Source of the DNA: Candidatus Tenderia electrophaga
GTDB lineage: Bacteria > Pseudomonadota > Gammaproteobacteria > Tenderiales > Tenderiaceae
Direction: 5' to 3'
Length of the DNA: 64,000 nucleotides
Assembly (NCBI GenBank): GCA_001447805.1
Contig: CP013099.1
Coordinates: 1,798,001-1,862,000, forward strand
The notes below the pieces were generated by a model. The model made no database searches, was not told the origin of the DNA, and worked only from the letters and a program-made list of their open reading frames with translations. Positions 1 to 64,000 of the stretch are shown in pieces (positions within the stretch are counted from its first letter, which is position 1; every line of letters begins with the position of its first letter). The position numbers and the translations under genes were made by a program.

Positions 1-1482
1 CCAGTAATTGTGATCCAGCGGGATATCCTCACCGCGCATGCGTTGGCAGCTGCACATCTCCAGGATGCGTTCCGGTGCCCCCTTGATATAGATAAAGCCG
101 TGACCGGCATGGTCATGGTGCAAGGTAGCCATGTAGCGATGTTCGGATTCGAACGGAATCACATCGGTACGCGGCCATTCCTCGTTCTCCCGCTGCAAAT
201 CGAGACCGGCCTTGAGGGCCAGGGTGATCAGCGCCCCTTCAGTGGGATCGCCACGCATCTGCCATTCGCCTTGGTGACACTCGACCGCGGCGTCGTTGCA
301 CAGGCTGGCGGCGCGGCACAACTCCTGCAGCACGGGATATTGTTCCGCATCGACAGGCTTATCATCGAGCAAAAACTCGCCGTGGGGGTCGTAACCGCCG
401 CCGCTGACCTCAAACAGGCCGCCGGCGGTGGTGACCATGCGCGCGGTCATTTCGTTGCGTGTCAGGGTGCCGGTCTTGTCGGAGCAGATCACCGTCACCG
501 AGCCCAGGCTTTCCACCACCGGCAGGCGCCGCACAATGGCGTTGCGCCTGGCCATGCGCTGGACACCGATGGCCAGGGTGATGGTCATGATGGCGGGCAG
601 GCCCTCGGGAATGGCCGCCACCATCAGTCCGACGGCGGCGAGAAACATCTCCGCGGCGCTGTAACCCTTGAATAGCACGCCGAAGGCGAAGGTGGCCGCG
701 GCAATGAGGATAATGGCCGTCGACAGCCACTTGCCGAATACGGCAATCTGTTGCAGCAACGGTGTGGTGAGTGTTTGCACCTCGCCGAGCAGGGTGCTGA
801 TGCGACCGATTTCGGTGCGATCGCTGGTGGCGACCACCACGCCGCGGGCCTGGCCCGAGGTGACCAGGGTGCCGGAGTAGGCCATGCAGCTGCGATCGCC
901 GATGCCGGCCTGTTCCGCTACCGGGTCGACGGACTTGTGCGCTGGCACCGATTCGCCGGTGAGCATGGCCTCGTCGACGCGCAGCTCCTTCACCTGGGAC
1001 AGGCGCAGGTCGGCGGCCACCTTATCGCCCGATTGCAGCAGCACCACGTCGCCCGGCACCAGATCTTCAGCCGGAACGGTAACGGCCTTGCCATCGCGCC
1101 GCACCGTCGCCTGTTGCGACAGCATGTTGCGAATCGCATCGAGGGCCTTTTCCGCCTTGCCCTCCTGGATAAATCCGATCACGGCATTGAGAATCACCAC
1201 CGCCAGAATGACGCCGGTATCGATCCAATGCTGCAAAAAGGCGGTCATCACGGCGGCGCCGAGCAGGACATAGATCAAGACATTGTGAAACTGGCTGAGG
1301 AGGCGCCGCAGCGCGCCGCGTTGTTGCGGCGGCTTGAGGCGGTTGGGGCCGTACTCTTTGAGTCGTGCCTGGGCCTCGGCTGGTGTCAAACCGTCATGCT
1401 TCGTATCCAACTGCGAAAATACGCTGTCGATGTCCTGGCTGTGCCAGGTCGGTGAGGAAGATGCTGTTTCAGGCGTATTCAT
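1..1482 (-). CDS. Cation-transporting P-type ATPase, N-terminal part (runs off the window)
   Basis: The minus-strand frame is open from an ATG at 1482 to the window edge (494 codons, no stop), so the C-terminal half lies outside. The N-terminus (residues about 10-70) looks like the cation ATPase N-terminal domain, followed by paired membrane helices (about 75-115), the actuator motif TGES near residue 176 and the phosphorylation motif SDKTGTLT with the acceptor Asp at residue 335. After that comes the start of the nucleotide-binding domain. This is the P2-type plan of Ca2+ or Na+/K+-like pumps of about 900 residues, which export cations across the inner membrane using ATP. Ion specificity cannot be read because the metal-binding helices M5-M6 are missing here. 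It is divergent from ackA. Confidence 0.9.
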   Translation of the reverse strand, partial: MNTPETASSSPTWHSQDIDSVFSQLDTKHDGLTPAEAQARLKEYGPNRLKPPQQRGALRRLLSQFHNVLIYVLLGAAVMTAFLQHWIDTGVILAVVILNAVIGFIQEGKAEKALDAIRNMLSQQATVRRDGKAVTVPAEDLVPGDVVLLQSGDKVAADLRLSQVKELRVDEAMLTGESVPAHKSVDPVAEQAGIGDRSCMAYSGTLVTSGQARGVVVATSDRTEIGRISTLLGEVQTLTTPLLQQIAVFGKWLSTAIILIAAATFAFGVLFKGYSAAEMFLAAVGLMVAAIPEGLPAIMTITLAIGVQRMARRNAIVRRLPVVESLGSVTVICSDKTGTLTRNEMTARMVTTAGGLFEVSGGGYDPHGEFLLDDKPVDAEQYPVLQELCRAASLCNDAAVECHQGEWQMRGDPTEGALITLALKAGLDLQRENEEWPRTDVIPFESEHRYMATLHHDHAGHGFIYIKGAPERILEMCSCQRMRGEDIPLDHNYW

Positions 1483-1524
1483 AGCTGGACAGTGTGACAG
1501 GAACGTCGCTGACAAGAAAATTCA

Positions 1525-1540
1525 AGCCTTCCAGAAGGCT
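1525..1540. promoter_or_regulatory. 16-bp palindrome in the ATPase/ackA divergent intergenic region
   Basis: AGCCTTC-CA-GAAGGCT is a perfect 7-bp inverted repeat with a 2-base centre. It lies 43 bp upstream of the ATPase start and 128 bp upstream of ackA, in a 185-bp divergent spacer. It could be an operator for either gene. There is no T-tract, so a terminator is unlikely. No convincing -35/-10 pair was found around it. Confidence 0.3.
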
Positions 1541-1667
1541 ATAGGAAGTGACACGCAGGCGCAATATATCCTATGTTAGGGTGGCTGTAACACAGCTATA
1601 TTAAAGTGCATGAGCGCCGATTCCCCGACCGCCCGTCGCTTATGCGGCAAATTCAACAGGAGCCTTC

Positions 1668-2870
1668 ATGATACTGGTTATCAACTCAGGCAGTTCCTCC
1701 ATCAAGTTCGAGCTTTTCGAATCCGAGACATTGGACGTAATCGCCGCCGGTGTGGTGGAGCGCATCGGCGAAGGGCAGGCCCGGCTGCATTATCGCCATC
1801 GGGCCGGCGACGGCTTCGACGAGCAAAGCGACGATGATATGGACATCCCGGACCACGATGCGGGTCTGCGTGAAATCGTGCGGCGTTTGTCCACTTACAC
1901 CGGCGCTTCGGGGGAAAAACTGCGGGGCATCGGTCACCGCGTAGTGCATGGCGGCGAACGCTATAAGGCTGCGGTGTTGATCGACGACGAGGTGATCGAG
2001 ACCATCCGCGCGCTGATTCCCCTGGCGCCGCTGCACAACCCGGCCAATCTCAGAGGCATGGAGGTGGCGCGGCAGTGCTTCGGCCATGTGCCGCAAGCAG
2101 CGCTGTTCGATACTTCGTTCCACCATACCCTGCCGGAACATGCCTACCGCTATGCCCTGCCGGCGCAGTGCTATGAACAGCACCAGGTGCGGCGCTACGG
2201 CTTTCATGGGATTTCGCACCATTATGTGGCGAAGCAGGCGGCGGCCTTGTTGGATATGCCTCTGCAACGCTTGAATCTGATCACCCTGCATCTGGGCAAC
2301 GGCGCCAGTGCCGCGGCGATTAAGCAGGGCCGCTGTATCGATACCTCCATGGGCATGACGCCGCTGGAGGGCCTGATGATGGGCAGTCGCTGTGGCGATC
2401 TGGACCCGGCCGTGCCCCTGTATCTGGCCAAGGCCATGAATAAAAGCGATGATGAGATCGACCAGCTCTTGAACGAGCAAAGCGGTCTGCTGGGTGTCTG
2501 CGGCGTGAACGACATGCGCGAGGTGCAGCGGCGCATCGGCAAGGGCGATGCCGACGCGCAGCGGGCCTTGGAGATGTATTGCTATCGCATTCGCAAGTAT
2601 ATCGGCGCCTATTACGCCGTGCTGGGAAGGCTGGACGCACTGGTATTCACGGCCGGCATCGGTGAGCACGATGCCGAAGTGCGCTGGCGCAGCTGCGCGG
2701 GCCTGGAAGCGCTGGGCATCGCCGTGGACCCGCGCCGCAATGACGCCGGCAGTGGCGCGCTGACCGAGATCCAGCGTGCGGACGCTGCGGTCAAGGTGCT
2801 GGTCGTGCCCACTGACGAGGAACGCGAGATCGCCCGGCAGACCTTGACACTTATCAATGAATCCGCCTGA
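1668..2870 (+). CDS. ackA: Acetate kinase
   Basis: Interconverts acetyl phosphate + ADP with acetate + ATP in the cytoplasm. At 400 residues it matches the usual length. The N-terminal phosphate-binding motif is NSGSSSIK (6-13), followed by GHRVVHGG near 88-95, the catalytic-Asp region FDTSFHHT near 147-154, YGFHGISH near 179-186 and GIGEH near 335: all acetate kinase signatures. The start is the ATG with AGGAG 5 bp upstream. It sits 80 bp before a phosphoketolase, whose product acetyl phosphate is its substrate. The pair therefore likely makes acetate and ATP from xylulose-5-P or fructose-6-P, and co-transcription is likely. Propionate kinase activity is a lesser alternative. Confidence 0.96.
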   Translation: MILVINSGSSSIKFELFESETLDVIAAGVVERIGEGQARLHYRHRAGDGFDEQSDDDMDIPDHDAGLREIVRRLSTYTGASGEKLRGIGHRVVHGGERYKAAVLIDDEVIETIRALIPLAPLHNPANLRGMEVARQCFGHVPQAALFDTSFHHTLPEHAYRYALPAQCYEQHQVRRYGFHGISHHYVAKQAAALLDMPLQRLNLITLHLGNGASAAAIKQGRCIDTSMGMTPLEGLMMGSRCGDLDPAVPLYLAKAMNKSDDEIDQLLNEQSGLLGVCGVNDMREVQRRIGKGDADAQRALEMYCYRIRKYIGAYYAVLGRLDALVFTAGIGEHDAEVRWRSCAGLEALGIAVDPRRNDAGSGALTEIQRADAAVKVLVVPTDEEREIARQTLTLINESA

Positions 2871-2950
2871 GCACTGTGTAAGCCTCATTGATCCGGCAAT
2901 TGCCGAAAGCAGAGTTGTATCCGCCCAATGACAAGCGTAAGGAGCACCGC

Positions 2951-5338
2951 ATGGACGAAACCATAGAACGCATTCTCGAGCAGGGTCCGCTGAGCAACGA
3001 AGAGGTACGCCTCATCGACGCCTATTGGCGTGCGGCCAATTATCTGTCGGTGGGGCAAATCTACTTGCTCGACAATCCTTTACTGAAGGAGCGGCTGAAC
3101 ATCGATCAGGTGAAACCGCGTTTGCTGGGCCACTGGGGCACGACGCCGGGCTTGAATTTTATCTACGCCCATCTCAACCGTCTCATCAAGGCCCAGGATC
3201 TGAACATGATCTACGTCGCCGGCCCCGGCCACGGCGGCCCGGGCCTGGTGGCCAACACCTATCTGGAAGGTGCCTATAGCGAACTCTATCCTGACATCAC
3301 CCAGGATGCCGGGGGGATGAAGAAGCTGTTCAAGCAGTTCTCCTTTCCCGGCGGTGTGGGCAGTCACGTAACGCCGGAAACGCCGGGCTCCATCCACGAA
3401 GGCGGTGAGTTGGGCTATGCCCTGTCCCATGCCTATGGCGCGGCCTTCGACAATCCCGACCTGATCGTCACCTGCGTGGTCGGTGACGGGGAGGCCGAGA
3501 CCGGCCCCCTGGCCACCGCCTGGCATTCCAACAAGTTTCTCAATCCGGTGCATGACGGTGCGGTGTTGCCCATTCTGCATCTCAACGGCTATAAGATCGC
3601 CAACCCCACCGTGCTGGCGCGTATCTCCCATGACGAGCTGGAGAGCCTGTTTTTCGGCTACGGCTACAAACCCTATTTCGTCGAAGGCGATGACCCCGAT
3701 GTCATGCATCAGAAAATGGCCTTGACTCTGGATGCGGTGATCGCCGAGATCCGGGAAGTGCAGAACATCGCCCGGGAAAGCGGTCTGGCGGCGAGGCCGC
3801 GTTGGCCCATGATTGTGCTGCGCACCCCCAAGGGCTGGACCGGTCCCAAGGAGGTGGACGGCAAGAAGACCGAGGGCTCCTGGCGTTCGCACCAAGTGCC
3901 GTTTTCTGACATGTCGGCCAAGTCCGGCCATCTCAAATTGTTGGAAGACTGGTTGCGCAGTTACGGGCCGGAAGAATTGTTCGACGAGGCGGGAACCTTG
4001 CACGCCGAGATCGCCGACCTGGCGCCCAAAGGCGAACGCCGCATGGGCGCCAATCCCCATGCCAATGGCGGTGTCCTGTTGCGCGATCTGCGCCGGCCGG
4101 AGTTTCAGCAGTTTGCCGTCAATGTAAAGCGCCCCGGCCATACCGTGGCGGAGGCCACCCGGGTGATGGGCGAATATCTGCGCGAGGTGATGCGGCTCAA
4201 TCTCAAGCGCGGTAACTTTCGCGTCTTCGGGCCCGACGAGACCGCCTCCAATCGTCTCGGCGCCTTATTCGATGTGACCGGACGCACCTGGATGGCCGAG
4301 ACCGTGGAGCAAGATGACCATCTCGCGCGCGACGGTCGGGTCATGGAGATCCTCAGCGAGCACACCTGCCAGGGCTGGCTGGAGGGCTACCTGCTCACCG
4401 GGCGCCATGGCTTCTTTTCCTGTTACGAGGCCTTTATCCACATCATCACCTCCATGTTCAACCAGCATGCCAAGTGGCTCAAGGTGAGTCAGGAGATCCC
4501 CTGGCGCCGGCCCGTCGCCTCGCTCAATTATCTGCTCACCTCCCATGTCTGGCGCCAGGACCATAACGGCTTTTCCCATCAGGATCCCGGCTTCATCGAC
4601 CACGTGGTGAACAAGAAGGCCGATACCATCCGCGTGTATCTGCCGCCGGATGCCAACACCCTGCTCTATGTCACCGACAAATGCCTGCGCTCGCGCGATT
4701 TGATCAATGTCATCGTCGCCGGCAAGCAGGCCCAGCCGCAGTGGCTGGATATGGATGCGGCCATCAAACACTGCTCCGCCGGTATCGGTATCTGGGACTG
4801 GGCTAGCAACGACATCAACGGCGAACCGGACGTGGTGATGGCCTGCGCCGGTGATGTGCCCACCCAGGAGACCCTGGCGGCGGTGCAGTTGCTGCGCGAA
4901 CAGGTGCCCGATCTGAAGATCCGTGTCGTCAACGTGGTGGACTTGATGACCCTGCAGCCTAAGGAGGAGCACCCCCATGGCCTATCGGATCGTGACTTCG
5001 ATACGCTGTTCACCACCGACAAGCCGATCATTTTCAACTATCACGGTTATCCCTGGCTGATTCACCGGCTCACCTATCGACGCACCAATCATAAAAACCT
5101 GCATGTGCGCGGTTATAAGGAAGAAGGCACCACCACCACGCCCTTCGATATGGCGGTGCGCAATGACATCGACCGTTTCCATCTGGTCGGCGATGTTATC
5201 GATCGCGTGCCCAAGCTGGGCTATACCGCGGCCTATACCAAACAGATGATCCGCGACAAACTGATCGAGCATAAGCACTACATCACCCAGCATGGTCAGG
5301 ACATGCCGGAGATACGGGAGTGGAAGTGGAAAGGCTGA
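2951..5338 (+). CDS. xfp: Xylulose-5-phosphate/fructose-6-phosphate phosphoketolase
   Basis: Thiamine-diphosphate enzyme that cleaves xylulose-5-P (and often fructose-6-P) with phosphate to acetyl phosphate plus glyceraldehyde-3-P or erythrose-4-P. At 795 residues it has the family length. Visible motifs are GPGHGGP near 95, [15 protein letters not shown] near 155, the ThDP/Mg motif GDGEAETGP near 180 and the C-terminal RVVNVVDLM region. A TTG 63 bp upstream is in frame, but ATG 2951 is preferred because TAAGGAG lies just upstream and the N-terminus MDETIERIL then fits the family. It lies between ackA and a glucan phosphorylase (7-bp gap), suggesting one transcript for glycogen or sucrose carbon flowing to acetate. 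Confidence 0.96.
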
Positions 5339-5345
5339 GAGACGC

Positions 5346-7865
5346 ATGAAGGCCACCCACTATTTATCGCGCGAATTACCCGCGGGACTCGAGCTGTTGC
5401 TGGAACTGACCACCGACCTGCGCTGGAGCTGGAGCCACGCCGCCGATGCCCTGTGGCAGACAATGGACCCGGACATCTGGTCGCAGACACGCAATCCCTA
5501 TGTGGTGCTGCAGAACCTGAGCGAGGAACGGCTGCAGCAACTGGCCCAGGACCCCCATTTCAAGCAGCGCCTGGAAACTACCGCCCAGGCCCGCGAAGAC
5601 TATCGCCGTCGTCCCGCCTGGTTCGGCGAAAACTACGCCCAGGCGGGGCTGCGCGGCGTGGCCTATTTCAGCATGGAGTTCGGCCTGGGCAACGCCCTGC
5701 CGCTGTATGCCGGCGGTTTGGGGATTTTGGCGGGGGACTATCTCAAGGCGGCCAGCGATCTGGGTGTGCCCCTGGTGGGCATCGGGTTGCTCTATCAGGA
5801 AGGCTATTTTCGCCAAAGCCTGGATCGCGCCGGCTGGCAGCAGGAGGTCTATCCCTATAACGATCCCACCATGCTGCCGGTGGTGCCGGTCTTCAGCAGC
5901 GCGGGTAACTGGCTGCATGTGGACGCCAACTTGCCCGGGCGGCGGGTGCGCTTTCGTATCTGGCAGGCGCGGGTGGGGCGGGTGACGCTGTATTTGCTCG
6001 ACAGCAATGATCCCCTCAACAGCCCGGCCGACCGCGGCATTACCAATAAGCTCTACGGCGGCAGCCACGAGATGCGCCTGCTGCAGGAGATCGCCCTGGG
6101 TGTGGGCGGTTGGCGCGTGGTGGAGGCGCTGGGTCTGGATATCGATATTTGTCATCTGAACGAGGGCCATGCCGCCTTCGCCGCCATCGAACGGGCGCGC
6201 TGTTACATGGACCGCCATGGCGTCGACTTCCACCAGGCGCTGTGGACCACGCGCGCGGGTAATATCTTTACCACCCATACCCCGGTGAGCGCCGGTTTTG
6301 ATCGTTTCCCCGCGGAATTGATATTCAAATACGGCCAGGAGTATATGGCAGGCCTGGGGCTGGATTTCGATGCGCTGCTGGCCCTGGGGCGCCTGGATGC
6401 CAATGACCGGCGTGAACCCTTCAATATGGCCTACCTCGCCATGCGTACCTGCATGAAGGTGAACGGCGTCAGTCAGCTGCATGGCGAGGTGAGTCGCGAA
6501 TTATTCAATCCCCTGTATCCCCGTTGGCCGCGCCATGACGTGCCGGTGGACTATGTCACCAACGGGGTCCATGTGCCGTCCTGGGATTCACTCTGGGCCG
6601 ACGACCTGTGGACCCAGGCGGTGGATAAGCAGCGCTGGCTGGCGGAACCGGAGCCCTTGTCCGGGGCGATCGAAAGGCTCACTGACGAACGGCTGTGGAA
6701 CTTCAAGGGCCACGAACGGGCCGACCTGGTGACCTATGCCCGCGAGCGTCACAGGCGCCAACTCGGTTACAGCGGCGCCTCGGCGGCCGAGCTCGAGCGC
6801 GCCGGGGACGTGCTCGACCCCAACATCCTAACGCTGGGCTTCGCGCGCCGCTTCGCCGAATACAAACGCCCCAATCTGTTGCTGCATGATGAAGCGCGTC
6901 TGACACGGCTGCTGACCAATAACGACACGCCGCTGCAAATCATCGTCGCCGGCAAGGCCCATCCTCAGGACGACGCGGGCAAGTGCTTCATCCAACACTG
7001 GGCGCGCTTTGCGCAACGGCTGGAGGTACGCCATCGAGTGGTATTTTTGGAGGATTACGACATGGCCCTGGCCCAGGAGTTGGTGCAGGGGGTGGATGTC
7101 TGGATCAACACGCCGCGTCGTCCCTGGGAGGCCTGCGGCACCAGCGGTATGAAGGTGCTCGCCAATGGCGGCCTGAATCTATCGGTGCTGGACGGCTGGT
7201 GGGCCGAGGCCTATGGCGACGATGTGGGCTGGGCGGTGGGTGATCGCGAGAATCACAACGACAGTCGTCATGACGGACTTGAGGCGGAGCAACTCTATCG
7301 GCTGCTGGAAGAGGTGGTGGTGCCGGAATTCTATCGCCGCGATGCCAACGGTATTCCCCGTGCCTGGACCGCGCGTATGCGCGCCAGTATGGCCCGGCTG
7401 GCGCCCCAGTTCAGCACCAATCGCATGATGCGTGAGTATGTCATGCGCATGTACCTGCCGGCATCCGAGGCCTATCGGCTGCGCAGCGCCGATGAAGGTA
7501 GGCTGGGCCGTTCGCTATGCCGGTGGGCGGAGCGGCTGCGGCATCATTGGCAGGGGATTCATTTCGGCAACCTGGTCAGCGAGCGCCATGACAAGCGCCA
7601 GCGCTTCGAGGTACAGGTCTATCTCGGCGATATCCTGGCGGAGGCTGTGCAGGTGCAGCTCTATGCCGAGCAAGAAGGTGTGAGTGAGGCGAGTTGCGCG
7701 CTCATGCAACAGGGGGAGCCGATCCCGGGGTCCGCCAACGGCTATGTCTACCGCGTCGAAATAGACACCGAGCAGGCGGCGGCGGACTTTACCCCGCGCG
7801 TGGTGCCGCACAACGACGGTGCGCGTATTCCCTTGGAATTGCCCTTGATCAAGTGGTTTCGTTGA
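5346..7865 (+). CDS. glgP: Alpha-glucan (glycogen) phosphorylase, GT35
   Basis: Phosphorolyses alpha-1,4-glucan to glucose-1-phosphate with a pyridoxal-phosphate cofactor. The 839 residues fit the shorter bacterial type (Thermotoga-like, with a DUF3417 N-terminus) rather than the E. coli MalP/GlgP type. The N-terminus LTTDLRWSWSHAAD is typical of that class. The PLP site is EACGTSGMK with Lys603. Other conserved pieces are GGLGILAGDYLKAASDLG (about 121-138) and NEGHAAF (about 273-279). The start is ATG 5346, 7 bp after the xfp stop; an in-frame ATG at 5292 lies inside xfp. In this neighbourhood it probably recycles the glucan that amylosucrase makes at 11.4 kb. Note that no glycogen synthase or branching enzyme is visible. 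Confidence 0.93.
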   Translation: MKATHYLSRELPAGLELLLELTTDLRWSWSHAADALWQTMDPDIWSQTRNPYVVLQNLSEERLQQLAQDPHFKQRLETTAQAREDYRRRPAWFGENYAQAGLRGVAYFSMEFGLGNALPLYAGGLGILAGDYLKAASDLGVPLVGIGLLYQEGYFRQSLDRAGWQQEVYPYNDPTMLPVVPVFSSAGNWLHVDANLPGRRVRFRIWQARVGRVTLYLLDSNDPLNSPADRGITNKLYGGSHEMRLLQEIALGVGGWRVVEALGLDIDICHLNEGHAAFAAIERARCYMDRHGVDFHQALWTTRAGNIFTTHTPVSAGFDRFPAELIFKYGQEYMAGLGLDFDALLALGRLDANDRREPFNMAYLAMRTCMKVNGVSQLHGEVSRELFNPLYPRWPRHDVPVDYVTNGVHVPSWDSLWADDLWTQAVDKQRWLAEPEPLSGAIERLTDERLWNFKGHERADLVTYARERHRRQLGYSGASAAELERAGDVLDPNILTLGFARRFAEYKRPNLLLHDEARLTRLLTNNDTPLQIIVAGKAHPQDDAGKCFIQHWARFAQRLEVRHRVVFLEDYDMALAQELVQGVDVWINTPRRPWEACGTSGMKVLANGGLNLSVLDGWWAEAYGDDVGWAVGDRENHNDSRHDGLEAEQLYRLLEEVVVPEFYRRDANGIPRAWTARMRASMARLAPQFSTNRMMREYVMRMYLPASEAYRLRSADEGRLGRSLCRWAERLRHHWQGIHFGNLVSERHDKRQRFEVQVYLGDILAEAVQVQLYAEQEGVSEASCALMQQGEPIPGSANGYVYRVEIDTEQAAADFTPRVVPHNDGARIPLELPLIKWFR

Positions 7866-7894
7866 GCGCTGTTTGGCGCAAAATAGGACATGGG

Positions 7895-7923
7895 GTTTGA
7901 AATGTTTCCGAGTCTCCCTATTT
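7895..7923 (+). promoter_or_regulatory. Candidate sigma32 (heat-shock) promoter before cbpA
   Basis: GTTTGAAA (7895-7902), a 13-base spacer and CCCTATTT (7916-7923) resemble the RpoH consensus CTTGAAA-N13-15-CCCCATnT. It lies 47 bp upstream of cbpA, a co-chaperone gene where such control makes sense. This was judged by eye, with mismatches in both boxes. Confidence 0.45.
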
Positions 7924-7970
7924 ATATAAAGATAGATGTGAAACAGGGCTAACGCGCCGACGACGAATCC

Positions 7971-8912
7971 ATGGAATACAAAGACTATTACAAAATACTC
8001 GGGGTTGACCGTAAGGCGACTCAGGACGATATCAAGCGCGCCTATCGCAAGCTGGCGCGCAAGTATCATCCGGACGTCAACAAGGACCCGGCCGCCGAGG
8101 ACAAATTCAAGCAAATGGGCGAGGCCTACGAGGTACTCAAGGACCCGGAAAAGCGCGCCGCCTACGACCGCCTGGGCGAGCAATGGCACGCCGGCGAGGA
8201 ATTCCGCCCGCCGCCGGACTGGGATGCCGGCTTCGAATTCAGCGGTGGCGGTGCGGGCGTCGGCGCCGAAAATTTCAGTGATTTCTTCGAGACCCTGTTC
8301 GGTCGTGGTTTCGGCGGCGCCGGACCGGGCCGGGGCGGCTTTCGCGCCCGCGGCCAGGATCACTTCGCCAAGGTGATGATCGACATCGAGGACGCCTTTC
8401 ACGGCGCCAGCCGCGCCATTACGCTGCGCGTCCCCGAGGTCGACGCCCAGGGGCAGCTGCATACCCGGCAGCGCAGCCTGAATGTAAAAATCCCCAAAGG
8501 CATTCGTCAGGGCCAGCATATCCGCCTGGCTGGGCAGGGCGCCCCGGGAATGGGCGGCGGCGAGACCGGCGACCTGTATCTGGAGGTTGCCTTCCGCCCC
8601 CATCCCTTTTACCGCGTCGACGGCAGCGATCTCTATCTCGATCTGCCGGTGGCCCCCTGGGAGGCGGCCCTGGGGGGGACGGTGAAAACGCCCACGCCTG
8701 CCGGGGCGGTTGACTTGAAAATTCCCGCCGGCAGCGAGAGCGGCCGCAAGTTGCGCCTAAGGGGGCGCGGCATTCCCGCCAAGCAGCCGGGCGATCTGTA
8801 CGCCGTGCTGCAGATCGTCACGCCGCCGGCCAAGAGCGCGCGTGACGAGGCGCTGTACCGCGAAATGCAGCAGCACATGGACTTCAACCCACGCCGTCAT
8901 CTGGGGGTGTAG
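7971..8912 (+). CDS. cbpA: Curved-DNA-binding protein / DnaJ-class co-chaperone
   Basis: J-domain co-chaperone of DnaK that also binds curved DNA in E. coli. Residues 1-70 form the J domain with HPD at 33-35. A Gly/Phe-rich linker spans about 75-125, then two beta-rich C-terminal substrate-binding domains run from about 130 to 300. There is no CXXCXGXG zinc region, which separates it from true DnaJ. The 313 residues fit the CbpA family. It is followed after 4 bp by its modulator cbpM, the conserved pairing. A heat-shock-like promoter is visible upstream, so this chaperone pair may be transcribed separately from glgP. Confidence 0.94.
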
Positions 8913-8916
8913 CGCG

Positions 8917-9240
8917 ATGAACAACCGCGATTTAATGGAAGTGCTGGCCGGTGAGATCCTGGAAGAGGAGATGCGTCTCACCCTGACCCAGCTCAGCCGT
9001 GCCTGCGAGGTGCGGAACGAGTGGCTGCTTGAGCTGGTGCGGGAGGGCGTGATTGAACCGGAGGAAACCGCCGCGCGGGAATGGATTTTCGCCGGCGCCA
9101 GTCTCAGACGGGCGCGGGTGGCGCTGCGCCTGCAACGCGATTTGGGGGTGAATCTCTGCGGCGCCGCCCTGGCGCTGCAACTCATGGACGAACTGGAGAC
9201 ACTGCGGGCCCGACTCGAGGCCGTGGAGCGACACGACTGA
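8917..9240 (+). CDS. cbpM: Chaperone modulator CbpM
   Basis: Small MerR-HTH-like protein of 107 residues that in E. coli binds the CbpA J domain and inhibits both its co-chaperone and DNA-binding activities. The N-terminal half is a MerR-like winged helix (about 20-75, with ACEV, LVREGVIEP and LRRARVALRLQRDLGVN), and the C-terminus is a short helix ending in ERHD. ATG 8917 was chosen because it follows the cbpA stop by 4 bp; upstream ATGs in the same frame lie inside cbpA. Translational coupling with cbpA is likely. Confidence 0.88.
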   Translation: MNNRDLMEVLAGEILEEEMRLTLTQLSRACEVRNEWLLELVREGVIEPEETAAREWIFAGASLRRARVALRLQRDLGVNLCGAALALQLMDELETLRARLEAVERHD

Positions 9241-9243
9241 GGC

Positions 9244-10209
9244 ATGGAATCCGTGCTGTGGTATCGACATGCCTTGTTGAATCGGCTGCAGTCGCTGTTG
9301 CTGCTGCTGGTCATGGCCGCCTTTCTGGCCCTGCTGGGCGGCTTGCTATGGGGCGGCGCGGGCCTGATCTGGTTGACGTTGATTGGCGCCGTGCTGGTGT
9401 TGTTCAATCCCATGAACTCGCCGCAGTTGATTATGCGCATGTATCGCGCCGTGCCGCTGCGCCCCGGCGAGTCGCCGGCCTTGTACGGTTTGCTGCAGCA
9501 ATTGGCTCAGCGCGCCGGACTCAAGCATGTGCCCGAACTCTATTACCTGCCCAGTCCGATGGTCAATGCCTTCGCTGTGGGGCAGCGCGACACGAGTGCC
9601 ATCGCCGTCAGCGACGGCCTGCTGCGCACTCTCAACAGCCGCGAGGGGGCCGGCGTGCTGGCGCACGAGATCAGTCATATCCGCAGCAACGACATGTGGG
9701 TGATGGGGCTGGCCGATCTGTTCAGCCGCATGACCGCGTTTTTGTCCCTGTTTGGACAGATCCTGCTGTTGCTCAATCTGCCGCTGATCATGCTCGCCTC
9801 GGTGAGCATCAACTGGTGGGCGATACTCATCCTGATTCTGGCGCCCAATCTCAGCGCCCTGGCGCAGTTGGGCCTGTCGCGCACGCGCGAATACGATGCC
9901 GACCTGAATGCGGTGCGCCTTACCGGCGATGCGGAAGGTCTGGCCAGCGCCCTGGTTAAGATCGAACAACGCCAGGGTGGTTGGCTGGAGCGCATTCTGA
10001 TGCCGCAGCGCGGTACTCCGGAACCCTCGCTGCTGCGCACGCATCCGTCCACCGAGGAGCGCGTGCGGCGCTTGCGGGCATTGCAGCATTCCTTTGATCT
10101 GGATGGCGCCCGGCGCCAACCGCTGACGCAACTGTCCGCTGAGGTGCCCTTAGCCAAGCCGGTGCGCCGTTCACCACGGCGTTGGCATATCAGTGGTCTG
10201 TGGCATTAG
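9244..10209 (+). CDS. M48 family zinc metalloprotease, HtpX-like
   Basis: Membrane-bound metalloprotease likely involved in membrane protein quality control. The 321 residues begin with hydrophobic helices (about 15-60). The zinc motif is HEISH (141-145), followed by further hydrophobic segments (about 160-215) and a third ligand region SRTREYDAD near 213. This matches the HtpX plan. The C-terminal tail carries the usual HPSTEERVRRL. It starts 3 bp after cbpM, so it is in the same stress-type operon, and a heat-shock role is consistent with the candidate sigma32 promoter. The htpX symbol is withheld because a second M48 paralogue is common. Confidence 0.88.
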   Translation: MESVLWYRHALLNRLQSLLLLLVMAAFLALLGGLLWGGAGLIWLTLIGAVLVLFNPMNSPQLIMRMYRAVPLRPGESPALYGLLQQLAQRAGLKHVPELYYLPSPMVNAFAVGQRDTSAIAVSDGLLRTLNSREGAGVLAHEISHIRSNDMWVMGLADLFSRMTAFLSLFGQILLLLNLPLIMLASVSINWWAILILILAPNLSALAQLGLSRTREYDADLNAVRLTGDAEGLASALVKIEQRQGGWLERILMPQRGTPEPSLLRTHPSTEERVRRLRALQHSFDLDGARRQPLTQLSAEVPLAKPVRRSPRRWHISGLWH

Positions 10210-10220
10210 CTAAGCGAGAC

Positions 10221-10244
10221 ACCCCCCCTGGCGCCGCCGGGGGT
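10221..10244 (+). terminator. GC-rich hairpin after the M48 gene, possible terminator
   Basis: ACCCCC (10221-10226) pairs with GGGGGT (10239-10244) around a GC-rich loop, 12 bp past the protease stop. Only GATTTAA follows, so a classical U-tract is absent. The remaining spacer to galU (10245-10478) shows no other gene. Confidence 0.35.
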
Positions 10245-10478
10245 GATTTAACTCCGGCGTTCTCCCGCGCTGCCGGCCGCGGACCAACTTGATAATTAAA
10301 CTGCTTCGTGTAGGCTGTTAAATAAGAATTTTTGTCAGGCAGTCAAGCGCTTGGGTTCTTTATATCCGCTGAGAAATGCGGGCGAGCTGCCGCTCGACAG
10401 CCTTCCCCCGGGCCTGTTGCTCGCCCGTCCTTGAGCTATCATAAATAAATCTGGATAAGAATTTTCGGGAGTTAGTAG

Positions 10479-11309
10479 ATGATTAACAAATGCCTGTTTC
10501 CTGTCGCAGGTTATGGCACACGGTTTCTGCCGGCCACCAAGGCCATGCCCAAGGAGATGTTGCCGGTGGTCAACAAACCCTTGATCCAATACGGCGTGGA
10601 GGAGGCTCATGATGCCGGTATGCGGCGCATCGCCTTCGTCACCGGCCGTACCAAGCGTGCCATCGAAGATCATTTTGATATCACCTATGAGCTGGAAGAT
10701 CAGATCAGCGGCACGGCCAAGGAAGACCGTCTGGGCGAGGTGCGCGCCCTGATCAAGGATTGCACCTTTTCCTATACCCGTCAGATCGAGATGAAGGGGC
10801 TGGGGCATGCCATTCTCACCGGTGAGACCCTCATCGGCAACGAAGCCTTCGGCGTGATCCTGGCCGATGACCTGTGTGTCGGCACCTCGGCGGGGGTGAT
10901 GTCGCAACTGATGGCGGTGTATGACAAGTATCAGTGCAGCGTGGTGGCGGTGGAAAAGGTGCCGGCCCAGGAGGTGGATAAATACGGCGTGGTGGCGGGT
11001 GAGTTCATTGAAGAGGGTTTGATGCGGGTCAGCGATATGGTGGAGAAGCCGCCGGCGGACCAGGCCCCGTCCAACCTGGCCATTATCGGGCGTTATATCT
11101 TGACGCCGGATATTTTCGCCATTTTGCGCGAGACGGCGCCCGGCAAGGGCGGGGAAGTGCAGATTACCGACGCCTTGTTGGCCCAGGCCCGGCAGGGCAA
11201 GGTGATTGCCTGCCGCTTTGCGGGGCAGCGTTTCGATTGCGGCAGTGTGGACGGCTTCGTGGCGGCGACCAATTATTTTTATGACATCTATAAAAAAACC
11301 CAGGGATAA
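10479..11309 (+). CDS. galU: UTP-glucose-1-phosphate uridylyltransferase
   Basis: Makes UDP-glucose from UTP and glucose-1-P. The 276 residues show the nucleotidyltransferase signature GYGTRFLPATKAMPKE (from about residue 11), the VVNKPLIQYGVEEA segment and the C-terminal FDCGSVDGFV sugar-binding motif, all GalU-specific. UDP-glucose is the donor for the sucrose-phosphate synthase encoded 2.1 kb downstream and is also used in polysaccharide synthesis. It is followed after 45 bp by amylosucrase. Glucose-1-P released by the nearby phosphorylase would feed it. The leader has GGGAG upstream of the ATG. Confidence 0.96.
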   Translation: MINKCLFPVAGYGTRFLPATKAMPKEMLPVVNKPLIQYGVEEAHDAGMRRIAFVTGRTKRAIEDHFDITYELEDQISGTAKEDRLGEVRALIKDCTFSYTRQIEMKGLGHAILTGETLIGNEAFGVILADDLCVGTSAGVMSQLMAVYDKYQCSVVAVEKVPAQEVDKYGVVAGEFIEEGLMRVSDMVEKPPADQAPSNLAIIGRYILTPDIFAILRETAPGKGGEVQITDALLAQARQGKVIACRFAGQRFDCGSVDGFVAATNYFYDIYKKTQG

Positions 11310-11354
11310 TCCCGTTCCCTCGTTCAAACACAAGCATGTTGAGTTATTGATTGA

Positions 11355-13334
11355 ATGAATATCCGTTTTGCCGGCGAACAATTGAAAGAGGATACCTGGC
11401 TGGACAAGCAGTCGCACACCTCGTTGCAGCGTCTGTTGCCCAGGCTGGACGCGCGCTTTAAGGAACAGGTCGATGCGGATGAGTGGCAGAATTATCTGCA
11501 ACGTCTCAAATATCACTTTCCACGCCTGTTCAAGTGCCTTTACCACGTCTACGGCGCGCAATACGATTTTTTCTACCATCTGGAAAATATCCTCGCCTCG
11601 GCCACCCAGATGTGGCTGGAGCGTCCCAGCGAATTGAAGGCGCTGGATGCCATGCGCGAGGCCGATCCGCATTGGTATCAGTCCAATCGCCTGGTGGGCG
11701 CCATGTGCTACATCGATCTGTTTGCCGGCGACCTCCAGGGCATGTTCGAGCGCATCCCCTATCTCAAGGAGATGGGCATCAACTATTTGCACCTGATGCC
11801 CTTGTTCAAGGAGCCCGAGGGCGATAACGACGGCGGTTACGCGGTCAGCAGTTACCGCGAAATCAATACCAAGATCGGTACCATGGAGCAGCTCAGCGAG
11901 CTGGCCGGCGAGTTGCGCGCCCGCGGGATTTCCTTGTGTTTGGACTTTGTCTTCAATCACACCTCGGACGAGCACGACTGGGCGCAGCAGGCCCTGGCCG
12001 GTGATCCCGAATATCAATCCTATTACCGACTGTTTCCGGACCGCAGCATGCCGGAGGCCTATGAAAAGAATCTGATCACCATTTTTCCCGATGAGCGCCC
12101 GGGATCGTTCACCTATCGCAACGGCCTGAAAAAATGGGTCTGGACCACCTTTCACAATTACCAGTGGGATTTGAACTACGAAAACCCCATCGTCTTCAGT
12201 CGCATGTTGGAGGAGATGCTGTTTCTCGCCAACCAGGGCGTGGAGATCCTGCGCCTGGATGCGGTGGCCTTTATCTGGAAGAAGCTCGGCACCACCTCGC
12301 AGAATCTGCCCGAGGCCCACGTGCTGATCCAGGCCTTTAATGCCGTGGTGCATATCGCCGCCCCGGCCATGGTGTTCAAGTCCGAGGCCATCGTGCATCC
12401 CGATGAGGTGAGCAAGTACATCAGCGAAGAGGAGTGCCAGCTATCCTATAATCCGCAGCTGATGGCCCTGTTGTGGGAGGCCCTGGCGACCCAGGATGTG
12501 AACATCCTGCGTCACGCCATGGAGCGCCGCTTCAGCATTCCGGAGAATTGCGCCTGGGTCAATTATGTGCGCTGCCATGACGACATCGGTTGGGCCTTTT
12601 CCAATGATGACGTCGCCGCCTTCAATTTGGACCCGGGCGCCCATCGTCATTTCCTGACCCGTTTCTATACCGGTAAATTCGAGGGCAGCTTCGCCCGCGG
12701 CCTGCCGTTTCAAGAGGATCCCGAAACGGGTGACGCCCGTGTTTCAGGCACTTGCGCCTCGCTCACCGGTCTGGAAAAGGCGGTAGAGGAGAAAGACGAG
12801 GCGGGCGTGGACCTGGCCATCCGCCGCATCATGCTGCTTTATGGCGTGACTTTGACCATCGGCGGCATTCCCGTTATTTATCTGGGCGACGAGCTGGGGG
12901 CCTTGAACGACTACACCTATGATCAGGATTTGGAAAAGGTCGGCGATACACGCTGGGTGCACCGACCGCCCTTCGACTGGGGCAAGGTCGAGGAGCGCCA
13001 CGATCCCAAGAGCATCAGCGGGCGGGTCTATCACGGCCTGCTGCGCTTAATTCAGATACGCCAGCAGAATCTCGCCTTCACCCGCTCCGAGACCGAGATC
13101 GTCGACACCGGCAACAAACACGTATTTGGCTATTTTCGCAATCATGATCACTATAATGTATTGGTGCTGGCCAATTTCAGCGGTCTGCCGCAGAGCCTGG
13201 AGGCACGCCGCTTGCGGATGTTGGGCTTGCGCAAGACGGTGGTCGACTTGGTGGCCGGCAAGGCGATCACCGCCACGCGCGAATTGTTGTTGGACCCCTA
13301 CGATTTTATGGTGCTGGCCAAACCCAGTCACTGA
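11355..13334 (+). CDS. ams: Amylosucrase, GH13 subfamily 4
   Basis: Transfers glucose from sucrose onto alpha-glucan and releases fructose. The 659 residues match Neisseria amylosucrase in length and motif order: DFVFNHTSDEHDW, then LRLDAVAFIWK with nucleophile Asp302, then FKSEAIVHP with acid/base Glu344, and RCHDDIGW with Asp409. All three are offset by exactly 16 from the Neisseria polysaccharea residues 286, 328 and 393 as I recall them, a strong match. There is no obvious signal peptide, so it is probably cytoplasmic. It sits immediately before sps and a sugar kinase, the same gene set as the methanotroph sucrose operon. It likely converts sucrose into storage glucan plus fructose, which the kinase rephosphorylates. 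Sucrose hydrolase is the main alternative. Confidence 0.93.
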   Translation: MNIRFAGEQLKEDTWLDKQSHTSLQRLLPRLDARFKEQVDADEWQNYLQRLKYHFPRLFKCLYHVYGAQYDFFYHLENILASATQMWLERPSELKALDAMREADPHWYQSNRLVGAMCYIDLFAGDLQGMFERIPYLKEMGINYLHLMPLFKEPEGDNDGGYAVSSYREINTKIGTMEQLSELAGELRARGISLCLDFVFNHTSDEHDWAQQALAGDPEYQSYYRLFPDRSMPEAYEKNLITIFPDERPGSFTYRNGLKKWVWTTFHNYQWDLNYENPIVFSRMLEEMLFLANQGVEILRLDAVAFIWKKLGTTSQNLPEAHVLIQAFNAVVHIAAPAMVFKSEAIVHPDEVSKYISEEECQLSYNPQLMALLWEALATQDVNILRHAMERRFSIPENCAWVNYVRCHDDIGWAFSNDDVAAFNLDPGAHRHFLTRFYTGKFEGSFARGLPFQEDPETGDARVSGTCASLTGLEKAVEEKDEAGVDLAIRRIMLLYGVTLTIGGIPVIYLGDELGALNDYTYDQDLEKVGDTRWVHRPPFDWGKVEERHDPKSISGRVYHGLLRLIQIRQQNLAFTRSETEIVDTGNKHVFGYFRNHDHYNVLVLANFSGLPQSLEARRLRMLGLRKTVVDLVAGKAITATRELLLDPYDFMVLAKPSH

Positions 13335-13400
13335 GATAAACACGAACACGGTAGCTAACGGGAGCGGAAACTTGATCAGGCTGACGACGGGGTTATCCCT

Positions 13401-15560
13401 ATGAGCACGAATCCCAAGGATCTCTATATTGTCCTGGTCAGTGTCCACGGCCTGATCCGCGGCGATGACCTGGAGCTGGGGCGTGATGCCGACACCGGCG
13501 GTCAGATACTCTATGTGGTGGAGCTGGCACAGGCCCTGGCCAAGCATCCGGACGTGGCGCGGGTCGACCTGCTGACGCGCCTGGTCGACGATGAACGCGT
13601 CTCCTCGGATTACGCTCAGCCCGTCGAAGAGATCGGCGACGGTGCACGGATTGTCCGCATTGAAGCCGGACCGCCCGGGTATATCGCCAAGGAACAATTG
13701 TGGGATCACCTGGATGCCTTCGCCGACAACACCTTGAACTATCTGCGTGCAGGCGAGCGCCTGCCGGATGTGATTCACGGGCATTACGCCGATGCCGGTT
13801 ACGTCGGCTATCGACTCGCCAATCTGCTGGCCCTGCCCATGGTGTTTACCGGTCACTCCCTGGGGCGGGTTAAGCGCCGTCGTCTGCTGGCCAGCGGCCT
13901 GTCGGCCGAGGATGTGGAACGGCTGTACAATATCACCCACCGTATCGAGGGCGAGGAGCTGGCCCTGGCCTCGGCGGAGCGTGTTATCACCAGCACCTTT
14001 CAGGAGATCGAAGAGCAATACGAACTCTATGATCATTATCAGCCTGAACAGATGCGCGTCATTCCCCCCGGTACCAATCTATCGCACTTCATGCCGCCGC
14101 AAGGCGACGAGAAGCATAGCGCACTGTTCGACGAGCTCAAGCGCTTTCTCAACCAACCCAATAAGCCCATGATCCTGGCCCTGTCGCGCCCGGATAAGCG
14201 TAAGAACATCAGCGCCCTGGTCAAGGCCTATGGTGAATCGGAGCGCTTGCAGCAGCTGGCCAATCTGGTGGTGGTGGCCGGCAACCGTGATGACGTCGAC
14301 GAACTGGAAGAGGGCGCCCAGGAAGTCTTCCACGAGCTCTTCGTCACCATCGATCGCTATGATCTGTGGGGTAAGATCGCCTTTCCCAAACATCACGCGC
14401 GCAACCAGGTGCCGCTGTTTTATCGCCTGGCGGCCAGCCTTAAAGGCGTGTTCGTCAATCCGGCCCTGACCGAACCCTTCGGCCTGACCCTGATCGAGGC
14501 CGCCGCCTGCGGCCTGCCGCTGGTGGCCACCGACGACGGCGGGCCGCGCGATATCATCGAAAACTGCAACAACGGCGTATTGATCGATGCCCTGGATACC
14601 GACGCCATGGGCACCGCGCTGGTGGAAATCATCTCGGATAAGGATACGTGGGAACAGCTCTCCGCCGCCGGCCTGGCGGGCGTGCGCGAGCACTATTCCT
14701 GGGATGCCCATGCCAGTCGCTATCTGGAGGTGATTGACCCCATCGTCGAACTGGGGCGCAAGGATCTGATCGAGCGGCGACCGGCACAGTTGAAGCAACA
14801 ACTCTACCGCAGCCGCGCCATCTTTACCGACCTGGATCAGAACCTGATCGGCGACGAGCAATCACTGCGGGAATTTGTCGGCGTGATGCGGCAACATCGC
14901 AAGCTGGTTAAGTTCGGTATCGCCACCGGGCGCCGTCTGGATTCGGCCTTGAAAAAGATGAAGCAGTACGGCATTCCCGAGCCTGATTTTCTTATCACCA
15001 GCGGCGGCACCGAGATCTATTACGCGCCTAAACTGACCGTCGACGACGCTTGGAAAAAGCAGATCGATTATCATTGGACGCCGCATATCGTGCGCCGCGT
15101 GCTGAGTGAAATGCCGGGCTTGGAGCTGCAGCCTAAAACGGAGCAAAGCCGCTTCAAGATCAGCTATTTCTATGATCAAGAGAACGCCCCGGACGTCCGC
15201 GAAATCAACAGTCTGTTGCACAAAGAGGAGCAATCGGTGAACGTCAGCCTGGCCTTCGGCCAGTTCCTCGATATCACGCCGATCCGCGCCTCCAAGGGGC
15301 TGGCACTACGTTATATCAGTGACCGCTGGGGCATCCCCCTGGAGCACATCCTGGTGGCGGGCGGCTCGGGTGCTGACGAGGATATGATGCGCGGTAACAC
15401 CCTGGCGGCGGTGGTCGCCAACCGGCACAACGAAGAGTTGTCGCAGTTGATGGATAAGGAGCGTATCTATTTTGCCGAAAGACCGTTCGCCGCCGGGATT
15501 CTTGAGGCCATCGAACATTATGATTTTTTCGGCAGCTGCAAAGGGCCGGACGACCGGTGA
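13401..15560 (+). CDS. sps: Sucrose-phosphate synthase with C-terminal HAD phosphatase-like domain
   Basis: Two-domain protein of 719 residues. Residues 1-470 are a GT4 glycosyltransferase with the SPS start SVHGLIRGDDLELGRDADTG, the GHSLGRVKR motif and the donor-site run EPFGLTLIEAAACGLP. From about 472 onward is a HAD fold with motif I at TDLDQNL (Asp477 and Asp479) and motif IV at GGSGADEDMM. It makes sucrose-6-P from UDP-glucose and fructose-6-P. Motif I has Gln-Asn where active phosphatases usually have x-Thr/Val, so the HAD domain may be weak or structural; this class of bacterial fusion is known. It lies between amylosucrase and a PfkB kinase. Sucrose here could serve as compatible solute or carbon store. 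Confidence 0.93.
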   Translation: MSTNPKDLYIVLVSVHGLIRGDDLELGRDADTGGQILYVVELAQALAKHPDVARVDLLTRLVDDERVSSDYAQPVEEIGDGARIVRIEAGPPGYIAKEQLWDHLDAFADNTLNYLRAGERLPDVIHGHYADAGYVGYRLANLLALPMVFTGHSLGRVKRRRLLASGLSAEDVERLYNITHRIEGEELALASAERVITSTFQEIEEQYELYDHYQPEQMRVIPPGTNLSHFMPPQGDEKHSALFDELKRFLNQPNKPMILALSRPDKRKNISALVKAYGESERLQQLANLVVVAGNRDDVDELEEGAQEVFHELFVTIDRYDLWGKIAFPKHHARNQVPLFYRLAASLKGVFVNPALTEPFGLTLIEAAACGLPLVATDDGGPRDIIENCNNGVLIDALDTDAMGTALVEIISDKDTWEQLSAAGLAGVREHYSWDAHASRYLEVIDPIVELGRKDLIERRPAQLKQQLYRSRAIFTDLDQNLIGDEQSLREFVGVMRQHRKLVKFGIATGRRLDSALKKMKQYGIPEPDFLITSGGTEIYYAPKLTVDDAWKKQIDYHWTPHIVRRVLSEMPGLELQPKTEQSRFKISYFYDQENAPDVREINSLLHKEEQSVNVSLAFGQFLDITPIRASKGLALRYISDRWGIPLEHILVAGGSGADEDMMRGNTLAAVVANRHNEELSQLMDKERIYFAERPFAAGILEAIEHYDFFGSCKGPDDR

Positions 15561-15577
15561 CAATACAGGAGGAAGCG

Positions 15578-16477
15578 ATGGCACAGGCTGACAGCGCGGG
15601 CCGATTGAAGCCGGTCATTTTCGGCGAGGTATTGTTTGACTGTTTTTCCGATGGTCAGACCGTATTGGGCGGCGCGCCCTTCAATGTCGCCTGGCACCTG
15701 CAGGCCTTGGGTGACGCGCCGTGTTTCATCTCGCGCGTCGGCGATGACAGTCATGGCGCCAACATCATCCAGGCCATGGCGCAATGGGGCATGGACGTCA
15801 GCGGCCTGCAGCGGGACGACAGCCATCCCACCGGGCAGGTCATTGTCACCATCGAAGACGGTGAACCGCACTACGATATCAAACGCGATGTCGCCTACGA
15901 TTTTATCCAGGCCGCCGCATTTCCTGCGATTGATCAGCCCGCGTTGCTGTATCACGGCACGCTGGCGCTGCGTAATCCGGTCTCGCGTCAAGCCCTGGAT
16001 GCGTTGCTGCAGCGCGGTGATTTTTCCATCTTTCTCGACGTCAATCTACGGCCGCCGTGGTGGGACGGCAGTAGGGTGCATGAATATCTGCAGCGCGCCC
16101 GCTGGGCCAAGCTCAACGAGCATGAGTTGGCCCTGCTCACCGACGAGCAGGCCGATGCCGAGGCGCGGGCGCAGGGTCTGCGCCGGCGCTGTGGTTTGGA
16201 GCTGTTGTTGGTGACCCACGGATCAAAAGGGGCGGTGGCCTATGCGGAAGAGGGTGCGGTCGCCCGGGTCGCGCCGGCCGCAGCGACGCAGGTGGTGGAT
16301 ACGGTGGGTGCAGGGGACGCCTTTACCGCGGTGCTGTTGCACGGCCTGTTGAACGACTGGCCCCTGCAGCGGACCCTCGATACGGCTCAGAACTTTGCCA
16401 GCGCGGTGGTGGGGATACGCGGCGCGGTGCCGAGCGACGTCCGTTTTTATCGTGATAATTTGCCTGGGCTCGGCTGA
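15578..16477 (+). CDS. PfkB-family sugar kinase, probable fructokinase
   Basis: ATP-dependent sugar kinase of 299 residues. The N-terminal GEVLFDCFSDG and GGAPFNVAWHLQALG motifs and the C-terminal DTVGAGDAF motif (catalytic base Asp247) define the ribokinase/PfkB family; GAPFNVA fits bacterial fructokinases. ATG 15578 with AGGAGGA 4 bp upstream is preferred over an in-frame GTG at 15557 that overlaps the sps stop. In this operon it would phosphorylate the fructose released by amylosucrase, returning fructose-6-P to sps or to the phosphoketolase. Other hexose substrates are possible. Confidence 0.88.
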   Translation: MAQADSAGRLKPVIFGEVLFDCFSDGQTVLGGAPFNVAWHLQALGDAPCFISRVGDDSHGANIIQAMAQWGMDVSGLQRDDSHPTGQVIVTIEDGEPHYDIKRDVAYDFIQAAAFPAIDQPALLYHGTLALRNPVSRQALDALLQRGDFSIFLDVNLRPPWWDGSRVHEYLQRARWAKLNEHELALLTDEQADAEARAQGLRRRCGLELLLVTHGSKGAVAYAEEGAVARVAPAAATQVVDTVGAGDAFTAVLLHGLLNDWPLQRTLDTAQNFASAVVGIRGAVPSDVRFYRDNLPGLG

Positions 16478-16505
16478 GGCTATGCGGCGTCGCACAGAGG
16501 ATGAA

Positions 16506-17036
16506 TCAGAAGGGTAAGTCCACATCCACATAGAGCTTGCCCCGTTTCACCGCCACCTTCTTTAATACGCCTCGGGCCATCTTTTCGCGCAGTTCAGTGT
16601 CCTTCAGCTCATACACCAAGATCATCGGCAGACTCTGTTGACTGATGCTGCTGAGCATTTGTTGCACCGTGCCGGTGAGTTGCCGGTCGGCGTTGGCGAA
16701 GCGGATGTTGTTGATCTGCGGATCGTGCAGATAAAACTGGTGCGTCTCCTTGCGGTATTCCAGGTCGCCGTCGATCTGGCCGCGCCCGGCGATGGCCATC
16801 ATGCCCGGCATCTCGGCACGCACGGTGACCTCCAGACCGATGCGATTGGTCTTTTCGTCCAACATCACGCTGGGATTGGAATAGGTGACGCGGGAGAAAG
16901 GGGTCTGCTGGCTTAACGGAAAGTAGTCCACCACATACTGCTGCAGTTCGGCGCGGTTGAATTCCAGGGTATAGGCATGAGCGCTGAGGCTGGCGCCGCA
17001 CAACAACAAGGTAATTAATGTTTTAAATCGGTTCAT
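16506..17036 (-). CDS. Periplasmic DUF1439 (YceB-like) protein
   Basis: A protein of 176 residues with an N-terminal signal peptide (MNRFKTLITLLLCGASLSAHA, cleavage after residue 21 likely). The Cys at 13 is preceded by LLL, which is not a good lipobox, so secretion rather than lipidation is favoured although E. coli YceB is a predicted lipoprotein. The mature part is predicted beta-rich (YVVDYFPLS, VTVRAEMPG, GKLYVDVDLPF), in line with the DUF1439 family. Function is unknown. It is convergent with the sugar kinase and divergent from the channel gene at 17117. Confidence 0.75.
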   Translation of the reverse strand: MNRFKTLITLLLCGASLSAHAYTLEFNRAELQQYVVDYFPLSQQTPFSRVTYSNPSVMLDEKTNRIGLEVTVRAEMPGMMAIAGRGQIDGDLEYRKETHQFYLHDPQINNIRFANADRQLTGTVQQMLSSISQQSLPMILVYELKDTELREKMARGVLKKVAVKRGKLYVDVDLPF

Positions 17037-17116
17037 GGGCCCACTCGATTTCGCGACTTAGGGGTAAGGGTTTTTTCGGTATGATAAATGAAAACCGCTG
17101 TCAAAGGAGTAATGCC

Positions 17117-18202
17117 ATGAATTCTTTTTGCAGGCTGATTTGCGTTGCCTTTATGTGCTGCGTGCCGATTGCGGCGGTGGCGCAACAGGGCGCCGCTGAT
17201 GACGCTAAGCTGCGGGTGGCGACCAAGCACGCGCCGCCCTTCGCCATCAAGCACGAGGACGGCAGTTGGAGCGGCATCAGCATCGATCTTTGGCGCGATA
17301 TCGCCACCGAGATGGGCCTGAGCTACACGCTGCAGGAAGAGAGTTTGGCCGGTATGCTGGAGGGCGTGAGTGACGGCACGTATGCCGCTGCGGTGGCGGC
17401 GCTGACCGTCACCGCGGAGCGCGAGCGGCAAATGGATTTCAGCCATCCGTTTTATAGTTCGGGCCTGAGTATCGCCGTGCCCCCTGAGGGTCAGGGCGCC
17501 TGGTTGAGCGTGGTGAAACGCTTTTTTACCCTGCAGTTTGTTACTGCGGTGATGGCCTTGCTGCTGGTATTGCTGGTGATCGGGGTGCTGGTGTGGCTGT
17601 TCGAGCGCCGCCGCAATGAGCAATTCGCGGGCGCGGCGGTGAACGGTATCGGCTCGGGGCTGTGGTGGTCGGCGGTGACCATGACCACGGTGGGCTACGG
17701 TGACAAGGCGCCGCTCACCCTCGGCGGGCGCTTGGTGGCGCTGGTGTGGATGTTTGCCAGCATTATCATCATCTCCAGCTTTACCGCCGCCATCGCCTCG
17801 TCGTTGACCGTGGGCCAGCTTTCCAGCGGCATCAGCGGGCCCCAGGATCTGTATCGCAGTCATACCGGCAGCGTAAAAAATTCGGCCAGCATGGCCTATC
17901 TGGAGAGCCGCCACATCAGCGCCACCGGGTTCGACAGTGTGCAGCAGGGCCTGGCGGCATTGGCCAGGGGCGAGTTGGACGCCTTCGTTTACGACCAACC
18001 GCTGCTGCAGTATTTTGCCGAGACCGATTTCCGCGGCCGGATTCAGGTATTGGCCAATGATTTTCGGCGTCAGGACTATGCCATCGCCCTGCCGGAAAAC
18101 AGCGCCCTGAAAGAGCCGATCGACCGCCAGTTGTTGAACCAGTTGGAGTCCGCCGCTTGGCAACAGCAAGTGGCGCGTTATTTGGGATTGGATGACATAT
18201 AG
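17117..18202 (+). CDS. GluR0-like ligand-gated potassium channel (prokaryotic ionotropic glutamate receptor)
   Basis: Protein of 361 residues. Residues 1-23 form a signal peptide ending AVA. The first half of a periplasmic amino-acid-binding domain follows (about 30-130, with LRVATKHAPPFA and MDFSHPFYSSGLSIAV). Next come a membrane helix (about 137-160), a pore loop TMTTVGYGDKAP carrying the K+ filter TVGYG, a second helix with SSFTAAIASSLTV similar to the iGluR gate region, and the second half of the binding domain to the end. This split binding-domain/pore/binding-domain order is that of Synechocystis GluR0. The family conducts K+ on binding an amino acid. AAGGAGT precedes ATG 17117. It is monocistronic, with a terminator behind it. 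The ligand cannot be predicted with confidence. Confidence 0.9.
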   Translation: MNSFCRLICVAFMCCVPIAAVAQQGAADDAKLRVATKHAPPFAIKHEDGSWSGISIDLWRDIATEMGLSYTLQEESLAGMLEGVSDGTYAAAVAALTVTAERERQMDFSHPFYSSGLSIAVPPEGQGAWLSVVKRFFTLQFVTAVMALLLVLLVIGVLVWLFERRRNEQFAGAAVNGIGSGLWWSAVTMTTVGYGDKAPLTLGGRLVALVWMFASIIIISSFTAAIASSLTVGQLSSGISGPQDLYRSHTGSVKNSASMAYLESRHISATGFDSVQQGLAALARGELDAFVYDQPLLQYFAETDFRGRIQVLANDFRRQDYAIALPENSALKEPIDRQLLNQLESAAWQQQVARYLGLDDI

Positions 18203-18209
18203 GCTGACA

Positions 18210-18235
18210 AAAACCGCCCCCGGGGCGGCTTTTTA
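18210..18235. terminator. Bidirectional rho-independent terminator
   Basis: CCGCC (18214-18218) pairs with GGCGG (18224-18228), with further G/C pairing possible towards the centre. T5 follows on the plus strand and A5 precedes it, which gives T5 on the minus strand. It sits between the channel gene and the convergent small gene and probably serves both. Confidence 0.8.
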
Positions 18236-18245
18236 GTCTGTCGGG

Positions 18246-18530
18246 CTAGTCTTTAAGCCAGCCCTGCAAGGCATCGATAATGGCCTGGGCCTGATCGGGG
18301 CTGGAGATATTGAATTTGGATTTTTGGAAGTATTCGCCGTTGCGTTTCTGGTAGCGGCGGATGGTGTATTTTTCCTTGCCGTATTCCTCCTTTTTGGCGT
18401 CCCAGTCCTGATAGCGGAAAATGAGCGTTGCCCAGGCGCCCTTTGACAGCACCTTCTTGTCCAGTTCCTTGACCAGTACCTGGTCGCCTTCGGAATATTC
18501 CACGCTGAGTTCGTCGACGCTTGAAGCCAT
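18246..18530 (-). CDS. Conserved-looking small protein of unknown function (94 aa)
   Basis: A soluble, charged protein of 94 residues starting MASSVDELSVEYSEGDQV. It has a short beta-type core (VLVKELDKKVLSKGAWATL, then FRYQDWD and YTIRRYQKRNGEYF) and a C-terminal helix (DQAQAIIDALQGWLKD). No signal peptide or membrane segment. ATG 18530 is preferred; a longer in-frame ATG at 18593 adds 21 residues of low quality. A purine-rich AAGGGAG lies 12 bp upstream. The family is not recognised. It is divergent from the cyclic-nucleotide-binding protein and convergent with the channel gene. Confidence 0.65.
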   Translation of the reverse strand: MASSVDELSVEYSEGDQVLVKELDKKVLSKGAWATLIFRYQDWDAKKEEYGKEKYTIRRYQKRNGEYFQKSKFNISSPDQAQAIIDALQGWLKD

Positions 18531-18650
18531 GGCTTGATTTATCTCCCTTGATTGAGTGTCGCGGCCGTCGTTACGTCCGCTTGGGTAACACATAGCGCTC
18601 TAATCATTATATGCTATGCAAAGTTAATCGTTTGTAATCATACCGTTATA

Positions 18651-18660
18651 ACCATATGGT
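18651..18660. promoter_or_regulatory. Palindrome ACCATATGGT in an AT-rich divergent spacer
   Basis: A perfect 10-bp palindrome inside the 206-bp spacer between the 94-aa gene and the cyclic-nucleotide-binding gene. The spacer is distinctly AT-rich (TTATAACC, TTATATGC), as expected for promoters. It may be an operator or chance. Confidence 0.25.
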
Positions 18661-18736
18661 ATTAGTGGGTATATGTAAAGAATCACGGCAACGGTTCGTT
18701 AAGATAAGCAGAGAAAATAAACAGGGAGTGTACCAA

Positions 18737-19219
18737 ATGAGCGATAAACCTGATTTCGAAAAGATCGGCGCCTCGGTGCTGGGCGGCGAGTTGACTTTGA
18801 AGGAATGCGAGGTATTAAGCGGTATCATGGATGCACGCCAGCTTAAGGACGGCGAAAACCTGGTGAGCGAGAGCGGTACCGAACACACACTGTTCGTCCT
18901 GATTGAGGGTAAGCTGAAGGTGCTGAGCGAATCGGAAGGCCAACTCAAGCATGTCTATACCATGAAGGCGGGCGAAGTGGCCGGTACCCGCGCCTTCGTC
19001 GATCGCACGCCGCGTAAGGCGACATTAGAGGCCGACGGGCAGGCCACCGTCTATACCCTGGAGCCCGACGCCTTCGAGTCACTGCTCGACACGCATCCGC
19101 GGATTGTCTACAAAGTCATGCGTTCCATCTTTCGCATTACCCATTCCAATCTGTTGCGTATGAATCAGGAAACCGAGCAACTCACCAACTACATCAACAA
19201 GACCCACGGCCGCTACTGA
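18737..19219 (+). CDS. Stand-alone cyclic-nucleotide-binding (Crp-like) domain protein
   Basis: A protein of 160 residues containing one CNBD beta-barrel: about 35-60 LKDGENLVSESGTEHTLFVLIEGKLKVL, then GEVAGTRAFVDRTPRKATLEADG near 80-105, the place of the phosphate-binding cassette. A C-terminal helix follows (KVMRSIFRITHSNLLRMNQE). There is no helix-turn-helix, so it is not a DNA-binding Crp. It could be a cNMP sensor acting through protein contacts. AGGGAG lies 8 bp before ATG 18737. A strong terminator follows, so it is a single-gene unit. Ligand and partner are unknown. Confidence 0.8.
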   Translation: MSDKPDFEKIGASVLGGELTLKECEVLSGIMDARQLKDGENLVSESGTEHTLFVLIEGKLKVLSESEGQLKHVYTMKAGEVAGTRAFVDRTPRKATLEADGQATVYTLEPDAFESLLDTHPRIVYKVMRSIFRITHSNLLRMNQETEQLTNYINKTHGRY

Positions 19220-19245
19220 TCAAGGTGACGCTGAGTGTGGAGGTC

Positions 19246-19266
19246 GGGGCTTCGCGCCCCTTTTTT
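19246..19266 (+). terminator. Rho-independent terminator after the CNBD gene
   Basis: GGGGC-TTCGC-GCCCC followed by six T, 26 bp after the stop codon. Confidence 0.85.
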
Positions 19267-19362
19267 GTTGGCGCAGCGCGCGGCTGTGAATTCGGCGGGG
19301 GTGTGTTAGAATCCGCCTTCTTTTGTATTTTCTGATCCGATTCAGCAGTACGCACCGGTTAT

Positions 19363-19474
19363 GGTGGTCCGCGTCGGTCACCCCGCAACGATACATTGCG
19401 AACCCCGCCAGGCCCGGAAGGGAGCAACGGTAGTGATGGATTCGTGTGCCGGGGCACGGCGGGCGCGGGCCGCC
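19363..19474 (+). ncRNA. ffs: 4.5S / signal recognition particle RNA (small bacterial type)
   Basis: The core reads CCCCGCAACGATAC, then GCCAGGCCCGGAAGGGAGCA, then GTGTGCCGGGG, which are the conserved SRP RNA domain IV sequences (the tetraloop CCGGAAGG region with the asymmetric loop bound by Ffh). The ends pair, GGTGGTCCGCG with CGCGGGCCGCC including G-U pairs, giving about 112 nt, close to the 114 nt of E. coli. It lies just upstream of dnaX, a common gammaproteobacterial position. The exact ends were set from the pairing and could shift by a few bases. Confidence 0.95.
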
Positions 19475-19595
19475 TCCTATCTTTGCATCCCCCCTGATTT
19501 GTCCGGCCGCGACCGTGTGGTGAACGCCGTTTTGAGTTAAAATCAGGCCTTATGTCATTCAACAGCTTTCACAATCCAGACTGTCGGGGCGCCGT

Positions 19596-21200
19596 ATGAG
19601 TTATCAGGTCTTGGCGCGTAAATGGCGGCCGCGCAATTTTCCCGCCATGGTGGGACAGGCGCATGTGCTGCGCGCCCTGATCAACGCTCTGGACAACGAG
19701 CGTCTGCACCATGCCTATTTGTTTACCGGCACCCGCGGCGTGGGCAAGACCACCGTTGCGCGTATCTTTGCCAAGTCGCTGAATTGCGAAACGGGGGTGA
19801 GCTCCACACCGTGCGGTGAGTGCGGCGCCTGCCGCGAGATCGACGAGGGCCGCTTCGTCGATCTGATTGAAGTGGACGCCGCCTCGCGCACCAAGGTGGA
19901 AGACACCCGCGAGCTGTTGGAAAACGTGCAGTACGCCCCCACCCGCGGGCGCTACAAGGTTTACCTCATCGACGAGGTGCACATGCTCTCCGCCCACAGC
20001 TTCAACGCTTTGTTGAAGACCCTGGAGGAGCCGCCGCCGCACGTCAAATTCCTGCTTGCCACCACCGATCCGCAAAAGCTGCCGGTGACCATTTTGTCGC
20101 GTTGTCTGCAGTTCAATCTTAAGCGCATGGCGCCGGAGATGATCGGCGGCCATCTTGCCCATGTGCTCGCGCAAGAGGGTGTTGAGTTCGACCCGGCGGC
20201 CCTGACCCTGATCGCCGCGGGCGCCGACGGCAGTATGCGCGACGCCCTCAGCCTGCTCGACCAGGCCATCGCCTACGGCGGCGGCAAACTGGTGGAGGAT
20301 GAGGTACGCGCCATGCTCGGCACGATTGACCGTGGTCATGTGCTGCGCCTGTTGCAGGGCCTGGCGGATAACGACGCCACGGCCATCCTGGAGACCGTCA
20401 ACGACCTGGCCCAGCAGGGCACGGATTTCAGTGCCGTGCTGGCGGAACTGATCTCCCAACTGCATACGCTGGCGTTGGCCCAGTTGGCCCCGGCGACGCT
20501 AGAAGGTCTTGCCGATCAGCAAGCGCTGGCGGCCCTGGCGGACAAAATCAGCGCCGAGGATATCCAGCTTTATTACCAGATCGGTCTGATCGGGCGCCGT
20601 GATCTGCCCCTGGCCCCGGAACTGCGCAGCGGTTTGGAAATGGTATTGCTGCGCATGCTGGCATTCCGCCCCGACAGTTCCACGGCGCAACCTGAGGCGC
20701 AGGCGCAAACCCCTGTCACGGGGCATGCCCGGCCCGCCACGACATCGGCGCCAGCCGAGCGGCGCCCATCCGCTGTGCAAGAGCCGGCGCCGCCGACTGC
20801 GCCGACAACCGGCCCGGACGCCTGCCCGTGGCCCGAGGTGGTGCAGCAGCTCGGCTTGAAGGGGATGGCCTACCAACTGGCGGCCAATTCCGTGCTGGTG
20901 GGCAGGCAGGGCACTGTGATCCGCCTGGCGCTGTCCAAGCAGCATGCCACGCTGCGCAGCAAGACCCTGGAGCAGCGCCTGCAGCAGGCCTTGAGCAAGT
21001 ATTACGGCGAGAGCGTCAGGCTGGAATTCGTCAGCGGTGGCGATAACAGCCAGACCCCGGCCGGTATCCAACAACGCCAGGCCGAGGACCGGCAACAGGC
21101 CGCGGTGGATGCCATTAGCACCGACCCCAATGTGCAGCGCATACGTGAAGTGTTCGATGCCCAGGTGGTACCGGATTCGGTGCGGCCGCTGGAACAATAA
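19596..21200 (+). CDS. dnaX: DNA polymerase III subunit gamma/tau
   Basis: Clamp-loader ATPase of the replisome. Residues 1-230 form the AAA+ core with Walker A at [14 protein letters not shown] (about 44-57), a four-Cys zinc module near 64-79 ([16 protein letters not shown]), the DExx box LIDEVHMLS and the sensor [19 protein letters not shown] clamp-loader collar domain follows (about 230-365), then a Pro/Ala-rich linker (about 365-410) and a tau-like C-terminal domain. The 534 residues are shorter than E. coli tau (643) and longer than gamma (431). No A-AAA-AAG slippery heptamer was seen, so a separate gamma product by the E. coli mechanism is not supported. It forms the classic dnaX-ybaB-recR cluster. 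Confidence 0.96.
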
Positions 21201-21229
21201 ACCCCCACTCAATACACAGCGAGGTAGAC

Positions 21230-21556
21230 ATGATGAAAGGTGGATTGGGCGGCCTGATGAAGCAGGCCCAGAAGATGCAGGAAAACATGCAAAAGGCCCA
21301 GGAGGAACTGGCCAACATGGAGGTCACCGGCCAGGCCGGCGGCGGATTGGTGAGCGTGGTGATGACCGGCCGCCACGACGTACGCCGGGTCTCCGTCGAT
21401 CAAAGCTTGATGGAGGAGGACAAGGAGATGCTGGAAGACCTGCTCGCCGCCGCCGTCAATGACGCCGTGCGTCAGGTGGAGCGCGAGACCCAGGAGCGTA
21501 TGTCCGGTATGACCGCGGGTATGGGCCTGCCGCCGGGAATGAAACTGCCGTTTTAA
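21230..21556 (+). CDS. ybaB: Nucleoid-associated protein YbaB/EbfC
   Basis: Small DNA-binding protein of 108 residues, dimeric in its family. The N-terminus [20 protein letters not shown] forms the long helix. [16 protein letters not shown] beta-strand region follows, and the C-terminus ends in a Met/Gly-rich tail. It lies 29 bp after dnaX and before recR, its conserved place. GAGG lies 5 bp before the first of two adjacent ATGs. Confidence 0.95.
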
Positions 21557-21632
21557 TATTATTCAAAGGCAGTATCACACCCCTTGAAAACCCACATCGC
21601 TGAAATGCCGCCGCGGGCGGCGGACTGAATTG

Positions 21633-22229
21633 ATGACGCAAAGCTCACTGATCGCCGATTTGATCGAAGCCCTGCGCTGCCTGCCCGGCGTGGGGCCCAA
21701 GTCCGCCCAGCGCATGGCCTATCATCTGCTGGAGCGTGATCGTGACGGTGCCCGGCGCATGGCCGCGGCCCTCACCGCAGCGGCGGACAAGGTGGGGCAT
21801 TGCACCTCCTGCCGCACGCTCACCGAATTGGAGATCTGCCCTGTCTGCGCCAGCCCGAGCCGCGACCGTTCCCTGCTGTGCGTGGTGGAAATGCCGACCG
21901 ATGTGGCCGCCATCGAGCAGTCTAATGTCTACAAGGGATTGTATTTCGTGCTCATGGGCCATTTGTCACCCCTGGACGGCATTGGCCCCGCTGATATCGG
22001 TCTCGATTTGTTATCGATCCGGCTGGGGCAGGGGGAGATCAAAGAGGTGATCCTGGCCACCAATTCCACCGTGGAGGGCGAGGCGACCGCCCACTACATC
22101 GCCGAGCTGGCGCGCAGCCATGGCGTGGCCGTCAGCCGTATCGCTCGCGGCGTGCCCATGGGCGGTGAGTTGGAATACATCGATGGCGGCACCCTGTCCC
22201 ATGCCATGGCCGGCCGGCAGACGCTGTGA
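21633..22229 (+). CDS. recR: Recombination mediator RecR
   Basis: Works with RecF and RecO to load RecA at gaps. The 198 residues show a helix-hairpin-helix N-terminus ([20 protein letters not shown]), a four-Cys zinc finger ([16 protein letters not shown], about 57-72), a Toprim domain (about 80-175, [10 protein letters not shown] and [12 protein letters not shown]) and a C-terminal Walker-B-like tail. ATG 21633 is chosen over an adjacent TTG. It is likely in one transcript with dnaX and ybaB. Confidence 0.96.
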
Positions 22230-22245
22230 GGAGTCAAACTACATC

Positions 22246-22638
22246 ATGATAGGCGGCACCCTACTGTTCGTAATCGCGACCTACGCCCTCATGGTGTGGG
22301 CCTTCTTCTGGGCCAAGAAGCGCTATTTCCACATCCCGGTGATGGCCTCCATAATGCTTATCGATCTGTTCTTTCCCGTCTATCTGGTCTTGAACAAGGA
22401 CTGGTACCGGCGTCTGATCGAACAGGAGGAAATCCTATCCTTCATGATCTGGATGCACTTTATTCTGGTGTTGGTGCTGTATGCGCTTTACGTGCTGCAG
22501 ATTCTCACCGCCAGGAAATTACTTAAGGGGGATGACAGCGTGCGCGCCGATCATCGCGCCCAGGGCAAGGGCATCCTGATCGCCCGCGCACTGGTGATCC
22601 TGTCGGCGGCCATGTTGATCGAGCCGGTGGACCAATAG
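22246..22638 (+). CDS. Small inner-membrane protein of unknown function
   Basis: 130 residues with four likely membrane helices (about 2-24, 28-48, 64-90 and 108-125), separated by a basic loop WAKKRYF and a charged cytoplasmic or periplasmic loop RRLIEQEE and RKLLKGDDSVRADHRAQGKG. It starts 16 bp after recR with TGAGGAG upstream, so it is translationally close to the recR operon. I do not recognise the family firmly. It precedes the Rrf2 regulator by 41 bp. Confidence 0.7.
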   Translation: MIGGTLLFVIATYALMVWAFFWAKKRYFHIPVMASIMLIDLFFPVYLVLNKDWYRRLIEQEEILSFMIWMHFILVLVLYALYVLQILTARKLLKGDDSVRADHRAQGKGILIARALVILSAAMLIEPVDQ

Positions 22639-22679
22639 GGTACAATTAAGACTCATCGCCAAGGACAGAACCCCGACCC

Positions 22680-23135
22680 ATGCAGTTGACCCTCTACACC
22701 GATTACTCCCTGCGCGTGCTGATCTATCTCGGCATGCGCCCCGAGCAGCAGGCCACCATCACCGAAATCGCCGACAGCTATGGTGTGTCGCGCAATCACC
22801 TGGTCAAGGTGGTGCACAATCTCGCCAACCTGGGGTATATCAAAACCACCCGCGGGCGCGGTGGCGGCATGCTGTTGGCCTACCGTCCGGAGCAGATCAA
22901 TATCGGCGAAGTGGTGAAAAAGACGGAACCCAATTTTGATTTGGTGGAATGTTTCGATAAGGAAAACAATACCTGTCCCATCGCCCCCGGTTGTGCCTTG
23001 ATCAAGGCCTTGAAAGCGGCTCGGTCCAGCTTCCTCGAGGTGTTGAATCAATACACCCTCGCCGATGTGGTGGCCAATGCCGATGAGCTGGCGGCCTTGC
23101 TGAAAGTCGAAATTTCCGCTATCGGCAGGCACTGA
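22680..23135 (+). CDS. nsrR: Rrf2-family regulator, NsrR-like
   Basis: Fe-S-dependent repressor of 151 residues. It begins with the Rrf2 winged helix MQLTLYTDYSLRVLIYL and includes VSRNHLVKVVHNLANLGYI (recognition helix) and TTRGRGGGM (wing). Three Cys at 91, 99 and 105 (C-x7-C-x5-C) sit where NsrR and IscR hold the [Fe-S] cluster; E. coli NsrR has C-x4-C-x5-C. NsrR homologues sense nitric oxide and repress NO-detoxification genes. No obvious target operon is adjacent: its 3' end overlaps convergent rsgA by 17 bp. The name is best read as NsrR-like rather than proven. Confidence 0.85.
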   Translation: MQLTLYTDYSLRVLIYLGMRPEQQATITEIADSYGVSRNHLVKVVHNLANLGYIKTTRGRGGGMLLAYRPEQINIGEVVKKTEPNFDLVECFDKENNTCPIAPGCALIKALKAARSSFLEVLNQYTLADVVANADELAALLKVEISAIGRH

Positions 23136-24105
23136 GCGACACCAGGATCTCCAGGTAATTAGCATAGCGCCGCGGGCTGATGCGGCCGTCCGCCACGGCC
23201 TGCTTGACGGCGCACTGCGGTTCGGCGTGGTGGATGCAGTTATGGAATTTGCAGCGACCGAGATAGGGGCGAAACTCGATAAAGCCGTGGGCCAGATCGG
23301 CCGGCTCGATGCGCATCAGGCCGAACGCCCTCACCCCCGGTGAATCGATCAGGTCCCCGCCGCCGTCCAGGTGATACAGGGTGCTGGCGGTGGTGGTGTG
23401 CTTGCCCTTGCCCGATAAGGCCGATACCGCACCGACGCGAATCCCGACCTGCGTTAGCAGGCTGGCGATGATGGATGATTTGCCCACGCCCGACTCACCC
23501 ACGAAGACACAGGTCTGATTCTTTAATTGAAGGCGCAATTGCTCCAGGCCGTGAGACTCTTGGGTGCTGGTGTGGATAAGGGTGTAACCGATGTCGCGGT
23601 AAGGCGCCAAATCCGCTTCCAGCTGTCTGCGTTCCGCGCCGCTGAGCAGATCAAGCTTGTTGATAAGAATGATCGGCGTGATGGAAAGGCTTTCGGCGGC
23701 CACCACATAGCGATCGATGAGATTATGATTGAGATAATAACTCTCGTCGCTTAAGGCCTTCACCGTCGCCACGATAATAAGCCGGCTGATGTTGGCGGCG
23801 ATGGGTTTTTCGCGGCCGGCGTCATCGGGGCGGGCCAACAGGGTGGTGCGCGGCAGGCGCTCCACGATCACCCCTTCATTGTCGTGGGTCGGCTGCCACA
23901 TGACCCGATCGCCGCAGACCACGGCACCGAACTTGCGCCGCGAGGTGCAGCGATACAGCACGCCGCTCTCATCCTCCACATCCAGCTCGGCACCAAAGCG
24001 CGCCACCACCAGTCCCGGGTTGAGTGCCTGGGCAGCAATACTGCTTGGGCTGATTTCCTGTTTCTGTCGTTGTTGCTGGCGGTGGGCGGGGCGTTTGCGC
24101 GGCAT
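23119..24105 (-). CDS. rsgA: Ribosome small-subunit-dependent GTPase A
   Basis: Late 30S maturation GTPase of 328 residues. A basic N-terminal tail (KRPAHRQQQRQKQ) is followed by an OB fold (about 30-95) and a circularly permuted G domain: G4 at INKLD (about 150), then G1 at GESGVGKSS (about 203) and G3 at DSPG (about 248). The zinc knuckle is CKFHNCIHHAEPQC (about 286-299). All are RsgA (YjeQ) features. It is often next to orn in Gammaproteobacteria, and orn is here 430 bp away in divergent orientation. The 3' end overlaps the Rrf2 gene. Confidence 0.96.
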   Translation of the reverse strand: MPRKRPAHRQQQRQKQEISPSSIAAQALNPGLVVARFGAELDVEDESGVLYRCTSRRKFGAVVCGDRVMWQPTHDNEGVIVERLPRTTLLARPDDAGREKPIAANISRLIIVATVKALSDESYYLNHNLIDRYVVAAESLSITPIILINKLDLLSGAERRQLEADLAPYRDIGYTLIHTSTQESHGLEQLRLQLKNQTCVFVGESGVGKSSIIASLLTQVGIRVGAVSALSGKGKHTTTASTLYHLDGGGDLIDSPGVRAFGLMRIEPADLAHGFIEFRPYLGRCKFHNCIHHAEPQCAVKQAVADGRISPRRYANYLEILVSLSACR

Positions 24106-24120
24106 CAGGGGAGGGAAGGG

Positions 24121-24402
24121 TTACGGCTTGGGGAATTTATAATAAGTGTCGTTGAGATACTCGATCACTTGCCTGATTTGTGCCTCGCTCATATGGGCCT
24201 GGGCGGCGTTGTCACAAAACTCGACGCGCGCCTGCAGTTCGGAATAGGCGTGGATAATGCTGTCGCTGCGGGTAAAAATACTGTTGTCATGACAACGCTG
24301 ACAGTGCTTATCCACCAAGGCCTTGCCCGGATCTTCCGCGGCCTGCGCGGCGGGCACGAGGCTGAGCGTCGCAAACATCAATACAATGGGTGAAGGTCTC
24401 AT
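24121..24402 (-). CDS. Small periplasmic c-type cytochrome
   Basis: 93 residues with a signal peptide (cleavage after AAQA, about residue 21) and one haem site CQRCH (34-38). A later Met in AHMSEAQ is a likely axial ligand, and the C-terminal helix is QIRQVIEYLNDTYYKF. This is a small class I (c5/c551-like) electron carrier. ATG 24402 with GAGGA 5 bp upstream is preferred to an in-frame TTG at 24417. It sits 15 bp before rsgA on the same strand. The electron partner is unknown. A nearby Cys (VEFCDNA) is not a second haem site. Confidence 0.85.
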   Translation of the reverse strand: MRPSPIVLMFATLSLVPAAQAAEDPGKALVDKHCQRCHDNSIFTRSDSIIHAYSELQARVEFCDNAAQAHMSEAQIRQVIEYLNDTYYKFPKP

Positions 24403-24532
24403 TGCCGTCCTCGTCAATTAAGCTGGCGCCCATTCTATCCCATTTTATCTGATCACCATAACGCGGCCGTGGTCGTCACGCTGCGCATCTGTTGCTAGAA
24501 TGATTGGATCATATGTGCAAATTGGAAACCGC

Positions 24533-25087
24533 ATGCCCCAAAATCAAAACAACCTGATCTGGATCGATCTGGAGATGACCGGTCTGAATCCGGACAGTGA
24601 CCGCATCATCGAAATCGCCACCATCGTCACCGATGCCGAGCTGAATATTCTGGACGAGGGGCCGGTGCTGGCCATCCACCAGAGCGACGAGGTGCTGGAC
24701 CAGATGGACGATTGGTGCACGCGCCAACATGGCCAATCCGGCCTCACCGAGCGGGTGCAGAACAGCCGCATCAGCGAGCGCGAGGCGGAGTTGCAGACCA
24801 TTGAATTTTTACGTAACCATGTCCCGGCCAACACCTCGCCCATGTGCGGCAACAGCATCTGTCAGGACCGACGTTTCCTGTATCGCTGCATGCCGGAGTT
24901 GGAGCGGTATTTCCATTATCGCAACTTGGATGTCAGTTCCCTGAAGGAGTTGGCGGCACGCTGGGCGCCCAAGGTGGTGCAGGGGTTCAGCAAGAATGCC
25001 ACCCATCTGGCCTTGGACGATATCCGCGACTCCATCCGCGAGTTGCAGTACTACCGTGAACACTTCATCAAACTACCGGCGGGGTAG
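24533..25087 (+). CDS. orn: Oligoribonuclease
   Basis: 3'-5' exonuclease that degrades 2-5 nt RNAs and pGpG. The 184 residues show the DEDDh exonuclease motifs: WIDLEMTGL near 10 (Asp and Glu), NSICQDRRF near 106 (Asp) and [14 protein letters not shown] near 158 (His and Asp). ATG 24533 is used; an in-frame ATG at 24500 adds 11 residues with no family match. A hairpin terminator follows. Confidence 0.96.
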
Positions 25088-25120
25088 GTTGCAGCCTAGG
25101 CATCGGCTGTGTTGTTTGTG

Positions 25121-25148
25121 CCCATGCGCGTGCATGGGTGAACTTTTT
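25121..25148 (+). terminator. Rho-independent terminator after orn
   Basis: CCCATGC-GCGT-GCATGGG followed by TGAAC and T5, in the 59-bp convergent gap between orn and queG. The T-tract overlaps the end of queG. Confidence 0.75.
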
Positions 25149-26226
25149 AGCGCAGCTGGTCCAGAGCCCATTGCACATGCTCCCTGACCATCTCGGAAGG
25201 ATGCTCCAGGCGCCCCTTCAAGGCATCGATCACTGCCTCGCTCTTGGCGCCATTGCCCAAGGCTACCGCGATATTGCGTAACCAACGTTCATGGCCGATG
25301 CGGCGGATGGGTGACCCCTGCAGCCGCTCATTGAACGTTTGTTCACTCCAAGCGAACAACTCGATCAGGTAGGGGGCGTCCAAGCCATGGCGCGGCAGAA
25401 AGTCATCCTCGCCCGATAACTGAGCGAAACGGTTCCAGGGGCAGACCAACTGACAGTCATCGCAGCCGTAGATGCGGTTGCCCAGCAGCGCGCGCAGCTC
25501 CACCGGGATACTGCCGTGCAGCTCGATGGTGAGATAAGAGATGCACAGCCGGGCATCCAGTTGATAAGGCGCGACGATAGCCCGGGTGGGACAGATATCG
25601 ATGCAGGCGCGGCAGCTGCCGCAATGCTCCTCAGGGCTGTCATCGGTGGGCAGGGGTAGGTCGGTATAGATCTCGCCGAGGAAAAACCAGGACCCCGCCG
25701 TGCGGCTGAGCAGATTGGTGTGCTTGCCTATCCAGCCCAGCCCGGCCTTCTGCGCCAGGGCCTTTTCCAACACCGGGGCGCTGTCGACGAAGACGCGGTA
25801 ACCGAATTCACCGACGCGCGCCGTGATCCAGTCGGCCAGCCGCTGCAGCCGTTTGCGCATGACTTTGTGATAGTCCCGGCCCAGGGCGTAGCGCGACACA
25901 AAACCCAGTTCGGGATTGTTCATCACCGCCTCGGCATCGCCGCTCGGGGGCAGATAGTCCATGCGCACACTGATGACGCGCACAGTGCCGGGGACCAGCT
26001 GTCGCGGGTCGTCGCGCAAGGCCTGGTGGCGCGCCATATAGCCCATTTCGCCGTGGAAGTTGGCCTGCAGCCAAGCGCGGAGATGTTGCGAGGCCTCGCT
26101 CAGATCGATATCGCTGACGCCCAGCTGTTGAAAACCCAGCGCCCGGCCTTGTTCCTTGATGGCGCGCGCCAGGGCCGGATAGTCGACAGCCTCATGCGGC
26201 TGGGTTAACGTGTGTTTTTCCGTCAT
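25147..26226 (-). CDS. queG: Epoxyqueuosine reductase
   Basis: Last step of tRNA queuosine synthesis: a cobalamin- and [4Fe-4S]-dependent reductase. The 359 residues show the N-terminal domain with MRMDYLPP and ALGRDYHKVMRKRLQ (about 105-125), and two cluster motifs CGSCRACIDICP (about 199-210) and CDDCQLVCPWN (about 252-262). A C-terminal HEAT-like repeat ends in MVREHVQWALDQL. The length fits QueG. It is divergent from nnr with a 33-bp gap, so the promoters overlap. Confidence 0.96.
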   Translation of the reverse strand: MTEKHTLTQPHEAVDYPALARAIKEQGRALGFQQLGVSDIDLSEASQHLRAWLQANFHGEMGYMARHQALRDDPRQLVPGTVRVISVRMDYLPPSGDAEAVMNNPELGFVSRYALGRDYHKVMRKRLQRLADWITARVGEFGYRVFVDSAPVLEKALAQKAGLGWIGKHTNLLSRTAGSWFFLGEIYTDLPLPTDDSPEEHCGSCRACIDICPTRAIVAPYQLDARLCISYLTIELHGSIPVELRALLGNRIYGCDDCQLVCPWNRFAQLSGEDDFLPRHGLDAPYLIELFAWSEQTFNERLQGSPIRRIGHERWLRNIAVALGNGAKSEAVIDALKGRLEHPSEMVREHVQWALDQLR

Positions 26227-26259
26227 ACATCAATCATACCTAGCCAAACAATATTTACC

Positions 26260-27735
26260 ATGAGCCGCTTACCTAACACGCTTTATCGTGCCGCCGATGT
26301 CAGAGAATTGGATCGTATCGCCATCCAGGAATTCGGTATCCCGGGCATCGAGTTGATGAACCGGGCCGGAACCGCCCTGTTCGACGAGCTCTGCAGCCGC
26401 TGGCCCGCGGCCGGGCGCGTCGCCGTGGTCTGCGGCGCCGGCAACAACGCCGGTGACGGCTATGTGGTGGCGCGCCTGGCCAAGGAAAAGGGCTTCGAGG
26501 TGACACTGCTGGCCCTGCTCGACCCGGCTGAACTGAGGGGCGACGCCAAGACCGCCTGGGGTGCAGCCCAGGCCGCCGGTGTGACGGTAAATGAATTCGA
26601 GGCCGAGGCGCTGGCTGACGCGGAGGTGATCATCGACGCCATCTTCGGCACCGGCCTGGACCGGCCGGTGGCGGGGCGCTGGGCCGATGCCGTCGCGGCC
26701 ATCAACGCCGCAGGGCTACCGGTGCTGGCGGTGGACATCCCCTCCGGCCTGCATGCCGACAGCGGCCGGGTCATGGGCGTGGCGGTGCGGGCCGCGGCCA
26801 CGCTGAGCTTCATCGGTCTCAAACAGGGGCTGTTCACCGCTGCCGGGCCGGATTATTGCGGGCTGCTCGGTTACGACGACCTGGGCGTGCCGGCGGCGGC
26901 CCTGGCCAGACGTAGCCCGGCGGCGCAGCGCGTCGATTGGCTGAATCAGCGCGCGCGCCTGCCGCCACGACCGCGCAGCGCCCATAAAGGTTTGTTCGGT
27001 CATGTTCTGGTGGTGGGCGGTAACCACGGCATGGCGGGTGCGACGCGCATGGCGGCGGAGGCGGCGGCGCGGGTGGGCAGCGGACTCACCACGGTGGCCA
27101 CCCGTCCCGAGCACGTGGCCGCCATGGCGGCGTTTCGGCCCGAAGTGATGTGGCACGGGGTGTCGGGCGCCGCCGAGTTGCGCCGGGCCCTGCAGCGCGC
27201 CACCGTGGTGGCCGTGGGGCCGGGCCTGGGCCGGGATGAGTGGGCCCGAACCATGCTTGAGACGGTGCTGGCCGCCGGTCTGCCTCTGGTGGTGGATGCC
27301 GATGCCTTGAATCTGCTGGCCCAGGACCCGTGTCGCAACGACCAGTGGATTCTTACGCCCCATCCGGGCGAGGCCGCCCGGCTGTTGCAAACCGATAGCG
27401 GCGCGATCAACGAGGATCGCTTCGCCGCGGTGGCGCAGCTCGGCCAGCGCTATGGCGGTACGGTGGTATTAAAGGGTGCCGGCACGTTGATCGGCGATGA
27501 ACGGGGCGCGCTGGCCCTGTGCAGCGGCGGCAATCCCGGTATGGCCAGTGGCGGCATGGGGGATGTCCTGACCGGCGTGATCGCCGGCCTGGCGGCGCAA
27601 GGCCTGGCCTTGACCCAGGCGGCAACGGCGGGGGTGGCGCTGCATGCCGCGGCTGCCGACAAGCTCGCTCTGAGCGGCGAACGCGGCATGTTGGCGGGGG
27701 ATTTGATGAGCGTATTGAGGGGCTTGGTCAACTAG
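26260..27735 (+). CDS. nnr: Bifunctional NAD(P)H-hydrate epimerase / ADP-dependent dehydratase
   Basis: Repairs hydrated NAD(P)H. The 491 residues comprise an N-terminal YjeF_N epimerase domain (about 1-210, with GIELMNRAG, GAGNNAGDGYVVARL and DAIFGTGLDRPV) and a C-terminal ribokinase-like dehydratase (about 225-490, with HKGLFGHVLVVGG, LTPHPGEAARLL and GNPGMASGGMGDVLTG). ATG 26260 is used; the in-frame ATG at 26212 would overlap queG. tsaE normally follows nnr in Gammaproteobacteria; here the 3' end meets hpnE convergently with an 8-bp overlap. Confidence 0.95.
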   Translation: MSRLPNTLYRAADVRELDRIAIQEFGIPGIELMNRAGTALFDELCSRWPAAGRVAVVCGAGNNAGDGYVVARLAKEKGFEVTLLALLDPAELRGDAKTAWGAAQAAGVTVNEFEAEALADAEVIIDAIFGTGLDRPVAGRWADAVAAINAAGLPVLAVDIPSGLHADSGRVMGVAVRAAATLSFIGLKQGLFTAAGPDYCGLLGYDDLGVPAAALARRSPAAQRVDWLNQRARLPPRPRSAHKGLFGHVLVVGGNHGMAGATRMAAEAAARVGSGLTTVATRPEHVAAMAAFRPEVMWHGVSGAAELRRALQRATVVAVGPGLGRDEWARTMLETVLAAGLPLVVDADALNLLAQDPCRNDQWILTPHPGEAARLLQTDSGAINEDRFAAVAQLGQRYGGTVVLKGAGTLIGDERGALALCSGGNPGMASGGMGDVLTGVIAGLAAQGLALTQAATAGVALHAAAADKLALSGERGMLAGDLMSVLRGLVN

Positions 27736-29074
27736 CCCGCATCGCGGCATCGAGCGCGTCGTCGGCCAATAGCGCCCGGGCGCTCATAATGCCGCTTTTC
27801 ACTGCGCCCTCCAGGGTCGACGGATAGCCGGTGTTGAGATAGTCCCCCGCCAACCACAGGCCTTCGACCGCGGTCTTGGCCTCGGGGCGTTTTTGTTGAA
27901 TGCCCGCGTCACAACCGAAGGTGGCGCGCTTCTCGCGCAGCACTCGCCAGCGCATGGCCGGTGGCCAGTGCGGATACAGCGCCGCCAATTCCTCCATGAG
28001 CGCCTGCGCCAGGGTCTGGTTGTCCAGGGTCATGTGGTTGCCGGGACCGCAGATCACCACCGCCATCAAGCCCGGCTGACCGTTGATGCGGCGGTCAAAG
28101 ACCCAGTGGCCGATGCCGTCCACCAGGCCGATCAAGTCATTGCCCAGGCTGACGCTGTCCGGATATTGGAGGTAGATCGTGCAAATGGGGTGATGATGAA
28201 ATTGCGCCAGGGTGTCGGCCAGGACTCGGGTTTGCGGGTGTGCGCTGAGCAGTTTCTGAGTGCTCCAGGGCGGCGTGGCGAGGATGAGCCGTTCACAAGG
28301 CTGGAAGGCCTCGCCGCAGTAAAAGCCCTGCAGTTTGCCGGCGGCGATGGCCAAGCCGGTGATGCGCCGTTGCAGATGCAGGCGACCGCCGTGGTCCTCG
28401 ATAAAGTGCCGGGCATGGCGTGGCAGGGCATCGCTCAGCCGGGGCAGAATGAAGAGCAGGTCCGAGTCCTCGCGTTCGCGTGCGAAGTGTTTGCGCAGGA
28501 TGCGCAGGAATACCTGGGTCGAGGCGTCTCGAATCGGGGTGTTGAGCATGGCCAGGCACAGGGGTTGCCACAGGAACTGGATCAGACGGCGGGTCTGGCC
28601 GTGCTGCAGCAGCCACTTTTCCAGCGGCTGGTCCTGGCCGATGCTGAACCGATTTCTGATCAAGCGGGCGCCCAGGCGCAGCGCCGTCCCGCGTTCATGC
28701 AGGTCCAGCCCCTTGGCGCGCATCAGGCCCCAGAGCAGATGCATGGGCGCCGCCATATTGTGGACGTGCAGGGTGACGGTTTGCTGTCGGGCGCTGCGCA
28801 TTTCAAACTGCAGCAGTTTGCGTTTCACCATGCGGTGTTCCGGAATGCCCAGGGTCTGCAGCATGCCGAGAATGTTGCGGTAGGCGCCCAACATCATGTG
28901 CTGACCGTTGTCGATGTGCCAATCCTGATTGCTGACGGAGCGGGCACGACCGCCCAGGACGCTGCCGGACTCGAACAGGTCCACGGCCATGCCGTAGCGG
29001 CTCAGGGTGGTGGCGGCGGCCAGTCCGGCCCAGCCGCCGCCCACAACGACGGTGTTCAGTGCTTGCGTCGCCAT
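27728..29074 (-). CDS. hpnE: Squalene-forming FAD amine-oxidase-like enzyme HpnE
   Basis: Flavoprotein of 448 residues with an N-terminal dinucleotide fold (VVVGGGWAGLAAATTLSRYG, then VDLFESGSVLGGRARS) and a C-terminal FAD motif GLWLAGDYLNTGYPSTLEGAV. HpnE reduces hydroxysqualene to squalene in the HpnC-HpnD-HpnE route. It overlaps hpnD by 19 bp in the order hpnD-hpnE, which supports this function over carotenoid desaturases. Squalene here probably serves hopanoid synthesis, although no squalene-hopene cyclase is in the window. Confidence 0.92.
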   Translation of the reverse strand: MATQALNTVVVGGGWAGLAAATTLSRYGMAVDLFESGSVLGGRARSVSNQDWHIDNGQHMMLGAYRNILGMLQTLGIPEHRMVKRKLLQFEMRSARQQTVTLHVHNMAAPMHLLWGLMRAKGLDLHERGTALRLGARLIRNRFSIGQDQPLEKWLLQHGQTRRLIQFLWQPLCLAMLNTPIRDASTQVFLRILRKHFAREREDSDLLFILPRLSDALPRHARHFIEDHGGRLHLQRRITGLAIAAGKLQGFYCGEAFQPCERLILATPPWSTQKLLSAHPQTRVLADTLAQFHHHPICTIYLQYPDSVSLGNDLIGLVDGIGHWVFDRRINGQPGLMAVVICGPGNHMTLDNQTLAQALMEELAALYPHWPPAMRWRVLREKRATFGCDAGIQQKRPEAKTAVEGLWLAGDYLNTGYPSTLEGAVKSGIMSARALLADDALDAAMRAS

Positions 29075-29922
29075 TGGCGGTAGCGGCGTTTTTCGTGCCG
29101 GGCGCTGCGCCAGGCGATCCAGAATTTGCGCAGCGGTGTCAGCGAGATGCGTTGATCCAGGACGCGATAATTGTCCTTTTCGATTTCGTCCAGCGTGGCT
29201 TGGTAGATGGCGGCCATGATCACGCCGCTGCGCTGGCGGTAGCGATCCTCTTCGGGCAACAGGGCGAAGGCCTTGGTGTAATACTCGCGCGCCCGTTCGG
29301 CCTGAAAGGCCATCAGCTTGGCGGCATTGTCGCTCATTTGGTGATTAAGGATGTCGTCCTGCGCGACACCGAAGCGCTGCAGCTCGTCCTGCGGGATATA
29401 GATCCGGCCGCGCGCCGCATCCTCGGCCACATCGCGTAGGATGTTGGTGAGTTGGAAGGCCATGCCCAGGTTGTGCGCGTACTTGAGCGTTTGCCGGTTT
29501 TGATAGCCGAAGATCTCGGCCGCCATCAGGCCGACGACCGCGGCGACGCGATAGCAGTACAGGCTCAGGTCCTTGAAGCTTTGGTAACTGAACTGTTCCA
29601 GGTCCATGGCCATGCCGTCGATGATTTCAAGAAAGTGCTCCTGGGGCAGATTGAAGCCTTGAACGGCTGTTTGCAGGGCCTGGGTGACGGGATGGGTGGG
29701 TGTGCCGTCGAACAGGGCGGCGATTTCCGTGCGCCACCACGCCAGTTTGGTGGCGGCCAGGTTCGGGTCGCTGCATTCATCGACGACGTCGTCCACTTCG
29801 CGGCAGAAGGCATAGAGGGCGGTAATGGCCTGGCGCTGAGGCGGCGCCAGAAATATAAAGCTGTAATAGAAGCTGGAGCCGCTTTTGGCGGCTTTGTCCT
29901 GACAATATTGGTCCGGGGTCAT
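29056..29922 (-). CDS. hpnD: Presqualene diphosphate synthase HpnD
   Basis: Condenses two farnesyl diphosphates to presqualene diphosphate. The 288 residues show trans-prenyltransferase motifs: the first Asp-rich site CREVDDVVDE (about 45-54) and the second NILRDVAEDAARGRIYIP (about 167-184). ATG 29922 (MTPDQYCQDK) matches the family N-terminus; an in-frame ATG at 30003 adds 27 residues of poor fit. No strong Shine-Dalgarno is seen before 29922. The usual hpnC partner is not adjacent; upstream is rmuC. Phytoene synthase is the alternative, but the hpnE pairing argues against it. Confidence 0.92.
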   Translation of the reverse strand: MTPDQYCQDKAAKSGSSFYYSFIFLAPPQRQAITALYAFCREVDDVVDECSDPNLAATKLAWWRTEIAALFDGTPTHPVTQALQTAVQGFNLPQEHFLEIIDGMAMDLEQFSYQSFKDLSLYCYRVAAVVGLMAAEIFGYQNRQTLKYAHNLGMAFQLTNILRDVAEDAARGRIYIPQDELQRFGVAQDDILNHQMSDNAAKLMAFQAERAREYYTKAFALLPEEDRYRQRSGVIMAAIYQATLDEIEKDNYRVLDQRISLTPLRKFWIAWRSARHEKRRYRQWRRKH

Positions 29923-30018
29923 GATGTCGTATCGATCGGCGCTGTTGCAAAGAAGGGGCCTAGGATACCGAAGTCCTTGCCCGCTTGCGAGTTGCCGCGC
30001 CAAGTGGCGGCGGATTGT

Positions 30019-31191
30019 TCAGGCGCTCTTTTTGGTTTGTTCATCCCGCGGCAGAGGGTCCTTGATTTCGGTACCGTCCTGCATGCGTTGTTCCGCCTTG
30101 GCGGCGCTGGCGCCGAATACCGACACGGCGCGGTTGTAGCTGTTGAGCACGCCGCTGAGCTCCGACCCCAGTTCGGCGATCAATTTGATAAACGTACCGA
30201 AGCGCTTGTATAGGTGCACGCCGGTCTCGCGGATCTTCTTGGCGTCGCCGGAGAAGGCCTGCTGGCGCCACCCGAAGGAGACGGTCTGGAACAGATTGAA
30301 CAGGTCGGTGGGCGTGGCCAGAATGAGTTTGTGTTGCTGCGCCAGTTGCAGCAGATCGTTGTCGACCTCCAGCGCGGTAGCGAGGTAGTGATCGTTGAGG
30401 ATCATCAGAATATGCGCCGAGGGCGGCTGCCGGTATTGGGACAGGTAAGCGCGACTGCTCATTTCCATGATGCGTTCGCGCAGCTTGCGCGCATGGCTTT
30501 CCAGGTGCCAGCCCCTGACCGTGGCGTCCGGGGCCTGGCAGATATTGACATAGGCCTCCAACGGCGTGTTCGGGTCGACGGCAATGGTGCTGTTATTGGG
30601 CAGTTTGATCAGGCAGGGCGATGAGCGTTTGGCATCGTCGCTAGTCACATCTTGCATGCGGTAATGGTCGGTCATGTAAGTCAGTTCGAGCAGCTTTTTC
30701 AGGGTCTGGATGCCCCATCGGCTGCGAGTCTCGTTATCCCCCAGTGTCCTGGCGATCTGCTTGAGATCGCCGCGCCCCAATTGTTGCGGGGCGCGCAGTA
30801 TATCGAGTTGTTTCTGGATCTGACTTTGCACCTTTTGGCCCTCGCGCAGAACGCGTTTGGCCTGCTGGTCGGCGCTGAGCAGGGATTCCTGCAGCGGCCT
30901 GAGCAGGGTGCCGACGAAGCGTTCCTTGTCGGATAGGTCCGTGCCCTCGAGTGCCTCATCCTCGGTCAGGGAGGACAGGCTGTGTTCCAGATCTTCGCGC
31001 ATCTTCTCCACCGTCGAGAACTTCTGATGGGTGTCGTTCCGATGGGTGCTCAGTTTTTCATTCAGGTCGATGTATTTCTGTTTCAGTTGATCGAGCTGGT
31101 GGCGGGATTTGAGCATGGACAAGACAAAGCCTAGCGCCGTGGCGATGATGCTGACGATGAGAATGACGGCGAAAAAGGCTGAGTTATCCAT
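30019..31191 (-). CDS. rmuC: DNA recombination protein RmuC
   Basis: 390 residues: one N-terminal membrane helix (about 5-27), a coiled coil (about 30-130), then the RmuC/DUF195 nuclease-like core with RSRWGIQTLKKLLELTYM, IAVDPNTPLEAYV, ATPTDLFNLFQTVSFGWRQ and VLNSYNRAVSVF. RmuC limits inversions and rearrangements at inverted repeats in E. coli, which is notable given the inverted repeats elsewhere in this window. It follows gph by 18 bp. Confidence 0.9.
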   Translation of the reverse strand: MDNSAFFAVILIVSIIATALGFVLSMLKSRHQLDQLKQKYIDLNEKLSTHRNDTHQKFSTVEKMREDLEHSLSSLTEDEALEGTDLSDKERFVGTLLRPLQESLLSADQQAKRVLREGQKVQSQIQKQLDILRAPQQLGRGDLKQIARTLGDNETRSRWGIQTLKKLLELTYMTDHYRMQDVTSDDAKRSSPCLIKLPNNSTIAVDPNTPLEAYVNICQAPDATVRGWHLESHARKLRERIMEMSSRAYLSQYRQPPSAHILMILNDHYLATALEVDNDLLQLAQQHKLILATPTDLFNLFQTVSFGWRQQAFSGDAKKIRETGVHLYKRFGTFIKLIAELGSELSGVLNSYNRAVSVFGASAAKAEQRMQDGTEIKDPLPRDEQTKKSA

Positions 31192-31209
31192 ACGTGTACC
31201 TACTGGTTT

Positions 31210-31890
31210 TTAGGCGACCGCGCGGCCGAGCCAGGTGAGTATGTCCTGAGGTTGGTCGATCATACCGTCGGCACCCCACTGGTCGGGATGCTCGTGTTCG
31301 CTGATATAACCGAACAGAGCCGCCAGGGTTCTCATGCCGGCGCGCCGGCCGGCAACGATGTCGCGTTCAGCATCGCCCACATACAGACATTCGCATCCAC
31401 GTGAGCCGGCCAGTTGGCAGGCGAACAGCATGGGTTCCGGATCCGGTTTGCGCTTGGTGGTGGTGTCGCCGGAAACGATACAGGCGGCACGTTGTTTAAG
31501 GCCCAGTTGACGCAGCAGGGGTTCGGTAAGCCAGCTGGGTTTGTTGGTGACCACGCCCCAGTTCAGGCCTTTGGCCTCCAGGGTGTCCAGCACCTGTTCC
31601 ATGCCAGGGAAGAGGCGGGTCTTGTTGGCGATGTTTTCGAGATAGGTATCGAGCAGCTGATCGCGGATGGCGTCGAATCCCTCATCGCCGGGAGAAAGTT
31701 CGAAACCCAGGTAGATCAAGGCGTTGCTGCCGTGCGAGACGATCGGGCGGATGACGTCGTAGGACATCGGGCTGAAGCAGTTCTGCTCGCGCACCGTGTT
31801 CAAGGCGTCGGCCAGATCCGGCGCCGTATCTGCCAGGGTGCCGTCCAGGTCGAATAACACGGTACGCACGTTGAGAAGTTCCTTGGTCAT
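31210..31890 (-). CDS. gph: Phosphoglycolate phosphatase
   Basis: HAD phosphatase of 226 residues with motif I DLDGTLADTAPDL (about 14-26), a cap domain, motif III around KRKPDPEPM and motif IV VGDAERDIVAGRRAGM. It is conserved beside ubiG. Removes 2-phosphoglycolate from DNA repair, or from photorespiration where Rubisco is present. Start ATG 31890. Confidence 0.93.
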   Translation of the reverse strand: MTKELLNVRTVLFDLDGTLADTAPDLADALNTVREQNCFSPMSYDVIRPIVSHGSNALIYLGFELSPGDEGFDAIRDQLLDTYLENIANKTRLFPGMEQVLDTLEAKGLNWGVVTNKPSWLTEPLLRQLGLKQRAACIVSGDTTTKRKPDPEPMLFACQLAGSRGCECLYVGDAERDIVAGRRAGMRTLAALFGYISEHEHPDQWGADGMIDQPQDILTWLGRAVA

Positions 31891-31962
31891 GATTTGCTTA
31901 TGACAGGTTTATCGGCGTAAACAACTGTTTTTTTATATTTTTCGCCGCGAATCGGACCAGGG

Positions 31963-32670
31963 TCATGCCTTGCGCGCATGCACCAGATAGTTGACGTCCA
32001 TGTCCTTGCCCAATTTGTACTGGCGCGTCAGTGGGTTATAGCTCATGCCGGTGATCTCGACCAAGTCCAGGCCGGCGCCGCGCAGCCACCGGCCCAGTTC
32101 CGAGGGGCGGATAAACTTGCGGTAATCGTGGGTGCCCTTGGGCAGCAGCTTGAGGAGGTATTCGGCGCCGACAATGGCCAAGGCGTAGGCCTTGGGGTTG
32201 CGGTTGATGGTGGAAAAGAATAATTCGGCGCCGGGCTGGGCCAGCTCGGCGCAGGCGCGGATCACCGCGGCGGGATCGGGGACGTGTTCCAGCATCTCCA
32301 GGCAGGTGACCACCTCGAACTGGCCGGCGTGCTCGGCGGCATAGGCCTCCGCGGTAGTCTGTTGGTAATCGATCTGCACATTGGCCTCCAGGGCGTGCAG
32401 CTTGGCCACCGTCAGCGCTGCCTGGCCGGCGTCGATGCCGGTGACGACGGCGCCGCGCTTGGCCATGCTCTCGGCCAGGATGCCGCCGCCGCAGCCCACG
32501 TCGATGACGCGCTTGCCCGCCAGGGCGGCACGCTTGTCGATGTAGTCGAGGCGCAGCGGATTGATCTGGTGCAGGGGTTTGAATTCGCTGTTGGGGTCCC
32601 ACCAGCGTGCGGCCAGTTGTTCGAATTTGTTGACTTCCGCCTGGTCCACATTGGCTGAGGCTGTGTTCAT
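31963..32670 (-). CDS. ubiG: Ubiquinone biosynthesis O-methyltransferase
   Basis: SAM-dependent methyltransferase of 235 residues acting at two steps of ubiquinone synthesis. Motif I is [16 protein letters not shown] (about 51-66), with the UbiG N-terminus [19 protein letters not shown] and motif [10 protein letters not shown]. It lies 11 bp after mtaD and before gph, the order seen in Pseudomonas. Confidence 0.96.
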
Positions 32671-32681
32671 GGTGATTCCCT

Positions 32682-34010
32682 CTACTGCTGTTCGTCGGCG
32701 GCCCGGATCTTCTCGCCCCAGGCGACGGCCTTATGCCGAATCATGTTCTCGTCCATGGTGGTGAGTGTAGCATCCTTGACGACATGCTTTCCGGCGATCC
32801 AGACGTCGCTCACCTTGTCGCGGCCGGTGGCGTAGACCAGTTGGGAGATGGGGTTGTAGAGCGGCTGGCTGTCCAGCCCGCCCAGGTCCACGGCCACCAG
32901 ATCGGCGGACTTGCCGATCTCCAGCGAGCCGGTCTCGGCATCGATACCCAGGGCCCGGGCGCCGTTGATGGTGGCCATGCTCAAGGCGGTGGCGGCGGGG
33001 ACGGCGCTGGCGTCACCGGCCACCGCCTTGGCCAGCAGGGCGGCGCTGCGCATTTCGCCGAACATGTCCAGGTCGTTGTTGCTGGCGGCGCCGTCGGTGC
33101 CCAGGGCGACGTTGATGCCGGCCTTGAGCAACCTGTCCAGCGGGCAGAAGCCGCTGGCCAGCTTGAGGTTGGATTCGGGACAATGCACCACGTGGCCGCC
33201 CAGTCGGGCCATCAATTCGATGTCGTCGTCGTCCAGCTGGGTCATGTGCACGGCCAAGAGACGGGGCGAAACCAGCCCCAGTGTGTCCAGGCGCTGCAGC
33301 GGACGCATGATGTGTTGCTCGACGCTGGCGGCGACTTCGTCGGCGGTTTCGTGGACATGCATGTGGATGGGCACGTCCAACTCCTCGGCCAGGGTGGCCA
33401 CGCGTTGCAGCGGTGCGTCGGAGACGGTGTAGGGTGCGTGGGGGGCGAAGGTGGTCTTGATCAGCGGATGGTTGCGGTAGTCGTCGTGCAGCTTGAGCCC
33501 TTTACGGATGTACTCGTCGGCGTCTGCGGCCCACACGGTGGGAAAGTCGATCAGGATCATGCCGATGCTGGCGCGCATGTGATTTTCCGCCGCCAGCCGG
33601 GCGGTCTCATCGGGAAAGAAGTACATGTCATTGAAGCACGTGGTGCCGCCGCGCAGCATTTCGGCGAGCGCCAGACGGCTGCCGTCATGGACGAAATCGG
33701 GGCTGACCCAACGCCTCTCGGCGGGCCAAATGTGGTGATTGAGCCACTCCATCAGCGGCAGGTCGTCGGCCAGACCGCGAAACAGGGACATGGCCACATG
33801 GGTATGCGTGTTGATCAGTCCCGGGATCAGGGCGTGGTGTTCGAGATGGAGTGACACGTCGGCCCGGTATTTCCGCGCCGCCTCGGCGGCCGGCAGCAGG
33901 TCGATGATGGTGCCGTCGTGAACGGCCAGGGCATGGTCTTCGTGCCAGCTGTGCTCCGGCACTACCGGGATAATCCATCGGGCGTGTATGAGGGTGTCGA
34001 TGTGCTGCAT
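32682..34010 (-). CDS. mtaD: 5-methylthioadenosine/S-adenosylhomocysteine deaminase (TRZ/ATZ family)
   Basis: Metal-dependent amidohydrolase of 442 residues: metal ligands [14 protein letters not shown] (about 67-80), [11 protein letters not shown] (about 216-226), a [10 protein letters not shown] region and [16 protein letters not shown] (about 300-315). MtaD deaminates methylthioadenosine, feeding methionine salvage together with mtnA, which lies divergently 0.7 kb away. It heads the minus-strand run mtaD-ubiG-gph-rmuC-hpnD-hpnE. Confidence 0.92.
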
Positions 34011-34125
34011 GGCGCTCCAGCCTTTAAATGAACCAGACGGGAGTATAACCGAGGGCGATGGTGGCGAGGCAGTGGACCAGCGGCCGCTGCCCAGGCATCC
34101 GGAATCCGACAGGCTCCCGGGCGGT

Positions 34126-34635
34126 TTAACGCTGCCAGTGAACCGCGTAAATGGAGACGTGACGATTGCGCCGGCGCCCGTCTCGGGTCCAGTTCTGGTC
34201 CACCGGATGGTATTCGCCTTTGCCGATCAGGTTGATGAGTTCGGGGTCGATGCCTTTGACGGTCAGGTAATTGCGCACGATGCGGGCGCGCCGGTCGGAG
34301 AGTCCATCGTTATACGTTTTACCGCCCACTTCGTCGGTATGGCCTTCCACCAGGATGCGTTTGATATTGGCGTGGCGTCGCAGATAGTCCACCGCCGCGT
34401 CCAGCGAACGTTGGCCCTGGTGCGTAATCGTGGCCTTGCCGCTGTCGAAGTGAATAGGGCTGAGCGGCACGTATTCGAACGACTCCGGCGCCATCTCCTC
34501 GGTGGGAACATGCAGCGAGTCCGGCGGCAAGGCGGCGGCGCCGTCCCACAGCCCGGGGGTGGCGGCCAAGGCCGGCAGGCAGGCCAGGATCAGCGCTGCG
34601 GCGAGCAAATAGTTTGGTGTGCTGATTTTATTCAT
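34126..34635 (-). CDS. OmpA-family peptidoglycan-binding protein
   Basis: 169 residues from ATG 34635: a signal peptide (LLAAALILACLPALAA, cleavage about residue 24), a short linker with PTEEMAPESFEYVPL, then an OmpA/MotB-like domain (IHFDSGKATI, VEGHTDEVGGKTYNDGLSDR, RRNRHVSIYAV). There is a Cys in the signal region (ILACLPALA), but a lipobox is imperfect. It is not an OmpA beta-barrel since no barrel is present. Longer in-frame ATGs reach 34740 and add an implausible N-terminus. It is probably an envelope protein anchoring to peptidoglycan. It overlaps no neighbour and is divergent from mtnA. Confidence 0.82.
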   Translation of the reverse strand: MNKISTPNYLLAAALILACLPALAATPGLWDGAAALPPDSLHVPTEEMAPESFEYVPLSPIHFDSGKATITHQGQRSLDAAVDYLRRHANIKRILVEGHTDEVGGKTYNDGLSDRRARIVRNYLTVKGIDPELINLIGKGEYHPVDQNWTRDGRRRNRHVSIYAVHWQR

Positions 34636-34738
34636 TTCATGCTTGATATCGGTCGGCTGCGGCTGTGAGTTTAGGTTTTGGCCTGGATCGCAATAATCGG
34701 TATCATCGCAGAGTTTTTTAGTGACGGAGAACACTTCC

Positions 34739-35779
34739 ATGCGGCACCACGACAGGATCAGGGCGGTTGAATGGAGCGACGCGGGGTTGAAATTGCTGGA
34801 TCAACGCCTGTTGCCGCGTCTGGAACAATGGGTGCTGCTCAGGGATGCCAAGGGCGTGGCGGAAGCGATTCGCGACATGGTGGTGCGCGGCGCCCCGGCC
34901 ATCGGTGTTACCGCCGCCTACGGCGTGGTGCTGGCGGCGCGCGACCGCTATGCCGAATCGCCGCAGCACTGGAAAAACGCCATCGAAGAAGACTTTCGCG
35001 TGCTGGCAGAATCGCGCCCCACCGCGGTCAATCTGTTCTGGGCCCTGGAGCGTATGAAGACACAGCTGGCGGGGATAGACGGCGACCCGGCGCCGGCCCT
35101 GCTGAACGAGGCCCGGCGCATCCACGAAGCGGATATCGCCGCCAACTATCGCATGGGCGAACTGGGCGCGGCCCTGATTGACACCCCCGGCGCGGTGCTT
35201 ACCCATTGCAACACCGGCTCCCTGGCCACCGGCGGCTTCGGCACCGCCCTGGGGGTGATCCGCGCCGCCTACGGCACCGGTCGGGTCGATCATGTCTTCG
35301 CCAGCGAGACCCGGCCCTGGCTGCAGGGGGCGCGCCTGACCGCCTGGGAGTTGGTGGAAGACAACATCCCCGTTACTTTGATCACCGAAGGGGCGGCCGC
35401 CACCTTGATGAAGCAGGGCAAGGTCAACTGGGTGATTGTGGGCGCCGACCGTATCGCCGCCAACGGCGATGTGGCCAACAAGATCGGCACCTATTCGCTG
35501 GCGGTGGCGGCGCGCCATCACGGCGTAAAATTCATGGTGGTGGCGCCCACGACAACGGTGGACATGAACATTACCAGCGGCGCCGACATTCCCATCGAGG
35601 AACGCGCCGAGGATGAGGTGCTGACGCTGGGCGGTACGCGCCTCGCGCCGCCCGCTGCCCATGCCTGGAATCCCTCATTCGATGTCACACCGGCGGCGCT
35701 GATCGATGCCATCGTCACCGAGAAGGGGGTGGTGGCGGCGCCGACCCTGGAGAAAATGCAGGCCATGATGGCGGCCTAG
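34739..35779 (+). CDS. mtnA: S-methyl-5-thioribose-1-phosphate isomerase
   Basis: Converts MTR-1-P to MTRu-1-P in methionine salvage. The 346 residues show [16 protein letters not shown] (about 47-62), [18 protein letters not shown] with catalytic Cys near 160, and [20 protein letters not shown] (about 231-250). ATG 34739 with GGAGA 8 bp upstream is preferred over GTG 34721. It stands directly before gyrA, as in Pseudomonas. Confidence 0.95.
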
Positions 35780-35946
35780 CCTGCATTTTCTCCCCGGCCG
35801 GCCAAGGGCTGTGATGTGTCTGATTGATACTGATGAAGCACGATCTAACGAGAATATTGGATCGACCCGCCAATGACACTCGGTTCACGCCGCCGGTCTA
35901 TGGCGGTGAGAAAGGTGGGCCAGCCCCTGTTTTTGCCGAGCCGGGA

Positions 35947-35970
35947 CTCACCCGCCGGTGAGGGTGTTTT
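35947..35970 (+). terminator. Possible terminator between mtnA and gyrA
   Basis: CTCACC-CGCC-GGTGAG followed by GGTG and T5. It lies 168 bp past mtnA in the 356-bp spacer 35780-36135. The rest of that spacer shows no gene I would support. Confidence 0.45.
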
Positions 35971-36026
35971 TCCTAGCAATCCAAAGGGCTTACAGCGACA
36001 AAAAGGTGCCGAGCCGGGGCCGGGTG

Positions 36027-36035
36027 TGCTAAAAT
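36027..36035 (+). promoter_or_regulatory. Candidate extended -10 promoter for gyrA
   Basis: TGC-TAAAAT is an extended -10 element 100 bp upstream of gyrA. No good -35 lies 17 bp before it, which extended -10 promoters can tolerate. Confidence 0.35.
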
Positions 36036-36135
36036 TCGCTCCTTTATATCTAGGGGCTGTAGCCCGGCGGGGTTGGATTTTTGCGGCTGCAGACTGCGCT
36101 GTATTTTGACAAAGAAAGGCACTAACAAATAATCC

Positions 36136-38688
36136 ATGGTTGATTTTGCTCAAGAAGTTCTCCCGATCACCATCGAGGAGGAAATGAAGCACTCGTACAT
36201 GGAGTACGCCATGAGTGTCATCGTGGGGCGTGCTCTGCCGGATGTGCGAGACGGTCTGAAACCGGTCCATCGCCGCGTGCTCTACGCCATGCGCGAACTG
36301 GGTAACGATTGGAACAAGCCCTACAAAAAATCCGCCCGTGTCGTCGGGGATGTGATCGGTAAATATCATCCCCACGGCGACACCGCCGTCTATGACACCA
36401 TCGTGCGCATGGCCCAGCCCTTTTCGCTGCGCTACATGCTGGTGGACGGCCAAGGTAACTTCGGCTCCATCGACGGCGATTCCGCCGCCGCCATGCGTTA
36501 TACGGAAGTGCGCATGGCCAAGATCGCCCATGAGTTGCTGGCCGATCTGGAAAAGGAGACGGTCGATTTCGTCCTCAACTACGACGAGACCGAAACCGAG
36601 CCCTCGGTCTTTCCGACCCGCATCCCCAACCTGTTGATCAACGGCTCCGCCGGCATCGCCGTCGGCCTGGCCACCAACATCCCGCCGCACAATCTCAACG
36701 AGGTGATCGACGCCTGTCTCGCCCTGGTGGACGATCCGGAGATTGACATCGCCGGGCTGATGGAACACCTGCCGGGCCCCGATTTTCCCACCGCCGCCAT
36801 CATCAACGGCGCGCGCGGCATCCACGAGGCCTATTACACCGGTCGCGGCCGCATCTATCTGCGCGCCCGCAGCGAGATCGAGATCGACGAGGCCAAGGAT
36901 AAGCAGACCATCATCATCACCGAGCTGCCCTATCAGGTGAACAAGGCCAATCTGCTGGAGAAGATCGCCGAGCTGGTCAAGGAAAAGAAGGTCGAGGGCA
37001 TTACCGAGTTGCGCGACGAGTCCGACAAGGACGGCATGCGCATGGTGATCGAGTTGCGTCGCGGCGAGACCGCCGAGGTGATCCTCAACAATCTCTACCA
37101 GTACACCCAGCTGGAGAACGTCTTCGGCATCAACATGGTGGCCCTGGTGGACGGCCAGCCCAAGCTGCTCAACCTGAAGCAGATGCTGCAGGCCTTTATC
37201 CGCCACCGTCGCGAAGTCGTGACGCGGCGCACCATTTTCGATCTGCGCAAGGCGCGCGAACGCGCTCATATTCTGGAAGGTCTGGCGGTGGCGCTGGCCA
37301 ACATCGACGAGGTGATCGCCCTGATCAAGGCCTCGCCCAGCCCGGCCGAGGCCAAGGCCGGCTTGATGGGTCGCCCGTGGCAGCCCGGCGTGGTCACCGA
37401 GATGCTGTCACGCGCCGATGCCGACATGTCCCGCCCCGAGGGCTTGCCCAAGGAGTTCGGTCTGGGGGACGGCGGTTACCGCCTGTCCGAGGCCCAGGCC
37501 CAGGCCATCCTGGATCTGCGCCTGCACCGCCTCACCGGCCTGGAACAGGACAAGATCACCGCGGAATACAGAGAGATCCTGGAACGCATCGCCGACCTGC
37601 TCGACATCGTCTCCAATCCGGAGCGGCTGATGCGGGTGATTCGCGAGGAGCTGGTGGAGATCCGCGAGCAGTATCAGGACAAGCGCCGCAGTGAAATCGT
37701 CGCCGAGCGCCTTAACCTGACCCTGGAAGACCTGATCTCGGAAGAGGACGTGGTAGTGACCTTGTCCCACGCCGGCTACGTCAAGGCCCAGCCGCTGACC
37801 CTGTACCGGGCGCAAAAGCGCGGCGGTCGCGGGCGGGCGGCGGCCAGCGTCAAGAATGAGGACTTTATCGACAAGCTGTTCGTGGCCAACACCCACGACA
37901 CCATTCTGTGCTTCTCCAGTCGCGGCAAGCTGTACTGGAAGAAGGTCTACGAACTGCCCCAGGCCGGGCGCACCGCGCGCGGCAAGCCCATCGTCAACCT
38001 GTTGCCGCTGGAAGAGGGTGAGCGTATCAACGCAGTGCTGCCGGTGCGCGCCTACGAAGAGGGCAACTTCGTGTTCATGGCCACCAGCAATGGCACGGTG
38101 AAAAAGACGCCGCTGACCGATTTCTCGCGGCCGCGCGCCAACGGCATCATCGCCCTGGAGTTGCTCGGCGACAACTGTCTGGTGGGCGTCGACATCACCG
38201 ACGGCAGTGATGACGTTATGTTGCTCAGCAGCGCCGGCAAGGCCCTGCGTTTCAATGAGAAGGACGTGCGTCCCATGGGGCGCACCGCGCGCGGCGTCAA
38301 AGGTATCAAGCTGGGCCCGGGTCAGGAGGTGATCGCGCTGATCAAGGTGGGCGAGGGCGATGTGTTGACCGTCACCGAAAAGGGCTACGGCAAGCGTACC
38401 CCGGTGGCGGATTATCCCATCTACGGGCGCGGCGGTCAGGGCGTGATCTCGATCCAGACCAGCGAGCGCAACGGCGCGGTCATCGGCGCCACCCAGGTGT
38501 GCAGTGATGACGAGCTGATGCTGATCACCGATCACGGCACCCTGGTGCGTACACCGGTGGGCGATATCTCCTGCATGGGTCGCAACACCCAGGGCGTGCG
38601 GCTGATCAGGCTGTCTGAGGATGAAAGTCTGATCGGCGTGGAAAAGATCGTCGAGCAGGAAGAAGACGCTATCATCGAAGAACAATAG
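36136..38688 (+). CDS. gyrA: DNA gyrase subunit A
   Basis: Type II topoisomerase breakage-reunion subunit of 850 residues. Catalytic Tyr122 lies in AMRYTEVRM, in register with E. coli numbering. The quinolone-determining region reads [15 protein letters not shown], with Thr at 83 and Asp at 87. The C-terminal beta-pinwheel starts near 525 and contains the GyrA box QKRGGRGR. Thr83 is natural in several gammaproteobacteria (for example P. aeruginosa), although at this position it differs from the E. coli Ser. It heads the serC-serA-pheA supercluster. Confidence 0.98.
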
Positions 38689-38790
38689 AGCCGGCTGACA
38701 AAGACTCGCGCAGACCGCGCCGGCAAGACCGGGACGGCGGTCGAGTGTCTTTTCGGCCTTCAAGCAACGCATACAGCAACGAGGGAAATT

Positions 38791-39873
38791 ATGACCAGAA
38801 TCTACAATTTCAGTGCCGGCCCGGCCATGTTACCGGAAGCGGTATTGCGGCAAGCTCAGGACGAGATGCTGGACTGGCAGGGCAGCGGCATGTCGGTGAT
38901 GGAAATGAGCCACCGCGGCAAGGAGTTCATGTCCATCGCCGAACAGGCCGAGGCCGATCTGCGCCAGCTGATGGCCATCCCCGACAACTACAAGGTGCTG
39001 TTCCTGCAGGGCGGCGCCAGCAGCCAGTTCGCCATGGTGCCCATGAACCTGCTGCGCGGCAAGCAAGGCGCCGATTACGTCAATACCGGCAGTTGGTCGA
39101 AAAAGGCCATCGCCGAGGCCAAGCGTTATTGCCAACTCAACCTGGCCGCCACCACGGAAGACAGCACGTTCACCCGCGCCCCGGCGCAGAGTGAGCTGAA
39201 GCTCGATCCCGATGCCGCCTATGTGCATTACACCCCCAACGAGACCATCGGTGGGGTGGAGTTCAACTACATTCCCGACACCGGTGATGTACCGTTGGTG
39301 GCGGATATGTCCTCCACCATCCTGTCGCGTCCGATGGATGTGTCCAAGTTCGGTGTCATCTATGCCGGTTCGCAGAAAAACATCGGACCCGCCGGTCTGA
39401 CCGTGGTGATCGTGCGCGATGACCTGATCGGTCAGACCCTCGACGGCACGCCGACCATGTTTGACTATGCCGCTCACGCCGAGGCCGGTTCCATGTACAA
39501 CACGCCGCCCACCTATGCCTGGTATCTGGCGGGCCTGGTGTTCGCCCATCTGAAACAGCAGGGCGGCCTGGAGGCCATGGCGCAGATCAACCGCAACAAG
39601 GCGATGAAACTCTACGCCGCCATCGACAACTCTGATTTCTACGCCAATCCGGTGGAACCGGAGAGTCGCTCGTGGATGAACGTGCCCTTCACCCTGGCCA
39701 ATGCCGAACTTGATGCGGAGTTCCTCAAGCAGGCCTCCGCGCGCGGCCTGCAGACGCTCAAGGGGCACCGCTCCGTGGGCGGTATGCGCGCCAGCATCTA
39801 TAACGCCATGCCGGAAGCGGGTGTGGATGCGCTGATCGAGTTTATGGCGGAGTTCGAACGCAAGCACGGATAA
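38791..39873 (+). CDS. serC: Phosphoserine aminotransferase
   Basis: PLP enzyme of 360 residues converting 3-phosphohydroxypyruvate to phosphoserine and also serving pyridoxine synthesis. It begins [16 protein letters not shown] and carries [17 protein letters not shown], the PLP-Lys site [15 protein letters not shown] (Lys near 197) and the C-terminal [13 protein letters not shown]. It follows gyrA by 102 bp and precedes serA by 10 bp. Confidence 0.97.
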
Positions 39874-39883
39874 AGGGGGCTAT

Positions 39884-41047
39884 ATGTATAAAATCCTAAC
39901 GCTGAATAACATTTCGGTCACCGGCCTGGAACGCCTGCCGCGCGACAACTACGAGATCGCCTCGGAGATCCAGCATCCGGACGCCATCCTGCTGCGTTCC
40001 TTCAAGATGCACGACATGGCGATCCCGGACACCCTGAAGGCGGTGGGACGCGCCGGCGCCGGTGTGAATAACATTCCCGTCGATAAAATGAGCCAGCGCG
40101 GCATCCCGGTCTTCAACGCCCCAGGCGCCAATGCCAACGCAGTCAAAGAGCTGGTGCTGGCCGGTATGCTGCTGGCCTGCCGCAACCTCTGCCAGGCCTG
40201 GGATTACACCAACAAGCTCGACGGAGATGACGCCGAGCTGAGCAAGCTGGTGGAGGCGGGCAAGAAGAAATACGCCGGTTTTGAACTGCCCGGTCGCACA
40301 CTGGGTGTGGTGGGTCTAGGCGCCATCGGCATCCGTGTCGCCAATGCGGCCTTGAGTCTGGGCATGAAGGTGATTGGATATGATCCACAGATCACTGTGC
40401 GTAGTGCCTGGCAATTGGAAGCCAATGTGGAACAGGCCCATAGCGTCGACGATCTGGTGTCGCGCTGCGACTTTATCACCTTCCACGTGCCGCTGGTGGA
40501 GGGTACGCGCAACATGCTCAACGCCGCGCGCATCGGCATGATGAAGCAAGGCGCCGTGGTGCTCAACTTCGCCCGTGACGGCATCGTCGACGACGACGCG
40601 GTGTGTACCGCGCTGGCGCAGAATAAACTCTATGCCTACGTTACCGACTTCCCGACCAATGCCCTCAAGGGCCAGCCGGGTGTCATTGCCCTGCCGCATC
40701 TGGGCGCCTCCACCAAAGAGGCCGAGGACAACTGCGCCGTCATGGTGGCGGAACAGGTGCGCGATTTTCTCGAAAACGGCAATATCGTCAACTCGGTCAA
40801 TTTCCCCGAGGTGGTCATGCCCTATAGCGAGGGCGCGCGACTGGCAGTGGCCAACTCCAATGTGCCCAATATGGTGGGGCAGATTTCCACCGCCGTGGCC
40901 GAGGCCGGCCTGAACATCATCGACCTGCTCAATAAATCCAAGGGTGAGGTGGCGTATACCCTGGCCGATATCGAAGGCGAGATCCCCGACTCGGTGGTTG
41001 AGCGCATCAAATCCATTCAGGGCGTATTGTCGGTCAGGGTTCTGTAA
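39884..41047 (+). CDS. serA: D-3-phosphoglycerate dehydrogenase
   Basis: First step of serine synthesis. 387 residues: substrate domain with RAGAGVNNIPVD (about 57-68), Rossmann domain with VVGLGAIGIRVANAA (about 143-157), the catalytic run DFPTNALKGQPGVIALPHLGA and a C-terminal ACT domain (from about 318, ending SIQGVLSVRVL), which usually confers serine feedback control. It lies between serC and pheA, where Pseudomonas has none, giving serC-serA as a local serine unit. Confidence 0.95.
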   Translation: MYKILTLNNISVTGLERLPRDNYEIASEIQHPDAILLRSFKMHDMAIPDTLKAVGRAGAGVNNIPVDKMSQRGIPVFNAPGANANAVKELVLAGMLLACRNLCQAWDYTNKLDGDDAELSKLVEAGKKKYAGFELPGRTLGVVGLGAIGIRVANAALSLGMKVIGYDPQITVRSAWQLEANVEQAHSVDDLVSRCDFITFHVPLVEGTRNMLNAARIGMMKQGAVVLNFARDGIVDDDAVCTALAQNKLYAYVTDFPTNALKGQPGVIALPHLGASTKEAEDNCAVMVAEQVRDFLENGNIVNSVNFPEVVMPYSEGARLAVANSNVPNMVGQISTAVAEAGLNIIDLLNKSKGEVAYTLADIEGEIPDSVVERIKSIQGVLSVRVL

Positions 41048-41053
41048 GCGGGG

Positions 41054-42145
41054 ATGGCTAACAAATACACCAGCCTGGACCAGGTGCGTGAGCGCATCGA
41101 TGAGCTCGACGAGCAGATCCAACGCCTGATCAACGCGCGCGCTGAGTGTGCCCAGGCGGTGGCCCAGATCAAGACGCAATCGGGCCACACCGAGGCGGAC
41201 TTTTACCGCCCCGAGCGCGAGGCCCAGATCCTGCGCCAGGTCATCGAACGCAATCCCGGTCCCGTGTCCGGCGAGGAGATGGCGCGCCTGTTCCGTGAGA
41301 TTATGTCCGCCTGCCTGGCCTTGGAACAAGCCATGCGCATCGCCTTTCTCGGGCCCGAGGGCACCTATACCCACGACGCCGCGTTGAAGCATTTCGGCCA
41401 TTCGGTGACCGCCGTGCCCCACGGCGCCATCGACGAGATCTTCCGCGACGTGGAGGCCGGCTTTTCCCACTACGGCGTGGTGCCCATCGAGAACTCGACC
41501 GAAGGGGTGGTCGACCACACCCTGGACATGTTTCTCAATTCGCCGCTGCAAATCAGCGGCGAGGTGGAGCTGCGCATTCATCATTGCCTGCTCGCCAAGG
41601 GGGATAGTTTGGACGGCATCAAGGCGGTCTACGCCCATCAGCAGGCCCTGGCCCAGTGCCGCGAATGGCTGGACGAGAATCTCAAGGATGTGCCGCGCAT
41701 TGCCGTCAACAGTAATGCCGCGGCGGCCAAGATGGCCGCCGCGGACGAGGCCGTGGTGGCCATCGCCTCCATGGCGGCGGCCGAGTTGTACGCGCTGAAC
41801 AGCATCGCCTGCAATATCGAGGACGAGCCGGACAACACCACCCGTTTTCTCGTCATCGGGCGCCAGTCCCCGGCCCCCAGCGGCAAGGACAAGACCTCGC
41901 TGCTGGTCTCCACGCCCAACCGCCCCGGTGGTTTGAACAATCTGCTCAAGCCGCTGGCCGACGCCGGGATCTCCATGACCCGTATCGAATCGCGGCCGTC
42001 GCGGCGGGCTATGTGGGAATATGTGTTTTTCATCGATATCGAGGGTCACAAGGATGATGTTAATGTGGCCGCCGCGCTGGACGTTCTGGCCGATCGGTCA
42101 TCGGTATTGAAGGTGCTCGGCTCGTATCCGGCGGCGGTTGTATAG
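41054..42145 (+). CDS. pheA: Bifunctional chorismate mutase / prephenate dehydratase (P-protein)
   Basis: 363 residues: AroQ-type chorismate mutase (about 1-90, with RERIDELDEQIQRLINARAE), prephenate dehydratase (about 95-275, FLGPEGTYTHDAALKHFG and PIENSTEGVVDHTLD, with TRFLVIG) and a C-terminal ACT domain containing the Phe-binding ESRPSRRAMWEYVFFID. It makes phenylpyruvate from chorismate, with probable Phe feedback. It starts 6 bp after serA. Confidence 0.97.
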   Translation: MANKYTSLDQVRERIDELDEQIQRLINARAECAQAVAQIKTQSGHTEADFYRPEREAQILRQVIERNPGPVSGEEMARLFREIMSACLALEQAMRIAFLGPEGTYTHDAALKHFGHSVTAVPHGAIDEIFRDVEAGFSHYGVVPIENSTEGVVDHTLDMFLNSPLQISGEVELRIHHCLLAKGDSLDGIKAVYAHQQALAQCREWLDENLKDVPRIAVNSNAAAAKMAAADEAVVAIASMAAAELYALNSIACNIEDEPDNTTRFLVIGRQSPAPSGKDKTSLLVSTPNRPGGLNNLLKPLADAGISMTRIESRPSRRAMWEYVFFIDIEGHKDDVNVAAALDVLADRSSVLKVLGSYPAAVV

Positions 42146-42181
42146 CCCAGCAGCATTTCGAACTTTTTAAGGTAAGCAAGC

Positions 42182-43198
42182 ATGATTATAATTCTGCGTT
42201 CCAACTCCAGCGACGAAGACATCAGCTCCGTCGAGGCTAAGATCCGCGACATGGGCCTGGAGCCTCATGTCTCCAAGGGTATCCAGCGCACCGTCATCGG
42301 CGCCATCGGCGACGAAAGCAAGATCGACAAGGAGATCCTCGAGGCCCTGCCCTGTGTCGAGAATGTGGTGCGGGTGATGAAGCCCTACAAGATCGTGTCG
42401 CGCGACTCCCATGATGGCGACACCGTGATCGATGTGGGTGGCGTGCCCATCGGCGGCAATCGGGTCCAGGTGATCGCCGGCCCCTGTTCGGTGGAAACCG
42501 CGGATCAGATGAACCAGGCCGCCGATGCGGTCGCGGCGGCCGGTTGCCGGCTAATGCGCGGCGGCGCCTTCAAGCCCCGCTCCAGTCCTTACACCTTCCA
42601 GGGGGTGGGCGTGGAAGGCTTGGAGATGTTCCAGAATGCGGCGCGTAAGCACAACTTACCCATCGTCACCGAGTTGATGGACGTGCGCATGCTCGACACT
42701 TTCCTCGAGCACAAGGTGGATGTGATCCAGATCGGCACGCGCAACATGCAGAACTTCGACCTGCTCAAAGAAGTGGGCAAGGTGCAGACGCCGGTGATCC
42801 TCAAGCGCGGCATGTCGGCCACCGTTTCCGAATGGCTGATGGCGGCCGAGTACATCGCCGCCGCCGGTAACCACAACATCATCTTTTGCGAGCGCGGCGT
42901 GCGCTCCTTCGAAACCGCGTATCGGAATATGCTCGATGTCACCGCCATTCCGGTGCTCAAGCGCGAGACCCACCTGCCGGTGATTATTGATCCCAGTCAT
43001 GCCGGGGGTAAGGCCTGGATGGTGCCGTCACTGTCACGCGCCGCCATCGCCGCCGGGGCCGACGGGCTGTTGATCGAGGTCCATCCGCGTCCGGCCGAGG
43101 CCTGGTGCGACGCCGACCAGGCGCTGAGCCCGGATCAGCTCAATACCCTGATGGGTGAGCTGCGCGGGATTGCGCAGGTGATTGGGCGGGATCTCTAA
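42182..43198 (+). CDS. aroF: 3-deoxy-7-phosphoheptulonate synthase, type I-beta with N-terminal ferredoxin-like domain
   Basis: Entry step of the shikimate pathway (PEP + erythrose-4-P). 338 residues: an N-terminal regulatory domain (1-70, MIIILRSNSSDEDISS, VIGAIGDE) as in Thermotoga and Bacillus-type enzymes, then the barrel with VIAGPCSVE (about 98-106), MRGGAFKPRSSPYTFQG, QIGTRNMQNF and IDPSHAGG. This type differs from E. coli AroG/F/H (I-alpha). Pseudomonas has hisC at this place, so this is a variation on the supercluster. Erythrose-4-P is also a product of the phosphoketolase. Confidence 0.95.
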   Translation: MIIILRSNSSDEDISSVEAKIRDMGLEPHVSKGIQRTVIGAIGDESKIDKEILEALPCVENVVRVMKPYKIVSRDSHDGDTVIDVGGVPIGGNRVQVIAGPCSVETADQMNQAADAVAAAGCRLMRGGAFKPRSSPYTFQGVGVEGLEMFQNAARKHNLPIVTELMDVRMLDTFLEHKVDVIQIGTRNMQNFDLLKEVGKVQTPVILKRGMSATVSEWLMAAEYIAAAGNHNIIFCERGVRSFETAYRNMLDVTAIPVLKRETHLPVIIDPSHAGGKAWMVPSLSRAAIAAGADGLLIEVHPRPAEAWCDADQALSPDQLNTLMGELRGIAQVIGRDL

Positions 43199-43245
43199 GC
43201 GCGAGGGGATGGAATTTCGTGCTTGGTTTGGTGGCAGCGGCTGTT

Positions 43246-43357
43246 AAATCCCCCCTAGCCCCCCTTTTGCAAAGGGGGGAACAAGGGGGCAGGCGAATAG
43301 CGCGGGAGCACCCCCGAAGCATCCCCCCCTTTGCAAAAGGGGGGCTAGGGGGGATTT
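43246..43357. repeat. 112-bp palindromic element with 34-bp perfect inverted repeats (MITE-like)
   Basis: Left arm 43246-43279 and right arm 43324-43357 are exact reverse complements over 34 bp; each begins AAATCCCCCCTAGCCCCCC when read from outside. A 44-bp centre separates them, and each arm itself holds a small C6-TTT(T)GCAAA-G6 hairpin. No ORF of its own is supported. Related pieces occur at 50994-51177. It lies between the DAHP synthase gene and tyrA; such elements in an operon can affect mRNA stability or termination. Confidence 0.85.
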
Positions 43358-43542
43358 ATAAACTAGCGGGGATTTATAAACTAGCGGGGATTTATAAACT
43401 AGCGGGGATTTATAAACTAGCGGGGATTTATAAACTAGCGGGGATTTATAAACTAGCGGGGATTTATAAACTAGCGGGGATTTATAAACTAGCGGGGATT
43501 TATAAACTAGCGGGGATTTATAAACCAGAGGCGATTCATAAA
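43345..43542 (+). repeat. 18-bp tandem array upstream of tyrA (11 units)
   Basis: Unit CTAGCGGGGATTTATAAA. The first copy (43345-43362) is CTAGGGGGGATTTATAAA, i.e. it overlaps the right arm of the palindromic element. Nine identical copies follow (43363-43524), then a diverged copy (43525-43542). The array therefore seems to have grown from the element's end. The unit is a multiple of three, so the stretch is open in several frames (IYKLAG repeats), but it is not a gene. It ends 14 bp before the tyrA ATG, at its Shine-Dalgarno. Confidence 0.93.
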
Positions 43543-43556
43543 AAGGGAATTCCTTC

Positions 43557-44426
43557 ATGATCCGCCAACTCACCATCATCGGCGTCGGCCTCATCGGCGG
43601 TTCCCTGGCGCGCGCGCTTAAACAGGTGGGGCATGTGGGTGAAGTCGTCGGCTGCAGCCGCAACCAGGCCCACCTGCAGGACGCCCAAAAGCTCGGCGTC
43701 ATCGACCGTTTCACCACCGACATCGGCGCAGCGGTGCAGGGCGCGGACGTGGTGCTGCTGGCCGTGCCGCTGGGGGCGATGGAGGACTGTTTCCGCGCCA
43801 TGGTCGGGCACCTGGGGCCCGATACCGTGGTCACCGACGCCGGCAGCGCCAAAGCCAGTGTGGTGGCGGCGGCGCAGACCGCCTTCGGCACGCTGCCGGC
43901 CGGTTTCGTGCCGGGGCATCCCATCGCGGGGACGGAGCAGAGCGGGGTGCAGGCCTCGTTTGCCGAGCTCTACCGCAACCGCCGGGTGATCCTGACCCCG
44001 CTGGCGAGCTCGTCGCCCGCGGCGCTGGAGGCCGTGCGTAACATGTGGCAGGCGACAGGTGCCTTTGTGGATGAAATGGGCGTGGAGCACCACGACGAAG
44101 TGTTGGCCGCCACCAGCCATCTGCCCCATCTGCTGGCCTACGGCTTGGTGGATACCCTGGTGTCCATGGACGAAAGCGAGGAAATTTTCCGCTTCGCTGC
44201 CGGCGGCTTCCGCGATTTCACCCGCATCGCCGCCAGCGATGCGGTGGTGTGGCGCGACATCTGTCTTGCCAATCAGACGGCCTTGCTGGCGGTATTGGAG
44301 CGTTATCGGGCCGATCTGGAAAAACTCACCGAGCTGGTGCGCCGGGGTGACGGTGAGGCCCTGGCGGCGCTCTTCACGCGCGCCAAAGCGGCCCGCGGCA
44401 GGTTTGTGGATCAACTTGAAAAATAG
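43557..44426 (+). CDS. tyrA: Prephenate dehydrogenase
   Basis: 289 residues: N-terminal NAD(P) fold IIGVGLIGGSLARALK (about 7-22), then VVTDAGSAKASVV and GHPIAGTEQSGVQAS (about 121-135), a TSHLPHLLAYGLV substrate helix and the helical dimerisation domain. It is the stand-alone TyrA (not fused to aroA, as it is in Pseudomonas). It makes hydroxyphenylpyruvate for Tyr. The AGGGAA before ATG 43557 lies just after the last 18-bp repeat, so the array occupies its leader. Confidence 0.95.
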   Translation: MIRQLTIIGVGLIGGSLARALKQVGHVGEVVGCSRNQAHLQDAQKLGVIDRFTTDIGAAVQGADVVLLAVPLGAMEDCFRAMVGHLGPDTVVTDAGSAKASVVAAAQTAFGTLPAGFVPGHPIAGTEQSGVQASFAELYRNRRVILTPLASSSPAALEAVRNMWQATGAFVDEMGVEHHDEVLAATSHLPHLLAYGLVDTLVSMDESEEIFRFAAGGFRDFTRIAASDAVVWRDICLANQTALLAVLERYRADLEKLTELVRRGDGEALAALFTRAKAARGRFVDQLEK

Positions 44427-44453
44427 CATATAACTTAGTGAAAAATATAATTT

Positions 44454-45773
44454 ATGTCTTCTAATAATATTCGCTTTGTGGTCTACCCGGGCGGTAGCCT
44501 GAATGGCGACCTGCGGGTGCCGGGCGACAAGTCTATTTCGCACCGTGCCATCATGCTCGGCTCCCTGGCTGAGGGGACGACCCAGGTGAGCGGTTTTCTC
44601 GAGGGTGAGGACAGTCTGGCCACCCTGAAGGCCTTCCGTGCCTTGGGGGTCGAAATCGACGGTCCCGAGGCGGGCCGGGTGCTGATCCACGGTGTGGGGA
44701 TGCACGGTCTGAAGGCGCCCCAGGGACCACTGGATCTGGGAAACTCGGGCACCTCCATCCGGCTGATGGCGGGCCTGTTGGCGGGGCAGGATTTCGATGT
44801 GGAGATGGTGGGCGACGCCTCGCTCTCCAAACGCCCCATGCGCCGCGTGACCGAGCCCCTGGCGCTGATGGGGGCGAACATCGATACCGCCGCAGGCGGC
44901 ACGCCGCCTTTATATCTGCATGGCGGCGCCCGCTTGAAGGGCATCGATTACACCCTGCCCATGGCCAGCGCTCAGGTGAAATCCTGCCTGCTGCTGGCGG
45001 GGCTGTATGCCGCGGGCGAGACCCGGGTGACCGAGCCGGCGCCCACCCGGGATCATACCGAACGCATGCTGCAGGGCTTTGGTTACCACGTGCTGCGCGA
45101 CGGCGCCACCGCGTGCCTCAGCGGCGGCGGCAGGCTCAGTGCGACGGCTATCGATGTGCCGGCGGATATTTCCTCCGCGGCCTTCTTTATGGTCGGCGCG
45201 GCGATTGCGGAAAATGCTGACATTTTACTTGAGCATGTCGGCGTAAACCCAACGCGCACGGGTGTTATTGATATTCTGCGTCTCATGGGTGCGAATATCG
45301 AGGTGCTCCATGAGCACGAGGTGGGCGGCGAGCCGGTGGCCGATATCCGGGTCCGCTCCAGCGCCTTGAAGGGCGTCCGCATCCCGGAGGAATGGGTGCC
45401 TCTGGCCATCGACGAATTCCCGGCCCTGTTCGTGGCCGCGGCCTGTGCCACGGGCGAAACCGTGCTCAGCGGCGCCGCGGAGCTGCGCGTGAAGGAGAGC
45501 GACCGCATTCAGGTGATGGCCGACGGCCTGGTGAAGATGGGCATCAAGGCCGAAGCGACGCCGGACGGCATTGTCATCCAGGGCGGCCCCATGCAGGGCG
45601 CCGAGGTGGATGCCCACGGCGATCATCGCATCGCCATGAGTTTCGCCATGGCGGCGCTTAGGGCGCGCGGCGAGGTTGTCATCAACGACTGCGCCAATGT
45701 GAATACCTCCTTTCCCGGTTTTGTCGACCTGGCCGCCCGCGCCGGGCTCAAAATCAGCAATCTGGATCCCTAA
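44454..45773 (+). CDS. aroA: 3-phosphoshikimate 1-carboxyvinyltransferase (EPSP synthase)
   Basis: 439 residues with [18 protein letters not shown] (about 25-42), [17 protein letters not shown] (about 95-111), [28 protein letters not shown] and [15 protein letters not shown]. The motif GNSGTSIRL follows the Bacillus/Agrobacterium-like variant rather than the E. coli GNAGTAMRPL. Follows tyrA by 27 bp. The ATG has no strong Shine-Dalgarno (a weak A-rich stretch only). Confidence 0.97.
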
Positions 45774-45777
45774 CTGC

Positions 45778-46473
45778 ATGAGTGAGCAAGAACACAACGC
45801 CGACGTCATCACCATCGACGGCCCCAGCGGCTCGGGCAAGGGCACCATCAGCCGCCTGCTGGCCAACAAGCTGCACTGGCATTTTCTCGACAGCGGCGCA
45901 CTGTACCGCCTGGTGGGTCTGGCGGCGCGCAACCACGCCATCGCGTTTGATGACGAAGAGGCGCTGGCCACCCTGGCGGCCCATCTGGATGTGGAATTCG
46001 GCGCCGATGAGGATGCGGACGAAACCCATATTTTCCTGGAGGGAGAAGAGGTTAGCAGCGTTATTCGAAGTGAAGAGGCAGGTAATGACGCCTCGCGCGT
46101 GGCGGCGGTGCAGGCAGTGCGCGACGCCCTGTATCAGCGCCAGCGCGCCTTTTTGCGCCCGCCCGGCCTGATCGCCGACGGGCGTGATATGGGCACGGTA
46201 ATCTTCCCGGATGCGCGACTCAAGATCTTTCTCACCGCGAGCCTGGAAGAACGCGCCCGCAGGCGCTATAAACAGTTGAAGGAAAAGGGCCTTAATGCTA
46301 ATCTATCGGCCCTTTTGGATGAGCTGGCGCAGCGTGACGCACGCGACAAAAACCGCTCTGCCGCGCCCCTGGTCCCCGCCGCCGACGCGGTGAGCATCGA
46401 TACCTCGGATTTGAGTATTGATGCGGTGGTGGCCGAGGTCTACGGCCGCTGGCAGCGCATCCAACAGGCGTAA
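45778..46473 (+). CDS. cmk: Cytidylate kinase
   Basis: (d)CMP kinase of 231 residues: P-loop [17 protein letters not shown] (about 12-28), [23 protein letters not shown] (about 140-152), and a lid [21 protein letters not shown] 45778 is used, 4 bp after the aroA stop. Conserved cmk-rpsA order. A terminator follows, so rpsA has its own promoter region. Confidence 0.96.
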
Positions 46474-46518
46474 GGCAGGACGTGCGGGCGCATGTCCGGC
46501 TGTGTGTATGGTACGGGT

Positions 46519-46542
46519 GGCCTGATGTCAGGCCGTTTTTTT
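46519..46542 (+). terminator. Rho-independent terminator between cmk and rpsA
   Basis: GGCCTG-ATGT-CAGGCC followed by G and T7, 46 bp after the cmk stop. The rest of the 143-bp spacer would contain the rpsA promoter and leader. Confidence 0.85.
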
Positions 46543-46616
46543 ATTCACTCCGCTGCGGCGGAACAACAACTGCCCCGCGATCCCATTGGGGGATGAAGGG
46601 TTAAAGGTACAAACGA

Positions 46617-48290
46617 ATGAGCGAAAGCTTTGCACAACTGTTAGAGGAAAGCCTGGTCGACGAGCGCATGCGTCCCGGCACAATTTTGACGGCGATGGTG
46701 GTCAGTGTCGACCCCAATATGGTGGTGGTCAACGCCGGTCTGAAATCGGACAGTGCCATCCCCGCCGAACAGTTTTATAACGACGCCGGTGAGATCGACG
46801 TCAAGCCCGGCGACGAGATCGAGGTGGCGCTGGAGGCCGTGGAAGACGGCTACGGCGAGACCCGCCTGTCGCGCGAAAAGGCTGTCCGCGCCCACGCCTG
46901 GACGGTGCTGGAAAAGGCCATGGACGCCGACGAGGCCGTCATCGGTGTCATGACCGGCAAGGTCAAAGGCGGCTATACAGTTGAGCTGAACGGCATTCGC
47001 GCCTTCCTGCCCGGGTCGCTGGTGGATGTGCGCCCGGTGCGCGATGCGGCGCACCTGGAAGGCAAGGATCTGGAATTCAAGGTGGTCAAGCTGGACCGCC
47101 GGCGCAACAACGTGGTGGTTTCACGCCGCGCCGTGGTGGAGAAGGAAACCAGCGCCGAACGCGAGCAGTTGCTGGAAAACCTGCAGGAAGGCCAAGTGGT
47201 CAAGGGCATTGTCAAGAACCTGACCGACTACGGCGCCTTCATCGACCTGGGCGGTATCGACGGCCTGCTGCACATCACCGACATGGCCTGGCGCCGGGTG
47301 CGTCAGCCGTCTGAGATCGTCAACGTGGGCGACGAGATCGAAGTCAAGGTGCTCAAGTTCGACAAAGAACGTCATCGCGTCTCCCTCGGTTTGAAGCAGA
47401 TGGGCGAGGACCCCTGGGAAGATATCGCGCGCCGTTATCCGGTCGGTTCGCGCCTGTTCGGCAAGGTCACCAACATCGCCGACTACGGCTGCTTCGTCGA
47501 GATCGAGAGCGGTGTCGAAGGTCTGGTGCACGTCTCCGAAATGGACTGGACCAACAAGAACATCCATCCCTCCAAGGTGGTGCATGTGGGCCAGGAAGTG
47601 GAAGTCATGGTGCTGGATATCGACGAAGAACGTCGTCGTATCTCGCTGGGCATGAAGCAGTGTCAGGAAAATCCCTGGGACGCTTTCGCCGCCACCCACA
47701 ACAAGGGCGATAAGATCAGCGGCACTATCAAGTCCATCACCGACTTTGGCGTATTCGTCGGTCTGGAAGGCGGTATCGACGGTCTGCTGCACTTGTCCGA
47801 TCTGTCCTGGAACGATGCCGGCGAAGAGGCTGTGCGTGAGTACACCAAGGGCGAAGAGATCGAGGCCGTGATTCTGGCCATCGACCCCGAGCGCGAGCGT
47901 ATCTCGCTGGGTGTCAAGCAGCTGGATCAGGATCCCTTCTCACTCTTCGTGGCCGCCAATCCCAAGGGCAGCATTGTTAAAGGAAAGGTCACCGAGGTCG
48001 ATGCCAAGATGGCAGTGGTGAATCTGGCCGAGTCTGTCGACGGTGTGCTGCGCGCTTCCGAGCTGTCGCAGGAACATGTCGCCGACGCCCGCAATGTGCT
48101 GAATGTGGGTGACGAGGTCGAAGCCAAGTTTACCGGCGTTGATCGCAAAAACCGCACCATCATGCTGTCCATCAAGGCCAAGGACAGTGATGAGGAAGCC
48201 GAAGCTATCAAGGAATACAGCGGCGCTTCCGAAGGTGGGGCAACCACGTTGGGCGACCTTCTGAAAGAACAGATCGAAACCCAAAACTAA
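46617..48290 (+). CDS. rpsA: 30S ribosomal protein S1
   Basis: 557 residues with six S1/OB repeats, the gammaproteobacterial form. Repeats start near 20, 105, 190, 275, 362 and 449; landmarks include [54 protein letters not shown] and [20 protein letters not shown]1 brings mRNA to the 30S subunit and helps translation of weak-Shine-Dalgarno messages. Terminator behind, then ihfB. Confidence 0.98.
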
Positions 48291-48301
48291 AAAAATCAGT
48301 A

Positions 48302-48335
48302 AATCCCCCTGGAAGTTGATTTCAGGGGGATTTTC
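48302..48335 (+). terminator. Rho-independent terminator after rpsA
   Basis: AATCCCCCTG pairs with CAGGGGGATT around an 11-base loop, followed by TTTTCTTT. The stem resembles the window's C-rich repeat arms. Confidence 0.85.
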
Positions 48336-48427
48336 TTTCAAACAGCTGTTGCCAAACAAGCGAAGATGCGCCAATATTGTATGATCTACAAGGGGTTACG
48401 GCCCCTTACTGTTAGAGGAAGACAATA

Positions 48428-48736
48428 ATGACAAAGTCCGAGCTGATTGATTTATTGGCCCAGCGGCAGAAACACTTGACCTATAAAGACGTGGAGTTTG
48501 CGGTCAAGACCATGATTGAACAAATGGCCCAGAACCTCTCCACAGGGGAACGCATCGAGATTCGCGGCTTCGGTAGTTTTTCTCTCCATTATCGTCCGCC
48601 CAGACTGGGCCGGAATCCGAAAACCGGTGAGTCGGTGCCCCTGGCGGGCAAATACGTGCCTCACTTCAAGCCCGGCAAAGAACTCAGGGAACGCGTCAAC
48701 CAAAGTATCGAGCGCGTTGATATCGTTGACAGTTGA
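48428..48736 (+). CDS. ihfB: Integration host factor beta subunit
   Basis: DNA-bending HU-family protein of 102 residues. [14 protein letters not shown] at the start, [16 protein letters not shown] in the arm and [29 protein letters not shown] at the tip, all IHF-beta. AGAGGAA lies 5 bp before the ATG. Conserved rpsA-ihfB-lapA order. Confidence 0.97.
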
Positions 48737-48762
48737 TTCGGTTCTCTTCCAGGGGAGGAGAG

Positions 48763-49056
48763 ATGTCTAAAATAATTGGGCTCATCTTTTTATTCATTCT
48801 CGCCGCGGTGGTGATCAGCTTTACCACCCTCAATGCGCAATCCATCCAGATTGATTATTACCTCGGTTCAGCGGAAATCCCCCTGGCCATCGCCTTGGTG
48901 ATCGCCATCGCCGCGGGTATCCTGTTCGGATTCGTCGCCAGTTTTGGCATGGTGTTGAGATTGAAGCGGGAAAATCACCGACTGAAAAAATCCGCCAAAA
49001 GCGCAGAAAGCGAACTCGTCTCTTTGAAAGCCGCACCCTCCCAGCACAGCCATTAA
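48763..49056 (+). CDS. lapA: Lipopolysaccharide assembly protein A domain protein
   Basis: 97 residues: two membrane helices (about 3-23 and 40-65) around a short periplasmic loop (AQSIQIDYYLGSAEIP), then a charged coiled-coil tail (KRENHRLKKSAKSAESELVSLK). Matches the LapA/DUF1049 family that works with LapB to control LpxC and LPS synthesis. GGGGAGGAG precedes ATG 48763. It is 1 bp from lapB. Confidence 0.92.
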   Translation: MSKIIGLIFLFILAAVVISFTTLNAQSIQIDYYLGSAEIPLAIALVIAIAAGILFGFVASFGMVLRLKRENHRLKKSAKSAESELVSLKAAPSQHSH

Positions 49057-49057
49057 A

Positions 49058-50233
49058 ATGGAATTGAGTCTGCTCTGGCTTCTCCTTCCTGTCGCGGCGG
49101 CCTCCGGCTGGTATGCGGCGCGGCGCGAATATCAAAAAAAGGCCCGGCAGTCGGCCGCCAATCTGCCCCAGGATTACTACAAGGGGCTGAACTTCATCCT
49201 CAACGAACAGCCCGACAAGGCCATTGACGTATTTATGAAATTGTCGGAGTTGGACGACACCACCATCGAAATCCATCTGGCCCTGGGCAGTCTGTTCCGG
49301 CGTCGCGGCGAGGTCGACCGCGCCATCCGTCTGCACCAGAACCTAATCAATCGTCCCAATCTGAGCGCCGTGCTCTACAGTCAGGCCCTGCAGGAACTGG
49401 CCCTGGATTACACCAGCGCCGGTTTGCTGGATCGGGCGGAAAATCTATGCCTGGAACTGGTGGACGTGGACGGACGCAACCTCGCCGCGCTGCGCCTGCT
49501 GCGCGATATCTACCAACAGGAAAAGGAATGGTTTCGCGCCATTGATGTGGCGCGCAAGATCAGCGCCTGCCTGGGCGAGCCCCAGTCTCTGATGATCGCC
49601 CATTACTACTGTGAAATGGCCGAGCAGGCCTGGCGTAAGGACGATCCGGTCCAGGCCCAGCGCATGCTCGACAAGGCATTGCAGGAAGACCCGCGCTGCG
49701 GCCGCGCCTTTATGATTCGCGGCCGCATCGAGCAGCAGCGCGGCAATTACGACGCCGCCATTTCCGCCTATCAGAAGCTCGAATCCAAGGCGCCGGAATA
49801 CATGTCCGAGATCCTGCAGGAATTAAAGACCTGTTATCAGGCCATCGGCCAAAGGGAAAAGATGGTCACCTATTTGAAGCGCATCATCCGCCATCATCAC
49901 GGCGTCGAACTGGTGTTGACCGCCGCGCACATGCTGCAGGAATACGAAGGCGCGGATGTTGCCTTGGCGTTTCTCGGCCACGAGGTGACGGAGCGGCCCT
50001 CGCTGCGCGGGGTGCAATATCTGCTCGAGCTGGACTTGGGCCAGGTCAATGACGAAAAGGGTTATCTGGCGGTGATCAAGGCATCCTTGGACAAGCTGCT
50101 GGCCAACAAGCCGGTGTATCGTTGCAACAGCTGCGGCTTTACCGGGGTGGAGATGCATTGGTGCTGTCCGAGCTGTAAGAAGTGGTCGAGCATCAAGCCG
50201 ATCCATGAGTTTCAGTGGGGGGCGAGTATCTAG
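49058..50233 (+). CDS. lapB: Lipopolysaccharide assembly protein B
   Basis: 391 residues: an N-terminal membrane helix (about 3-20), nine or so TPR-like helices (about 45-330) and a C-terminal rubredoxin-like metal site [21 protein letters not shown] (two CxxC). LapB (YciM) guides FtsH to degrade LpxC, balancing LPS and phospholipid. Next to lapA, upstream of pyrF, as in E. coli. Confidence 0.95.
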
Positions 50234-50265
50234 ACGTTGTGCTCGACAAATCGCTCTACAATAGA

Positions 50266-50973
50266 ATGACTGCCGATAATAAACCCATCATCATCGCACT
50301 CGATTTTCCCAGCGCGGCACCGGCGCTCGAGCTGGCGGAACGTCTCGATCCCGACCGCTGTCGTCTCAAAGTGGGCAAGGAGCTATTCACCCGCGCAGGG
50401 CCGGCTGTGGTGGAGCAGTTGCAATCCAAGGGCTTTGAGGTCTTCCTCGATCTCAAATTTCACGACATCCCCCATACCACGGCAGCCGCTTGCAGTGCCG
50501 CCGCCGAGCTGGGTGTCTGGATGGTCAACGTCCATGCCTCGGGCGGACGGCGCATGATGGAAGCAGCGCGCGAGGCCATCGACGCAGGGCGGCATCGTCC
50601 CCTGCTGATCGCCGTCACCGTGCTGACCAGCATGTCCGCCGACGAGCTGACCGAAATCGGTTTGTTCACCGACCCGGCGGATCAGGTCATGCGCCTGGCG
50701 CGCCTGGCGCATCAATCCGGGCTGGACGGCCTGGTGTGTTCCGCGCAAGAGGCCGCCAAACTGCGCGACGAATTCGGTGCCGGGTTCAAGCTAGTCACCC
50801 CGGGTGTCCGACCGGCCGGGGCCGACAGCGGCGATCAACGCCGGATCATGACGCCGGAACAGGCGCTCCAGGCCGGCGCCAGCTACCTGGTCATCGGCCG
50901 TCCCATCACTCAGGCGACTGATCCGGTCGCCGCCTTCGAACATATCCAACAACAAATCGCTGTGTCTCGATAA
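50266..50973 (+). CDS. pyrF: Orotidine 5'-phosphate decarboxylase
   Basis: Final UMP step, 235 residues. Motifs [17 protein letters not shown] (about 7-23), the catalytic [12 protein letters not shown] (about 60-71), [11 protein letters not shown], the VTPGVRPAG phosphate loop and [12 protein letters not shown] 50266 matches the family start; an in-frame ATG at 50215 would overlap lapB. Only a weak purine-rich site lies before it. Confidence 0.97.
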
Positions 50974-50993
50974 CAGGGCGCGCCCAACCAGTC

Positions 50994-51014
50994 CCCCTCT
51001 TCGCAAAAGAGGGG
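50994..51014. repeat. C-rich hairpin repeat after pyrF
   Basis: CCCCTCTT-CGCAA-AAGAGGGG: 8-bp stem, 21 bp after the pyrF stop. No T-tract, so a repeat-family piece or weak terminator. It belongs to the 419-bp spacer 50974-51392, which holds three such pieces and no supported gene. Confidence 0.6.
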
Positions 51015-51089
51015 CCAGGAAGGATGGCGTAACTTGTTCCTCTGCCAGGCGATGAATCCACATAACTCTGCTAAGGCGTGACAACCCGC

Positions 51090-51127
51090 CTCCCCCTTTG
51101 GAAAAGGGGGAGTGAGGGGGATTTGAG
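51090..51127. repeat. Palindromic C-rich repeat, one outer arm missing
   Basis: CTCCCCCTTT-GGA-AAAGGGGGAG (10-bp perfect stem) followed by TGAGGGGGATTTG, the right outer arm seen in the 43.2-kb element (GGGGGGATTT). The left outer arm is absent. Confidence 0.65.
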
Positions 51128-51141
51128 GAATCTGACTCGAC

Positions 51142-51177
51142 TGTTAAATTCCCCGCCCGCTTTTTTCAAAGGGGAAT
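51142..51177. repeat. Diverged copy of the C-rich palindrome
   Basis: TGTTAAATTCCCC at the start matches the flank and arm of the 43.2-kb copy (TGTTAAATCCCCC). ATTCCCC pairs with GGGGAAT at 51171-51177 around a T-rich loop. A related but decayed copy. Confidence 0.55.
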
Positions 51178-51392
51178 GACCGCGCCAAGATTGATGTGGG
51201 TACCCATGTTAGGAGGGGAAGGGCTTTGGTAGGCACCCTTCGAACCAGGGGAAATTTAAATGGGCGGCAAATCGCCCCAAATCCCCCCGATCAACATATT
51301 GACCAATCATCACAGATTGTGCATCCTAAAACTGCATTAAAAAAATGCATAATTAAGTAGGCACTAACATTCAAAATAATAAAGGGGGTTTT

Positions 51393-51665
51393 ATGTTTAA
51401 GCATATTGTTATGGCTGTCGCGCTGATGTTTGCTGCCTTCACGGCACAGGCGGCAGATACGATCGACATCAACCAGGCCGACGAGCAGGTGCTAGCGAGT
51501 GAGTTAGTCGGCATCGGCCCGACCAAGGCCAAGGCGATCGTGAAACACCGTGAAGAGCACGGTCCATTTCGTAACGCCGATGAGTTGACCGAGGTCTCCG
51601 GTATCGGTGAAAAGACCGTTGAAAAGATCCGCGACAAACTCTCGTTTTCAGACGAAAGCAAATAG
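51393..51665 (+). CDS. ComEA-like helix-hairpin-helix protein, periplasmic
   Basis: 90 residues: signal peptide (MFKHIVMAVALMFAAFTAQA, cleavage about residue 20), then one HhH2 module with DINQADEQVLASELVGIGPTKAKAI and ADELTEVSGIGEKTVEKIRDKL. This is the short ComEA of Gammaproteobacteria, a DNA-binding protein that pulls DNA through the outer membrane in competence. It lacks a membrane anchor. Monocistronic with a strong terminator; RBS AAGGGGG before ATG. Confidence 0.9.
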   Translation: MFKHIVMAVALMFAAFTAQAADTIDINQADEQVLASELVGIGPTKAKAIVKHREEHGPFRNADELTEVSGIGEKTVEKIRDKLSFSDESK

Positions 51666-51687
51666 TCGTATTTCCATGATGACCCAA

Positions 51688-51717
51688 ACGCCATGCCGAG
51701 TGCATGGCGTTTTTTTT
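51688..51717 (+). terminator. Rho-independent terminator after the ComEA gene
   Basis: ACGCCATGC-CGAGT-GCATGGCGT followed by a T-rich tract (T8), a textbook structure 22 bp past the stop. Confidence 0.92.
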
Positions 51718-51861
51718 GGTCTCCTGTTTGAGATGCTCGGGGATGGATAACTAGAGTGCTTGGGGCCAGGGGAGAGCTGGGCGAGATTTAATAAACTCTA
51801 ATATACTCCATTTAATACGTCACCCATGCAGAGGGATGGGAAGGGGGTGTTACCAAGAAAT

Positions 51862-51911
51862 GCGTCAGTAAAACAACAAAAATCGCGGTTGTTGCTGTAA
51901 AATACTGACGC
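51862..51911 (+). promoter_or_regulatory. Long nested hairpin in the manC leader
   Basis: GCGTCAGTA (51862-51870) is the exact reverse complement of TACTGACGC (51903-51911); inside it AACAAC (51872-51877) pairs with GTTGTT (51888-51893). The 50-bp structure ends 49 bp upstream of manC. It may be an attenuator, an RNA-stability element or an operator. The spacer 51718-51960 holds no gene. Confidence 0.5.
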
Positions 51912-51960
51912 TTACCGGCACAAAGATTGGCTGCGCAGCATAAATGAAAGCTTTATAAAG

Positions 51961-53463
51961 ATGGATATTCAACCCGTAATTCTGAGCGGCGGCTCCGGCA
52001 CCCGCCTGTGGCCACTCTCCCGCGAACACTATCCGAAACAATTGATCGCTCTGTGTGGAGAAAACACCCTGCTGCAAGACACCGTGCTCCGCCTGGATGG
52101 ATTGGAAGAAAGGGCGGCCAATCCCGCTGAAACGTTCTCAGTCAAAGCCCCGCTGATCATCGCCAACGAAGAACACCGCTTCCTCATCGCCGAACAACTG
52201 CGCCAAATCAGTCAGCCCTTCGAAAAGATCATCCTCGAGCCGGTAGGTCGCAATACTGCCCCGGCCCTGACCCTGGCCGCCCTGGCGGCGGTTCGAGGCG
52301 GCGACGATCCCATCCTGCTGGTTATGCCGGCGGATCATGTGATCCAGAGCGTCGAGGCCTTCCAGCAGGCCATCCTGCAGGGCGCCAAACTGGCCAGCGA
52401 CAATTACCTGGTCACCTTCGGTATCGTCCCTGACGCACCGGAAACCGGCTATGGGTATATCAAAAAGGGCGAAGCTCTCGGCGGCGGCGCAAGCCAGATT
52501 GCCCAATTCGTGGAAAAACCCGACCAGGCCACTGCAGAAACATATCTGGATTCTGGCCAATACCTCTGGAACAGCGGCATGTTCATGATGCGCGCCTCGG
52601 TCTGGCTGGCGGCCATCGAAAAACATCAGCCCAAAATGGCGGCGGCCTGCAAAGAGGCCTGCGAAAAGGGGCGCGAGGATGTGGACTTCTACCGGGTCGA
52701 CCACAACAGCTTCGAGGCCTGTCCCAGCGACTCCATCGACTACGCCGTAATGGAAAGAATCACCGCCTTACCCCCTCTCCGCCATGGGGGAGAGGGCGGG
52801 GGTGAGGGGGTGAAGAACACGCCCTTCAACGCGGCCGTTATCCCTCTAAACGCCCAATGGTCCGACGTAGGCTCCTGGTCCAGCCTCTGGGAGGTAAGTG
52901 ACAAGGGTGACGATGGCAATGTCATCAAGGGTGACGTCTACACCCACAACACAAAAAACAGCCTGCTGATTTCCGAATACCGCCTCCTGGCCACCGCCGG
53001 CCTGGACGATGTCATCGTGGTCGAAACCGCCGACGCGGTCATGGTGGCGGCAAAGGACCATGCCCAAGACGTGAAGAAACTGGTGGAGAGCCTGAAAGGG
53101 GACCAGCGCAGCCATCATCAAAGCCATCGGAAGGTCTATCGACCGTGGGGCTGCTATGAATCCATTGATGGCGGTGACCGGTTTCAGGTTAAACGGATCA
53201 CCGTCAAGCCCGGTGCCTCGCTGTCGTTACAGATGCACCATCATCGCGCCGAGCATTGGGTGGTGGTGCGAGGCACTGCAAAGGTGACCTGCGGTGAAAA
53301 ACAGGTTTTGTTGACTGAGAATCAGTCGACGTATATACCGATTGGGGTGACACATCGATTGGAGAATCCGGGGACCATCCCACTTGACTTGATCGAGGTG
53401 CAATCGGGGAGTTACCTGGGTGAAGACGATATCGTCCGGTTCGAGGATGTGTACGGGCGGTAA
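51961..53463 (+). CDS. manC: Mannose-1-phosphate guanylyltransferase / mannose-6-phosphate isomerase
   Basis: Makes GDP-mannose for surface polysaccharide. 500 residues: guanylyltransferase with PVILSGGSGTRLWPLSRE (about 5-22), VEKPDQ and NSGMFMMRA, and a C-terminal cupin isomerase domain (from about 385, with VYRPWGCYE, GASLSLQMHHHRAEHW and the C-terminal YLGEDDIVR). Residues about 268-289 are an extra Gly/Glu-rich insert encoded by a palindromic repeat; the family normally goes directly from the YAVMER part to the AAVIPL part, and length is about 20 above usual. It is the first gene of the polysaccharide region. Confidence 0.94.
   Translation: MDIQPVILSGGSGTRLWPLSREHYPKQLIALCGENTLLQDTVLRLDGLEERAANPAETFSVKAPLIIANEEHRFLIAEQLRQISQPFEKIILEPVGRNTAPALTLAALAAVRGGDDPILLVMPADHVIQSVEAFQQAILQGAKLASDNYLVTFGIVPDAPETGYGYIKKGEALGGGASQIAQFVEKPDQATAETYLDSGQYLWNSGMFMMRASVWLAAIEKHQPKMAAACKEACEKGREDVDFYRVDHNSFEACPSDSIDYAVMERITALPPLRHGGEGGGEGVKNTPFNAAVIPLNAQWSDVGSWSSLWEVSDKGDDGNVIKGDVYTHNTKNSLLISEYRLLATAGLDDVIVVETADAVMVAAKDHAQDVKKLVESLKGDQRSHHQSHRKVYRPWGCYESIDGGDRFQVKRITVKPGASLSLQMHHHRAEHWVVVRGTAKVTCGEKQVLLTENQSTYIPIGVTHRLENPGTIPLDLIEVQSGSYLGEDDIVRFEDVYGR
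52770..52815. repeat. Palindromic repeat inserted in frame inside manC
   Basis: CCCTCTCC (52773-52780) pairs with GGAGAGGG (52789-52796), followed by CGGGGGTGAGGGGG, the right outer arm of a common bacterial C-rich palindrome; the left outer arm is missing. It is read as residues of the extra segment of ManC. Confidence 0.7.
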
Positions 53464-53514
53464 TAGAAGACCGCCGGCAGACAAAAATATTCGCTGCCCC
53501 TCCCTAAACTTCCC

Positions 53515-53543
53515 TTTACATGCTTGATTTTCCTATCTAGAAT
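53515..53543 (+). promoter_or_regulatory. Sigma70-type promoter of the polysaccharide cluster
   Basis: TTTACA (53515-53520), 17-bp spacer, TAGAAT (53538-53543). Close to consensus. A start near 53550 gives a leader of about 300 nt that contains the ops element and the tandem array. Confidence 0.6.
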
Positions 53544-53706
53544 GGGTTTTTGTTCACTGGCTGAACAGAATGATTGCGCCTATTGGTACGCACTGTATGT
53601 CGATATATCGTGTTGTCGGCTTTTAGTGTGCAGTTGTCAGTAGTCAGGGGTTACCAACTGAAACCTTGATTCTGGATTATGTTGAACCTGATTTGGGGTG
53701 AAGCAG

Positions 53707-53718
53707 GGCGGTAGCGTG
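53707..53718 (+). promoter_or_regulatory. ops element (RfaH recruitment site, JUMPstart core)
   Basis: GGCGGTAGCGTG matches the E. coli ops sequence exactly, preceded by AAGCAGG, which resembles the 3' part of JUMPstart, and followed by CC and a T5 run. It lies about 160 nt inside the predicted transcript and 480 bp upstream of the rfaH-like gene. Confidence 0.88.
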
Positions 53719-53771
53719 CCTTTTTGAGCTGTTTCTTTAATTAGTGGGTTACCGACTACCGTTTACTGACA

Positions 53772-53843
53772 CTACTGACCCTACTGACCCTACTGACCCT
53801 ACTGACCCTACTGACCCTACTGACCCTACTGACCCTACTGACC
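53772..53843 (+). repeat. 9-bp tandem array CTACTGACC x8
   Basis: Eight identical units, with degenerate copies just before (TTTACTGACA) and after. It ends 10 bp before the TTG start of the regulator. GTCAGTAG, an inverted copy of the unit core, lies at 53637-53644. The spacer 53464-53853 contains no gene besides the promoter, ops and this array. Confidence 0.93.
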
Positions 53844-53853
53844 CACTGTTACT

Positions 53854-54201
53854 TTGATCTTAAACGACGAAACTCGCTATCAACTGCTCAAATTACTCGA
53901 GCAGAACCCGAATCTCACACAACGCGCATTGGCTAGTGAGTTGGGGATCAGTCTAGGCAAAACAAATTACTGTCTTAATGCCCTGATAGAAAAGGGTTGG
54001 ATTAAAACGCGTAATTTTCGCCGCAATAAAAAAAAGTTAGGTTATGTCTATTTGTTGACGACCAAAGGACTTGATGAAAAAGCACGTATGACATTAAAGT
54101 TTCTGCGCCTCAAGCAACAGGAATATGATGAACTAGTTAAAGAAATCGAAGCACTTCGTGAAGAAGCCGCTTTGATCAATTTAGCTGAGGAGGGGGAATG
54201 A
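53854..54201 (+). CDS. EPS-associated MarR-type transcriptional regulator
   Basis: 115 residues: winged helix (about 8-70; RYQLLKLLEQNPNLTQRALASELGIS, then NYCLNALIEKGWIKTRNF) and a C-terminal coiled coil (about 75-110). Matches the MarR-family EPS-associated regulators found at the head of exopolysaccharide clusters. The start is TTG 53854, with no Shine-Dalgarno and the 9-bp array directly upstream, so translation may be weak or controlled. ATGA overlap with the rfaH-like gene suggests coupling. Confidence 0.85.
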   Translation: MILNDETRYQLLKLLEQNPNLTQRALASELGISLGKTNYCLNALIEKGWIKTRNFRRNKKKLGYVYLLTTKGLDEKARMTLKFLRLKQQEYDELVKEIEALREEAALINLAEEGE

Positions 54202-54722
54202 TAGAAGCACATCAGCAATGGTTTGTAGTTCAAACCAAGCCACGTAAAGAGTCAGTGGCTTCAGAAAATCTGGAGCGGCAGGGTTACACAGCCTACTGCC
54301 CCAAAATAACCATATCTAAACGTCGCAAGCAGCGTTGGTGTCAAATCGTCGAGCCCCTGTTTCCTCGTTATCTGTTTGTTAAGCTCGAAGTAGGTGAGGA
54401 TGATTTTTCTCCCATCCGTTCGACACTAGGTGTTCAGAACTTGGTTCGATTCGGTGAAAAAACTGCAGTTATGCCGGAACAAGTGATTGAAGCAATCAGG
54501 TCGCAGGAGCATTGCTTTTTGGATCAGTGTGCAAATCATCCTGATTGGAAAGCTGGCGATACTGTTGAAATTATAGAAGGGCCCTTTGCAGGCCTTAAAG
54601 GTGTTTTTCAAACCAAAAATGGAGAAGAACGGGCCATTGTGTTGCTGAAATTACTCGGGCGCGATAGCTGTGTATCAGTAAATGTGGATACGTTAGCTTC
54701 CCGACCTACCCACGAAAAGTAG
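54198..54722 (+). CDS. rfaH: RfaH-like transcription antiterminator (NusG paralogue)
   Basis: 174 residues: an N-terminal NusG/NGN domain (about 6-105; WFVVQTKPRKE, LERQGYTAYCPKI, PLFPRYLFVKL, LGVQNLVRFG) and a KOW C-terminal domain (about 120-165; AGDTVEIIEGPFAGLKGVF). The sequence WFVVQTKPR and the CPK region are RfaH-like rather than housekeeping NusG. RfaH binds ops in paused transcription complexes and suppresses termination in long polysaccharide operons; an ops element lies 0.48 kb upstream. The last residues (about 170-174) and the TAG stop come from the left inverted repeat of the inserted IS. Confidence 0.9.
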   Translation: MIEAHQQWFVVQTKPRKESVASENLERQGYTAYCPKITISKRRKQRWCQIVEPLFPRYLFVKLEVGEDDFSPIRSTLGVQNLVRFGEKTAVMPEQVIEAIRSQEHCFLDQCANHPDWKAGDTVEIIEGPFAGLKGVFQTKNGEERAIVLLKLLGRDSCVSVNVDTLASRPTHEK

Positions 54723-54750
54723 ACACACATCATTAATGCAATAATATCTA

Positions 54751-55074
54751 ATGAGACGTGTCACTATGGCTAGAATGAAAACCAACGCATATTCTGAAGC
54801 ATTCCGTAAAGAGGCGGTTCGTCTTGCAAACCTGCCAGACCGAACAGCCACCGATGTAGCCAAAGAGCTGGGGATTCATCCCGGGCAAATCTACAACTGG
54901 CGGACTCAATTCAGTAAGCTATCCAAGGGTCAATTCAAAAAGGTGGATGGTGTGGACTATTCAAAAGAAGAAGCCGAGGAGATTCGTCGGCTGAAAAAGG
55001 AAGTCTCCAAACTCAAAGAGGAGCGTGACTTCCTAAAAAAAGCGACGGCGTACTTTGCCAAGGAAGACAAGTAA
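54751..55074 (+). CDS. IS3-family transposase OrfA
   Basis: 107 residues: an N-terminal helix-turn-helix (YSEAFRKEAVRLAN, VAKELGIHPGQIYNWRTQF) and a leucine-zipper-like coiled coil (EIRRLKKEVSKLKEERDFLKK). Binds the element's ends. ATG 54751 and 54766 are both possible starts. It ends with an A7 frameshift signal before its stop. Confidence 0.9.
   Translation: MRRVTMARMKTNAYSEAFRKEAVRLANLPDRTATDVAKELGIHPGQIYNWRTQFSKLSKGQFKKVDGVDYSKEEAEEIRRLKKEVSKLKEERDFLKKATAYFAKEDK
55035..55041 (+). promoter_or_regulatory. Programmed -1 frameshift site of the IS3 element
   Basis: A run of seven A (CTA AAA AAA GCG in the orfA frame) allows slippage to the orfB frame, giving the fused reading KYALIQSLRDEFHIN just before orfB's first Met. 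IS3-family elements use such A-rich sites to make the OrfAB transposase. Confidence 0.75.
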
Positions 55075-55118
55075 AGTACGCCCTAATCCAGTCATTACGT
55101 GACGAATTCCACATCAAT

Positions 55119-55955
55119 ATGATGTGTCAGTTGCTGGGGGTGTCCCGTTCTGGATACTATGCCTGGTTAAAACGCCCGGTCAGCCAACGCCGACAACGCA
55201 GAGATTTGGTGTGCGATGCCGTTGAAGCCACCTATCATGGCTTCAAGCGACGCTATGGTGCCCCCAGGCTTACCGTAGAGCTGAACGAACAGGGAATCGA
55301 CTGCAGCCTGAATCATGTCGCCATGCTACTCAAGGAAAAAGGCCTCAGGGCTCGAAATGGCAAAGGCTTCAAATACCGTGCGCGCATTGAATCCAAAACC
55401 AATGTCAGCGACAACCTGCTGGGGCGGCGATTTGAGACGAATGCACCCAACCGGAAATGGGTGTCAGATATCACCTATATCAAGGTGGGTAGAGTCTGGG
55501 TTTATTTAGCAGTTGTGCTGGACCTGTATTCACGCAGAGTCATTGGCTGGGCACTGGATACGCATATGCGCGAGGGGCTTATTTTGGAGGCCTTTAATAT
55601 GGCCGTGTCCAGGCGAGACATTCAGGGTAATCTAATGCTGCACTCAGATCGAGGCGTACAGTACCGCGGGCATGAGTATCAGGCGGCTCTGGAAGAGAAC
55701 GGTGTGCGGTGCAGCATGAGCCGCAAAGGTGACTGCTGGGACAATGCTGTGATGGAGTCATTCTTCAGTCGTTTGAAGGTTGAGCTCGTTTAAGCGGAGA
55801 ATTACACAAATGTTGAAGAAGCCAGGGCAGGAATCTTCGAATATATTGAGCTGTTCTATAATCGAGTCAGACGGCATTCCGCCATTGGTTATACCAGTCC
55901 GGTTGAATATGAACAGAAATTTAAGAATTTTACCGTGTCCACTATTCGTGGGTAG
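55119..55955 (+). pseudogene. IS3-family transposase OrfB, interrupted by a nonsense codon
   Basis: rve/DDE integrase-type domain. Catalytic residues visible: Asp in WVSDITYI, Asp in HSDRGVQYR and Glu in AVMESFFSRLK. An in-frame TAA at 55791-55793 stands where relatives have Tyr (ELV-stop-AENYTNVEEAR); the same frame then stays open for 53 more codons to TAG at the IS end. Translation from the first ATG gives 224 residues with the triad but no C-terminal piece. The element is probably inactive unless readthrough or complementation occurs. Confidence 0.88.
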
Positions 55956-56079
55956 GACCACTTCGTAATAACGGAACGGTAGTTAACAACATACAAGTGA
56001 AGAGAAAATATAGTAATACACATTTTAGGTTATACACTGATTTGCCTAATTCTTCTGAGGAGTCAGTGAAAGGATATGT

Positions 56080-57876
56080 GTGGTGTATTACCTCTTTAAC
56101 TCAACTGGTTGTCATAAAGTGAAACTTTCTCCTCTTCTCAAAAGATTATGGGTTCATGTTGCGCCGCGTCGGCGTAAACAACTCGGACTGTTATTTGCTC
56201 TTGTGGTTATTACGTCTTTTACAGAAGTGGTGGCTATTGGCGCGGTTCTACCTTTTTTAGCAGTTCTTTCTAAACCAGAGACAGTATTTTCACATGAGCT
56301 GGCTCAACCTTTAATTAAAGTTTTAGAGTTAACTGCGCCACAGCAACTTGTATTACCTATTACAGTTATTTTTGCCCTGGCTGCTGTTGTATCGGGAGTG
56401 ATGCGAATCGCAATGCTTTGGGGGCAGGCACGGCTTGGGCAAGCTATAGGCGCCGATCTCAGCTATCAAGTTTATCGCCGCACTTTATTCCAGCCTTACT
56501 CTGTTCATGTTGCACGTAATAGTAGTGAAGTTATTGCTGCAGTTACAAGTAAAACTAATCAGGTTGTTGCTGGGATTGTCTTGCCAGTATTAATGATGAC
56601 TGGTTCCGTATTGCTTATGGTGGCAATTTTGGCGACGTTAATTTCTATCAGTCCTATAATAGCATTGAGTGGAATATTAGGTTTTGGAACGATTTATGGG
56701 GTAATAGTCTGGGTGACCAAGAAAAGACTGTTGATCTACAGTCATCGTATTAGTGATGGGGGTAATCAAGTTGTAAAGATTGTACAGGAGGGGTTAGGAG
56801 GAATTAGGGATATACTCATCGATGGTGCTCAATCCACATACTGTAAATCGTTTCGTACGGTTGATGTGTCAATGCGGCGCGCTCAAGCTAATAGCCAAGT
56901 TATTAGTTTGACTCCTCGTTATGGCATTGAATCGTTAAGTATGGTGCTAATAGCAGTAATCGCTTTCAGTTTGGTTGGAAGCAGTGGTGGATTGATAGAC
57001 GTGCTTCCGGTTTTAGGGGCTTTTGTTGTGGGAGCTCAACGTCTTCTGCCTGCCCTGCAGTTGATCTATGCTAATTTGTCTTCAATGCGAACCGCTCAGA
57101 TTGTATTGGTAGATATTTTGAGTTTAATTGAACAGCCGCTGCCCAATTATACGGGTGCTTTTGCGCAACCACCGTTATCTTTTGAGCGTAGTATTAAAAT
57201 AAATGACCTTGGTTTTCGTTATGCTTCAGACGCACCATGGGTACTGCGCGGCCTAAATATTGAAATACGTAAAGGTAGTAGGGTCGGTTTTATAGGCTCC
57301 ACTGGTAGTGGAAAAAGCACATTGCTTGATATTGTCATGGGGTTACTCCACCCGGTAACAGGAACGTTAACTATTGATGACAAACCAATAACAGAGGAAA
57401 ATTATCGAAGTTGGCAAGCGCATATTGCACATGTTCCGCAGGCAATTTTCCTGTCAGATGCAACAATTGCTGAAAATATTGCATTCGGGGTTCCTGTAGA
57501 GCAGATTGATCTTGAGCGCGTTTGTCAGGCTGCTAGACAAGCTCAGATAGCTGAAACAATCGAATCTTGGAAGTCACAATACGAGACAATTGTTGGTGAA
57601 AGAGGAATGCGCCTTTCCGGTGGGCAGCGTCAGCGAATAGGTATAGCACGTGCGCTTTATAAGCAAGCTGATGTTATCGTATTTGATGAAGCCACGAGTG
57701 CTTTGGATAATGAGACCGAGCAGGCTGTTATGGATACTATTGATAATATTGCTGGAGAAACCACCATTCTTATCGTGGCCCATCGATTAACGACTCTTAA
57801 GAAATGTGATCAGGTAGTTGAATTGGAAAATGGCACGATTAAACGATTCGGAGTGTATGAGGATATTGTTGCATAA
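56080..57876 (+). CDS. Polysaccharide-type ABC exporter (permease-ATPase fusion)
   Basis: 598 residues: six membrane helices (about 25-330, with LLKRLWVHVAPRRRKQLG and FTEVVAIGAVLPFLA as in PglK/MsbA-like sugar exporters) and a C-terminal ATPase (Walker A GSTGSGKST, about 410; signature LSGGQRQR; Walker B VIVFDEATSALD). Probably flips or exports a lipid-linked glycan. GTG 56080 with AAAGGA 4 bp upstream is the likely start. It is the first gene after the IS, so its transcription must cross the element or begin in the spacer 55956-56079. Confidence 0.85.
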   Translation: MVYYLFNSTGCHKVKLSPLLKRLWVHVAPRRRKQLGLLFALVVITSFTEVVAIGAVLPFLAVLSKPETVFSHELAQPLIKVLELTAPQQLVLPITVIFALAAVVSGVMRIAMLWGQARLGQAIGADLSYQVYRRTLFQPYSVHVARNSSEVIAAVTSKTNQVVAGIVLPVLMMTGSVLLMVAILATLISISPIIALSGILGFGTIYGVIVWVTKKRLLIYSHRISDGGNQVVKIVQEGLGGIRDILIDGAQSTYCKSFRTVDVSMRRAQANSQVISLTPRYGIESLSMVLIAVIAFSLVGSSGGLIDVLPVLGAFVVGAQRLLPALQLIYANLSSMRTAQIVLVDILSLIEQPLPNYTGAFAQPPLSFERSIKINDLGFRYASDAPWVLRGLNIEIRKGSRVGFIGSTGSGKSTLLDIVMGLLHPVTGTLTIDDKPITEENYRSWQAHIAHVPQAIFLSDATIAENIAFGVPVEQIDLERVCQAARQAQIAETIESWKSQYETIVGERGMRLSGGQRQRIGIARALYKQADVIVFDEATSALDNETEQAVMDTIDNIAGETTILIVAHRLTTLKKCDQVVELENGTIKRFGVYEDIVA

Positions 57877-57944
57877 TTATTTATCCTTTGTTTGGCGATA
57901 GATTTAATTTGGCTGATTAATAATGTTCTGGAACTTTTTAAATT

Positions 57945-59153
57945 ATGATCCCATATGGTAAGCATTATTTAGACGAAGATGATATTGAGTCGGTAGTGAA
58001 AGTGCTACGCGAAGGGAGGCTAACACAGGGGCCTAAGGTGGCAGAGTTTGAGCAAGCAGTTGCCGATTATACTGGAGCGACGTTTGCTGTTGCTGTTTCG
58101 AGCGGAACTGCCGGATTGCATTTAGCGTGCATTGCAGCCGGTATAACATCAGGATGTCATGTTTACACCACAGCCAATACATTTGTTGCAAGCGCGAATA
58201 GTATTCTTTATGCAGGGGGACAACCGAATTTTTGTGATATTGATCCAGAGACACTAAATATGTCAACGGGTTACCTTGAAGAAAAGCTACAATCTACCCG
58301 TAAGCTTGATGGAATTATTCCAGTCCACTTCGCAGGATTGCCATGTGATATGGTAAAAATATGTGAAATTGCAGATTCATATGATGCCCCCGTTATTGAG
58401 GATGCGGCGCATGCATTTGGTGCTACTTACCCAGAAGGGGGGCGGGTAGGAAATTGTCAATATTCTGATATGACAGTTTTTTCTCTACACCCTGTTAAAG
58501 GGGTTACATCAGGAGAAGGCGGTGTAATTACAACTAACAATGAAAAAATATATCGTAAATTACTGCGTCTAAGGAGTCATGGTATTTGTAAAGGAAATTT
58601 CGACCTGCCTGGTGTGAGTGTTGCAGATAGTGATGTGCTGTATTATCCAGATGACGCTCTTTATGATGGGAAGCTTAATCCGTGGTATTACGAGATGCAA
58701 GAGCTTGGGTTTAATTATAGGCTTACAGACTTCCAATCTGCACTTGTCCTATCTCAACTAAAGAAAGCAGAGCCTTTTTTAGCCAGAAGAAAAGAAATAG
58801 CTGCAATGTATGATGAGCTTTTCGAAGGAGTAGATAGCATCACGGTTAAGCAGAAGCATGATAGATACAATACGTCACTGCATTTGTATGTATTAGAGAT
58901 AGATTTTGAGAAAGTTGGCCGTGCTAGAGGCCAGGTTATGAGAGATCTATTCGAGAAAAACATAGGTACACAAGTTCACTACATCCCAGTTCCTTTTCAG
59001 CCATATTATGCGAAGCTAGGTTTTAAGAGGGAAGACTACCCTGTTACTCAGTCATATTACAATAAGGCTTTGTCTATCCCGATATATTATGGGTTGACAG
59101 ATGATCAAGTGAAGTTTGTGGCAGATGAAATTATAGACATTGTTTTGGCATAG
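57945..59153 (+). CDS. pseC: UDP-4-amino-4,6-dideoxy-N-acetyl-L-altrosamine transaminase
   Basis: DegT/DnrJ/EryC1-type PLP aminotransferase of 402 residues: GRLTQGPKVAEFE, VAVSSGTAGLHLAC, VIEDAAHAFGA and the PLP-Lys site FSLHPVKGVTSGEGG. This second step of pseudaminic acid synthesis acts on the PseB product; sequence and neighbour pseG support PseC over other sugar transaminases. The expected pseB is not upstream in the window. Confidence 0.88.
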   Translation: MIPYGKHYLDEDDIESVVKVLREGRLTQGPKVAEFEQAVADYTGATFAVAVSSGTAGLHLACIAAGITSGCHVYTTANTFVASANSILYAGGQPNFCDIDPETLNMSTGYLEEKLQSTRKLDGIIPVHFAGLPCDMVKICEIADSYDAPVIEDAAHAFGATYPEGGRVGNCQYSDMTVFSLHPVKGVTSGEGGVITTNNEKIYRKLLRLRSHGICKGNFDLPGVSVADSDVLYYPDDALYDGKLNPWYYEMQELGFNYRLTDFQSALVLSQLKKAEPFLARRKEIAAMYDELFEGVDSITVKQKHDRYNTSLHLYVLEIDFEKVGRARGQVMRDLFEKNIGTQVHYIPVPFQPYYAKLGFKREDYPVTQSYYNKALSIPIYYGLTDDQVKFVADEIIDIVLA

Positions 59154-59225
59154 TTCTTTCCTAAGGTAGTCAATCGGTTGAGGGGCTTATTTGATTTGTG
59201 AGGTTCTTGTGTATGAGTGATAGGA

Positions 59226-59774
59226 ATGGCTCTTATTAGATTAATAACTGAGCGGCTAATTCTGCGCGCTATGACAGTCGATGGTGTTTCTTTAGAGTAT
59301 GTCTCTTGGCTTAACGATCCTGAAGTTAACCGTTACTTAGAGTCTCGTTTTATTGAGCATAATTTCGAAGACGTTGCAGGATTTGTGAGGCGCTTGCAGG
59401 CGGATGATTCCACGATATTTTTAGGTATATACCTTAAAGATAGCGACAAACATATAGGAAATATCAAGCTTGATTCAATTGACTCATACCATAGCCGGGG
59501 CATCGTCGGTCTAATGCTGGGTGATAAACAAGAGTGGGGGAAGGGGTTCGCGACCGAAGCTATACGCGAAATAACTAAATATGCTTTTAATGAATTAGGG
59601 TTAAAGAAAGTTTCTGCAGGTTGTTACGAGAGCAATCTTGGGTCAAAAAAGGCTTTTGAACGAGTTGGTTATGAGGTTGAAGGTTTTTTAAAGAGTCATG
59701 TAGAAACGGGCTCAGGAAGAGAAGGTTTGTGGCAGTTGGGAATGCTATCGGATAGTTTTCGCCTTGAAAAATAA
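59226..59774 (+). CDS. GNAT-family N-acetyltransferase (RimJ/RimL type)
   Basis: 182 residues: ITERLILRAM start, VSWLNDPEVNRYLESRF, acetyl-CoA loop KQEWGKGFATEAI, and a C-terminal NLGSKKAFERVGYEVEGFLKSHVE. In this setting it may N- or O-acetylate a sugar intermediate. ATG 59226 or GTG 59217 start. Its end overlaps the next gene by 11 bp. Confidence 0.82.
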   Translation: MALIRLITERLILRAMTVDGVSLEYVSWLNDPEVNRYLESRFIEHNFEDVAGFVRRLQADDSTIFLGIYLKDSDKHIGNIKLDSIDSYHSRGIVGLMLGDKQEWGKGFATEAIREITKYAFNELGLKKVSAGCYESNLGSKKAFERVGYEVEGFLKSHVETGSGREGLWQLGMLSDSFRLEK

Positions 59775-60654
59775 GATTGCATTAGGCACTGTCCAGTTTG
59801 GTATGGCCTATGGTGTATCTAACACATCCGGGCAAACTAATCTTAATGAAGTAGAGGAAATTCTAACTTATGCTTTTTCCCATGGCATTAGTACTTTAGA
59901 CACTGCTATGGCTTATGGCTCTTCTGAAGAGATTCTTGGGAGCACCATTCATCAATGTGGTGATAATTGGGAAATTGTCACTAAGACCCCTCACTTTAAG
60001 TCAGCAGAAATTACTCAAAAAGACTTAGATACGCTTAAGGCAAGTCTTGATAACTCGCGTGAGAAGCTTGGGAAGTCGAGCCTGTATGGGTTGCTTGTCC
60101 ATGCATGTGACGATTTGTTTAAGCCAGGTGGGTGGCGGTTGATTAGTTGTATGGAGAAGCTTAAAGATCAGGGGCTGGTTAATAAAGTTGGTGTCTCTTT
60201 GTATTGTAGCGGGCAAATAGACAAGCTTTTGGAGTGCTGTTCTATCGATTTGGTTCAATTGCCATTGAATATTTTAGACCAGCGTTTGATTGAGAGTGGT
60301 CACTTGACTAAGTTGAAAAATAAAAATATTGAGATACATGCGAGAAGTGCTTTTTTACAAGGCCTGCTGCTTATGCCATTGGATAAAATTGACTCATGGT
60401 TTTCACCCATTAGAAATATGCTTTCAGGGTTCCACCAGGCGGCACTAGATAGAGATATAACTGTTTTACAGCTTGCTTTGGGTTTTGTCTCTAATATTAA
60501 AGAAGTCGATAAGGTCGTTGTGGGTGTGAATAATTTAGATCAACTACGAGAGATTGTCGCAGCCACTGATATTAATATTGATGTGGTTGATTTTAAGTTT
60601 CTTTCTGTTAGAGATCCGGCATTTATAAATCCCTCTAAGTGGAAGTTGAAGTGA
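59764..60654 (+). CDS. Aldo/keto reductase
   Basis: 296 residues: IALGTVQFGMAYGVSN, LDTAMAYGSSEEILG (Asp/Tyr of the tetrad), VTKTP (Lys) and LLVHACDDL (His). TIM-barrel NADPH reductase acting on a sugar keto or aldehyde group is likely here, or a related dehydrogenase. TTG 59764 start (LKNKIALGT) overlaps the GNAT gene, and the stop overlaps the next gene GTGA. Confidence 0.85.
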   Translation: MKNKIALGTVQFGMAYGVSNTSGQTNLNEVEEILTYAFSHGISTLDTAMAYGSSEEILGSTIHQCGDNWEIVTKTPHFKSAEITQKDLDTLKASLDNSREKLGKSSLYGLLVHACDDLFKPGGWRLISCMEKLKDQGLVNKVGVSLYCSGQIDKLLECCSIDLVQLPLNILDQRLIESGHLTKLKNKNIEIHARSAFLQGLLLMPLDKIDSWFSPIRNMLSGFHQAALDRDITVLQLALGFVSNIKEVDKVVVGVNNLDQLREIVAATDINIDVVDFKFLSVRDPAFINPSKWKLK

Positions 60655-62678
60655 AAGTTGTAGCAATTATTCAAGCGCGCATCGGTTCAACTCGTTTGCC
60701 CAACAAGGTGATGAAAACTATCAATGGTGTGCCAATGATAGAGCTTTTGTTAAAGCGCTTATCTAAATCAAAAGAGGTCAATGAAATTGTAGTTGCTACC
60801 TCGGTAGATAAAAATAACCAACCTCTTGTAGAGCACGTAAAAAAATTAGGGTATTGTTGTGAGCAAGGCAGTGAGAATGATGTATTAGATAGATATGTGC
60901 AGGCAGCAAGAGCTCACGATGCTGATGTTGTGGTCCGTATCACAGGTGATTGCCCTTTAATCGATCCCGGCTTAATTGATAAATGTGTCCTAGAATTTAA
61001 AAAATATAATATCGATTATTTTTCAAATATTTTGCAGCCGACTTATCCAGACGGTTTGGATGTGGAAGTGATTAAAAGGGAGTCTCTTGAGTACGCATTA
61101 GAAGCAACGGATGAGATTTACGATCATGAACATGTAACACCCTTTATACGTGAATCAGGCCGCTTTAAGATATCCGGAGTGGTTAATGATGAAGATGTCT
61201 CTAATTTACGCTGGACTGTAGATGAGCCTGCTGACTTTGAAGTAGTAAGTAATGTTTTTGATCATTTCTGGCCTAACATTTATTTCGATTGGAAAGAAGT
61301 ATTGGGGCTTCAGCGCCGATCACCAGAATTATTTTCAGCGAATCAACAAATTCTTCGTAATCAAGGAGCAGCTATGGGTACCGGTCAGAAGTTGTGGCTA
61401 CGTGCCAAGCAAGTAATTCCTGGTGGCAACATGCTGCTTTCAAAGCGGGCTGAGATGTTTTTGCCTGAACAGTGGCCCGCTTATTATAGTAAGGCAAAGG
61501 GTTGCCATGTTTGGGACCTGGACGGAAAAGAATATATTGATATGAGTATCATGGGGGTTGGTACCAATATCTTGGGTTATGGGCATCCCGCGGTTGATGA
61601 AGCTGTGCTTGGGGCTGTTAAGGCCGGCAACATGTCCACACTTAACTGCTCTGAAGAGGTGTTTCTTGCGGAGAAATTGGTAGAACTTCACCCATGGGCT
61701 GATATGGTCCGCTTCGCCCGCTCAGGAGGAGAAGCGAATTCTATTGCAATACGCATTGCCCGCGCGGCTTCTGGAAGGGATAAAGTTGCTATTTGTGGGT
61801 ATCACGGCTGGCACGATTGGTATCTTTCTGCCAATTTGTCTGACGATAAAAACCTCGACGGGCATTTGCTTCCCGGTTTAGAGCCTAAGGGAGTCCCTCG
61901 TGACTTAAAGGGCTCAGTATTGCCATTTAGCTATAACAATTTTGAACAATTGGAAGAGCTAGTGATTAATAATGACATAGGTGTAATTAAGATGGAGGTC
62001 ATTCGTAATCAAGAACCCAAAGATGACTTTCTTCATAAGGTCAGAAAGCTGGCTACTGACAATGGTGTTGTGTTGATATTTGATGAGTGTACTTCAGGAT
62101 TTCGTGAGACATTTGGGGGGATACATAAAAAATATGGGGTGGAGCCAGATGTGGCGATTTTTGGTAAAGCCTTGGGTAATGGTTATGCTATTACAGCTGT
62201 AATAGGAAAACGCGATATTATGGAAGCAGCTCAGAGCACGTTTATTAGTAGTACATTTTGGACAGAGCGCATAGGCCCGTCAGCTGCATTAAAAGCCTTA
62301 GAGGTGATGGAGAAAACAAATTCATGGTGGAAAATTACTGAAACAGGTTTAACTATTAGTAGGTATTGGCAATCATTAGCTGATAAGTATGGGCTGTCCA
62401 TAACTCATTCTGGTATACCAGCACTAACCAGCTTTTCATTTAATAATAAAAATTCACTAGCATATAAAACATTAATAACACAGGAAATGTTATCCAAGGG
62501 CTACTTGGCTGGCACGAGCACTTATGTTTGTACGGAGCATGTTCCTGAAATCGTCAATGGGTATATTGAGGCTCTTGAATCTGTTTTTGAACTGATTGGA
62601 GACTGCGAAGAGGGGCGTGATGTGTATTCGCTACTTAAGGGGCCAGTATGTCATAGCGCTTTTAAGCGTTTAAACTAA
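60651..62678 (+). CDS. SpsF-like cytidylyltransferase fused to class III (glutamate-1-semialdehyde type) aminotransferase
   Basis: 675 residues, two domains. About 1-235 is an SpsF/CMP-sugar nucleotidyltransferase (VVAIIQARIGSTRLPNKVM, VRITGDCPLIDP, HEHVTPFI). About 250-675 is a fold-type I PLP aminotransferase (GYGHPAVDEAV, FARSGGEANSIAIRIAR, LIFDECTSGFRETFGG and the Lys site FGKALGNGYAITAV). GTG 60651 in a GTGA overlap with the aldo/keto reductase stop gives a family-like start; GTG 60639 is possible. The first domain may supply the CMP-activation step (PseF role); the second is unexplained. Confidence 0.85.
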   Translation: MKVVAIIQARIGSTRLPNKVMKTINGVPMIELLLKRLSKSKEVNEIVVATSVDKNNQPLVEHVKKLGYCCEQGSENDVLDRYVQAARAHDADVVVRITGDCPLIDPGLIDKCVLEFKKYNIDYFSNILQPTYPDGLDVEVIKRESLEYALEATDEIYDHEHVTPFIRESGRFKISGVVNDEDVSNLRWTVDEPADFEVVSNVFDHFWPNIYFDWKEVLGLQRRSPELFSANQQILRNQGAAMGTGQKLWLRAKQVIPGGNMLLSKRAEMFLPEQWPAYYSKAKGCHVWDLDGKEYIDMSIMGVGTNILGYGHPAVDEAVLGAVKAGNMSTLNCSEEVFLAEKLVELHPWADMVRFARSGGEANSIAIRIARAASGRDKVAICGYHGWHDWYLSANLSDDKNLDGHLLPGLEPKGVPRDLKGSVLPFSYNNFEQLEELVINNDIGVIKMEVIRNQEPKDDFLHKVRKLATDNGVVLIFDECTSGFRETFGGIHKKYGVEPDVAIFGKALGNGYAITAVIGKRDIMEAAQSTFISSTFWTERIGPSAALKALEVMEKTNSWWKITETGLTISRYWQSLADKYGLSITHSGIPALTSFSFNNKNSLAYKTLITQEMLSKGYLAGTSTYVCTEHVPEIVNGYIEALESVFELIGDCEEGRDVYSLLKGPVCHSAFKRLN

Positions 62679-63748
62679 TGCGAATAGTTTTTCGTGTGGA
62701 CTCTTCTGATGTTATAGGTGCTGGGCACATTATGCGATGTTTGGCATTGTCTGAAGCGCTATCAGCACGAGGAGAAACCTGTCATTTTATAGTTCGTTCC
62801 CATAGTGGTCATCTTGCATCGTATATAGAGGAGAAGGGTTATACAGTTTCACTCTTGGAGTTACCTAATACAGAGATTAAAGAGCTATCTGATACTGATT
62901 ACGCTGCCTGGCTTGGTGTCACTCAGGCTGATGATGCAGAAGAATGTATTGTTGCATTAAATGACGAACAAGCAGACTGGTTAATAGTAGATCATTATGC
63001 CTTGGATATTGTTTGGGAACAACAAATGCGGAGCCATTGTTGCAAATTAATGGTAATAGATGACTTGGCAAACAGAAAACACGAATGTGATTTATTGCTT
63101 GATCAAACGTATAAAAGAAGCAAAGAAAATTATTCGTCTCACGTTTCCAATGAATGCCAACTATTATGTGGCACAGAATATTCGCTGTTGAGAAGAGAAT
63201 TCCAACTTTGGCGTGATTTTAGCCTTTTAAGACGACAATCGAGAAAACTAAATAATATACTGGTAAACATGGGAGGTGTGGATAATGACAACCTCACATG
63301 TCAAGTGTTGCAGGTGCTACAAAATTGTCTTTTGCCAAAGGGTTGTTCTGTCACCATTGTAATGGGGTCGACTGCGCCTTGGGCTAGAGAGGTTAAGCGC
63401 ATAGCGGGTGTGTTGCCATTTACAGCAAATGTAAAAATTGGTGTAAACAATATGGCTGAGCTGATGGCTAATTGCGATCTGGCCATAGGGGCTGCGGGGT
63501 CAACCTCATGGGAGAGGTGCTGTTTGGGGTTGCCTACTATTCTGTTGGTTGTTGCTGAAAATCAACGTGAAATTGCACAGGCCTTGTCTACTGTAAGGGC
63601 AGTTCGATTTGTAGATAATATTGCTGATATTGCTAGTGAGATAAATAGTGCTTTAGATTGGATGGGTACGGCTAGTATAGAAAGCTCTAAAATTGTAGAT
63701 GGCTTTGGCGCGGATAGAGTTGCAGACTTAATCGTTGGCAATAACTAG
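62678..63748 (+). CDS. pseG: UDP-2,4-diacetamido-2,4,6-trideoxy-beta-L-altropyranose hydrolase
   Basis: GT-B-like UDP-sugar hydrolase of 356 residues that removes UDP in pseudaminic acid synthesis. Begins FRVDSSDVIGAGHIMRCLAL, then WLIVDHYALD, NMGGVDNDN and AIGAAGSTSWERCCLGLP. TAATG overlap with the preceding gene. In other species pseG and pseH are adjacent or fused; a GNAT gene follows here after 35 bp. Confidence 0.92.
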   Translation: MRIVFRVDSSDVIGAGHIMRCLALSEALSARGETCHFIVRSHSGHLASYIEEKGYTVSLLELPNTEIKELSDTDYAAWLGVTQADDAEECIVALNDEQADWLIVDHYALDIVWEQQMRSHCCKLMVIDDLANRKHECDLLLDQTYKRSKENYSSHVSNECQLLCGTEYSLLRREFQLWRDFSLLRRQSRKLNNILVNMGGVDNDNLTCQVLQVLQNCLLPKGCSVTIVMGSTAPWAREVKRIAGVLPFTANVKIGVNNMAELMANCDLAIGAAGSTSWERCCLGLPTILLVVAENQREIAQALSTVRAVRFVDNIADIASEINSALDWMGTASIESSKIVDGFGADRVADLIVGNN

Positions 63749-63783
63749 AAAGATACGATGTTGTATCCAAAGAATAAAATCTC

Positions 63784-64000
63784 ATGAATAAGAAAATTTC
63801 ACTGCGAAGGGCTACTATACGAGATGCGAGCACTCTCTTGGATTGGCGGAATGATCCAGAAACAAGGAAGTCGAGTCACAATGTATCTGAAGTAAATAAG
63901 GAAGAGCATGTTTCATGGTTAACTGCACAATTGGAAAACAGTAAATGTCGAATATATGTAGCTGAACAAAATGGTGTCCCTATTGGTACAGTTCGTGCGG
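63784..64000 (+). CDS. GNAT acetyltransferase, probably PseH-like (cut by the window end)
   Basis: Seventy-two codons are visible: LRRATIRDASTLLDWRNDPETR, EEHVSWLTAQL and VPIGTVRA, as in PseH-type acetyltransferases, which N-acetylate the amino sugar. The C-terminal acetyl-CoA loop is outside. It directly follows pseG, its usual neighbour. Confidence 0.78.
   Translation, partial: MNKKISLRRATIRDASTLLDWRNDPETRKSSHNVSEVNKEEHVSWLTAQLENSKCRIYVAEQNGVPIGTVRA

Follow-up and report, generated by a model that had tools for sequence, protein, structure and literature searches.

Among the described systems, the closest to the locus presented here is that of Escherichia coli RfaH and its ops element (operon polarity suppressor, JUMPstart), with which it shares an RfaH-family protein, an exact ops core situated in a long leader and a surface-polysaccharide target. 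In E. coli, rfaH is located away from its target operons, whereas here one unit holds both the sole full ops and the sole rfaH of the genome, with rfaH behind ops. NusG paralogs encoded in the operons which they presumably serve are also represented by UpxY of the Bacteroides fragilis capsule operons, TaA and LoaP (PMC7593976, PMC7819879). These, however, are members of other NusG subfamilies, and neither ops nor a MarR_EPS partner is described for them in the portions of the two papers on which this comparison draws. In the case of the RfaHs of Shewanella exopolysaccharide operons (cluster CL7) and of the HTH-linked cluster CL4, rfaH adjoins polysaccharide genes, accompanied in CL4 by a gene for an HTH regulator (PMC7593976); MarR is not mentioned in the main text of that paper, and its section on gene neighbours gives neither an operator nor the order of rfaH and ops. 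The recruitment of antiterminators encoded inside their own operons is called unknown in the same paper. For the MarR_EPS family (TIGR04176) no functional paper, operator or mechanism was found in the literature searched.

The window, as the whole analysed stretch of 64,000 nucleotides is called here, contains a 1.2-kb control segment heading a surface-polysaccharide cluster of ∼40 kb. The order on the + strand is a sigma70-type promoter, a palindrome, an exact ops, a 9-bp array, the MarR_EPS gene, rfaH, an IS3-family element and the polysaccharide genes:

53515-53543, + strand: sigma70-type promoter TTTACA-17-TAGAAT (-35/-10 pair), its spacing to the operator conserved in relatives
53552-53566, no strand assigned: putative MarR_EPS operator GTTCACTGGCTGAAC (GTTCA-N5-TGAAC), a 15-bp palindrome at about +1, 9 nt after the -10
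53636-53643, + strand: 8-mer GTCAGTAG, complementary to every unit of the array
53707-53726, + strand: ops core GGCGGTAGCGTG (exact, 53707-53718) followed by CCTTTTTG, the predicted pause and RfaH loading site
53764-53848, + strand: 9-bp tandem array, TACTGACCC x 9.6, C-rich and G-poor with evenly spaced YC dimers, a candidate Rho-loading (rut) site
53854-54201, + strand: MarR_EPS regulator gene (TIGR04176) with a TTG start, 147.6 bits against a curated cut-off of 88
54198-54722, + strand: rfaH (TIGR01955), 155.3 bits against a cut-off of 144.5, overlapping marR by ATGA, its last codons and stop inside the insertion element
54706-55955, + strand: IS3-family element of 1,250 bp with matching 11-bp ends CTACCCACGAA/TTCGTGGGTAG
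54751-55074 and 55119-55793, + strand: IS3 transposase ORFs inside this element
56080-63748, + strand: start of the downstream surface-polysaccharide unit (ABC transporter, PseC, PseH-like protein, aldo/keto reductase, a 679-aa aminotransferase-containing protein, PseG)

The promoter, the exact ops, the 9-bp array, the MarR_EPS gene and rfaH had been listed in the earlier note, and all of them were confirmed, arranged along one strand in the order given; the inventory was nevertheless incomplete, since both the operator palindrome and the insertion element had been overlooked. The same-strand gene run extends beyond the window to genome position ∼1,890,700, that is, ∼40 kb behind ops, with family searches covering the genes within the window. 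The 679-aa protein is encoded by a single ORF (60639-62678), of which residues 250-679 match glutamate-1-semialdehyde aminomutase-like aminotransferases and the N-terminal part matched none of the 25 families shown; it is possibly a fused sugar-biosynthesis enzyme. Elsewhere in the window (43345-43542) an 18-bp unit, CTAGCGGGGATTTATAAA, is repeated in tandem in 11 copies with 97% matches.

According to pattern searches and family searches, the 3.76-Mb genome harbours one RfaH, plus a weaker, 47-bit match which is presumably NusG, one MarR_EPS, one occurrence of GTTCA-N5-TGAAC and one full-length ops with its flank, the latter within the leader of rfaH itself. Hence, on neither side does the module find another full-length cognate partner in this genome. 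Both MarR_EPS and RfaH were absent from all six genomes of the same genus, all of them drafts (77-95% complete).

The ops core runs on as CCTTTTT, and the motif used to define ops, GGCGGTAGCNTN, occurs exactly in the predicted leader as a single full copy. The genome contains the 19-mer GGCGGTAGCGTGCNTTTTT once without mismatch, at the window site, the other matches differing at 3 positions. The Rfam JUMPstart model marks the same place weakly (17 bits versus a gathering score of 35). The other seven GGCGGTAGCNT sites were considered as a wider ops regulon and rejected, all being devoid of the extended motif. Among 369 sampled gammaproteobacterial genomes, with shared ancestry ignored in this and the following statistics, the 14-mer GGCGGTAGCGTG[C/T]C was present in 43 of the 78 genomes with RfaH and in 19 of the 291 without it (P = 3e-20), while the control, the ops core followed by GC or AC, showed no significant association with RfaH (P = 0.09). 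As for the sampled MarR_EPS loci, RfaH was found in 10 of 11 genomes with an ops in the leader versus 10 of 31 without (P = 0.001), and in all 15 MarR_EPS leaders having ops it is located downstream of the operator.

Beyond the E. coli type, the statement of the earlier note that rfaH as a rule lies apart from its target operons does not hold: in related bacteria rfaH commonly adjoins an ops site that heads other genes. At 25 sampled gammaproteobacterial loci where rfaH and the ops 14-mer lie within 3.3 kb of each other, the two always share a strand; rfaH precedes ops in 21 and follows it in four, namely the window locus, Thiohalophilus thiocyanatoxydans and two loci without MarR_EPS. In these bacteria rfaH is thus commonly linked to an ops site, and the distinguishing trait of the window locus is the position of rfaH behind ops. 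The ops-marR-rfaH order is shared by T. thiocyanatoxydans and by the uncultured gammaproteobacterium RI_92, the latter having the full operator-ops-marR-rfaH order. Two other arrangements were also seen. The succession of rfaH, a weaker MarR_EPS-like gene (an open frame of ∼200-250 aa) and ops is frequent in many gammaproteobacteria (loci L047-L070), and in a genome of the same family (G001, locus L135) an exact ops core, GGCGGTAGCGTGGC, is located 168 bp 3' of rfaH, the pair being without MarR_EPS.

The palindrome was first noticed when the window leader was compared with that of T. thiocyanatoxydans, the closest linked relative (RfaH 57% identical), as it is situated shortly after the -10 in both. 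GTTCA-N5-TGAAC is perfect at 36 of the 42 MarR_EPS loci of the class sample and at 73 of the 79 loci of another sample, drawn from named genomes; some genomes being common to the two samples, removal of duplicates leaves 103 of 114 distinct relatives (∼90%) in which it is found upstream of the MarR_EPS gene. Among these 114 leaders, each alternative spacer length from 0 to 4 and from 6 to 11 gave 0-1 match, and two rearranged operators gave none. Taken alone, TTTACA-17-TAGAAT is no more frequent in the region than chance predicts (2 sites versus 3.5 expected from shuffling); directly 5' of the operator, the -35/-10 pair is conserved, with a mean best score over 39 loci of 8.33 versus 6.37 ± 0.14 in shuffles, and for the window's own pair p = 0.003. 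T. thiocyanatoxydans has TTTACA-17-TACTAT at the corresponding place. Just 5' of that promoter (locus L088, 3000-3180) there are two 7-bp tandem arrays (AGGACTT and CAGAACT), unrelated in sequence to the array of the window.

The MarR_EPS protein of the window is a member of TIGR04176 by its score above the NCBIfam curated cut-off, and its gene heads a polysaccharide cluster; the region of the recognition helix is nearly invariant in MarR_EPS proteins. GTTCA-N5-TGAAC is thus very probably the operator through which MarR_EPS represses its own gene, autorepression at initiation being the natural reading of its position and conservation; no published description of this operator was found in the literature searched. 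With a near-universal operator at the start site, the module would hold a repressor loop besides the antiterminator loop.

Rho-loading sites are C-rich and G-poor, with regularly spaced YC dimers. In the 9-bp array, the copies of which are near-perfect, CC dimers recur every 9 nt, and a 78-nt stretch around it contains 32 C versus 9 G; by C minus G the array is at the 99.9th percentile and includes the maximum of a 60-kb region. RfaH works against Rho (PMC7593976), and by its composition the array is a plausible Rho-loading site. At 44 ops sites the stretch after ops is slightly C-richer than the one before (P = 4e-4, a small effect). The array was rejected as a member of a genome-wide repeat family, being unique in the genome, and as a conserved part of MarR_EPS leaders, since it is not conserved in relatives; it is therefore not essential to the general design. 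The leader folds better than shuffled sequences (z = -2.3), and GTCAGTAG could mask one array unit in the RNA. A search for intrinsic terminators yielded a single weak candidate, a number below that obtained from shuffled sequences.

The IS3-family element lies between rfaH and the polysaccharide genes and is flanked by a 3-bp duplication, GAC (54703-54705 and 55956-55958). It sits in the final codons of rfaH, supplying the last codons and the stop; as the RfaH proteins of relatives terminate near the same residue, the insertion has left the conserved domain intact. The element may be polar, or its promoters could feed the distal polysaccharide genes. The second transposase ORF reaches only profile position 329 of 369, with part of the element still to follow, and may therefore be decayed.

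The model which we consider reasonably probable is a two-loop, self-contained control of the ∼40-kb polysaccharide transcription unit, with MarR_EPS braking initiation and RfaH/ops driving elongation. It is built on the observed elements, their order, uniqueness and conservation, from which DNA binding, repression, Rho action, recruitment and feedback are inferred. Transcription would start at the sigma70-type promoter, where a MarR_EPS dimer bound to GTTCA-N5-TGAAC at the start site would block initiation until a signal releases it, closing a negative loop. A polymerase that escapes would pause at ops, ∼155 nt downstream, and there be loaded with RfaH, which would exclude NusG/Rho and couple the polymerase to ribosomes, allowing it to pass the C-rich array, marR, rfaH, the insertion element and the polysaccharide genes. 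With rfaH placed behind its own ops, each round of elongation would raise the amount of RfaH available for the next (a positive loop), and the 4-nt overlap of marR and rfaH (54198-54201) would keep the production of repressor and antiterminator linked. Since the only RfaH and the only full ops of the genome are arranged in this manner, self-antitermination, as suggested in the earlier note, is the natural prediction, and RfaH likely antiterminates its own synthesis. Against the model count the replacement of two ops-contacting residues, H20 and R73, which is however shared by linked relatives, the lack of conservation of the array, its candidate role in Rho loading being deduced from composition, and the possible supply of distal transcripts by promoters of the insertion element.

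Alternatively, the decisive control may be that of initiation by MarR_EPS, with RfaH serving the long operon only as a common processivity factor; its feedback on itself would then be negligible in quantity, given the shortness of marR-rfaH and its nearness to the promoter. Most MarR_EPS loci indeed keep the operator and have no ops in the leader, and the predominance of rfaH-first loci among the linked ones indicates that RfaH systems work without self-inclusion. However, the C-rich array is placed between ops and marR, so that early termination would affect rfaH itself, and the ops-marR-rfaH order has been found again in two other genomes; this explanation is regarded as rather unlikely.

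The properties of the RfaH protein bear on a further alternative. The protein exceeds the curated cut-off of TIGR01955 across the whole domain, while it remains under the cut-off of the UpxY model (NF033644; 90 bits versus 100) and far below that of LoaP. Compared with RfaH entries by structure, it comes closest to the fully recruited state. The side chains with which E. coli RfaH contacts ops are K10, H20, R23 and R73 (PMC5995543); of these, K10 and R23 are kept in the window protein, H20 is replaced by N and R73 by L, as is also the case in many relatives adjoining an exact ops. AlphaFold predicts an all-beta (beta-barrel) C-terminal domain. Both this prediction and the replaced H20 and R73 would suit an RfaH that is constitutively active (monomorphic) and recruited in cis during its own synthesis, ops being a mere pause or a remnant; constitutively active RfaHs beside their operons have been proposed in a 2026 preprint (PMC13015549). 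Yet all four residues of the interdomain (autoinhibitory) lock, E48, I93, F130 and R138, are kept, the ops is exact and single-copy, and a control relative 42% identical to E. coli RfaH, with the same alignment, is likewise predicted as beta, which means that the prediction does not separate fold-switching from constitutive proteins. Such a mode of action appears improbable. Finally, that changes in the number of array units alter expression, making the array a phase-variable switch, is very improbable: the copies are near-perfect, lie between ops and the start codon and can pair with the upstream 8-mer, but the array is not conserved and is outside the marR frame, a stop just before the TTG meaning that copy number cannot switch the reading frame, for which reason a coding or frame-switching repeat was also rejected.

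Tentatively, the self-contained two-loop control may be extended to a fully closed dual-feedback module, in which one repressor with one operator would govern initiation and one antiterminator with one ops elongation, both being products of the very transcript that they regulate, with bistable or pulsed polysaccharide expression as the outcome; MarR_EPS proteins across Proteobacteria would share GTTCA-N5-TGAAC as a common autoregulatory operator, and in RfaH-bearing species the cassette would often have ops in its leader or behind rfaH. With one antiterminator and one full ops, the window locus offers a compact natural case for the recruitment of an antiterminator encoded in its own operon. 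Of wider bearing are the putative MarR_EPS operator and its pairing with ops: being near-invariant, this operator gives a large uncharacterised family of exopolysaccharide regulators a testable DNA target and allows the regulon to be predicted in any genome.
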